DNA of 40,244 bases from Kofleriaceae bacterium. GTDB lineage: Bacteria > Myxococcota_A > Polyangia > Haliangiales > Haliangiaceae. Below, in pieces: positions 1-40,244 of this stretch (position 1 is the first letter of the stretch; the number at the start of each line of letters is the position of its first letter). A model generated the notes under the pieces. It was given only the letters and a program-made list of their open reading frames with translations. It made no database searches and had not been told where the DNA came from. Location of the stretch: NCBI GenBank assembly GCA_018058095.1, contig JAGPCO010000072.1:1-40244 (forward strand), given 5' to 3'. Position numbers and translations under genes: made by a program.

Positions 1-1
1 G

Positions 2-40
2 TTCTGGATCGGCCTGGGCGCGTACTACCTGGTGCGGTAG
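2..40 (+). CDS. C-terminal end of a gene that starts outside the window (probably membrane protein)
   Basis: Only the last 12 codons and a TAG stop are present. They read FWIGLGAYYLVR, a hydrophobic and aromatic stretch that would suit the last membrane segment of an integral membrane protein. Nothing more can be said about function. It is convergent with the minus-strand lipoprotein-like gene that follows. Confidence 0.35.
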   Translation, partial: FWIGLGAYYLVR

Positions 41-98
41 GTGTGCCGGGCGATCAGCCGGCCTACCTGCACGCCACCAGGTGGTGGCCGGGTCGGCC

Positions 99-515
99 TC
101 ACGGCGTCGGCGCGTCGGCGCCGCCGCTGGCCGCGGGCGGGTCCGCGGGCGGGGCCGACGCAGCGGGGCTGATGGGCGCGAGCTCCGGCGCCGGCTTGCA
201 CGCCTTGAAGGCGGCGCACGTGGTGCTGGCGGCGCCGCACTCGATCTCGGCCCGGACCTTGACGAACACCTCCCGCATCACCGCGCTCGCCTCGGGGCTG
301 GCGCCGCCGGTCGACCCCGACAGCGCGGCCTCGCACATCTTGCGGACCAGGCGCTTGCCGTCCCGCTGCGGCGCGGTCGTCGCCGCGCCCTCGTCGCAGC
401 GCAGCACCTGGGCGGTGTAGCGCTCGCACAGGCTGGGCGGCGCCGAGGTGCACGCCTGGGCGGCCAGGACCGCGGCCAGGGCGGCGGCGCGCGCGTGCAC
501 GTGCCGCGCCCTCAC
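99..515 (-). CDS. Small cysteine-rich exported protein, possible lipoprotein
   Basis: A 138-aa protein of unknown function. The GTG start overlaps the stop of the upstream deaminase gene (GTGA), so it is the last gene of the nucleoside operon and probably translationally coupled. The N-terminus is short and basic, followed by an alanine/leucine run ending AAQAC, a weak lipobox; either a lipoprotein or an ordinary signal peptide is possible. The middle contains spaced cysteines (SLCERY, VLRCDEG, KMCEAAL, IECGAA, TTCAAFKAC), which suggests a small disulfide-stabilised helical domain. The last 35 residues are Pro/Ala/Gly-rich and probably disordered. Its place behind cytosolic salvage enzymes is odd and may only reflect read-through expression. 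Confidence 0.6.
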   Translation of the reverse strand: MRARHVHARAAALAAVLAAQACTSAPPSLCERYTAQVLRCDEGAATTAPQRDGKRLVRKMCEAALSGSTGGASPEASAVMREVFVKVRAEIECGAASTTCAAFKACKPAPELAPISPAASAPPADPPAASGGADAPTP

Positions 516-1840
516 CCGAACATCCGCGCGGCGGCCTCGCGGGCGCGCGCGCGCACCGCGGCGACGTCGAGCGTGAGCAGGGCGCGGTCGCGCACGACCA
601 GCTGGCCGTCGACGGCGACGTGGCGGACGTCGCCGCTCTTGGCGGCGTAGGCCACCGCCGAGTACGGGCTGGTCGACGGCACGGTGTGCACGGTGTCGAG
701 TCCGACGGCGATGACGTCGCCGCGCCGGCCGACCTCGAGCGCGCCGACCTCGCGGCCCAGGCCGAGCGCGGCGGCCCCGGCCCGGGTCGCCAGCCACACC
801 GCCTGCGCCGCCGGCAGCGTGCGGGGGCCGCGCCCTGGCTTGTGCAGCAGCGCGGCCAGCCGCAGCTCGAGGAAGCTGTCGAGGTTGTTGCCGCACGGCG
901 CGCCGTCGACGCCGAGCGCGACCGCGACCCCGGCCGCCAGCAGCTCGGGCACGGCGGCGATGCCCGACGCCAGCTTGAGGTTGGACGACGGGCAGTGGCA
1001 GACGTGGGTGCCGCTGGTGGCCAGCAGGCGGCGCTCGGCCGGCGACAGGTGGATGCAGTGGGCGATGGTGGTGTGGGCGCCGAGCAGGCCAAGCGCGTGC
1101 AGGTGCTCGATGTTGTCGACGCCACACCGCTTGCGCACCAGCGCGATCTCGCCCTGGTTCTCGCTGGCGTGGGTGTGGATGCGGACGCCGCGCGCCACCG
1201 CCTCGTGCCCGACCTCGCGCAGCAGCTCGTCGGTGCACGACAGCACGAAGCGCGGCGCGTAGGCGTAGCGCAGCCGGCCGCCGGCGGCGCCGTGCCATCG
1301 GGCGATGAGCCCGGCCGACTCGTCGAGCGAGGCCCGGGTCGACTCGCGCAGGCCGGGCGGGATGGCCGGGTCGGGCGCGTCCATCATGGCCTTGCCGATG
1401 GTCGCGCGCAGGCCGGCCTGGGCCGCGACCCGGAACAGCGCGTCGGCGTGGTGGACCGTGCCCATGTCGAGGATCGAGGTCGTCCCCCCCAGCAGCAGCT
1501 CGGCCGCGGCCAGCTCGGCGGCGGCGGTGATGGCCGCCTCGTCCAGGCCGGCCTCGTACGGCCACACCACCTTCATCAGCCAGTCCATCAGCTCGAGGTC
1601 GTCGGCCCGGCCGCGCGCCAGGGTCTGGCACATGTGGGTGTGGGCCGAGACCAGCCCCGGCATGATGACGCAGTCGTCGCACTCGACGATCTCGTAGTGG
1701 CTGGTGGTCGGCGTGTACGGGCCACCGACGTGGACGATGCGGCCGTCGACCATGGCGACGTCGCCGGCCAGGACCTGCTGGCCGTCGTCGACGGTGAGGA
1801 TGGCGCTGCGGCGGCCGCCGCGGAAGATGACCTCGCTCAC
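512..1840 (-). CDS. Amidohydrolase of the 5'-deoxyadenosine / S-adenosylhomocysteine deaminase (TRZ/ATZ) family
   Basis: A cytosolic zinc-dependent deaminase of the amidohydrolase superfamily. It shows the metal-binding pattern of the family: HTH in 'VSAHTHM', 'HTHASENQGE' with the catalytic Glu, 'AHCIHLS', and 'GVDGAPCGNN' with the metal/catalytic Asp. The flanking beta-sandwich strands are split between N- and C-terminus as usual, and the length (442 aa) is normal. Related enzymes deaminate adenosine-type nucleosides (SAH, 5'-methylthioadenosine, 5'-deoxyadenosine) or s-triazines. Its place in an operon with cytidine deaminase and nucleoside phosphorylases favours an adenosine-type substrate, by inference. 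I chose the GTG at 1840 because GGTGGAG lies about 9 bases upstream; an in-frame GTG at 1855 would add five residues. It overlaps the next gene by GTGA. Confidence 0.85.
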   Translation of the reverse strand: MSEVIFRGGRRSAILTVDDGQQVLAGDVAMVDGRIVHVGGPYTPTTSHYEIVECDDCVIMPGLVSAHTHMCQTLARGRADDLELMDWLMKVVWPYEAGLDEAAITAAAELAAAELLLGGTTSILDMGTVHHADALFRVAAQAGLRATIGKAMMDAPDPAIPPGLRESTRASLDESAGLIARWHGAAGGRLRYAYAPRFVLSCTDELLREVGHEAVARGVRIHTHASENQGEIALVRKRCGVDNIEHLHALGLLGAHTTIAHCIHLSPAERRLLATSGTHVCHCPSSNLKLASGIAAVPELLAAGVAVALGVDGAPCGNNLDSFLELRLAALLHKPGRGPRTLPAAQAVWLATRAGAAALGLGREVGALEVGRRGDVIAVGLDTVHTVPSTSPYSAVAYAAKSGDVRHVAVDGQLVVRDRALLTLDVAAVRARAREAAARMFG

Positions 1841-1868
1841 CGCGCCTGGCTCCACCCCGCCGGCGTGG

Positions 1869-2438
1869 TCACGGCAGTTCCTTGCCGGAGAACGCGGCCG
1901 GCAGCAGCTCGGCCAGCGACCACTCGCGCCGCTCGCCCTGGCGGTTGATGGCGATGACCCGCAGCGCGGTCAGGTCCGGCGCGAACTCGGCCAGCACCTG
2001 GCGGCACATCCCGCACGGCGCCGACGGCGGTGACGCGCTGGTGGCGATGGCGATGGTGTCGATCACACGCGCCCCGGCGTACACCGCGGCGGTCACCGCG
2101 CTGCGCTCGGCGCAGATGGCCAGCCCGTACGAGGCGTTCTCGACGTTGGCGCCGACGAACACCGCGTCACCGGCGATGAGCGCGGCGCCGACCTGGAAGC
2201 GCGAGTACGGCGCGTAGGCGTGCTCCTGCGCCGCCAGCGCGCGCACCACCAGCAGGTCGTCGCCGGCGGCGCGGGCGTCGACCGGATCGCGCGGCGCCTC
2301 GGCACCGGCCCGGCCAGGTGGCGGCGCGACCGGCGCCGCGCGCCGGGGCGGACGGATCGCCGCGGCCGTCGCCGCTGGCGCCGGCTTGCCCGACCGGCCG
2401 CGCGTGCCGGCGGCGGGGGGCTTGCGGCGCGACGTCAC
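1869..2438 (-). CDS. cdd: Cytidine deaminase with a long N-terminal extension
   Basis: Hydrolyses cytidine and deoxycytidine to uridine and deoxyuridine for pyrimidine salvage in the cytosol. The zinc site is complete: C-A-E at residues 109-111 in 'AICAERSAV' (Cys ligand plus catalytic Glu) and PCGMC at 141-145 with the other two cysteine ligands. 'YAPYSRFQVGAAL' and 'GANVENASYG' are the standard substrate-binding segments. The catalytic part is about 130 aa, typical of the homotetrameric class. The first 55 residues are a Lys/Arg/Pro/Ala-rich, low-complexity extension not normally present. The GTG start overlaps the punA stop (GTGA), so coupled translation supports this start; otherwise the extension could be blamed on a wrong start, and no clear internal alternative with a ribosome site is seen. 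Confidence 0.93.
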   Translation of the reverse strand: MTSRRKPPAAGTRGRSGKPAPAATAAAIRPPRRAAPVAPPPGRAGAEAPRDPVDARAAGDDLLVVRALAAQEHAYAPYSRFQVGAALIAGDAVFVGANVENASYGLAICAERSAVTAAVYAGARVIDTIAIATSASPPSAPCGMCRQVLAEFAPDLTALRVIAINRQGERREWSLAELLPAAFSGKELP

Positions 2439-3294
2439 GGCGCGCCTCGAAGCTCGCCCCGCGCCACCAGCTCGGCCAGGATGCCGTCGATCAGGCCCTC
2501 GAACTGCGACCGCACCCGGGCCGCGGTCTCGGTGACCTCGTCGTGCGACAGCGGCTGCCCGGTGATGCCGGCCGCCTTGTTGGTGATGCACGAGATGCCG
2601 ATGCAGCGCGCGCCCATGTGCCGGGCGACGATGACCTCGGGCACGGTCGACATGCCGGTGGCGTCGGCGCCGAGCACCTGCAGCATGCGCACCTCGGCCG
2701 GGGTCTCGTAGGTCGGGCCGGGCATCGCCACGTACACGCCCTCCTCGAGGGGCTGGCCCAGGCGGCCGGCGACGTCGCGCACCAGCGCGCGCAGCGCCGG
2801 GGCGTAGGCCGCGGTCATGTCGGGGAAGCGCGGGCCCAGCCGATCGTCGTTGTGGCCGCGCAGCGGGTGATCGCGCAGCAGGTCGATGTGGTCGCGGATG
2901 AGCATCAGCGTGCCAGGCGACCACTCCGGGCGTAGCCCGCCGGCGGCGTTGGTGATGATGAGGACCCGGGCCCCGAGCGCGACCAGGACCCGGGCCGGGA
3001 AGGCCGCGGTGCGAGCCGGGTGGCCCTCGTACAGGTGGACCCGGCCCTGCATGGCGACGCAGCTGGCGCCGCCGCGGCGGCCGACCACCAGCCGGCCCTG
3101 GTGGCCGTGCACCGCCGAGCGGGGGAAGCCGGGCAGGTCGGCGTAGTCGATGGCGACGGCGTCGTCGAGGCGGTCGGCGTAGCCGCCCAGGCCGGAGCCG
3201 AGGATGAGGCCGACCTCGATCGGCCGGTCGCCGGCGAGGGTGCGGACGTGGGCCGCCGCGGTGTGCACGCGGTCGTACAGGTCGTCGCTGGCGT

Positions 3295-3298
<4 letters not shown>
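2435..3298 (-). CDS. punA: Purine-nucleoside phosphorylase (trimeric, type I)
   Basis: Phosphorolyses purine (deoxy)ribonucleosides to free base and (deoxy)ribose 1-phosphate. Family signatures are clear: 'ILGSGLGG' near residue 32 (phosphate loop), 'HGHQGRLV', 'MQGRVHLYEGH', 'NAAGGL' with 'SPGTLMLIRDHID', 'GPTYETPAEVRML', 'ATGMSTVPEVI' and 'SCITNKAAG' (base-contacting Asn). At 287 aa it has the usual length of the mammalian-like trimeric class, not the hexameric DeoD class. The GTG start overlaps the stop of the pyrimidine phosphorylase gene by four bases, and its own stop overlaps cdd in the same way. Together with deoA and deoC it would feed deoxyribose phosphate into glycolysis. Substrate preference (guanosine/inosine versus adenosine) cannot be read from the sequence. 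Confidence 0.95.
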
Positions 3299-5567
<2,269 letters not shown>

Positions 5568-5575
5568 GGGCTGCC

Positions 5576-5581
5576 ACTATA
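5576..5581 (-). promoter_or_regulatory. Candidate -10 element for the deoC operon, possibly leaderless
   Basis: TATAGT lies 8 bases upstream of the deoC ATG, with no ribosome-binding sequence between. Transcription would begin at or next to the start codon. A possible -35, TTGCCT, lies 19 bases further upstream, a poor spacing. It would drive the whole deoC-deoA-punA-cdd-deaminase operon. Confidence 0.4.
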
Positions 5582-5647
5582 GATCAGCTGGGCGGCGAAA
5601 AGGCAAGCCAGGGCGCCAGGTTGCGGCCCGCGACGTCGGCTGCCGGG

Positions 5648-5719
5648 CTACAGGCCCAGCACCTCGACCGGCGTGCTGCTGTCCGCGCCGTTGCCGTGGA
5701 GCAAGCCCCAGCACGCCAT
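5648..5719 (-). pseudogene. Short open frame resembling a fragment of an RCC1-type repeat
   Basis: Directly after the kinase stop, an AGGAGGA ribosome-site-like sequence is followed by an ATG and a 23-codon frame. It reads ACWG, a short divergent link, then DSSTPVEVLGL. In RCC1/BNR-type repeats, abundant in myxobacterial secreted proteins, the unit runs 'CWG..GQLGDGT..DRSTPV.V.GL', so both ends of one repeat seem present with the middle lost. Read as a relic of a larger gene or as a tiny peptide; the similarity is recalled, not searched. Confidence 0.3.
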
Positions 5720-5735
5720 GGTTGCACGAGTCCTC

Positions 5736-7385
<1,650 letters not shown>

Positions 7386-7392
7386 GGCCAGG

Positions 7393-7562
7393 CCTAGTGC
7401 TCCGACCGGGTGATGATGATTGCACCCGGCCGGCGAGGCGCGCCGAGCGCGAGGCGCGGGCGAGGGAGCATACCCGTCGGTACGTGACCGAGGACGCAAC
7501 GATGCGATCGGCGATGGATCGCCGGCCCGGTGCGATCAGAATTGCCCGGTCGGAGCACTAGG
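7393..7562. repeat. 170-bp element with perfect 18-bp terminal inverted repeats
   Basis: The left end CCTAGTGCTCCGACCGGG (7393-7410) is exactly repeated in reverse complement at 7545-7562. The next 24 bases inward still match at 18 positions (both arms contain TGAT, GCACC and GGCCGG), so the arms are really about 40 bp. The right arm supplies the dnaB stop codon; the left arm ends a few bases before the kinase start codon. It holds no open frame. It could be a MITE-like insertion or a large structured terminator/leader between dnaB and the kinase gene. Confidence 0.75.
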
Positions 7563-8934
7563 GCGCCTCGTCGCGGTGCGACAGGTTCTGGAACCGGGTG
7601 TAGCGGCCCTCGAAGTGGGTCTCGACCGTGCCGGTCGCGCCGTGGCGGTTCTTGCCGAGGATGATCTCGGCGATGTGCGGGTTCTCCGCGTCCTTGTTGT
7701 AGACGACGTCGCGGTAGATGAAGAGGATGACGTCGGCGTCCTGCTCGATCGCGCCCGACTCGCGCAGGTCCGACAGCTGCGGTCGCTTGTCGGTGCGCGA
7801 CTCGAGGCTGCGGTTGAGCTGCGACAGCGCGACCACCGGGCAGTCGAGCTCCTTGGCCAGCGACTTGAGGCCACGCGAGATCTCGGAGATCTCCTGCTCG
7901 CGGCTGGCCTTGGCCGCCTGCGGGCTGCCGCGCATGAGCTGGAGGTAGTCGATCATGATGAGGCCGAACTTCTTCTTGCCGAACGGGCCGTCGAACAGCG
8001 TCTTGTCGGACCGGAACCGACGCGCGCGCGCGCGCAGCTCGCGCAGCGACAGCGCCGGGGTGTCGTCGATGAGGATGGGCGCCTTCGACAGGGTGTTGGC
8101 GGCGTAGGTCAGGTTGGTCATGTCCTGCCGCTGCAGCTGGCCGCGCCGCAGCGCCGACGAGTCGACCCGGGCCTCGCTGCAGAGCATGCGCTCGGCCAGC
8201 TGGGTCGAGGACATCTCGAGCGAGAACACGATGCACGGCCAGCCGCCCGACACCGCGGCGTTCTGGGCCAGCGACATCGCGAACGAGGTCTTACCCATGG
8301 CCGGCCGGGCCGCGAGGATGATGAGCTCGGTCGGCTGCAGGCCGGCGGTCTTGGCGTCGAGGTCGGCGAACCCGGTCGGCACGCCGGTGATGCCGCCCTC
8401 CGACGAGAAGCGCTCGTCGAGCGAGCCGAACACCTTCTTGATGAGGCCCTTGAGCGGCTCCGGGCCGCTCTTGTCCTTGCGCTGGGTGACCGCGAAGATC
8501 TTGGCCTCGGCGTCGTCGAGGTACTCCGCCACCTCGAGCCCGTCCTCGTAGCCCTTGTCGGAGATCTCGCTCGACGCCTTGATGAGCTTCCGGGCGGTCG
8601 ACTTCTCCTGGACGATGTCGGCGTACGACATCACGTTGTCGGGCGTCGGCACCCGCAGCGCCAGCTCGCCGAGGAAGGCCACGCCGCCGACCGCCTCGAG
8701 CTTGCCGACCTTCTCGATCTCGTTCTCGACCGTCACCACGTCGATCGGCTTGGCCGCGGCCTCGAGGGCGCGCATGGCGGCGAACACGATCTGGTGCTTG
8801 AGGCTGTAGAAGTCCTCGACCTCGATGGTGTCGAGCTGGGTCAGGATCTCGTTGCGCAGGAGCACGCCGCCGAGCACGGAGGCCTCGGCGTCGAGGTTGT
8901 GCGGCAGCACCCGCCGCCCCTGCTGCTGCGACAT
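7558..8934 (-). CDS. dnaB: Replicative DNA helicase
   Basis: Hexameric 5'-3' helicase that unwinds DNA at the replication fork and recruits primase. The N-terminal domain (about 8-110, '[14 protein letters not shown]') is joined by a linker helix to the RecA-like motor. Walker A is 'ARPAMGKTS' near 209-217, Walker B '[10 protein letters not shown]', and the later helicase motifs are '[17 protein letters not shown]', '[10 protein letters not shown]' and '[16 protein letters not shown]'. There is a short insertion before Walker B ('[13 protein letters not shown]'). At 458 aa it has family length and no intein. It follows rplI in the conserved rpsF-rpsR-rplI-dnaB order but is separated from it by a terminator-like hairpin and has its own -10-like element. 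Its last codon and stop lie inside the adjacent inverted-repeat element. Confidence 0.97.
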
Positions 8935-8943
8935 GGGCGGAGC

Positions 8944-8949
8944 ACCATA
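8944..8949 (-). promoter_or_regulatory. Candidate -10 element for dnaB
   Basis: TATGGT lies 9 bases before the dnaB ATG, and no Shine-Dalgarno sequence is present, so the transcript may be leaderless. It sits just downstream of the rplI terminator hairpin, which would allow dnaB to be transcribed separately from the ribosomal protein genes. No clear -35 is seen. Confidence 0.3.
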
Positions 8950-8998
8950 TCACAGCGCCCCGTCGACGATCGGCCACCTGCCCGTGCCCGAAAACGGC

Positions 8999-9022
8999 GA
9001 CGGCCGCCAGGCGGCGGCCGTC
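8999..9022 (-). terminator. Terminator-like hairpin after rplI
   Basis: A perfect 10-bp stem (GACGGCCGCC with its complement) and a 4-base loop, followed on the minus strand by GCCGTTTTC. The short T run makes it a weak intrinsic terminator; it may act as an attenuator before dnaB. Confidence 0.55.
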
Positions 9023-9056
9023 GTCGTCACCACCGGAGGCCGGCGGCGAGCTGCGA

Positions 9057-9512
9057 TCAGCGGTCCTTGGCGACCACCCAGAACTTGAGCGACGCGACCA
9101 CGCCGGCCGCGAGCTTGACCTGGGTCTCGTACTTGCCGAGCGCCTTGACCGGCTGGTCGAGCCCGACCACGCGGTGGTCGAGATCGATGCCGGCCCGCTT
9201 GAGCTGGTCGGTCAGGTCCCGGCTGGTGACCGAGCCGAACAGTTTCTCGTCGTCGCCGACGTTGCGCTCGAACTGCAGGGTCATGCCGTTGAGCCGGGTC
9301 GCGATCTCGGTGGCGGCCGCGCGCTCGGTGGCGATCTTGCGCTCGATGACCTTGCGGTTGTGCTCGAGCTGCGCCTTGTTGCGCGCCGTCGCCGTCATGG
9401 CGAGGCCCTGCGGCAGCAGGTAGTTGCGCCCGTAGCCCGGGCGCACGGTGACGAGCTCCCCGGCCTTGCCGAGGTTGGCGACGTCCTGGGTCAGGATGAT
9501 TTGCATGGGCAT
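9057..9512 (-). CDS. rplI: 50S ribosomal protein bL9
   Basis: Large-subunit protein of the L1-stalk base, with two globular domains joined by a long helix. The N-terminal rRNA-binding domain carries the diagnostic 'GKAGELVTVRPGYGRNYLLPQGLA' pattern in outline (residues 15-38). The connecting helix runs about 41-75, and the C-terminal domain includes 'KLFGSVTSRDLTDQL'. Length (151 aa) is normal. The annotated ATG is preceded by 'ATGCCC', giving MPM; the second ATG (MQIILTQDV) is the more usual family start and either may be used. A GGAGCC sequence lies upstream. Third of the rpsF-rpsR-rplI cluster, 10 bases after rpsR. Confidence 0.97.
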   Translation of the reverse strand: MPMQIILTQDVANLGKAGELVTVRPGYGRNYLLPQGLAMTATARNKAQLEHNRKVIERKIATERAAATEIATRLNGMTLQFERNVGDDEKLFGSVTSRDLTDQLKRAGIDLDHRVVGLDQPVKALGKYETQVKLAAGVVASLKFWVVAKDR

Positions 9513-9522
9513 GGCTGGCTCC

Positions 9523-9816
9523 TCAATCGCCGGTCACGGTGAACGGCAGCAGGGCGAGCATGCGAGCCCGGCGCACGGCCAGGGCGATGCGGCGCTGCTG
9601 CCGCGCGGTGGCGCCGCTGACCCGGCGCGGGATCAACTTGCCCCGGTCGGTGACGAACTGGCGCAGGACCTGCGGGTTCTTGTAGTCGATGGTGGCTTCG
9701 ATCTCGGGCGAGATGCGCTTCTTGCGCTGCCCGCCACTGCCGCCGCGGCCGCCGCGGCCACGGCCACGGTCGTCGCCGTCGCGATCGATGTTGTCGTCGA
9801 GCTGTTCACGCGACAT
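9523..9816 (-). CDS. rpsR: 30S ribosomal protein bS18 with Arg/Gly-rich N-terminal extension
   Basis: Small-subunit platform protein that binds 16S rRNA as a heterodimer with bS6. The conserved core (about residues 34-97) contains 'IDYKNPQVLRQFVTDRGKLIPRR', 'GATARQQRRIALAVRRARMLALLPF', essentially the full family signature in pieces. The first 33 residues are an acidic then Arg/Gly-rich segment ('DDRGRGRGGRGGSGGQRKKR') absent from short bS18 proteins. Three bases separate it from rpsF, so the two are coupled. A Shine-Dalgarno (AGGAG) sits upstream within the rpsF end. Confidence 0.97.
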   Translation of the reverse strand: MSREQLDDNIDRDGDDRGRGRGGRGGSGGQRKKRISPEIEATIDYKNPQVLRQFVTDRGKLIPRRVSGATARQQRRIALAVRRARMLALLPFTVTGD

Positions 9817-9819
9817 GGC

Positions 9820-10341
<522 letters not shown>

Positions 10342-10357
10342 CTGTTGCTCCTCGTTG

Positions 10358-10399
10358 CCTCGTGGATGTGAAGCCCGCCCCGAGGAGGGGCGAGCGAGG
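10358..10399 (-). promoter_or_regulatory. Stem-loop in the rpsF leader
   Basis: In the transcript an inner stem CGCCCC/GGGGCG with a 5-base loop is enclosed by an outer stem CCUCG/CGAGG across an asymmetric internal loop. It ends about 16 bases before the rpsF start. bS6-bS18 is known to bind structured leaders of its own operon in many bacteria; I do not clearly see the conserved CCG bulge of that motif, so an autoregulatory role is only a suggestion. Confidence 0.3.
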
Positions 10400-10465
10400 T
10401 CCGATGCACCACCATGGCGCGTCGGCTGGGTTGAATCGTGGTGGGTCTTCCGAAGCGGGCGGACT

Positions 10466-11134
10466 CTACGTGATCAAGGGCCGCCCATTCCAGTCATTCA
10501 TGGCAGGACCTGCGCCCAGCCCGACCACGGCCCGGGCCGCGTCGGCCGCGCTGGCCAGGATTCGGTCGACCGTGGCCGCCTGGGCCGCCGGGAAGTCGGC
10601 CAGGACCCACCCGGCGACATCCTTGGTCCCGGCGGCGGCGGCGCCAAGTGCCCGATTTCCAGCGGCCCGCGCCTCGGCCGCGCCCCCGTCGGCGGCGCCG
10701 GCCCGTGGCCCCGGCTTGCCGACGCCAATCCGGACCCGGGCGAAGCCGGCCCCGCCGAGCTGGTCGATGATCGAGCGCACGCCGTTCTGGCCGCCGTGGC
10801 CGCCGCCGGTCTTGACCCGGACCGCGCCGAAGTCGAGGTCGATGTCGTCGTGGATGATCAGGAGCTCGTCGGTGCCGACGCCGAGGAACGCCGCGGTCTT
10901 CTGCACCGCGAAGCCGCTGACGTTCATGAACTCCATCGGCCGCAGCAAGGTGACCTTGATGCGGCCGCGCGGGGTATCGATCACCCCGCTGGTGGTCTCA
11001 CCGCCGAGCTTGTTGCCCTTCCAGGCCGGCAGGTTGCCAGCCCGGGCCAGCTCCTCGACCACCCGGAACCCGACGTTGTGCCGGTTGCGCGCGTACTTGG
11101 GGCCGGGGTTGCCCAGCCCGACGATGAGCCACAT
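10466..11134 (-). CDS. pth: Peptidyl-tRNA hydrolase
   Basis: Releases tRNA from prematurely dropped peptidyl-tRNA by hydrolysing the ester bond. The family signature is complete: 'IVGLGNPGPKY' with N10, the catalytic His in 'NRHNVGF' (residue 19), 'LLRPMEFMNVSG' with the Asn contacting peptide, 'IIHDDIDLDFG', and 'GGGHGGQNGVRSI'. The segment after 'RIGVGKPGP' is expanded by about 25 Ala/Gly-rich residues compared with the usual 190-aa enzyme. The ATG is 24 bases after the rplY stop, in the widely conserved prs-rplY-pth order. A long intergenic leader separates it from rpsF. Confidence 0.97.
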   Translation of the reverse strand: MWLIVGLGNPGPKYARNRHNVGFRVVEELARAGNLPAWKGNKLGGETTSGVIDTPRGRIKVTLLRPMEFMNVSGFAVQKTAAFLGVGTDELLIIHDDIDLDFGAVRVKTGGGHGGQNGVRSIIDQLGGAGFARVRIGVGKPGPRAGAADGGAAEARAAGNRALGAAAAGTKDVAGWVLADFPAAQAATVDRILASAADAARAVVGLGAGPAMNDWNGRPLIT

Positions 11135-11158
11135 GGGAGGCCCGCGCGCCCGGGGCCC

Positions 11159-11953
11159 TTACTTCTTGCCGCCGCCCTTGGCCGCTGGCGCCGCCGGGGC
11201 CGCCTTGCCGCCAGCCGCGGCCGGAGCCGCCTTGCCGCCAGCTGGGGCCTTGCCGCCGGCCGCTGCCGCCGGGGCCTTGCCACCCGCGGCCGGAGCCGCC
11301 GCACCCGCGGCCGGAGCCGCACCTGCGGCCGCGGTCGCGTCGGTGGCCGCGGCCACCGGGGTCTTGTCCTCCTCGGGCAGCGCGCACATGGCGACCGCCT
11401 GATCGCGGCCGGTCACGTAGGTGACGCCAGCCGGGACCGGGATGTCGGACACGTGGACGACGTCGCCGACGCCGAGCGGCGACACGTCGACGATGAGCTT
11501 GACCGGGATGTCGGCCGGCTTGGCGCGGACCGACACGTCGCGCAGCACGGTGCGGATCTGGCCGCCGTCGATGACGCCCTTGGGCTTGCCGGCGAACTCG
11601 AGCGGCACCACGGCGACGACCTCCTTGTCGGGGTCGATCGCCATGAGGTCGACGTGGGTGATGTCGCGGCGGATGGCGTCGACCTGGTAGTCGCGCAGCA
11701 GGGCCGACAGGACGGTCTTCTTGCCGCCGTCATCGACGGTCAGCTCGATGACGGTGTTCTGCTTGCGGACCGGGTCGAGCGCGGCGCGCAGCGCCTTGAC
11801 GTCGACGATGATCGGCAGCGGCTCGAGGCGGCCCGCCTTGGAGGCGCCGTAACACACGCCGGGAACCTGGCCCTTGGCGCGCAGCTGGCGGGCCGGACCC
11901 TTGCCGGAGGTGGAGCGAGTGGTGACGGTGAGCTTTCCGACTTCCATGGACAT
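11159..11953 (-). CDS. rplY: 50S ribosomal protein bL25 (Ctc/TL5 type) with histone H1-like tail
   Basis: Binds 5S rRNA. The N-terminal L25 domain (about residues 5-95: 'GKGPARQLRAKGQVPGVCYG', 'HVDLMAID') and the C-terminal beta domain of the longer Ctc/TL5 class ('VPLEFAGKPKGV', 'VSVRAKPADIP', 'GDVVHVSDI') are present. After residue 200 comes a 60-residue tail of Ala, Pro, Gly and Lys built on repeated AAGGKAPA-like units, very basic and presumably disordered, like C-terminal tails of histone H1 or HU-like proteins. Such a tail could bind RNA or DNA. The repeat is encoded by imperfect tandem DNA repeats and may vary in length between strains. The second methionine (MEVGKL) is also a possible start. 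Confidence 0.95.
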   Translation of the reverse strand: MSMEVGKLTVTTRSTSGKGPARQLRAKGQVPGVCYGASKAGRLEPLPIIVDVKALRAALDPVRKQNTVIELTVDDGGKKTVLSALLRDYQVDAIRRDITHVDLMAIDPDKEVVAVVPLEFAGKPKGVIDGGQIRTVLRDVSVRAKPADIPVKLIVDVSPLGVGDVVHVSDIPVPAGVTYVTGRDQAVAMCALPEEDKTPVAAATDATAAAGAAPAAGAAAPAAGGKAPAAAAGGKAPAGGKAAPAAAGGKAAPAAPAAKGGGKK

Positions 11954-12062
11954 GACAAGACCTCGATACGTTGTGCAGGGCGACCGACGATGTCGAACGA
12001 ACTAGGGAGAGGACCAGGGTGACGCGACGGGGAGGTGACCGGCGGCGGCGCCGGTCGACCGG

Positions 12063-13010
<948 letters not shown>

Positions 13011-13036
13011 GATCGCGCCTTGCGAGAGGGACCGCG

Positions 13037-13065
13037 ATCTACCGCGCGATCGCCGTGCGAGTCAA
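13037..13065 (-). promoter_or_regulatory. Sigma-70-like promoter for prs
   Basis: TTGACT as -35, a 17-base spacer and GTAGAT as -10 on the minus strand, leaving a leader of about 20 bases with AAGG before the GTG start of prs. It is one of the two best-matching promoters in the window and probably serves prs-rplY-pth. Confidence 0.55.
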
Positions 13066-13107
13066 CCCAAAAGCGTCCGAGATCGCCGGTCAACTGTCCG
13101 AAATCCC

Positions 13108-13359
13108 TTACGGATTCGAGCCGGTCGGGACCGGAGCGGGAGTGTCGGCGAGCGCCAGCGCCGCCGCCCGTTCGGCCGGCGTCAGCGGGCGCGCCTCCTC
13201 GACCAGGAGCACCGGCACCCCGTCGTCGACGCGGTAGGCCAGGCCGGCCCTGGGCGCGACCAGCAGCTCGTCGCCATGGGCCCCGGCCGGCAGGTACCGC
13301 AGCGGCTCGTGGGTCCGTGGGCACACCAGCGAGCGCAGCAGGGCGGGGGCGAGCGGCAC
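13108..13359 (-). CDS. Trm112-family small zinc-ribbon-like protein (UPF0434/YcaR type)
   Basis: An 83-aa protein matching the Trm112 family pattern: 'LLRSLVCPRTHEPLRYL', then a short beta region, 'LLVAPRAGLAYRVDDGVPVLL', ending in a helix ('LTPAERAAAL'). Archaeal and eukaryotic Trm112 activates methyltransferases; bacterial relatives are poorly characterised. Here only one Cys of the usual CPxC metal motif remains (CPRTH), as in many bacterial members. It is monocistronic, 97 bases upstream of prs, with a GTG start preceded at 6 bases by TACAGT and no Shine-Dalgarno, suggesting a leaderless message. Confidence 0.8.
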   Translation of the reverse strand: MPLAPALLRSLVCPRTHEPLRYLPAGAHGDELLVAPRAGLAYRVDDGVPVLLVEEARPLTPAERAAALALADTPAPVPTGSNP

Positions 13360-13365
13360 GGCCAG

Positions 13366-13371
13366 ACTGTA
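13366..13371 (-). promoter_or_regulatory. Candidate -10 element for the Trm112-like gene
   Basis: TACAGT ends 6 bases before the GTG start codon. The gene has no ribosome-binding sequence, so initiation on a leaderless transcript is plausible. Confidence 0.35.
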
Positions 13372-13397
13372 CCAGCCGGCGGCGGCGCCGAAAACGA

Positions 13398-13423
13398 CGA
13401 AGGCCCGCCGGAGCGGGCCTTCG
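13398..13423 (-). terminator. Intrinsic terminator of the OmpA/TSP3 gene
   Basis: An 11-bp stem (CGAAGGCCCGC and complement) with a 4-base loop, followed on the minus strand by GTCGTTTTC. It lies between the outer-membrane gene and the Trm112-like gene. Confidence 0.65.
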
Positions 13424-13478
13424 AGCGAGTCACCGGCTGACCACGGTCAGCTGGTGGCCCGGTTCGTCACGTCGATGG

Positions 13479-14909
13479 TTACGGGGCCGCCGGAGCCTGG
13501 ACGTCCGAGATGAGCTTGAACTCGACCCGGCGGTTCTTGGCGCGCGCCGCGGCCGACTTCTTCGCGTCGATCGGCTGGCTGTCGGCGTAGCCCTTGGCGA
13601 CGACGCGCGCGGCGTCGATGCCCTTGTCGGTGAAGTACTTGGCGACCGACTCGGCGCGGGCCTGCGACAGGGCCTGGTTGTCCGGGAAGGTGCCACCCTT
13701 CTTCGGGGCCTGGTCGTCGGTGTGGCCCTGGACCTCGAGCTTGAGGTCCGGGTTCTCGCTCAGCACCTTGACGGCGCCGTCGAGGGTCTTGAACGAGGTC
13801 TTGAGGATCTCGGCCGAGCCCGGCTTGAAGTTGATGCCCTTGATGACACCCGTGAACTTCTTGACCGCGGCCGGGATCTCGTCCGGGCAGCCGTCGCCGT
13901 CCTGGTAGCCGTTGATGGTCTCCGGCTGATCACCACACTTGTCGTTGGCGTCGGACACGCCGTCGTTGTCGTTGTCGTTGTCCGGGCAACCGTCGTCGTC
14001 CTGGAAGCCGTCCTTGTCCTCGGCGTCGGTCGGGCACTTGTCGGCCGCGTCCGGCACGCCGTCGGCGTCGTTGTCGGCCTCGGGGCAGCCGTCGTCGTCC
14101 TGGAACTGGTCGGTGTCCTCGGCCTCCGACGGGCACTTGTCCGACGCGTCGGCCACGCCGTCACCGTCGTTGTCGTTGTCCGGGCAGCCGTCCTCGTCCT
14201 GGAAGCTGTCCTTGTCCTCGGCCTCGTTGGCGCACTTGTCGGCGTCATCGGTGATGCCGTCGCCATCGGCGTCGGCCGGGCCGGTGTCGGGCTCGGGCTC
14301 GACGGTCTTCTCGGCCTCCTTGCGGCCGAACTCCTTGTAGATCGAGAGCAGGGCCTCGAAGTCCATGGTGACCGACTCGCTCGCGCTCGACGGCGGCAGC
14401 AGCAGGCGACCGTCGAAGCGGAGGCCCCAGCCGTTGTCGACGCGGTACTTGGCGCCGATGCCGACGTACAGCGTCTCGTCCGTGTCCTTCGAGATGATGT
14501 CCTCGGAGTCGGACTTGAGGACCTGCATCAGGCCACCACCGAGCACCACGAACGGCACCACCTTGTTGGCCGGGTTGGCGGCGCGGAACTGGGCGATCAG
14601 GTGGGCCCGGTACGTCAGGTTGAAGACGTCGAACACCATCGACCGACCCTCGGTCGGGACGAAGCCGACCTCACCCTCGACGCCGAGCATGTCGGTGAAG
14701 GTGACGCCGAGCCGCAGCCCGAACAGCGCCGAGTTACGGAGCGACGTGGCGTCGTCGGAGTCGACCACGCCGAGCTCGTTGTCCTGGCTGAAGATGTGAA
14801 CACCAGCCGTGCCGCCGACCTCGACGTTGGCCTGCGCGACCGACGTCGAGACCGCGACCCCACCGACCGCCAGGGCGGCAGCGCCGAACACTTGGAAAAG
14901 CCGCTTCAT
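13479..14909 (-). CDS. OmpA-family outer-membrane protein with thrombospondin type 3 repeats
   Basis: A 476-aa cell-envelope protein. Signal peptide 1-27 (cleavage after AQA). Residues 28-195 form a predicted beta-barrel ('GLRLGVTFTDMLGVEGEVGF', 'PFVVLGGGLM', 'YVGIGAKYRVDNGWGLRFDGR' segments). Residues 213-343 contain four Asp-rich thrombospondin-3 calcium-binding repeats of the form DxDxDGxxDxxDKCP..AED.D.FQDxDGCPD, with paired cysteines. The C-terminal OmpA domain (352-468) has 'INFKPGSAEIL', 'LEVQGHTDD', 'LSQARAESVAKYF' and 'NRRVEFKL' with the Asp/Arg peptidoglycan contacts. It should tether the outer membrane to the cell wall, with the repeats as a calcium-stiffened spacer. AAGGATCGAG precedes the ATG. 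A hairpin terminator follows. Confidence 0.95.
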   Translation of the reverse strand: MKRLFQVFGAAALAVGGVAVSTSVAQANVEVGGTAGVHIFSQDNELGVVDSDDATSLRNSALFGLRLGVTFTDMLGVEGEVGFVPTEGRSMVFDVFNLTYRAHLIAQFRAANPANKVVPFVVLGGGLMQVLKSDSEDIISKDTDETLYVGIGAKYRVDNGWGLRFDGRLLLPPSSASESVTMDFEALLSIYKEFGRKEAEKTVEPEPDTGPADADGDGITDDADKCANEAEDKDSFQDEDGCPDNDNDGDGVADASDKCPSEAEDTDQFQDDDGCPEADNDADGVPDAADKCPTDAEDKDGFQDDDGCPDNDNDNDGVSDANDKCGDQPETINGYQDGDGCPDEIPAAVKKFTGVIKGINFKPGSAEILKTSFKTLDGAVKVLSENPDLKLEVQGHTDDQAPKKGGTFPDNQALSQARAESVAKYFTDKGIDAARVVAKGYADSQPIDAKKSAAARAKNRRVEFKLISDVQAPAAP

Positions 14910-15115
14910 GGAATCTCGATCCTTGGTTAGTGCCGTTGAGTCGATGGCGGGCCGCGAGGCCGTCACCGCTGCGGAATGCTGTGTGTTTATCCACCCGCCG
15001 AGCAAGTTTCCAGGGCCCGGGGCGCTTTTGTGACCGTCGTGGATCTTTTGGGGATCCCTCAGGTTTTCACGCCGGAACTGCGTTCGGGCTGGGTCGCGTC
15101 CGGGTGTCGACCTCG

Positions 15116-16255
15116 CTAACCGCGCGACTTCCCCTGAAAAAACTCGGGCGACACGGTGAGGGTCGCCGGCACCTGGTCGCGCCGGGCCCGCACTCGATCC
15201 CGGCTCGCGCTGTAGCGAAACGGCGCGTCGCCTGGGACCTCGAGGTTGTCGGGCAGGTACAGGGTCGCGCAGGCCGGGCCGCCGCCGGCCTTGCCGAACA
15301 GCTCGAACAGCGGCACGCGGTGGCACGGCAGCCCGAGCCCTTCGAGGGTGGCCACGAAGCCGGTCGACACTCCGTCCGGCACCAGCACCCCGCTGGCGAC
15401 CTGGCGCGAGTTGCCGGCGTACTGCTCGACGGCGTCGTCGCGCTCGATCGGCACCAGCGCGTGGTGCAGCGCCGCGCCGAGCGTGGCCGAGCCGTCCCGC
15501 CAGAGCCCGCCGGGGTAGTGGACCAGCACCGGCGCGCCCGTGCCCGGCCGGGCCGAGAAGTGGACCGTGTCGCCGTGGAAGTGCGGGTACACCAGCTCGG
15601 CGTACCGGCGCGCGGCCTCGGGCACGCCGCTCTGATCGGCGGCGAAGGTCACGCCGGCCAGGGTCGAGCGTGGGCTCTTGGCGGCCAGGCCCTCGTCGTA
15701 GTGGCCGGGCACGGCATAGGTCAGCACCACCTCGTCGCCGACCGCCGCGACGTCGGCCATGCCCTCCCACGGGTGCGGGTTGGCGATGACCTCGAGCTCG
15801 AGCCCGGCGGCGTGGGCAACCTCGGCCAGGAGGTCGGTGTAGTACGGCGCCTCGATCCGGCGGTGCGCCAGCATGTTCGGCATCACCGCCCGCAGCTGGT
15901 GCTGGTGCCGGGTCACCCACGGTCCGTTGGCGGTGAAGACCCGGCCGGTCATGACGTCGGCCAGGTTGCCCAGCACCTCGCGCGCCCCCGCCGGGCGGAT
16001 GGCGCCGTCGCCGTCGACCTCGAGCCCGACGTGGCCGAGGAAGGGCAGGTCGACCGCCTCGAAGGCATACAGCGCGTCGCCACCGCAGGCGACGATGCCG
16101 TCGAGGATCGACAGCCACTCGTCGTAGGCCTGGCGCGGTGAGTAGGTCAGGTGAGTGACCTCGCTCTTGTAGTTGGCGCCGGCCTTGTTGCAGGTCGCCG
16201 GCACCGGCGGGCGGACGACCAGGAGGTTGCCGTGGACGGCTGCGAGCGGGTTCAT
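15116..16255 (-). CDS. Arginine deiminase / amidinotransferase superfamily enzyme
   Basis: A 379-aa protein with the catalytic layout of the guanidine-modifying superfamily (arginine deiminase, DDAH, amidinotransferase). The acidic residue is in 'PWEGMAD' (E164), the His in 'HFHGDTVHFSARPG' (like HLDTVF of the family), and the nucleophilic Cys in 'GGGPACATLYL' (C329), equivalent to the terminal GGG..C motif. 'EQYAGNSRQVASGVLV' matches the preceding strand. It has no signal peptide. It does not sit with arginine catabolic genes, so the substrate is unknown; a methylarginine or agmatine-like compound is possible. The assignment is by motif, with the overall sequence distant from classic ADI. 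Its promoter region has two direct 8-bp repeats containing TACAGT. Confidence 0.65.
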   Translation of the reverse strand: MNPLAAVHGNLLVVRPPVPATCNKAGANYKSEVTHLTYSPRQAYDEWLSILDGIVACGGDALYAFEAVDLPFLGHVGLEVDGDGAIRPAGAREVLGNLADVMTGRVFTANGPWVTRHQHQLRAVMPNMLAHRRIEAPYYTDLLAEVAHAAGLELEVIANPHPWEGMADVAAVGDEVVLTYAVPGHYDEGLAAKSPRSTLAGVTFAADQSGVPEAARRYAELVYPHFHGDTVHFSARPGTGAPVLVHYPGGLWRDGSATLGAALHHALVPIERDDAVEQYAGNSRQVASGVLVPDGVSTGFVATLEGLGLPCHRVPLFELFGKAGGGPACATLYLPDNLEVPGDAPFRYSASRDRVRARRDQVPATLTVSPEFFQGKSRG

Positions 16256-16264
16256 GCGGCGCGC

Positions 16265-16282
16265 ACTGTACCGTACTGTACC
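16265..16282 (-). promoter_or_regulatory. Direct-repeat operator/-10 region before the deiminase-like gene
   Basis: GGTACAGT occurs twice with a 2-base gap, a 10-base period (one helical turn). The proximal copy places TACAGT 9 bases before the ATG, where it could be a -10 element; the distal copy could be an operator half-site or alternative -10. No Shine-Dalgarno is present. Confidence 0.4.
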
Positions 16283-16306
16283 CGCGCGAGCCCCGGGGCG
16301 TCTTGA

Positions 16307-16858
16307 TCAGTCCGGCTCGGGCTCCTGCGAGAACCGCTTGAGCAGGCTCAGGCGGATCACCAGCTCGTCGTCGTAGACGTAGTCGGGGACGGTGTCGTCA
16401 CGGAACTTGATCTTGGCCAGCTCGGCCAGGAAGCAGCGCTCGACCGCCTTGTCGGTCAGGGTGCTCTCGATCGGCTTGATGTCGGTCAGCCGGACCTCGT
16501 GGTCCTTGATCGTCACGTTGAAGCCGACCTTGAGCTTCTCCTTGCGGTGCAGCCCACCCTTGTAGCAGTCGGCCACGTACTCGAGGAACGTGCGCGGGTA
16601 CTCCTCCTCGACGCGCAGGTGCAGCAGCTCGCCATGGAGGATGACCGGGGCGTCGGTCACCTCGGCCATGGCCATGCCGGCGTCCTGCGCGGGCGCGGTC
16701 CGGACCGGGGCGACCCGCGTCGGCGATGGGCCCTCGCTGGTGGTGCGGGCCGGCCCCGGACTCTCGTCGAGCGCGGCCGGCCCGGCCCGCAGCTCGCGCC
16801 ACAGCAGGAAGGCGGCGACCAGCACCAGCACCGCGGCCGCGCCGAGCCACTTCACCAT
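16307..16858 (-). CDS. Membrane-anchored protein with AgmX/PglI-like C-terminal domain
   Basis: A 183-aa protein with an N-terminal transmembrane helix (residues 4-20, 'WLGAAAVLVLVAAFLLW'), a Pro/Ala/Thr-rich spacer to about 65, and a C-terminal domain of about 110 aa. The domain has two cysteines ('ADCYKGGLHRKEKLKVGFNV' in outline and 'VERCFLAELAKIKFRDD') in the arrangement CY...G...F.v....v....i..stl.d..v..C....l.k..F. This is the tail domain common on myxobacterial TonB-like, AgmX and PglI proteins, of uncertain role in motility and envelope complexes. A periplasmic position and a disulfide between the two cysteines are likely. It sits alone between the deiminase-like gene and a lipoprotein gene, all on the same strand with gaps of 23-51 bases. 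Confidence 0.65.
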   Translation of the reverse strand: MVKWLGAAAVLVLVAAFLLWRELRAGPAALDESPGPARTTSEGPSPTRVAPVRTAPAQDAGMAMAEVTDAPVILHGELLHLRVEEEYPRTFLEYVADCYKGGLHRKEKLKVGFNVTIKDHEVRLTDIKPIESTLTDKAVERCFLAELAKIKFRDDTVPDYVYDDELVIRLSLLKRFSQEPEPD

Positions 16859-16881
16859 GGTCGCCTCCGGCCCGCGCCTGG

Positions 16882-17427
16882 CTACAGGCGCTGATCGAGC
16901 GTGTGGATCTCGTACTGGCCGAAGCCGGTGAGCGTGACGCCGTCCTCCTGCAGGGCCGGCTTGAGCAGCGTCAGCGTCTTGCCGTCGGCCGAGAACAGCT
17001 GGATGCTGCCCTCACACTCACCGCCGCCGCCGGAGCTGACCGAGACCCGAACCATCGTGTCGGTCGGGTCGGTCAGGTAGGTGTAGACCCAGGTGTAGTC
17101 GGGGTCCTCGCTGGTGAGGTCACGCTCGCCGCGAAACTGGTACTGCGAGGCCAGCGGCGGCGCCGCCGGGCAGTTGCTGGCACCGACGGTGGCCGTGAAG
17201 GTCCACGTGCCGATCGGCCAGCAGCCCATGATCTCGGCCGGGCGTGGATCACCCACCGCGAAGGTGCCGGTGATGCCCAGCTCGGCGGAGCAGGTGATGC
17301 GATCGACGTCGCCGCTACCACCACCACCACCGCCGCCGCCGCCGCCGCCGTCATCGGCGGCCCCGACGCAGCCCGCGGCGCCCGCAGAGCCCAACAACGC
17401 CATGATCAACAGCTTTGCTTCGCGCAT
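16882..17427 (-). CDS. Lipoprotein with polyglycine spacer, unknown function
   Basis: A 181-aa protein with a lipoprotein signal (MREAKLLIMALLGSAGAAGC, C20 as the lipidated residue), followed by 'VGAADD', an 11-12 glycine run and a globular domain. The domain contains four further cysteines ('ITCSAELG', 'IMGCWPIG', 'ASNCPAAP', 'GGECEGSI') and many beta-strand-like segments ('TWTFTATVGA', 'YTWVYTYLTD', 'MVRVSVSS', 'SIQLFSADGKTLTLL'), suggesting a small lipocalin-like or beta-sandwich fold; I do not recognise the family. The glycine run is encoded by an expanded GGN repeat. It may be transcribed with the AgmX-like gene 23 bases downstream. Confidence 0.75.
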   Translation of the reverse strand: MREAKLLIMALLGSAGAAGCVGAADDGGGGGGGGGGGSGDVDRITCSAELGITGTFAVGDPRPAEIMGCWPIGTWTFTATVGASNCPAAPPLASQYQFRGERDLTSEDPDYTWVYTYLTDPTDTMVRVSVSSGGGGECEGSIQLFSADGKTLTLLKPALQEDGVTLTGFGQYEIHTLDQRL

Positions 17428-17677
17428 ACTCCCCCGAGTTCGAGCAAGTGGTGTGCCACCGGTCCCCGCGAGCTACGAAGCCTACCACGCGAGGTTGCGG
17501 TGAGCGCCGTGATGGATCCACGCCGCTTCCGACCTCACGTTGGCTGGCCAGGCCCCACCGCCTGGGGTCCGCGCCTCCCAGCGTGCTGGTGCTCGGCCAC
17601 GGCCAACCGGCCGCGCTCGCCCACCCTCACGCGCCATTTCTCGCCCGCGACCGACACGCCGCCGTGGTGGCGGGCGC

Positions 17678-17683
17678 TATATT
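17678..17683 (+). promoter_or_regulatory. Candidate -10 element for the 17.7-kb lipoprotein gene
   Basis: TATATT lies 7 bases before the ATG with no Shine-Dalgarno between, again suggesting a leaderless transcript. The 263-base divergent region upstream (to the start of the polyglycine lipoprotein gene) shows no gene and no clear -35. Confidence 0.4.
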
Positions 17684-17690
17684 GACGGCG

Positions 17691-18803
17691 ATGAAGCCCT
17701 CCCTGGTCCTGCTGGCGGTCGCGGCGGCCCTGTTCGCGAGCAGCCTCGGCTGCAAGTCCGGCGCGACGGTAGATGGTCGGCCGTCGACGGGGCCATGGCA
17801 CCCGTGGAACCCGATGACGTACGGCGACCTCTATGATCGCCTGCTCGCCGCGGGCATGAGCCGGGCCGAGTACGTCGATCTGCTCGGGGCCCGGGAGGAC
17901 CAGGCGTACATCCCGGCCGAGTTCAAGGCCGGCGCCGATCGCTGGCGTGACACCGGGGTCTACGTCGACGGCAAGGCCCGGGCGATGCTGGCCTGGGGCG
18001 AGCTGCCGGTCGGCCTCGAGCCGGTGTGGATCAAGAACAAGGTGTCGGCGCCCAAGCGGCCCAACAGCAACGATCCGGGCTGGACCTGGCAGGAGGAGCG
18101 GCGCTACCGCTTCGTCGATTACCTCAAGGCGATCCAGGTCGACGTGGCCAAGGTCAAGGCGATGCACGTGTATGGCCCCAAGCTGACCGACTCCATCGTC
18201 GCCACCGGGGCCGATCTGCGCGGCAAGCTGGCCGAGGGCTTCCAGTTCCGCTTCGGCGGGCTGGTCCAGGGCAAGGCGATCCCCGTCGTCCCGCTCGGCT
18301 TCGGCAACGGCCGCACGCCCGACAAGATCTCGTCGGTGATGATCTACGTCGAGAAGGAGCCGCCGGTGCTGGTGCGCAACGAGGGCTTCAAGCTGGGCGA
18401 GGAGATCCAGCTCGGCGTGCCGTACTTCGGCGAGCCGCTGCGTGGCGGCGTGCGGATCTACGTCGACGATCTGCTCGCCGCCTACCTCAAGCGGCAGGAG
18501 CTGCAGCCGGCCGACGCCAGCAAGGGACCAGACGGGGAGCTCCGCTTCTCGCTGTTCGCGTTCCTGCAGAAGCAGGGGGTGGCCACCGACAAGCTGGTCG
18601 AGGCCTACATCATCCGGGGCGAGCGCCGGACCGAGAAGCTGACCCGGGCCGAGCTGGAGACCACCTACTTCACCGCCAGCGCCCAGGCCAAGGGCGGGGT
18701 CCTCATTGGCGACAAGAAGCGCCGGGCCAACAGCCTGGCGCTCCACACCCGCGCGCTCGACCCCAAGGAGCTGCCGGTGGTCCGTCCAAACGAAGAGCTC
18801 TGA
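17691..18803 (+). CDS. Lipoprotein of unknown function
   Basis: A 370-aa protein with a clear lipoprotein signal (lipobox SSLGC, C21). The mature part has no motif I recognise. It is rich in charged residues with alternating helix-like and strand-like segments: 'LYDRLLAAGMSRAEYVDLLGA', 'AMLAWGELPVGLEPVWI', 'FRFGGLVQGKAIPVVPLGF', 'VMIYVEKEPPVLVRNEGF', 'GGVRIYVDDLLAAYLK'. There is no cysteine besides the lipidated one. It stands between a divergent lipoprotein gene and the MYXO-CTERM gene, which has its own upstream region, so it is probably monocistronic. The ATG is preceded by a -10-like TATATT. Confidence 0.8.
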   Translation: MKPSLVLLAVAAALFASSLGCKSGATVDGRPSTGPWHPWNPMTYGDLYDRLLAAGMSRAEYVDLLGAREDQAYIPAEFKAGADRWRDTGVYVDGKARAMLAWGELPVGLEPVWIKNKVSAPKRPNSNDPGWTWQEERRYRFVDYLKAIQVDVAKVKAMHVYGPKLTDSIVATGADLRGKLAEGFQFRFGGLVQGKAIPVVPLGFGNGRTPDKISSVMIYVEKEPPVLVRNEGFKLGEEIQLGVPYFGEPLRGGVRIYVDDLLAAYLKRQELQPADASKGPDGELRFSLFAFLQKQGVATDKLVEAYIIRGERRTEKLTRAELETTYFTASAQAKGGVLIGDKKRRANSLALHTRALDPKELPVVRPNEEL

Positions 18804-18849
18804 ATCCCCGTGCCCCTGGAATTGGTCCGGCCAATCAGGCTGGTTTGGT

Positions 18850-18884
18850 GGGGTAGGGGCCCCAGATCGAGGGGGGGGGTGGGG
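18850..18884 (+). promoter_or_regulatory. G-rich tract with quadruplex potential upstream of the MYXO-CTERM gene
   Basis: The run is GGGG-TA-GGGG, an 11-base loop, nine G, T, GGGG, fitting a G-quadruplex pattern on the coding strand about 165 bases before the gene. A similar but less regular G/C-rich block lies upstream of the second cytochrome gene (about 22091-22135). Function unknown. Confidence 0.35.
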
Positions 18885-18933
18885 ATGCTCTCCCCGGGTA
18901 ACCTGGGTGCAACATCCCCGAAGTGGGGGGCCG

Positions 18934-18949
18934 GGATCGGATCCGATCC
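18934..18949. promoter_or_regulatory. 16-bp perfect palindrome, operator-like
   Basis: GGATCGGATCCGATCC is fully self-complementary and lies about 96 bases before the MYXO-CTERM gene start. A 13-base relative (AGATCC, G, GGATCT) occurs at 22165-22177 before the second cytochrome gene. A dimeric regulator site is possible. Confidence 0.3.
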
Positions 18950-19045
18950 TTTCGTTTCAGCCAGATAGAGGGACGTTCACCCGGGCACATGCCTTGCTCT
19001 AGCGTCCTGCCAGCAACAACCAATTTTCCAACGGGGCGAACCACC

Positions 19046-20941
19046 ATGAAGAAGCTGAATCGATGGGCCATGCTGACGGGTGCACTTGCTGGGCTGGCGA
19101 TCCCGAGCGTCGCTGGCGCGCAGGAGATTGGCCGCGCCATCTCGGTGAAGATCCACGCCCCGAGTGACAACGACCTCACCGACGTTCGTATCGGCGACGA
19201 CGGCATCGCCCGCCTGCGCAAGAACGACGAGGAGCACACCAACGAGCAGGCCTCGATCGCCTTCACGCCCGATGGCACCAAGGCCATGTACGTCGAGATG
19301 CGCACCTCGAACATCAACGGCAACTCGGCGCCGAACAACCAGATCCAGTGCGCGGTGACCCCGCTCGAGACCTTCCAGCAGGCTGACGGCTCGGTCTCGG
19401 TCCGCCGCCCGGCCGGCGCGGTCGACGTGTGGGCCAGCGACAACGATGGCAACGAGTATCGCAACTGCCACAAGCCGGCGATCCTCTCGATCAACGAGGG
19501 CAAGAACTTCCTCCTGTTCCTCAACTACCAGCCGAACAACGACACCATCCGCTACGCCAAGGTCCTCGACCTCAACGGCGCGCCGGTGACCATCCGCAAC
19601 GCCAACGGCCAGGTCCAGGACCAGGTCGCCATCATGGCGAAGAACAACGACGACTGCTCGATGCACCAGACCGGTGCCGACGCCAACGAGGTCTATTACA
19701 AGGCCAAGACCGGCAACAGCTACGTCACCCGCTTCGTGCAGTGGCACGGCTGCAACGGCAACGGCAACGACGACGGCTGGGCTGGCGGCACTGACGTCGC
19801 CTGCGATCTCGACGCGGTGACCGGCGCGGCCACCTCGTGCACCATCACCCGCCGGTTCGACCTGTCGCTGGCCCAGCAGGAGGAGCGCTCGCGTGGCCGC
19901 TGCTCCATCTCGGACGCCGACCCGAACACCGCCTTCTGCACCTGGACCGAGGGCAACACCCAGCCGCAGCGCGAGGGCGTGTGGGGCGCGGCCATCGACC
20001 TGTCCGAGGGCGCCGAGCTCGGCCAGAACGCCGACTCCCGCCTGCTGTGGAAGGAGCGGATCGCCTACCGCCAGGAGGTCCAGCTCGGTGACGAGACCCG
20101 CCGCGCCTACGCCATGCGCGCCATGCACGCCCGCGTCAAGGGCATCGCCGCCGATGGCAGCGTGACCAACAGCGACCAGGTCATGCTGCGCTACAACGGC
20201 AACGTCGGCAACAACACCAACAACGCCAAGGGTGGCCGCAACATCACCAACGACGTCACCGTCATCCGCCCGCTGCGCGACAGCCTGACCTACGTGATGC
20301 CGCCGACCGACATCACCGACATGATCCTCGGCACCGACGGCACCCACCTCTCCATGATGGAGACGGTGTTCGGCAAGGGTCAGAACCTGATGCCCGGCTT
20401 CGTCCTGATGTCCGGTAGCCACGTCGGTGGCGCCAACCGCTCGGCGACCCTGCGCACCATCGGCTTCGACACCGCCACCGGCACCCTCAAGAACCTGGGC
20501 GAGCACAGCGCCGGCGCCGGCTACGACCGCCACCTGTACTCGAACTACCTGGGTAACAACCCCGGTAACCAGGGCCGCAACTTCGCCGCCGGTACGCTCG
20601 TCCGCAACCCGTTCGAGGGCATGAACGGCAACAAGGTGAAGTACTTCGTGGCCATGGGCCTCACCGCCAAGGACCCGACCGACAACAACGCCGCGCTCAA
20701 GACCTCGTCCTACGTGTCCATCTTCCCGGTCGCGTTCTCCGAGGACGCCCCGACCCCGGGTGGTGGCTGGCAGGACGTCCCCGGTGACACCGGCGGCCAG
20801 ACCGGCGACGACGACAACGGTGGTGACAACACCGGTGGTGGCGGCGAGGCCGTGGGTGGTTGCTCGACCGGCGGCGCCCAGGGCGCTGGCCTGGCGGGTC
20901 TGCTGCTCGGCCTGGCGGCCTTCATCCGCCGCCGCAAGTAA
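19046..20941 (+). CDS. Exported surface protein with MYXO-CTERM sorting tail
   Basis: A 631-aa protein with a signal peptide (1-25, cleavage after 'VAGA') and a C-terminal MYXO-CTERM tail: 'GGCSTGG' (C606), a hydrophobic helix and RRRK at the end. Such tails are processed by myxosortases, leaving the protein anchored at the cell surface through the Cys region; known for the family, inferred here. The large middle domain is rich in Asn, Asp and Gly and has strand-rich repeats ('ASIAFTPDGTKAMYVEM', 'SYVTRFVQWHGCNGNGNDD', 'RSATLRTIGFDTATG') suggestive of a beta-propeller; I do not recognise a catalytic domain. Before the tail lies a Gly/Asp/Thr spacer. Codon and Asn content differ from its neighbours but G+C remains high. 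It precedes the three cytochrome lipoprotein genes and ends in a strong terminator. Confidence 0.85.
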   Translation: MKKLNRWAMLTGALAGLAIPSVAGAQEIGRAISVKIHAPSDNDLTDVRIGDDGIARLRKNDEEHTNEQASIAFTPDGTKAMYVEMRTSNINGNSAPNNQIQCAVTPLETFQQADGSVSVRRPAGAVDVWASDNDGNEYRNCHKPAILSINEGKNFLLFLNYQPNNDTIRYAKVLDLNGAPVTIRNANGQVQDQVAIMAKNNDDCSMHQTGADANEVYYKAKTGNSYVTRFVQWHGCNGNGNDDGWAGGTDVACDLDAVTGAATSCTITRRFDLSLAQQEERSRGRCSISDADPNTAFCTWTEGNTQPQREGVWGAAIDLSEGAELGQNADSRLLWKERIAYRQEVQLGDETRRAYAMRAMHARVKGIAADGSVTNSDQVMLRYNGNVGNNTNNAKGGRNITNDVTVIRPLRDSLTYVMPPTDITDMILGTDGTHLSMMETVFGKGQNLMPGFVLMSGSHVGGANRSATLRTIGFDTATGTLKNLGEHSAGAGYDRHLYSNYLGNNPGNQGRNFAAGTLVRNPFEGMNGNKVKYFVAMGLTAKDPTDNNAALKTSSYVSIFPVAFSEDAPTPGGGWQDVPGDTGGQTGDDDNGGDNTGGGGEAVGGCSTGGAQGAGLAGLLLGLAAFIRRRK

Positions 20942-20976
20942 GCGACGCGTGTCCTTCCTGGTTGTTGCTTGACCGA

Positions 20977-21007
20977 GCCGCAGGGTGCCCGCAAGGCACC
21001 CTGCGGC
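20977..21007 (+). terminator. Strong intrinsic terminator after the MYXO-CTERM gene
   Basis: A perfect 13-bp stem (GCCGCAGGGTGCC and complement) with a 5-base loop, followed by GCCATTTT. It separates the surface-protein gene from the first cytochrome gene. Confidence 0.75.
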
Positions 21008-21068
21008 GCCATTTTCCAGACCCCTCGCCGATCGGCCTCTCGCCCGGTCGAAGTCCCAGGAGCTCGCC

Positions 21069-22010
21069 ATGACCCGCTCGATCCTGACCACCTTCCTCGC
21101 CCTCGGCGCCCTGTCCCTGACCGCCTGCATCGGCAGCATCGATGACACGCCGCCCGGCGGTGGTGGAGGTGGCGGTGGCGGCGGTGGTGGAGGCGGCGGT
21201 GGCGGCGGCGGTGGAACCGGCCTGGCCGCGGTGGCCAAGCAGGCCTTCGAGCAGGACGTCTATCCCATCCTGTCCAGCACGACGGCGGGCAAGGGCTGCG
21301 CCACCTCCGGCTGTCACGGCGTCAGCCCTGGCTCGACGCCGTTCGTCGGCGCGACGCTGGCGGTGGCCTACGATCAAGCCATCGGCTTCTCGTCGGTGGT
21401 GGGCAACTTCACCACCACCGGTGCACCCATCTACAGCAAGATGGTGCCCGGTCCGCACCAGGGCCGTACCTACGACGCCGCCGAGCAGGCGGCGGTGGCG
21501 GGCTGGCTCGACGCCGAGGTGGCGGCCCGTGCCGCCGGCGGCGGTGGCGGCGGCGGCGGCGGTGGTGGTGAGTCCCCGGCCCAGGTCTCGGATCGCCTGA
21601 TGCGCGAGTGGTCCGGCTGCATGAAGCAGACGGACTTCGACGCGGCCAACGTGGCCGCGGCCTGGGCCAACACCGGCAGCGACGAGGGCAACTGCGAGGT
21701 CTGCCACGAGGCTGGCTACGCCGCCTTCATCGCCACCGAGAACCGGACCCGCATGTTCAACGCGATCTCGACCGACCGCTTCTTCATGATGAGCTTCTTC
21801 ACGCCCGACATCACCGACCTGGCCAACGCGACTATGAAGATCAACGAGGCGGCGATCCTCCGGGTGGCCGACGCCCTGCCGCCTCACACCGAGCACCCGC
21901 GCTTCAACCCCAACGACAACGGCGGCCAGGACGCGCTCCTGCAGTTCTACACGGCGGCGATGGCCCACAAGACCGCCGGCACGTGTGACCCGCCGCGCCT
22001 GCTGAACTAG
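21069..22010 (+). CDS. Diheme cytochrome c lipoprotein, paralog 1
   Basis: A 313-aa lipoprotein (lipobox LTAC, C20) that should carry two covalent hemes: CATSGCH (residues 77-83, an unusual CX4CH) and CEVCH in the second half. The lipidated Cys is followed by 'IGSIDD' and a run of 20 glycines; a second run of about 11 glycines separates the two heme domains. Shared with paralogs 2 and 3 are the FE..V.PIL segment before heme 1, the 'DRLMREWSGCMK' helix, 'TDFDAAN', 'CHEAGYAAFIATENRTRMFNAI' in outline, and a final 'GTCD' cysteine that may pair with the Cys in GCMK. Good GGAG ribosome site. Likely on the periplasmic face of the inner or outer membrane and involved in electron transfer; partners not shown by sequence. 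Confidence 0.85.
   Translation: MTRSILTTFLALGALSLTACIGSIDDTPPGGGGGGGGGGGGGGGGGGGGTGLAAVAKQAFEQDVYPILSSTTAGKGCATSGCHGVSPGSTPFVGATLAVAYDQAIGFSSVVGNFTTTGAPIYSKMVPGPHQGRTYDAAEQAAVAGWLDAEVAARAAGGGGGGGGGGGESPAQVSDRLMREWSGCMKQTDFDAANVAAAWANTGSDEGNCEVCHEAGYAAFIATENRTRMFNAISTDRFFMMSFFTPDITDLANATMKINEAAILRVADALPPHTEHPRFNPNDNGGQDALLQFYTAAMAHKTAGTCDPPRLLN
21156..21215 (+). repeat. GGN codon repeat encoding 20 glycines
   Basis: Sixty bases of GGC/GGT/GGA codons inside the first cytochrome gene. A second, shorter GGN run (about 21538-21570) lies between its heme domains. Slippage in either would change linker length in steps of one glycine or shift the frame. Confidence 0.8.
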
Positions 22011-22034
22011 TTACCTCGCCACCCTCTGGTGTGT

Positions 22035-22065
22035 CCTCGGCCCCGCCTGCCCCGCGGGGCCGAGG
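22035..22065 (+). terminator. Terminator after cytochrome paralog 1
   Basis: A perfect 11-bp stem (CCTCGGCCCCG and complement), a 9-base loop, then CCGTTT. The T run is short, so efficiency is uncertain. Confidence 0.55.
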
Positions 22066-22189
22066 CCGTTTCGGCGGCCGCTGCGTGTGGGCCCGGGTAG
22101 GGGAGGGCCCCTCCCCAGTACCCACGGGTAGGGAGGCCCCAGCCGCCTGAGACCCGGAGCACCCAGATCCGGGATCTCCTGTCATGTGA

Positions 22190-22207
22190 TTGCAATATGT
22201 TACAGGC
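22190..22207. promoter_or_regulatory. TTGCAA-N3-GTTACAGGC motif upstream of cytochrome paralog 2
   Basis: This 18-base pattern lies 61 bases before the second cytochrome gene in a relatively AT-rich spot. The same pattern with the same spacing occurs at 28547-28564, upstream of the minus-strand heme-protein operon. A looser version (TTGCAG...GTTACGATGC) lies before paralog 3. It may be a shared regulator site or promoter. Confidence 0.35.
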
Positions 22208-22268
22208 GGTCACGAGGTGGCTCGACCCTTGCTCATCAGGTTGTCCAGACACCACGGGGAGCGCGAAA

Positions 22269-23162
22269 ATGAAGAACCGGATCAACCTTCTGGCGGCGAT
22301 GGCTTCGATGGCTCTGGCGGCGTGTGTTGGCAGCATCGACAACATGGAGCCGGATCCCGATCCGGACCCGGATCCGGACCCCAACCCGACCGTCCTCACC
22401 CCGGCCCAGAAGGCGCGTGAGGCGTTCGATCGCGGCGTGCACCCGGTGCTCGCCAGCAAGTGCCTCGGGTGCCACTCGTCGGCCGGCGGCGCGGTCTCGA
22501 CCGCGTTCGTCAGCCCGACCGTGGACACTGCCTACGTCACCGCGACCAGCTACGCCACCGTGGTCGGCAACTTCACCGAGACCGGCGCCCAGGTCTACGC
22601 CAAGGTCCAGGGCGGCCACTACGGGCCGTACACCCTCGACGAGAGCGCCGACCTCCTCAACTGGCTCGGCCTCGAGGTCCAGGCCCGCGCCGGCACCGGC
22701 GGCACCCCCGAGCCGACCCCCGAGGGGCCCGGTCAGGTCGCCGACCGCCTGCTCAAGGAGTGGTCGGCCTGCATGAAGCAGACGGACTTCGACGCCGCCA
22801 ACATGGCCGAGGCCTGGTCGAACACCGGCAGCGACGAGGGCAACTGCGAGGTGTGCCACGAGGCCGGCTACGCCGACTTCATCGCCACCGCCAACCGGAC
22901 CCGCATGTTCGGCGCCATCGCCACCGACCGCTACTTCATGCTCAGCTACTTCGTGCCCGACGTCCTGTCGGCCACCCCGCAGATCGTGATCAACCGGGCC
23001 GCGCTCGACCGCGTCGCCCTGGCCCAGGTCCCGCACACCGAGCACCCGCGGTTCGACATCAACAACAACGGCGCGCTGACCGCCCTCGAGCAGTTCTACA
23101 CCCAGACCATGGCCAACAAGGCCGGCGCCCTGTGTGACCCGGCGCCCAAGCTGACCAACTGA
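22269..23162 (+). CDS. Diheme cytochrome c lipoprotein, paralog 2
   Basis: A 297-aa lipoprotein (lipobox ALAAC, C19) with heme motifs CLGCH and CEVCH. After the shared 'VGSID' it has a Pro/Asp repeat spacer ('EPDPDPDPDPDPNP') where paralog 1 has glycines; the spacer between heme domains is 'GTGGTPEPTPEGPG'. The second domain is nearly identical to paralog 1 around 'CMKQTDFDAAN', 'NTGSDEGNCEVCHEAGYA' in outline and 'NRTRMF', showing recent duplication. The C-terminal Cys ('ALCDPAPKL') is conserved. GGGGAG ribosome site. It has its own upstream region with a palindrome, a G-rich block and the TTGCAA motif, and its own terminator. Confidence 0.85.
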   Translation: MKNRINLLAAMASMALAACVGSIDNMEPDPDPDPDPDPNPTVLTPAQKAREAFDRGVHPVLASKCLGCHSSAGGAVSTAFVSPTVDTAYVTATSYATVVGNFTETGAQVYAKVQGGHYGPYTLDESADLLNWLGLEVQARAGTGGTPEPTPEGPGQVADRLLKEWSACMKQTDFDAANMAEAWSNTGSDEGNCEVCHEAGYADFIATANRTRMFGAIATDRYFMLSYFVPDVLSATPQIVINRAALDRVALAQVPHTEHPRFDINNNGALTALEQFYTQTMANKAGALCDPAPKLTN

Positions 23163-23185
23163 GCAACCTCGTCCCCCGTGTCTCG

Positions 23186-23219
23186 CCAGGGCGGCCCATG
23201 TGGCCGCCCTGGTCGTTTT
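23186..23219 (+). terminator. Intrinsic terminator after cytochrome paralog 2
   Basis: A perfect 11-bp stem (CCAGGGCGGCC and complement) with a 5-base loop, followed by TCGTTTTC. Confidence 0.7.
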
Positions 23220-23428
23220 CGGTCCGGGTCGAGGCCTGGCGCCACGGGGGTTGCGGCGCCGATCACGCCGCTGCTGGGGACCGTCGACGTCGAGGCGCAG
23301 GGCCCCAGGGCAAGACCCCAGCGGGCCCCGCCGGAGATCGCTTGCGCCTTGCAGTTTCAAGCTGTTACGATGCCATCACCCTGGCGCATCACTTGCTTTG
23401 CTACAGGGACATGACCAAGGGGAGCCGC

Positions 23429-24325
23429 ATGACCCGTCCAGGCCTGCTGTCGATCATCACGCTCGGCTCACTTGGTGCCCTGCTGTCCGTCAGCGCCTGC
23501 GTCGGCAGCATCGACACCGGCGACGACGGTGGCGGCGGCGACGACGGCGGCGGCGGCAGCAGCGCCGCCCGGCTGGCGTTCGAGAACGAGGTGTTCCCGA
23601 TCCTGCAGTCCAAGTGCGCCGGCTGCCACAGCGGGGCCACCGCGGTCGCGACCCCCTTCGTCGGCGCCACCCTGGCCGCGGCGTACACCACGGCGACGGG
23701 CTTCGGCTCCGTCGTCGGCGACTACACCTCGACCGGCGCGCCCATCCTGACCAAGGTCACCGCGGTCGCGTCCGGCCACCAGGGCCAGACCTACCTGCCG
23801 GCCGAGTCGACCACCATCACCGAGTGGCTCGCCCTCGAGGTGTCCGAGCGCAACGTCAATCCCAACCCGAACCCCAACCCGACCGAGACCCCGGGTCAGG
23901 TCAGCGACCGCCTGATGCGCGAATGGTCGGGCTGCATGAAGCTGACCGACTTCGAGGCCGCCAACATGGCGCCGCTGTGGTCGGCCCTGCCCAGCTCGTC
24001 AGGCCCGTGCGTGCGCTGCCACGAGACCGGCCAGGCCTCGTTCCTGGTCTCGGCCGATCCGACGCTGATGTTTGGCGCCATCTCGACCAACCGCTACTTC
24101 ATGCAGACCTTCTTCCAGGCCGACATCACCAACCTGGCCGCGGCCCAGATGATCGTCAACGCCAACACCATCGACCGCGTCGCCCGCGCCGTGGCCCCGC
24201 ACACCGCCCACCCGCAGTTCGACGCCAACGCCAACGGCGCGTGGGACGCGCTGCAGGAGTTCTACACCGCGGCCATGGCCCACAAGACCGCCGGCACCTG
24301 CGACGCGCCGCGCCTCGTGCCGTGA
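23429..24325 (+). CDS. Diheme cytochrome c lipoprotein, paralog 3
   Basis: A 298-aa lipoprotein (lipobox SVSAC, C24) with heme motifs CAGCH and CVRCH. Its first spacer is Asp/Gly ('DDGGGGDDGGGG') and the second is Asn/Pro ('NPNPNPNPTETPG'). It is the most diverged of the three: the second domain keeps 'DRLMREWSGCMK', 'TDFEAANM', 'CHETGQASF', 'LMFGAISTNRYFM' and the final 'GTCDAPRL', but the GSDEGNCE block is replaced by 'ALPSSSGPCVRCH'. The start is placed at the ATG with AAGGGGAG 6-13 bases upstream; an ATG six codons earlier is possible. The preceding region has candidate -35 TTGCGC and -10 TACGAT (23371 area approximate). A hairpin follows the stop, facing the ferrochelatase gene. Confidence 0.85.
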   Translation: MTRPGLLSIITLGSLGALLSVSACVGSIDTGDDGGGGDDGGGGSSAARLAFENEVFPILQSKCAGCHSGATAVATPFVGATLAAAYTTATGFGSVVGDYTSTGAPILTKVTAVASGHQGQTYLPAESTTITEWLALEVSERNVNPNPNPNPTETPGQVSDRLMREWSGCMKLTDFEAANMAPLWSALPSSSGPCVRCHETGQASFLVSADPTLMFGAISTNRYFMQTFFQADITNLAAAQMIVNANTIDRVARAVAPHTAHPQFDANANGAWDALQEFYTAAMAHKTAGTCDAPRLVP

Positions 24326-24340
24326 CCTGATCACACCGGT

Positions 24341-24375
24341 CGAGTGAGGCGGGCGCCCGGTGGCGCCCGTCGCTC
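24341..24375. terminator. Imperfect hairpin between cytochrome paralog 3 and hemH
   Basis: CGGGCGCC pairs with GGCGCCCG across a 4-base loop, extended by CGAG/CTCG with a bulge; a TTT follows on the plus strand. It could terminate both convergent genes weakly. Confidence 0.45.
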
Positions 24376-24398
24376 GTTTCGGCGTTGTTCGCCGTGGC

Positions 24399-25517
24399 TC
24401 ACGCCACGCGCAGGGCGGCCGGCCGCACGCCGCGGCCATCGCCGGCGTGCTGGCGGGCCAGGGCACACACCGCCTCGACCCAGGCCGGGCTGCTGTTGAG
24501 CGACGGCACCAGCACCAGCTCGTCGCCGCCGGCGGCGCGGAACTGCTCGCGCGCGCGCAGGCCGATCTCCTCGAGGGTCTCGAGGCAGTCGGCCACGAAG
24601 GCCGGGCAGAACACCGCCAGCCGCTTGACGCCGCGCCTGGCCAGCTCGTCGAGGACGTGGTCGGTGTATGGCCGGATCCACGGGATCTTGGTCAGGCGCG
24701 ACTGGAACGCGCTCGAGTACGGGATGGCGCCGTCGGCCGTGGCGGCCGCCTCACCCGGCCCGACCAGCTCGCCCGCGGCGGGGATGAGGCCGAGCCGGCT
24801 GGCCAGGCCGCGGCTGGTGGCGTAGCAGTGAGCGCGGTAGCACTGGTGGTTGACCGGTCCCAGCGCCGCGCAGCAGTCGGCCTTGTGCAGGCAGTGGGCG
24901 CCGGTGGCGTCGCCCTTGTGCATGTGGCGCTCGGGCAGGCCGTGGTACGAGAACAACACGTGGTCGGGCCTCAGCTCGGCCAGCACCGGGCGGCCGACCG
25001 CGGCGAAGGCGTCGAGGAAGCCGGGGTCGTCGTGGAACGCCGGCACCACGGTCAGCGCCGGCACGTTCCAGTCGGTGCCGGCCAGCTCCATGACCCGGGC
25101 CACCGCCGTGCCCGACGACGACGACGCGGCCTGGGGGAACAGCGGCAACACGACGATGCGGTCGACCGCGGCCGCGCGCAGGCGGGCCATGGCGTCGGGG
25201 ATCGACGGGCTGCCGTAGCGCATGGCCAGCTCGACCTTCCAGTCCGGGCCGAGCGCCGCGGCGACCTGCGTCGTGAGGTCGCGCGAGTGGTACATGAGCG
25301 GCGAGCCGCGCGTGGCGTCCCACACCTGCTGGTAGGCGTGCGCGCTCTTCTTGGGCCGAAACGGCAGGATGATGAGGTTGAGCAGCAACGCGCGGCCGAC
25401 CCGGTTCATGTCGAGCACGCGCGGGTCGGACAGGAACTCGCGCAGGTAGCGCCGCACCGCCGTCGGGGTCGGCGCGTCGGGGGTGCCGAGGTTGAGCAGG
25501 AGCAAGCCGGTGGCCAT
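24399..25517 (-). CDS. hemH: Ferrochelatase with an internal cysteine cluster
   Basis: Inserts Fe(II) into protoporphyrin IX, or into coproporphyrin in some lineages, the last step of heme synthesis. Core signatures: 'LLLLNLGTPDAP', 'YGSPSI', 'VLPLFPQAASSSSGTA', and 'LFSYHGLPERH' with catalytic H192. After this, residues 209-231 contain five cysteines ('HCLHKADCC', 'HQCYRAHC'), matching the internal cluster ligands of [2Fe-2S] ferrochelatases reported for Myxococcus and Caulobacter. The distal half has 'YSSAFQSRLTKIPWIRPYTD' in outline and 'KRLAVFCPAFVADCLETLEEI'. Length 372 aa. It lies convergent with the cytochrome genes and next to the heme-protein operon, a sensible place for supplying heme. 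TACCCT lies 8 bases before the ATG, without a Shine-Dalgarno. Confidence 0.96.
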   Translation of the reverse strand: MATGLLLLNLGTPDAPTPTAVRRYLREFLSDPRVLDMNRVGRALLLNLIILPFRPKKSAHAYQQVWDATRGSPLMYHSRDLTTQVAAALGPDWKVELAMRYGSPSIPDAMARLRAAAVDRIVVLPLFPQAASSSSGTAVARVMELAGTDWNVPALTVVPAFHDDPGFLDAFAAVGRPVLAELRPDHVLFSYHGLPERHMHKGDATGAHCLHKADCCAALGPVNHQCYRAHCYATSRGLASRLGLIPAAGELVGPGEAAATADGAIPYSSAFQSRLTKIPWIRPYTDHVLDELARRGVKRLAVFCPAFVADCLETLEEIGLRAREQFRAAGGDELVLVPSLNSSPAWVEAVCALARQHAGDGRGVRPAALRVA

Positions 25518-25667
25518 CGCCGCGCAGGGTAGCGCACCGGCCTGGCTCGACCCAGCGCGGGCACGACCGAACCAGCGCCGATCGGGTCGATGAACGGATC
25601 GGACGGCTGTCCCGCCTGTTCCGTCGAACCGTACCCGGGGCGGCCGGTGCGGCCCCGGCGCGAGTCG

Positions 25668-26132
25668 CTACTGCGTCGTCGACGCCGAGTAGTCGAGCCA
25701 CACCCCGAACAGCGGCGCCGAGACGTGGCAGCGGTCCCAGCAGAAGTCGTGCTGGACCTCGGCACCGCCGGGCGTCTCGGCCCGGGTGAACAGCCACAGG
25801 CCCTGGGTCGGATCGCCGTCGGTGCCGGCCTGCTTGCGCATGATCGCCAGGTACCGCAGCGGCCCCGGCGTGTTGTTCACGTTGTCGCGCACCTCCTTGA
25901 CCACCACCGCGGTCATGCCGGCATCGGCCAGCGGGCCGTAGTCGCCGGGGGGGCTGATGGCGGCGACGTCGTTGGCGTAGATGACGCGGTAGGTGTCGCC
26001 GTGGCCCGGCGCCGGCCCGTAGGTCTCGAGCCGGACCGGCCAGCTCGTGTAGTCGCCGGTCGGCTCGGGGGCGACCGCGGTGCCGCAGGCCGCCGCCAGC
26101 AGCGCGGCGGGGCCGACGAGGCGCCGGCTCAT
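25668..26132 (-). CDS. Cytochrome P460-like heme lipoprotein with CX3CH
   Basis: A 154-aa exported protein with a lipobox-like signal ('LLAAAC', C16). The fold pattern matches the cytochrome P460 family: 'WPVRLETYGPAPGHGDTYRVIYAND', in outline, 'AVVVKEVRDN' with a conserved Lys, 'YLAIMRKQAG', 'GLWLFTRA' and a C-terminal heme motif. The motif is CWDRCH (residues 131-136), one residue longer than the usual CXXCH. Family members bind c-type heme, some with a lysine cross-link, and oxidise hydroxylamine or handle nitric oxide; many members are functionally unknown. Its ATG overlaps the stop of the upstream cytochrome gene (ATGA). Last gene of the four-gene heme operon. Confidence 0.75.
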   Translation of the reverse strand: MSRRLVGPAALLAAACGTAVAPEPTGDYTSWPVRLETYGPAPGHGDTYRVIYANDVAAISPPGDYGPLADAGMTAVVVKEVRDNVNNTPGPLRYLAIMRKQAGTDGDPTQGLWLFTRAETPGGAEVQHDFCWDRCHVSAPLFGVWLDYSASTTQ

Positions 26133-26794
26133 CGCGCGCCTCCCACCATGAGCTCGCCGGCGTCGATGTTGCCGAACCCGCCGCCGTCGTCGAGCCGGGC
26201 CTGCAGCACGTACCGGCCGGGCGGTAGCGCCGACAGATCGAGGGTGAGCTGGGCTCGCCCGCTCGGCAGGAGGGCCACCACCGTGTCGGCGCCGCCAGCG
26301 GCTGGCCGGGCCAGCAGCTGGCCGACCACGAAGTCACCGTCCTCATCGGCGGTCTCGACCTCGAGCACGACGGTCGCCCCGTCGCGGCTGAGCTCGCGCA
26401 CGGTCAGCGTCGGGGTGTGGTTGCCGACCCGGGTCGGGCCACGCGCCGCCCCGGCGGCGGCCCAGTTGGCCAGCGTCTGCACCGCGACCTCGTCGGGCGG
26501 AAACCGTCCGTCCTTGGGCATGTACCCGGTCCGGATGCTGTCGACCAGCGCCATGGCGTTGCTGGCCGCGCCGTAGAACGTGGCGTCGCCGGGGCCGGTC
26601 ACGTCGTCGTAGCTGACCCACTGCAGGAGGTCGGGCGCGATGTGGGCCGGCTGGGCGTGGCAGCGGCTGCAGTGCGCCACCAGGATCGGCAGCACGTCCT
26701 CCTGCCAGCTCGGGTCGGTCGGTGCCTCGGCGGTGCAGCCGGGCGCGCCCAGCCACACGCTGGTGGCGAGGACGCAGGGGGCGAGGGTCCGCAT
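26129..26794 (-). CDS. Monoheme cytochrome c lipoprotein with C-terminal beta domain
   Basis: A 221-aa lipoprotein (lipobox GAPGC, C20). The first domain (about 28-125) is a c-type cytochrome: 'WQEDVLPILVAHCSRCHAQPAH' in outline gives heme ligands C42, C45 and H46, with 'YMPKDGRFPPDEVAVQTLANWAAAG' carrying a methionine able to be the sixth ligand (MPK). The second domain (about 135-221) looks like an immunoglobulin-like strand sandwich ('TPTLTVRELSRDGATVVLEV', 'LLPSGRAQLTLDLSALPPGRYVL' in outline). The stop overlaps the P460-like gene start; eight bases separate it from the barrel gene upstream. Translational coupling and related function are likely. Confidence 0.8.
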   Translation of the reverse strand: MRTLAPCVLATSVWLGAPGCTAEAPTDPSWQEDVLPILVAHCSRCHAQPAHIAPDLLQWVSYDDVTGPGDATFYGAASNAMALVDSIRTGYMPKDGRFPPDEVAVQTLANWAAAGAARGPTRVGNHTPTLTVRELSRDGATVVLEVETADEDGDFVVGQLLARPAAGGADTVVALLPSGRAQLTLDLSALPPGRYVLQARLDDGGGFGNIDAGELMVGGAR

Positions 26795-26802
26795 GAGTGA
26801 CC

Positions 26803-27966
26803 TCACAGGAAGTAGTGGAGCTGGAGCATGGCCAGCGCGCTGGGGTCGTCGTAGTTGCCGCCGGTCGTCGCCAGCCGCCCGAGCAGGTGCAGCTCGACGT
26901 GGGCGTACGGGAAGTACTGCACGCTGACGTCGGCCGCGGTCCGGCTCGACGCGCGCAGGCCGACGTCGGGGTCCCACAGGTGCAGGCCGGCGCTGGTCCA
27001 CCAGCGCGCCGCCACCGGCTTGCTGGCGCCGAGGTAGCTGGCCAGCTGCCACCGACCGGGCCCGGCGTCGTCGGCGAAGGTCTGCCGCTGCAGGTCGAGC
27101 TCGCCGAGCAGGAGCACGCCGGCCTCGGGCAGCCAGCGCTTGCCGACCGCGCCGAGGGTGTACGTGCTGGTGGTCGGCGCGACCGCCACGCGAAGCTGCG
27201 CGCCGAGCGCGGCGCTGTCGTCCAGGATGCGGCGCTCGGCGTACGCGGTCACGCCCATGGCCTTCGGCCCGGCCGCGGTGCGCGGCACGAAGCTCGGCAC
27301 GAACGCGCTCACGTGCGCCTCCCAGGTCGGCCCGAACTTGCTGACCGACAGCGCGTACGGCTCCTCGAGCAGGTACGAGCCGAGGTAGCGCCGCACGTAG
27401 CTGGTGTGGTCCTGCAGGCGCAGGCCGAAGGTCGGGTAGAACCGGCCGAGCCGGGCCACCAGCGAGCCGTCGCCGCCGTCCCACTGCAGGTAGTGCTCGC
27501 GCGAGCCGAGCCGGGCCAGCGGCGACGGCCGGTCGCGGCCGTCGGGCGCGCGCGCGCTGCCGCGCAGGCCGGCGGTGAGGTTGAGCGAGAACGCGCCGAC
27601 GCCGACGCGGGCGTACAGGTCGGCCTGCATCGGGAAGCCGGCCAGCTCGCGCTGGTCGTTGCTGGTGCCGGGCAGGTCGGTGAAGGCGACCAGGCCGGCG
27701 CCGCGGTAGTCGCCACCGAGAGCCAGCCAGCTCGGCGGCTGCCACGCCCCGTGCAGGAACCCGCCGTCGCCGCGACCACCGGCGATGGTGTCGCCGGCCT
27801 CGGACCGGCCGTAGTCGTTGATGAGGCCACCGCCGCTCGGCGCGTAGTGGCAGGCCACGCAGCGGTCGGTCCCGGTCGACAGCTGGAACATCGGGTAGGC
27901 GGTGGCGGCGCGGGTGGCGCCGAGCACCCCCAGCGCACACGCCAGGGCGAGCACGGTCACTCGCAT
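26803..27966 (-). CDS. Outer-membrane beta-barrel with N-terminal CXXCH heme motif
   Basis: A 387-aa exported protein. Signal peptide 1-23 (after 'RAATA'). Immediately after, 'FQLSTGTDRCVACHYAPSGGG' in outline holds one c-type heme motif (C36, C39, H40) and 'LINDYGR'. The rest consists of alternating hydrophobic/polar strands with aromatic girdles ('FSLNLTAGLRG', 'SLVARLGRFYPTFGLRLQDH', 'VSVQYFPYAHVELHLLGRL') and ends 'LQLHYFL', like outer-membrane barrels recognised by the BAM system. No further cysteine pairs appear. A heme at the mouth or periplasmic plug of a barrel suggests an electron conduit across the outer membrane, but a single heme could not span it alone. The start overlaps the upstream cytochrome gene by 10 bases. 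Confidence 0.75.
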   Translation of the reverse strand: MRVTVLALACALGVLGATRAATAYPMFQLSTGTDRCVACHYAPSGGGLINDYGRSEAGDTIAGGRGDGGFLHGAWQPPSWLALGGDYRGAGLVAFTDLPGTSNDQRELAGFPMQADLYARVGVGAFSLNLTAGLRGSARAPDGRDRPSPLARLGSREHYLQWDGGDGSLVARLGRFYPTFGLRLQDHTSYVRRYLGSYLLEEPYALSVSKFGPTWEAHVSAFVPSFVPRTAAGPKAMGVTAYAERRILDDSAALGAQLRVAVAPTTSTYTLGAVGKRWLPEAGVLLLGELDLQRQTFADDAGPGRWQLASYLGASKPVAARWWTSAGLHLWDPDVGLRASSRTAADVSVQYFPYAHVELHLLGRLATTGGNYDDPSALAMLQLHYFL

Positions 27967-28418
27967 GGCGCACCCTCGAGGATCCAGCGCTCGATCAACG
28001 CGATCTCCTCCGCCGGCAGCGGCCCCGACGGCGGCATCACGTCGACCGCCTGCCCGCGCAGGCGGTGCATCAGGGTCGATCGTTCGGGCTGGCCCGGCAG
28101 CACCAGGTTGCCGCGCGGCTCACCCGGGAGGTCGGGCGCGCCGCACACGCGCCCGGTCAGGAACGTCCACGTGCCGTCGCGGCCGGAGAAGTCGAGGCCG
28201 GCCAGCGCGAGCGGATTGCCGTGGCAGCCGGCGGTGGCGCAGCTCGGCACGATGATCGCGGCGTGGATGTAGTCCCAGTCGGACGGGCGATCGTCGGCGC
28301 CGGCGCAGCCCGCGACGGCCAGCGCGGCGGCGATCACCAGCGTGGGTCGACGCCGGCGTCGACGTCGCGCGCGGGCAGGACGGCAGAAGCGAGCGCGACC
28401 GGGTGCGTACTGGATCAT
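27957..28418 (-). CDS. Cytochrome c lipoprotein with CX4CH motif
   Basis: A 153-aa protein. A very basic N-terminus (seven consecutive arginines near residue 18-24) precedes a hydrophobic stretch and lipobox AVAGC (C38). The domain resembles planctomycete-type cytochrome c: 'IIVPSCATAGCHGNPLALAGLDF' in outline with CX4CH (C60, C65, H66), 'GNLVLPGQPERSTLMHRLRG', 'MPPSGPLPAEEIALIERWILEGAPC'. The methionine of MPP is a probable axial ligand. First gene of the four-gene heme operon, overlapping the barrel gene by 10 bases. AAGG lies 8 bases before the ATG. A start at a later GTG would give a shorter, more normal signal, so the N-terminus is uncertain. Confidence 0.75.
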   Translation of the reverse strand: MIQYAPGRARFCRPARARRRRRRRPTLVIAAALAVAGCAGADDRPSDWDYIHAAIIVPSCATAGCHGNPLALAGLDFSGRDGTWTFLTGRVCGAPDLPGEPRGNLVLPGQPERSTLMHRLRGQAVDVMPPSGPLPAEEIALIERWILEGAPCE

Positions 28419-28709
28419 CAGGCCTGCCTTACGAGCGTCGAGCGGAAAAGGTTTCGTCGGTGCCTGGGGGGTTTCGTCGGGCCACGGGTCGCGGCCGTCG
28501 GGGCACGGTAGGCGCGGGAGTGGCGGATCTCAAGTTTTCCTTTAATTTGCAACTGGTTACAGGCTATGCAGTAAGCCGGGCTACGCCCCAGGCGGTATTT
28601 CGAGGCCCGGGAGGATCTCACTCCGGATCGCCAGAACCGCATCCGCCACGCCTACTTGGCAGGAATCCTCGACACAGCTTTGACGCCCGCCGGGACGTAG
28701 GCAATATCC
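28419..28709. other. Divergent intergenic region with AT-rich patch and possible gene relic
   Basis: This 291-base gap lies between the divergent heme operon and the DUF3052-like gene. It contains the most AT-rich patch nearby (about 28531-28560), including the TTGCAA-N3-GTTACAGGC motif shared with 22190-22207. From 28575 to 28700 the plus strand has an open frame without a start codon that reads protein-like (EDLTPDRQNRIRHAYLAG, then ILDTAL, stop TAG); it may be a degraded gene end. No complete gene or RNA is seen. Confidence 0.4.
28547..28564. promoter_or_regulatory. TTGCAA-N3-GTTACAGGC motif upstream of the heme operon
   Basis: Second copy of the motif described at 22190-22207, with identical spacing, 129 bases from the start of the CX4CH lipoprotein gene. 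TTGCAA itself is palindromic, so direction is not defined. It lies between two divergent genes and could serve either. Confidence 0.35.
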
Positions 28710-29264
28710 ATGGACGCCATGGCCGGGACCACCGAACCGCAGCTGTCGAAGAAACTGGGGATCCGCGACGGCAACAACGTCGTCGTGTTCAACGCACCCC
28801 AGCGGTTCTCGCGCGTGCTCGATCGGGCCGAGGCGGTGCAGGTCTCGCGGGTGTCGCGTCACCTGCGCGCGCTGCCGGTCGACGTGGCGGTGCTGTTCGT
28901 CGATCGGGTCGAGGACCTCGAGCGCCGCTTCCCGGAGGTCACCGCGCGGCTGCACCCGCACGGCGGCCTGTGGGTGGCCTGGCCGCGCCACCGCGGCGAC
29001 GTCACCGAGGTGATGGTGCGTCGGATCGCGCTCGCCGCCGGCATGGTCCACACCCGTGGCGTCGAGTTCGACCAGACCTGGGTCGGCGTGCGCCTGGTCA
29101 TCCGCGAGGAGAACCGCGACGCCGTGGCCTACCGCGCCGCGCCCCCGCCCAAGCTGACCGCGGCGGCCCGGGTCCGTCGCCCGACCGCGCGCGCCCGTCG
29201 CACCACCGCGAGTGGTGGCGCCGGATCGGCGCTGGCCCGCGCCCGCGCCCGCGCCAGCAAGTAG
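28710..29264 (+). CDS. DUF3052-like protein with basic tail
   Basis: A 184-aa cytosolic protein. The core (about residues 10-130) has 'KKLGIRDGNNVVVFNAPQRF', a central 'VDVAVLFVDRVEDLERRF', 'LHPHGGLWVAWPRHR' and 'VEFDQTWVGVRLVIRE', which matches the DUF3052 pattern (small alpha/beta proteins, function unknown, frequent in actinobacteria and myxobacteria). The last 50 residues are Ala/Arg/Lys-rich ('ARVRRPTARARRTTAS', 'ALARARARASK') and may bind nucleic acid. A second ATG three codons in is also possible; no strong ribosome site is present before either. No operon partner: the next gene is convergent. Confidence 0.65.
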   Translation: MDAMAGTTEPQLSKKLGIRDGNNVVVFNAPQRFSRVLDRAEAVQVSRVSRHLRALPVDVAVLFVDRVEDLERRFPEVTARLHPHGGLWVAWPRHRGDVTEVMVRRIALAAGMVHTRGVEFDQTWVGVRLVIREENRDAVAYRAAPPPKLTAAARVRRPTARARRTTASGGAGSALARARARASK

Positions 29265-29280
29265 CCGGCGCCCGCGCCGG

Positions 29281-30159
29281 TCACGGCGTCTGGCTTCGAT
29301 CGGGCCACACCACGGCGCCGGCGTAGCCGACCACGCGGTCGTGGTCGCCGGAGACGTCGCCGCTGGTGTGATGGCCGATGATCTCGACCTGCGGCGCCCG
29401 CGTCAGCGCCGCCGCGTAGGCCAGCAGCATCGCGGCCGGGCGGGCGCCACACATCGAGATGTCGGCGTCGTCGATCACGCGCAGCAGCCCGGCCGGATCG
29501 GCGCCGACCAGCGCGGCCAGCGCCCGCGCGTCGCGCCGCTCGGTCTCGGCCTGGTCCTCGAAGTGGTTCAGATCGGACGACGCCACCAGCAGCACCCGGG
29601 CCGGGCCGCCGGCGGCGCGCACCACGTCGGCCAGCGCCGCGCCGACGCTGGCGCAGGTCGCCGCCGGAAGTCCTCCGCTCACCACCAGCGCGGTCAGCCG
29701 CAGCTGCGGCTGGCGGTGCTGCAGCAGCGGCACCAGCACCTCGATGGCGTGTTCGTCGCGGTGGGCGCCGGCGTCGACCCGGCCGCCCCACGGGGCCAGC
29801 GCCGCCGCCAGCGAGGTGGTCAGCTCGGCGTCGATCGACACCGCGCCGGTCGGCAGCTGCCACGCGCCGGGTGGGGCCAGCGCCAGCGCCGGCCCGACCC
29901 CGGTGTGGTTGGGGCACACGACGATGACCCGGCTCGGGACGGCGACGGCGGACAGGGTCGCCGCGGCCAGCCGTCCCGAGTACATCCAGCCGGCGTGCGG
30001 GCACATCACCCCCAGCGCCAGCGGCGCCGAGGTCGAGGTCGAGGCGAACAGCCGGTCGCACGCCGCTGCCGCCGCCGCGCCGTCGGGATAGAACCGGCCG
30101 GCCACCGCGGCGGGCCGCACCGCCGCCGTCGAGGGAGGTGCCGCGCCGCGTCCGGGCAT
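29281..30159 (-). CDS. MEMO1-family protein (AmmeMemoRadiSam system protein B type)
   Basis: A 292-aa protein of the MEMO1 family. Motifs: 'VAGRFYPDG', 'CPHAGWMYSGRLAA' with H55, 'VVCPNHTGVG' with H85, 'DEHAIEVLVPLLQ', 'SSDLNHFE', and 'DISMCGARPAAML' with the conserved Cys. These His, His and Cys residues correspond to the metal site of the human homologue, which binds copper or iron. In many bacteria the gene sits with a radical-SAM gene and an AMMECR1 gene; neither is visible here, so this is a stand-alone copy. The ATG lies 45 bases from the likely start of the divergent phosphoesterase gene. Function in bacteria is not established; a redox/metal role is plausible. Confidence 0.9.
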   Translation of the reverse strand: MPGRGAAPPSTAAVRPAAVAGRFYPDGAAAAAACDRLFASTSTSAPLALGVMCPHAGWMYSGRLAAATLSAVAVPSRVIVVCPNHTGVGPALALAPPGAWQLPTGAVSIDAELTTSLAAALAPWGGRVDAGAHRDEHAIEVLVPLLQHRQPQLRLTALVVSGGLPAATCASVGAALADVVRAAGGPARVLLVASSDLNHFEDQAETERRDARALAALVGADPAGLLRVIDDADISMCGARPAAMLLAYAAALTRAPQVEIIGHHTSGDVSGDHDRVVGYAGAVVWPDRSQTP

Positions 30160-30204
30160 GAGGCGACCATGCCACGACGCATCGATGTGCGGTATGCCTG
30201 GTCG

Positions 30205-31140
30205 GTGCGCCTCGCCCACTTCTCCGATCTCCACCTCCTGTCCCACGCGGGCGCGCGCTGGCTGCAGTTCGCCAACAAGCGCTGGATCGGGGCGATGAAC
30301 CTCCTGTCCAACCGCGCTCGTCACTACGTCGGCGAGGCGTTCGAGGACATGATCGAGGACCTCAACGGCCAGGGCCTCGACCACGCGGTGTGCACCGGCG
30401 ACGTCACCAACCTGGCCTTCGAGCAGGAGTTCCGCTTCGCGCGTGAGCGGTTCGATCGGCTCCGGCTCGGCCCGCTCGGGGTCACCGTGCTGCCGGGTAA
30501 CCACGACGCCTACGTGGCCGAGGGGATCCCGCACTTCGCCACCGTGTTCGCCGACTACGCCACCCCCGACCCCGGCTGGGTCTGGGGCGAGGGCGACGCC
30601 GCCCCGGGCGAGCCCGAGGACGAGCGGCGCTGGCCCATCGTCCGTGTCCGCGGTGACCTGGCGCTCATCGGCCTGTCGACCAGCCGGGCCACGCCGTGGT
30701 TCACCGCCTACGGCCGGGTCGGCGCCGGCCAGCTGGCCCGCCTGCGCCGGGTCCTGACCGACCCACGCCTGGGCCAGTCGACCCGGGTCGTCGCCATTCA
30801 CCACCCACCGGCCGGTCCGCGCGCGCGCAGCAAGATCCGCGGCCTGCGCGACCACGCCGACTTCGCCGCGGTCATCGCCGAGGCCGGGGCCGAGCTGGTC
30901 ATCCACGGCCACGAGCACCGCAACATGCGCGAGGTCCTGCCCGGCCCGGCCGGCGACGTGCCGGTGCTCGGGGTGCCGTCGGGCACCTATGGCGCCAGCG
31001 ACCCCAGCCGGACCGCGCGCTACCGGGTCATCGAGATCGCTGGCCGACAGGTGGTGTCCGACCACCTGCGGGTCTGGCGGCGCGACGAAAAGGCCTTTGT
31101 CGTCGACGACTCAGCCCCCCCGGCCGTGGCCGCGTCCTAG
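30205..31140 (+). CDS. Calcineurin-like metallophosphoesterase
   Basis: A 311-aa dinuclear-metal phosphoesterase. The five metal/catalytic motifs are in order: 'HFSDLHL' (DxH), 'CTGDVTN' (GD), 'LPGNHDAY' (GNHD), 'VVAIHHPP' (H) and 'VIHGHEHRN' (GHxH). The closest general class is the 3',5'-cyclic-AMP phosphodiesterase/Icc-like and related esterases; the substrate is not readable. I chose the GTG at 30205, which gives the usual short N-terminus (MRLAHFSDLH) and lies 6 bases after TATGCC, a -10-like hexamer; an ATG at 30169 would add 12 residues. It is divergent from the MEMO1-family gene. The region after it to 31332 contains only the promoter of the next operon. Confidence 0.88.
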   Translation: MRLAHFSDLHLLSHAGARWLQFANKRWIGAMNLLSNRARHYVGEAFEDMIEDLNGQGLDHAVCTGDVTNLAFEQEFRFARERFDRLRLGPLGVTVLPGNHDAYVAEGIPHFATVFADYATPDPGWVWGEGDAAPGEPEDERRWPIVRVRGDLALIGLSTSRATPWFTAYGRVGAGQLARLRRVLTDPRLGQSTRVVAIHHPPAGPRARSKIRGLRDHADFAAVIAEAGAELVIHGHEHRNMREVLPGPAGDVPVLGVPSGTYGASDPSRTARYRVIEIAGRQVVSDHLRVWRRDEKAFVVDDSAPPAVAAS

Positions 31141-31229
31141 TTTTGCCACGCTTTCCAGGGAGATAGCGTTGCCGCATGCTGCCGATCTGGTCTGCAGCGC
31201 GCCCGCCATGGATGCGTTAACTATCGAAC

Positions 31230-31257
31230 TTGACAACGGTTTGGTAACTACGATAAC
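31230..31257 (+). promoter_or_regulatory. Sigma-70-like promoter of the aminotransferase-phospholipid operon
   Basis: A perfect TTGACA, a 16-base spacer and GATAAC. The leader would be about 70 bases. Two related 11-12-base sequences, GTTAACTATCGA (31216-31227) and GGTAACTACGA (31243-31253), flank and overlap the promoter and may be a repeated regulator site. Confidence 0.6.
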
Positions 31258-31332
31258 CCCCTGCGCGCTCTTGGCCGGGGACCTTGGGCCCCTGCTTCGC
31301 CGCCGGGGCCGACCCTCGCAAAGGACATCCGC

Positions 31333-32643
31333 GTGACCACTCCCTTCAGCCGTGAAGAAGCCGACGCGCTCGTCGCCAAGGACGAGCAGTACGTCATGCG
31401 CCCGTGGACCCACCCCGCCGGCGAGCCCGTCATCGTCGCCTCGGCCAAGGGCTGCACCATCACCGACGTCCACGGCAAGGAGTACCTCGACTTCACCGCC
31501 GGCTACTTCGTCAACAACGCCGGCCACTGTCACCCGCGGGTGGTCGAGGCCGCGACCAAGCAGCTGACCCAGGTGCTGCAGGTGTCGGGTAAACACGGCA
31601 CGGTGCCGGCCATCCGCCTGGCCGAGAAGCTGGTCCAGCTCGCCCCCAAGGGGCTGGCCCAGGCCTTCTTCTCGACCGGCGGGTCCGAGGCCAACGAGTT
31701 CGCCATGAAGATGGCGCGCCAGGCCGCCGGCAAGACCGACATCGCCTTCCTCGACAACGCCTACCACGGCCTCACCATCGGCGCGCTCGAGGCCTGCGCC
31801 AGCGACAAGTACCGCGACAGCGCCGGCAAGCCGCTGTCGGACCACACGTTCGCCCTGCCCAACGCCTACTGCTACCGCTGCCCGCACGGCCCGGCCGCGA
31901 CCTGCAAGGTCGAGTGCCTCGACGGCGTCGACGCCAAGCTGGCGGCCCGGCCCGAGACCGCGGCCATCATCGCCGAACCGATCCAGTCGGTCGGCGGCAT
32001 CGCCCCGCCGCAGAAGTGGTGGGACCGGCTCGAGCGCATCCGCAAGGATCGCGGCCTCCTGCTCATCGCCGACGAGATCCAGACCGGCCTGGGCCGGACC
32101 GGCAAGATGTTCGCGTGCGAGCACTACGGGCTGTCGCCCGACATCATGACCGGTGGCAAGGGCCTGTCGGGCGGCGTCGGCTCGCTGGCGGTGACCATGG
32201 GCACCAGCGCGGTCATCGCCAAGTTCTTCGGCGGCACCACCCCGACCAGCGGCGGCAACGCGGTGTCGGCCGCCGGCGGCCTCGGCCTGCTCGAGGCCAT
32301 CGCCGAGGACAAGCTCATCGACAACGCGGCCGCCATGGGCCGCTACTTCACCGAGGCGGCGTGGGAGCTGCGCGACCCGTGGATCGGCGACGTCCGCTTC
32401 ACCGGCCTGCTCGGCGGCATCGAGCTGGTCGGCTCGACCGAGACCAAGGCCGTGCTCGACAAGAAGCTGGTCGCCACCATCAAGGACGAGCTGCACGCCG
32501 CCGGCATGCTCATCACCGTGTCGGGCACCTTCGGCAACGTGCTGCGCCTGCAGCCGCCGCTGTGCGTGACCCGGGCCCACATCGACCGCTTCCTGGCGGT
32601 GCTGCGCCCGACCCTGGCCAAGGTGCGGGGAGCCGGCCGATGA
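31333..32643 (+). CDS. Class III PLP-dependent aminotransferase
   Basis: A 436-aa fold-type I aminotransferase. PLP-binding features: 'FSTGGSEANEFAMKMAR' (residues 113-129), 'YHGLTIGAL', 'LLLIADEIQTGLGRTGKMFA' with D247, and the Schiff-base lysine K276 in 'TGGKGLSGG'. A four-cysteine segment 'CYRCPHGPAATCKVEC' (180-195) occurs in a subset of the family. Relatives include 4-aminobutyrate, beta-alanine/taurine-pyruvate and alanine-glyoxylate aminotransferases; specificity cannot be read. GTG start with AAGGA eight bases upstream. Its stop overlaps the start of a CDP-alcohol phosphatidyltransferase gene (ATGA), so it probably prepares an amino alcohol or amino acid for a phospholipid head group; that is inference from context. 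Confidence 0.9.
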   Translation: MTTPFSREEADALVAKDEQYVMRPWTHPAGEPVIVASAKGCTITDVHGKEYLDFTAGYFVNNAGHCHPRVVEAATKQLTQVLQVSGKHGTVPAIRLAEKLVQLAPKGLAQAFFSTGGSEANEFAMKMARQAAGKTDIAFLDNAYHGLTIGALEACASDKYRDSAGKPLSDHTFALPNAYCYRCPHGPAATCKVECLDGVDAKLAARPETAAIIAEPIQSVGGIAPPQKWWDRLERIRKDRGLLLIADEIQTGLGRTGKMFACEHYGLSPDIMTGGKGLSGGVGSLAVTMGTSAVIAKFFGGTTPTSGGNAVSAAGGLGLLEAIAEDKLIDNAAAMGRYFTEAAWELRDPWIGDVRFTGLLGGIELVGSTETKAVLDKKLVATIKDELHAAGMLITVSGTFGNVLRLQPPLCVTRAHIDRFLAVLRPTLAKVRGAGR

Positions 32644-33377
32644 ACCTGTTCGCGCTGCGCGGCCACGTCGACAAGGTCCTGCACCCGATCGTCGCGGCGA
32701 CCGCCCGCCTGCCCATCCACGCCAACACCTGGACCGTCATCGGCGCCGGCCTCGGCCTGCTCGGCGGCGCGGTGCTGTACTACGGCTGGCTGTGGGCCGG
32801 CTTCGCGCTCCTGCTGGTGCGCGGCGTGGTCGATCACATCGACGGCTACAAGGCCCGCAACTTTGGCCAGCGCTCGACCTTCGGCGCCATCATCGACGAC
32901 ACCTGCGACCGCTGGGTCCTCGGCATCATGTTCACCGGCGGCTGCCTGTACGCCGCGCACGACTACCCACACGTCCTCATCGTCCTCGGCGCCGGCATCA
33001 CCGGGGCGCTCACCAACGTCATCATCAAGCTGTCGATCTACGCCGAGGCCCAGCACGACATCTCGCGCGCGACCGGCAAGCTGGGCCACCCGGTCGACGT
33101 GGTCGGGTTGTTCGGCTCGGCCGAGTTCATCATCTACTTCGGCGCTGGCATCTTCGGCTCGGCGGTGACCGGCGACCCGCGCCCGCTCCTGGTCGGGTGC
33201 TGGCTGGTCGCCATCATGTCGCACGTGTCCCTGCTGCAGCGGGTGGTGTTCGCGCGCACGCGCTACCGCCACGACGACCCGGCCAAGCGCGCCGCCGGCC
33301 AGGGCGATCGCGACGGCGAGGGTGACCTGGTCGCGGTCGGTGTCGAGGCCGGCCAGGCCGCTGGCCAGCCTGGGTGA
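32640..33377 (+). CDS. CDP-alcohol phosphatidyltransferase, complete motif
   Basis: A 245-aa integral membrane protein that should transfer a phosphatidyl (or other phospho-alcohol) group from a CDP-activated donor to an alcohol. The family motif is perfect: D68-G-x2-A-R-x8-G82-x3-D86-x3-D90. About six hydrophobic helices surround it ('WTVIGAGLGLLGGAVLYYGW', 'VLIVLGAGITGALTNVIIKL' and others). The C-terminal 40 residues are charged and cytosolic. The ATG overlaps the aminotransferase stop; a second CDP-alcohol transferase gene follows after 13 bases. Known members make phosphatidylglycerophosphate, phosphatidylserine, cardiolipin or phosphatidylinositol; the acceptor here is not known. Confidence 0.9.
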   Translation: MNLFALRGHVDKVLHPIVAATARLPIHANTWTVIGAGLGLLGGAVLYYGWLWAGFALLLVRGVVDHIDGYKARNFGQRSTFGAIIDDTCDRWVLGIMFTGGCLYAAHDYPHVLIVLGAGITGALTNVIIKLSIYAEAQHDISRATGKLGHPVDVVGLFGSAEFIIYFGAGIFGSAVTGDPRPLLVGCWLVAIMSHVSLLQRVVFARTRYRHDDPAKRAAGQGDRDGEGDLVAVGVEAGQAAGQPG

Positions 33378-33390
33378 CCGGGAGCTGGTG

Positions 33391-33996
33391 ATGAACACGC
33401 GCCCGGTGTCCAACCTCAACCCGGCCAACGCGGTCACCGCGTCACGCTTCCTCACGCTGCCGCCGTTCGTGTGGGCGGTCGACCAGGGCAACGTCCAGCT
33501 CGCCACGCTGATGCTCATCGTGTGTGGCCTGCTCGACCTGGTCGACGGCGCCGTGGCCAAGCTGCTGCGCTGCCAGACCCCGTTCGGCGAGGTGTTCGAC
33601 GCCATCGCCGACGGCGTCTGCTATGGCTTCTTCCTCGTCATCCTGCTCGCCTACGGCCTGGCCCCGTGGCCGCCGGTCGCGCTCGTGGTGGTCATGGGCG
33701 CCGCCAACACCGCCATGCGCGCCGCGTACTCGAAGCGGGCCGGCCGCACCACCAACTATCGTAGCTTCGCGATGGAGCGCCTGGTGGCCTACTCGGCGTA
33801 CCTGACCGGCTTCGCGCTGGCCCGGATCGAGGTGAGCTACTTCTACTGGACCTTCGCCGGCCTGATGGCGCTGGTGCTGCTGCACGACGGCAAGCGCATG
33901 CTGCTCGATCCGATCGAGGACGCCGGGCCGGCCACGACCTCGACCGGCACGACGCCTGGTGGGCCGGACCTGGGCGGGCGGGAGGTGGCGGCGTGA
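33391..33996 (+). CDS. Second CDP-alcohol phosphatidyltransferase-like protein
   Basis: A 201-aa membrane protein with the same active-site pattern but one change: D52-G-A-V-A-K57-x8-G66-x3-D70-x3-D74, with Lys replacing the usual Arg of the AR pair. The helix pattern and 'NPANAVTASRFLTLPPFV' N-terminus resemble phosphatidylglycerophosphate and phosphatidylserine synthases. The C-terminus is a Thr/Gly/Pro-rich tail. GGGAG ribosome site 6-9 bases upstream. Two unlike copies of this family side by side suggest either a heteromeric enzyme or sequential reactions. The stop overlaps the following small gene (GTGA). Confidence 0.85.
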   Translation: MNTRPVSNLNPANAVTASRFLTLPPFVWAVDQGNVQLATLMLIVCGLLDLVDGAVAKLLRCQTPFGEVFDAIADGVCYGFFLVILLAYGLAPWPPVALVVVMGAANTAMRAAYSKRAGRTTNYRSFAMERLVAYSAYLTGFALARIEVSYFYWTFAGLMALVLLHDGKRMLLDPIEDAGPATTSTGTTPGGPDLGGREVAA

Positions 33997-34220
33997 TCGT
34001 GTCGCACGAGCACTACCTGTGGTTCTGCGTGCTGGCGGTGGCCATCGTCGCCGCGGCCTGGATCGTCGTCGACGTGGTCCGGCTGCGCCGCGCCCTGGTG
34101 GCGGATCGCCGTCGCGGCGCCGTGCGCGACCAGATCTTCGGCAGCGTCCTCGGCATCATCGTCGGCATCGTCGGGGTCGTCGGCGTCGTGCTGTACCTGC
34201 AGCGCGGCCCGCTCCTGTAG
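33993..34220 (+). CDS. Small two-helix membrane protein
   Basis: A 75-aa protein with two predicted transmembrane helices (about residues 8-27, 'YLWFCVLAVAIVAAAWIVV', and 48-67, 'IFGSVLGIIVGIVGVVGVVL') joined by an Arg-rich loop ('RLRRALVADRRRGAVRDQ'), so both ends probably face the periplasm. The GTG start overlaps the stop of the second phosphatidyltransferase, making it the fourth coupled gene of the operon; a helper or regulatory subunit is possible. I do not recognise a family. Confidence 0.7.
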   Translation: MIVSHEHYLWFCVLAVAIVAAAWIVVDVVRLRRALVADRRRGAVRDQIFGSVLGIIVGIVGVVGVVLYLQRGPLL

Positions 34221-34244
34221 CCGCGTACGCTCGCGCCGGTTCGC

Positions 34245-35135
34245 TCAGGCGTCGCCGGGCCCGGCCGCCAGCGCCAGCGCCTCGCCGTGCGCCAGCACGC
34301 GGACGCGGTCGAGCCCGCGCTGGCCGGCCACGGCGCGCAGCCGGCGCGGCGCCATGCTGGGCGGGCCCAGCCGCAGGTTGACCGTGCCCCAGTGCACCGG
34401 CACCAGCGTGCGCGCGCCCAGGCGCTGGTAGATGTCGAGCGCGCCGTCGGGGTCGATGTGGACCCCGCGATCGAGGCTGCGCCGGCGCCAGCGGTAGTAC
34501 CAGACCGGCAGCATCCCGCCGATCGGCAGCAGGGTGGCGTCGAGGCGGAAGCGCTTGCCGATGTCGTCGAACACCGCGTGGTCGGAGAAGTCGACGTCGC
34601 CGGCGTGGTGGACCGCGTGGCCGCCGTGCTGGATGACGTAGCCGGCGCAGGTCGGGGCGTCGCCCTTACGCCAGCGGCCGTTATCGTGCCGGGTCGGCAC
34701 CACGTGGACCTCGGCCCCGCCGACCTCGAACGCGTCGCCCGCCTCGATCTCGCGCACGGCGCGGAAGCCGAGATCGGCCACGATCGGGCCCGCGCCGCGA
34801 GGGACCACCAGCTCGCAGTCGCGGTCGAGCGCGCCCAGGGTCCACCGGTTGAGGTGATCGACGTGGCTGTGGGTGATCAGCACGGCGTCGACCTGCCCGG
34901 CCTGGCGGGCCCGCCGCCGCCCGAGCGGGTCGATGAGGATCCGGGCCGGGCCCAGCGCCACCGCGGCGGTGGCGTGGCCGAGCCAGGTCACGGCCGGCCC
35001 GGACGGCAGCGCCTGCGGCCCGGGCTGCAGCGCCTGCGGCACGGACTGCGCCTCTGGCCCGGGCTGCGCCTGCGCCCCGGGCGGCGGCGTCAGCGCGGGC
35101 GAAGATCCGTCGTCGGGGATGGCTTGTCGGGCCAC
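34245..35135 (-). CDS. MBL-fold hydrolase of the UlaG / NAPE-PLD-like group
   Basis: A metallo-beta-lactamase-fold hydrolase (296 aa). Motifs: 'VTWLGHATAAV' at the fold entry, 'ITHSHVDHLNR' (HxHxDH metal site), 'VPTRHDNGRWRK', 'VHHAGDVDFSDH' with metal Asp, and 'LVPVHWGTVNL' with the last His. This set fits the L-ascorbate-6-phosphate lactonase/NAPE-phospholipase D-like group. Next to phospholipid-synthesis genes a lipid substrate is attractive but unproven. The first 45 residues are a Pro/Gln/Gly-rich repeat region (PGPQAL, PGPEAQ units) and probably disordered. I chose the GTG at 35135, 6 bases after TATAGC; a TTG at 35156 would add seven residues. Convergent with the small membrane protein gene. 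Confidence 0.85.
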   Translation of the reverse strand: MARQAIPDDGSSPALTPPPGAQAQPGPEAQSVPQALQPGPQALPSGPAVTWLGHATAAVALGPARILIDPLGRRRARQAGQVDAVLITHSHVDHLNRWTLGALDRDCELVVPRGAGPIVADLGFRAVREIEAGDAFEVGGAEVHVVPTRHDNGRWRKGDAPTCAGYVIQHGGHAVHHAGDVDFSDHAVFDDIGKRFRLDATLLPIGGMLPVWYYRWRRRSLDRGVHIDPDGALDIYQRLGARTLVPVHWGTVNLRLGPPSMAPRRLRAVAGQRGLDRVRVLAHGEALALAAGPGDA

Positions 35136-35141
35136 CGGCCT

Positions 35142-35149
35142 GCTATAGC
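35142..35149. promoter_or_regulatory. Shared palindromic -10 (GCTATAGC) for divergent genes
   Basis: GCTATAGC is self-complementary and gives TATAGC on both strands: 6 bases before the MBL-fold GTG on one side and 9 bases before the LysE GTG on the other. Neither gene has a Shine-Dalgarno sequence. Transcription from the same few bases in both directions is possible. Confidence 0.45.
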
Positions 35150-35158
35150 ACGCCAATT

Positions 35159-35791
35159 GTGCTGACGTTCGTGGCGATCGGCGTCGCTGCCGGCATCTTG
35201 ACCGGCATCCCGATCGGGCCGGTCAACGTCGCCGTGATCGACGCCGCCTACCGCCACACCGTGCGCCGGGCCCTGGCGGTCGGCTTCGGCGGCGCGGTCG
35301 CCGACTGCCTGTACGCCACCCTCGGCGTCCTCGGCATCACCCCCATCCTCAAGGCCAACCCGGCCATCCCGCCCATCCTCAACGCGGTCAGCGGCCTGGT
35401 CCTCGTCATCTACGGCGTGCTGACCGCGCGCAGCCGGCCGGTCAGCCCGATCGACAGCGAGGCGCCGCGCTCGCCCAACCCGTCGAAGGAGATGTGGTCG
35501 GGCTTCACCGTCGGTGTCGCCCTCATCTTCCTCAACCCGGCGGCGCTGGTCACCTGGGTCATCATGATCGGCAAGTTCATCCCTGACGCCAGCACCCAGG
35601 AGGGCCTGGCCACCGCCGGCGGCATCCTGGTCGGTAGCTTCCTGTGGTTCAGCCTGGTCGCGTTCCTGACCCACCGCGGCAAGCACCTCCTGGGCGAGAC
35701 CTTCACCTGGATCCCGCGCCTGCTCGGCGTCGGCCTGATCTGCTACGGCCTGTACCTCGAGTACGTCGCGCTGCGCTACTACCTGCTGTAG
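35159..35791 (+). CDS. LysE/RhtB-family amino-acid exporter-like protein
   Basis: A 210-aa inner-membrane protein with about six transmembrane helices. The N-terminus 'GVAAGILTGIPIGPVNVAVIDAAYRH' in outline carries the family's GxxxGPxNxxV feature; 'VGFGGAVADCLYATLGVLGI', 'ALIFLNPAALVTWVIMIG' (the NP motif mid-protein) and 'LLGVGLICYGLYL' follow. Members export basic or neutral amino acids, homoserine lactones or related metabolites; the substrate is unknown. The GTG is preceded at 9 bases by TATAGC and no ribosome site. It converges with the acyltransferase gene, sharing a hairpin whose ends are the two stop codons. Confidence 0.88.
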   Translation: MLTFVAIGVAAGILTGIPIGPVNVAVIDAAYRHTVRRALAVGFGGAVADCLYATLGVLGITPILKANPAIPPILNAVSGLVLVIYGVLTARSRPVSPIDSEAPRSPNPSKEMWSGFTVGVALIFLNPAALVTWVIMIGKFIPDASTQEGLATAGGILVGSFLWFSLVAFLTHRGKHLLGETFTWIPRLLGVGLICYGLYLEYVALRYYLL

Positions 35792-35836
35792 CAGACGCTG
35801 CAAACGCGGCTGCGCCGCGTCGTCAGCGTCCTGCTA
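35789..35836. terminator. Bidirectional hairpin bounded by the stop codons of two convergent genes
   Basis: From the LysE stop (TAGCAGACGCTG) to the acyltransferase stop on the other strand (TAGCAGGACGCTG), the two arms are inverted copies with one extra base. An inner stem ACGCGGC/GCCGCGT closes a 3-base loop. No long T run follows, but it is the only terminator candidate for both genes. The arms belong to the repeat family also found at 38362-38549. Confidence 0.6.
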
Positions 35837-37042
35837 GTTCCCGGCGCCGGCGCCGTGGCGCGGCGCCTGCTTGGCGGCGACGAACGCGTTGACCTTGCGC
35901 CACTCGCGGTCGAGGAAGGCGACGCGGGCGGCCGGGTCGGTCGGGACGCTCGCCGCCGCCACCCGCCAGAACTTCACCTTGACCGTCACCCCGACCATGC
36001 CGCCGTTGGCGAAGTCGGGGAACGCGGCCGAACCCTCGTAGCCGGTGTGGGCGCAGAACACCAGGTCGGCGTCGGGCCGCGCCTGCATCAGCGCCAGCGT
36101 GCCGGCGTGGCGCAGCGGCAACACGTGGGTCAGCGCCTCGGCCTCGGCCGCTGCCGCCGGGTGCTTGTCGCGCAGGCGCCGGATGAGCGCCTCGCGCCGG
36201 GCCGCCGTGAAGCGCGTGCCCTCGGGGAAGATCAGGATGGACTCCTGCGGATGCAGGTGCGTGGTGATGGCCGCACAGGCCGCCAGCTCGCGCCGCGGGT
36301 CGGCCGAGCCGCGCTTGATGAACGCGAACGGCATGCGGTGGCCGATGGCGTCGACGATGGGCGCCCACAGCAGCTCGGCCTTGAGGATGATGCGCAGGCG
36401 CACGCCGTGGGTCGAGGTGATGAGGCCGATGGGCAGGATGGTGTCGGCGGTGGAGGCGTGGCGCGACAGCAGGATGGTCGGGCCGTCGCGCAGCAGCTCC
36501 GACCCTTCCACCTCGTAGCTGATGCCGAACAGGCGGGCCATGACGTCGGCGTTCCAGCGCGCCCACAGCCGCTCGGCCGCCAGGCTCCACCGGTTGTTGG
36601 CGCGGTAGTTCCAGCCGAAGCCAGAGCCAACCCAGGCGGCAAACAGCAGGCACAGGCCCCAGGCCTGGCCGAACAGCACCGCGCCGAACCACAGGTAGAA
36701 GCGGCAGCGCGACAGCGGGCGGCCGGCGCGCAGGTCCCCGACCAGCAGGATCAGCAGCGCCAGCGGCGCGAGCCCCCACCACAAGACCGTCAGCAGCAGC
36801 TGGGCCGGCATGGTGACCAGGCGGCGCCCGAGCTTGCGATGCCAGGGGTCGTGCCGGATGGCGGGCCGGATGTCGACGTCGGCGAGCGAGGCCAGCGTCG
36901 CCCGGCTCGGCGGCGCGACCGTGCCGGCGGCGAGGCGGACCGCGGCGGCGACCGTGCGGGCCGCCCGCGGGGCTGGGCTGGTGGCCTGGCCCAGCGCGGG
37001 CTGCGACGGTCGAGACGGCGAGGCGACGTCGGACTCCATCAT
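35834..37042 (-). CDS. PlsC-type acyltransferase (1-acylglycerol-3-phosphate acyltransferase-like)
   Basis: A 402-aa membrane acyltransferase. Motif I is HASTAD (HX4D) in 'LLSRHASTADTI'; 'IFPEGTRF' is motif III; 'IKRGSADPRREL' lies between. Three hydrophobic stretches before the catalytic domain ('LLLTVLWWGLAPLALLILLVG', 'FYLWFGAVLFGQAWGLCLLFAAW') anchor it. The first 65 residues are Pro/Ala/Ser-rich. It should acylate a lysophospholipid or glycerol phosphate derivative, which fits the nearby CDP-alcohol transferases. ATG at 37042 chosen (a second ATG follows directly); a longer TTG start adds 13 residues with little support. The stop lies at the end of the shared hairpin with LysE. Confidence 0.88.
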   Translation of the reverse strand: MMESDVASPSRPSQPALGQATSPAPRAARTVAAAVRLAAGTVAPPSRATLASLADVDIRPAIRHDPWHRKLGRRLVTMPAQLLLTVLWWGLAPLALLILLVGDLRAGRPLSRCRFYLWFGAVLFGQAWGLCLLFAAWVGSGFGWNYRANNRWSLAAERLWARWNADVMARLFGISYEVEGSELLRDGPTILLSRHASTADTILPIGLITSTHGVRLRIILKAELLWAPIVDAIGHRMPFAFIKRGSADPRRELAACAAITTHLHPQESILIFPEGTRFTAARREALIRRLRDKHPAAAAEAEALTHVLPLRHAGTLALMQARPDADLVFCAHTGYEGSAAFPDFANGGMVGVTVKVKFWRVAAASVPTDPAARVAFLDREWRKVNAFVAAKQAPRHGAGAGN

Positions 37043-37184
37043 CCGGCCCCGGTTGTATGCCGAGGCCGGGGCCGGCGCCAACTGGCGATTGTGCTGGCCA
37101 CCTGCAGGCGGCCGGAATCATTGATGGTCGCACGCCGATCGCTGGGCCTGTAGCCGCGCCGGGAGCGGCCGAATCAGAGCTGCG

Positions 37185-38351
37185 ATGGCACCGCCTGCGC
37201 CGGCCGCCCGCCCTCGCGTGCTCTTCGTCGATGACGAGGTGGTGCTGCTCGAGGGCCTGTCCGACCTGTTCCACCGCCAGTACCAGGTCAGCACCGCGAT
37301 CGGCGCCGAGGCCGGCCTGGCCGCGCTGGCGCGCGAGCGGCCGCAGGTGGTGGTGTCGGACATGCGGATGCCCGGGATGGACGGCGCCACGTTCCTGACC
37401 CGGGTCCGCGAGCATGATCCGGCGGTGGTGCGGCTGCTCCTGACCGGGCACGCCGATCTCGACGCCGCCATCCGCGCGGTCAACCAGGGTGGCGTGTTCC
37501 GCTTCTTGACCAAGCCGTGCCCACCCGAGGTCATGCGGCAGGCCCTGGCCGACGCCGTCGAGCAGCACCGCCTGCTCACCGCGGATCGCGAGCTGATGGC
37601 CGGGCGCCTCGAGCAGCTCACCAGCCAGCTCATCCACGCCGAGCGACTGGCCACGCTCGGCACCCTGTCGGCCTCGGTCGCCCACGAGATGAACAACGCG
37701 CTCACGATCCTGTCCGGCGCCATCGGCGAGGCGCGCGCCTCGACCGCCGCCGGCGCCGCGCTCGATCCCGAGGTGCTGGCCGACCTCGACGCCGGCTACC
37801 AGCGCCTGGTCCGCTACGCCCGCTCGTTCCTGGGCGCGGCGCGGCGGGAGGTGACCGCGGTCGACGATCACGACCTGGGCGCGCTGGTCCGCGATGCCGC
37901 CTCGCTGCTGCGCGATCTCGGCGTGGTCAAGCGGGTCCAGCTCCGCCTCGATCTGCCCGGCCGGCCGGTCCCGGTCCGGATCGACCGGGGCGAGCTCGAG
38001 CAGGTGCTGGTCAACCTGGTCAAGAACGCGGTCGACGCCATCGCCGACACCCGCCGCGGCGGCGAGGTGGAGGTGGCGGTGGTCGCGCGGGGCGACCGCG
38101 CCACGCTGTCGGTGCGGGACGACGGCCCCGGCATCCCGGCCGAGCGCCTGCCGCAGATCTTCGAGCCGTTCTTCACCACCAAGCCAGCCGGGGTCGGCAC
38201 CGGCCTCGGCTTGCCCCTGGTGGCCCAGCTGATCGAGCGGGCCGGCGGCACCGTCGCGGTCGACAGCGTGGTCGGCCGCGGCACGTGCTTCACCATCAGC
38301 GTGCCGATGGCCGCGCTGGTGGTGGGGCAGGCCGTGGCCGCGGTGGCGTGA
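37185..38351 (+). CDS. Hybrid response regulator / histidine kinase (REC-HisKA-HATPase)
   Basis: A 388-aa soluble signalling protein. The N-terminal receiver domain (about 10-125) has the acid pair in 'LFVDDEV', phosphoacceptor D59 in 'VVVSDMRMPGMDG', T87 and K110. A short coiled-coil linker ('LEQLTSQLIHAERLA') precedes the dimerisation helix with H167 in 'LSASVAHEMNN'. The ATPase domain has 'LVNLVKNAVDAI' (N box), 'VRDDGPGIP' (G1), 'FEPFFTTKPAGVGTGLGLPLV' in outline (F and G2). All catalytic residues are present. The order REC then kinase without a membrane segment is typical of cytosolic relay proteins, abundant in myxobacteria. No partner gene is adjacent, so it is an orphan. Confidence 0.94.
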   Translation: MAPPAPAARPRVLFVDDEVVLLEGLSDLFHRQYQVSTAIGAEAGLAALARERPQVVVSDMRMPGMDGATFLTRVREHDPAVVRLLLTGHADLDAAIRAVNQGGVFRFLTKPCPPEVMRQALADAVEQHRLLTADRELMAGRLEQLTSQLIHAERLATLGTLSASVAHEMNNALTILSGAIGEARASTAAGAALDPEVLADLDAGYQRLVRYARSFLGAARREVTAVDDHDLGALVRDAASLLRDLGVVKRVQLRLDLPGRPVPVRIDRGELEQVLVNLVKNAVDAIADTRRGGEVEVAVVARGDRATLSVRDDGPGIPAERLPQIFEPFFTTKPAGVGTGLGLPLVAQLIERAGGTVAVDSVVGRGTCFTISVPMAALVVGQAVAAVA

Positions 38352-38361
38352 GCCCGTACGC

Positions 38362-38388
38362 AGCAGGACGCTGAAGAAGCATCCTGCT
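38362..38388 (+). terminator. Hairpin after the hybrid histidine kinase
   Basis: AGCAGGA pairs with TCCTGCT and GCT with AGC around a 5-base loop, with one mismatch; AGGCATTT follows. A modest intrinsic terminator. Confidence 0.5.
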
Positions 38389-38471
38389 AGGCATTTCGAT
38401 CTCGCAGCCTGCTGAAAACACGGAGCCCGTCCCGACAAACGCGGCGCAGCGGCCGGCGCCGCCCGCGCGAT

Positions 38472-38501
38472 CGGGCACGGGCACGGGCACGGGCACGGGC
38501 A
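38472..38501 (+). repeat. Hexamer tandem repeat (CGGGCA)5
   Basis: Five perfect units followed by an imperfect sixth, in the noncoding gap between the kinase and CotH genes. Confidence 0.85.
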
Positions 38502-38547
38502 CGGGGCAGGTTGGCTTCGAACGCCTTCGGCGTTCTTCAGCAACCTG

Positions 38548-40110
38548 CTAGTCGTCGGGGAAGCTCACCGCGGCGTGGGCCCAGCGCGCATCGATCCACG
38601 CCCGCAGGTACGCCAGCTCGCCATCGACGTCGGTCAGGTCGGTCCGGCTGGCCCAGCGCGGGAACGTGCGATAGGCCCCGGCCCAGGCCCGCCAGTCGCG
38701 CCGCGCCGACGGCTCGATCGTCGCCCACCAGGCGTCGACCTGGGCCTGCACCGTGGACGCCGCCAGCGGTCCGGCCAGGAGCGCCGCGATCCGGTCGCGC
38801 AGCTCCTGTCGGTAGCCCGGGTCGTCGAGCAGGTGGACGAAGATCTGGTTGCGCTGCCGGTACGACCCCTGCGCGTCGGCCGCCTGGCGCTGGGTCTCCC
38901 AGGTCTGGCCGAAGCTGTGGTTGAAGTCCCACGGCAGGTAGCGCCAGCGACCGCCGCCGGCGGCGTCGTGATAGAGGTACGCGTTCTTGCCGGCCGAGTC
39001 GTCGCCGGCGATGAGCGTGACCAGGACCCACCAGTCGGCGAAGTCGGCCCGCTCGAGGCGGGTGTCGACTTCGGCCCGGAACCCGGCGGTGTCGGCGTCG
39101 GCGACCCAGGCGACCAGGTCCTCGAGGTCGGCGAAGGCGCCGGGCTGGCCCGGGTCGGGCAGGCCGGCCTTCTTCTCGTAGCCGTCGGCCAGCGTGGCCT
39201 TGCCATCGCCGTCGTTGTTGTCGCGCCGGAAGTTGGCGTCGTGGTTGTACGCCTTGTACAGGTTGCCGGTGGCGGCCAGGCCGTGGTCGACCATCAGGTC
39301 GTCGTCGACGTGGTCGCTCACCAGGTACAGGCCGAGGTACACGCCGTCGGCGTAGACCACGGCGTGATCGACGCCGATCGGCAGGTGGGTCGCGCTCATC
39401 TGGTTCCAGGTCGCGAAGGCCAGGCGCTGGCGCAGGTACGAGTTGTCGTCGAAGGTCGAGGTCAACACCAGCTTCTTGCGGGCCGGGAAGGCCGCTTCAT
39501 CGAGCCGGTCGTCGTCGGGGAACTTCAGCGTGTAGCTGTTCTTCGGGTAGCTCAGCGACGACGCGCCGCGCTTCTTGGCCTCGGCCTGCACCAGGCGGCC
39601 GCGGTACACGATGGTGGTCGGCGCGTACACCTCGGGGTCCTGCGGGCCCGGATCGAGGAACACCACCGGCAGGCCGAACTCCTCGCGGTAGCGGCCGGGG
39701 TCGCGCACCGGCACGTTGGCCGGGTCATCGAAGGCGTCGGCCACGCCGATCACCAGCGTGGTCGTCTCGACGCCGTCGGGGCCGGGCAGCGTGACCTCGA
39801 GGTCGTACACCGCGGCCTGGTCGAGGCCCGGCGTCCACGCCATCGCCCCGGTCGCCGGATCGAACGACAGCCCGGCCGGGATGGGCTCGCGGTCGGTCGG
39901 TCGGCCAGGCGGGATGGCGGCCAGCGTCGAGCCGGCTGGCACCGGCGCGCCCGAGTCACACACGACCGTCGCGGCGAAGGCCTGCCCCTCCTCCAGCCAG
40001 TACGGCCCGCCTGCGCTGGGCCCGCACGGCGGCTCGCCGTCACACGCGCCGATCAGGACGCCGAGCGCCGCCAGCGGCAGCCTCCACGTCGAGCCCAGGG
40101 CGCGGACCAT
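38548..40110 (-). CDS. CotH-kinase-family lipoprotein with putative Ig-like domain
   Basis: A 520-aa lipoprotein (lipobox LIGAC, C23). Residues about 30-125 look like a cadherin/He-PIG-type domain ('GLSFDPATGAMAWTPGLDQAAVYDLEVTL' in outline). The rest matches the CotH family, atypical protein kinases first known from spore coats: 'KKRGASSLSYPKNSYTLKF', 'LVLTSTFDDNSYLRQRLAF', 'VYADGVYLGLYLVSDHVDDD', 'AYLYHDAAGGGRWRYLPWDFNHSFG' in outline. 'PWDFNHSFG' holds the metal-binding Asp. Family members phosphorylate partner proteins outside the cell or serve as surface proteins; in myxobacteria many copies are secreted with unknown partners. ATG at 40110 gives a normal lipoprotein signal. The stop is the first three bases of a repeat element. 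Confidence 0.88.
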   Translation of the reverse strand: MVRALGSTWRLPLAALGVLIGACDGEPPCGPSAGGPYWLEEGQAFAATVVCDSGAPVPAGSTLAAIPPGRPTDREPIPAGLSFDPATGAMAWTPGLDQAAVYDLEVTLPGPDGVETTTLVIGVADAFDDPANVPVRDPGRYREEFGLPVVFLDPGPQDPEVYAPTTIVYRGRLVQAEAKKRGASSLSYPKNSYTLKFPDDDRLDEAAFPARKKLVLTSTFDDNSYLRQRLAFATWNQMSATHLPIGVDHAVVYADGVYLGLYLVSDHVDDDLMVDHGLAATGNLYKAYNHDANFRRDNNDGDGKATLADGYEKKAGLPDPGQPGAFADLEDLVAWVADADTAGFRAEVDTRLERADFADWWVLVTLIAGDDSAGKNAYLYHDAAGGGRWRYLPWDFNHSFGQTWETQRQAADAQGSYRQRNQIFVHLLDDPGYRQELRDRIAALLAGPLAASTVQAQVDAWWATIEPSARRDWRAWAGAYRTFPRWASRTDLTDVDGELAYLRAWIDARWAHAAVSFPDD

Positions 40111-40116
40111 CAACCC

Positions 40117-40244
40117 ATGGTCGCACAGGACGTGGCGCTCGGTCAGGGCGAGGCGCTGCCGGAGCCGGCGCTGCCGCCGGAGCCGGCCCCGAGCGGCCGG
40201 GTCCGCAGCGAGGCACACATCCGGCGCTCGCATCCGACCTCGGC
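40117..40244 (+). CDS. Possible N-terminus of a gene running off the window
   Basis: An ATG six bases from the divergent CotH start opens a frame to the window end with strongly G/C-biased third positions, like real genes here. It reads MVAQDVALGQGEALPEPAL and continues Pro/Glu-rich. No ribosome site and no recognisable domain; it may be chance. Confidence 0.25.
   Translation, partial: MVAQDVALGQGEALPEPALPPEPAPSGRVRSEAHIRRSHPTS

Follow-up and report, generated by a model that had tools for sequence, protein, structure and literature searches.

Known outward electron conduits, such as MtrCAB and the Geobacter types, use multiheme proteins. The characterized proteins nearest in architecture to the locus analyzed here are the fused cytochrome-porins Cyc2 and Cyt572, which are Fe(II) oxidases (PMC7029218, PMC8406198). 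In Cyc2, a cytochrome with one heme is fused to a porin of 16 strands that is similar to OprO/OprP (PMC8406198), and significant similarity among Cyc2 homologs lies mainly in the N-terminal part (PMC5566968). Deltaproteobacterial Cyc2 sequences have been reported (PMC12442345), which may or may not include the family described below. A heme carried by the barrel itself, which the first-pass annotation of this DNA took to be unprecedented, is thus an established design (PMC8406198, PMC5566968, PMC7029218); the novelty lies in a branch of such cytochrome-porins that is widely distributed, has no name as yet and is accompanied by an uncommon combination of heme lipoproteins. A search of the literature for porin-cytochromes of the Kofleriaceae found none.

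The locus is part of a 40,244-nucleotide stretch of a Kofleriaceae genome (assembly GCA_018058095.1, contig JAGPCO010000072.1), referred to here as the window; coordinates are those of the window unless another locus is named.

Gene organization and heme motifs

Four minus-strand ORFs, A to D, fill positions 25668-28418. The overlaps are 10 nt between A and B and 4 nt between C and D, and 8 nt separate B from C; given these overlaps and the short gap, the four genes almost certainly constitute one transcript with coupled translation. Each of the four proteins has one heme motif. The first-pass annotation had described four overlapping or closely spaced heme genes, with CX4CH in A, CVACH in B and CXXCH in C, and both the tightly coupled ORFs and these three motifs are confirmed. 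The spacing in D requires correction: its motif, CWDRCH, is CX3CH, not CXXCH.

A 16-strand barrel with an N-terminal heme motif

Gene B (26803..27966, minus strand) is predicted to encode an outer-membrane porin with a fused N-terminal monoheme cytochrome domain. The AlphaFold2 model, built from an alignment of 39 relatives, has 16 strands (mean pLDDT 83, pTM 0.81), and its barrel region spans residues 81-386 (26809..27726, minus strand), in agreement with the earlier designation of B as a barrel. The closest porin structures are OprO/OprP (Z 24.8-24.6, rmsd 3.1 over ~290 residues; Foldseek, VIA-align), with other classical 16-strand porins tied or near behind (Z 22-24). No Pfam or NCBIfam family matched B, a PDB sequence search with B or its profile gave nothing useful, and plasmid sequences searched with the barrel yielded no match.

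The predicted signal peptide (residues 1-23; 27898..27966, minus strand) would be cleaved at 23/24, upstream of the CVACH motif (residues 36-40; 27847..27861, minus strand), which would therefore not be lost with it. The AxA/YP boundary, at which the cleavage site was judged by eye, and the CXXCH are kept in 19 of 19 close homologs; the CXXCH is invariant in 39 barrel homologs and appears by chance in 0.05% of shuffled B sequences. The heme domain is modeled poorly, with pLDDT <50 at residues 32-34 and 41-52, and because the model is poor over the N-terminal 60 residues, the heme position used below is one that we infer. Five arginines (R88, R172, R183, R192, R193) are invariant in the close B family, and His187, His356 and His384 are invariant in the wide family; these histidines could act as a distal heme ligand or line the pore.

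Relationship to Cyc2

B has two defining features of Cyc2, the retained N-terminal CXXCH and the 16-strand OprO/OprP-like porin. The diagnostic Cyc2 motifs are altered. Upstream of the CXXCH, in place of AXPXFAR[Q/K][T/Y], B reads AYPMFQLST, keeping A, P, F and T but not AR[QK]; the PXL expected 4 residues past the CXXCH is replaced by APSGGGL, in which P and L are split by SGGG. Our Cyc2-like comparison set comprised five plasmid proteins, fetched with a short consensus peptide modeled on the published motif; each has the Cyc2 motif or one closely similar to it, and we call them Cyc2-like, not proven Cyc2. Common to B and these proteins is the pattern A-x-P-x-F...T-G...CXXCH...L-x-x-Y-G-R.

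Profile comparison of the N-termini of B and the Cyc2-like set gave a probability of 95.9% (E 6e-9); among the controls A reached 1.0% and C 84.6-90%, the latter indicating that the signal is partly generic to CXXCH domains. When an HMM of the Cyc2-like N-terminus was run against 6059 six-frame ORFs (164 with CXXCH), barrels took the first 34 places, in front of all other CXXCH ORFs, and B of the window ranked 7th (E 0.0043, 15.3 bits). Two bridging proteins (G034:C39 and, from the window's genome, G000:C62) have N-termini that match both families. Whole-length profile comparisons of the barrels with the Cyc2-like set produced inconsistent alignments, and we thus claim homology for the N-terminus only. 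Since the diagnostic motifs are altered, we class B in a Cyc2-like sister family rather than as Cyc2; the family is probably a new branch of Cyc2-type heme-bearing pores.

Lipoprotein cytochromes A and C

Gene A (27957..28418, minus strand) encodes a lipoprotein c-type cytochrome with a CX4CH motif (CATAGCH, residues 60-66; 28221..28241, minus strand) and a PSCyt1-like C-terminus (Pfam PSCyt1, E 2.5e-5) with a distal MPP. The lipobox Cys38, the CX4CH and the MPP are invariant in all 25 aligned members. Gene C (26129..26794, minus strand) encodes a lipoprotein monoheme cytochrome (CSRCH, residues 42-46; 26657..26671, minus strand), in which the lipobox Cys20 and the CXXCH are invariant across 11 aligned members. 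Its match to Pfam CBB3 is sub-threshold only, and its C-terminal extension may be a beta domain.

A lipoprotein of the P460/c’-beta fold

Gene D (25668..26132, minus strand) encodes a lipoprotein whose model, of moderate quality (pLDDT 71), resembles cytochrome c’-beta and P460 structures, with Z scores of 10.4-8.0 to all such entries listed and 3.9 to the next unrelated one. D of the window alone has no Pfam match, and nine of the 13 members of its family match Pfam Cytochrome_P460 (best 5.1e-10), so that fold and family both agree with its earlier description as P460-like. Lys79 (25896..25898, minus strand), invariant in 13/13 aligned members, aligns with position 61 of Methylococcus capsulatus c’-beta, a column marked by the F61V mutant and equated with P460 Lys70/Lys78/Lys106 (PMC11928373). 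By alignment it is the counterpart of the P460 heme-crosslinking lysine. The equivalents of Arg50, Asn55, Ala58 and Met104, which mark the M. capsulatus P460 subgroup, are conserved in D.

The CX3CH of D (CWDRCH, residues 131-136; 25725..25742, minus strand) is likewise present in all 13 aligned members, in place of the CXXCH that is canonical for P460. Genome surveys have counted CX3CH as a possible heme site (PMC5566968), and we regard it as a putative, non-canonical attachment site. At the position of the catalytic Glu/Asp of P460, D of the window has Ala96; nine homologs have Ala and three have Glu (n = 13). The Glu-bearing homologs (L043, L044, L046) would be more promising subjects for hydroxylamine assays than D of the window.

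Distribution and conservation of the gene cluster

The barrel family is present in 39 of 56 relatives. Four copies occur in the genome of the window, two of them within full A-B-C-D cassettes. A scan of the genome collection recovered 28 close barrel loci, which nearly all come from Myxococcota MAGs, together with 12 distant loci, the majority of them in Bdellovibrionota. A lies upstream of B at 25 of the 28 close loci and a C-like gene follows B at 20, while D follows at 11 and is absent beside the barrel at 17. A search for the gene order elsewhere, proposed with the first-pass annotation, thus shows A-B-C to be conserved and D to belong to one clade, in a single region of the barrel tree. 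By our own tally, 22 of the 25 strong D matches in relatives are on barrel contigs.

Other arrangements were seen around related barrels. In the genome of the window, contig C62 (L023, 955-8508) encodes a paralogous heme-barrel (AVPRFAARNG...CIQCH); its neighbors are a PSCyt1/PccH-like protein with five hemes on one side and a CBB3-type diheme cytochrome on the other. Distant Bdellovibrionota barrels adjoin a 2-3-heme lipoprotein, and at four loci (L069, L072, L073, L078) the barrel relative comes after a YceI-domain or similar small secreted protein; the Bdellovibrionota arrangement is a possible second cassette type. DUF1552 and PSD/PSCyt3 (DUF1592-type) genes recur near the cassette on the opposite strand (L042, 9513-12811, and six more loci).

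The first-pass annotation had also joined a ferrochelatase and the facing cytochrome genes (here F, G and H) to the set, and conservation speaks against both as parts of it. The ferrochelatase adjoins the barrel at only one of the 28 close loci (L064), and F/G/H were matched at none of the loci searched. L064 (5916-9095) has the order J-A-B-hemH, as in the window, but without C and D, which look to have been gained or lost as a block there. F, G and H (20985-24325, plus strand) are three tandem diheme lipoprotein paralogs whose matched regions are 50-56% identical, and the genome of the window has no further copy of them; the gene preceding them (19043-20941) encodes a protein that weakly matches MYXO-CTERM. 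The six further hemes attributed to them are correct in number; they comprise five CXXCH motifs and one CX4CH, in the first paralog.

Proposed function and alternatives

We consider it moderately probable that A-D encode a conduit that moves electrons across the outer membrane and belongs to the fused cytochrome-porins. The heme of B would lie at, or within, the pore's periplasmic mouth and would exchange electrons with a small donor or acceptor arriving through the pore; by analogy with Cyc2, this could be Fe(II) or a different small redox compound. The membrane-anchored monoheme proteins A and C would replace the periplasmic Cyc1-like cytochromes that serve Cyc2, and D would be an optional P460-family protein binding NO or another small ligand, which may protect or regulate the system. 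A donor outside the cell would be oxidized and electrons would move inward; this direction, again argued from Cyc2, appears the most likely one. The genome of the window encodes members of the cytochrome c assembly family. A search of the same genome for RuBisCO found none, making RuBisCO-based growth on iron unlikely.

The direction of flow could be the reverse, with respiratory electrons delivered to metal oxides, humics or other acceptors outside the cell. Reducing conduits are also built from outer-membrane lipoprotein cytochromes and a barrel, and sequence sets no direction. We nevertheless judge outward transfer unlikely, as there is a single heme motif per protein, unlike in the multiheme outward conduits, and the nearest architectural counterparts, Cyc2 and Cyt572, oxidize Fe(II) (PMC7029218, PMC8406198). 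It is rather unlikely that B is instead a selective porin for import of anions or nutrients, with a heme that gates or senses and no electron flow through the membrane. Its resemblance to the substrate-specific OprO/OprP fits such a role, as do the Arg residues invariant in the close family and the His residues invariant in the wide one, which could line the pore; however, cytochrome lipoproteins adjoin the barrel throughout the family, which favors electron transfer over a plain porin.

The first-pass annotation proposed an envelope-spanning electron or nitrogen-oxide pathway. An electron-transfer cassette based on a heme-bearing barrel agrees with our results; the nitrogen-oxide part is weak. 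Under it, D would oxidize hydroxylamine or handle NO, and A, B and C would accept the electrons across the outer membrane. The P460 fold of D with its invariant, predicted crosslink lysine, the conserved residues of the M. capsulatus subgroup, and the sharing of a contig with the barrel in most places where the D subfamily occurs among relatives are all consistent with this. Against it, Ala96 replaces the catalytic carboxylate, as in a P460 unable to oxidize hydroxylamine, the CX3CH is non-canonical, and D, which clusters in one part of the tree, is missing beside the barrel at 17 close loci, indicating that the conduit exists without D. With D optional and the catalytic carboxylate missing, we find a nitrogen-oxide pathway distinctly improbable. 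A composite proposal, in which a widespread Cyc2 sister family of Myxococcota and Bdellovibrionota moves electrons through the outer membrane by single-heme parts only and is joined in one clade to a CX3CH P460-type protein, possibly coupling the path to NO or hydroxylamine chemistry there, also seems unlikely when taken as a whole. We prefer to read the cluster as a fused cytochrome-porin with its electron partners.

Significance

The B family is conserved across much of its class, reaches the Bdellovibrionota, and is unnamed in Pfam and NCBIfam. Should B conduct electrons, fused cytochrome-porins would reach far past the known iron oxidizers, into predatory and soil lineages for which the literature that we searched describes no outer-membrane electron transfer. 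The single-heme partners encoded next to B make the cluster a practical system for studying how a lone porin heme passes on its electrons, and the invariant CX3CH in the P460-fold protein D lends itself to a test of non-canonical heme attachment.

Comparison with known systems

Two of the lipoproteins have counterparts in described families. A resembles the planctomycete-type PSCyt1 (PF07635) in its C-terminal half, including the distal MPP, and differs from it in that the match is limited to this part of the protein and the heme motif is CX4CH. D carries the crosslink lysine of P460 and has the fold common to cytochrome P460 and c’-beta (PMC11928373, PMC6427953), but has CX3CH for CXXCH and Ala at the catalytic carboxylate, and is a lipoprotein encoded in a barrel operon.

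The cluster is set apart from MtrAB, MtoAB and PioAB, in which a separate decaheme protein is paired with a barrel of ~24-32 strands (PMC5566968): the barrel of B is built of 16 strands and carries a single fused heme motif, and its partners have one motif each. The likeness is to Cyc2 and Cyt572. B, like them, has a signal peptide, a single N-terminal CXXCH and a 16-strand OprO/OprP-like barrel, and Cyc2-like genes, as B, are followed by genes for c-type cytochromes. The partners of B differ in being lipoproteins with CX4CH, CXXCH and CX3CH motifs, and B itself comes from lineages other than those of the Cyc2 and Cyt572 iron oxidizers and is known here by its sequence and structural model.
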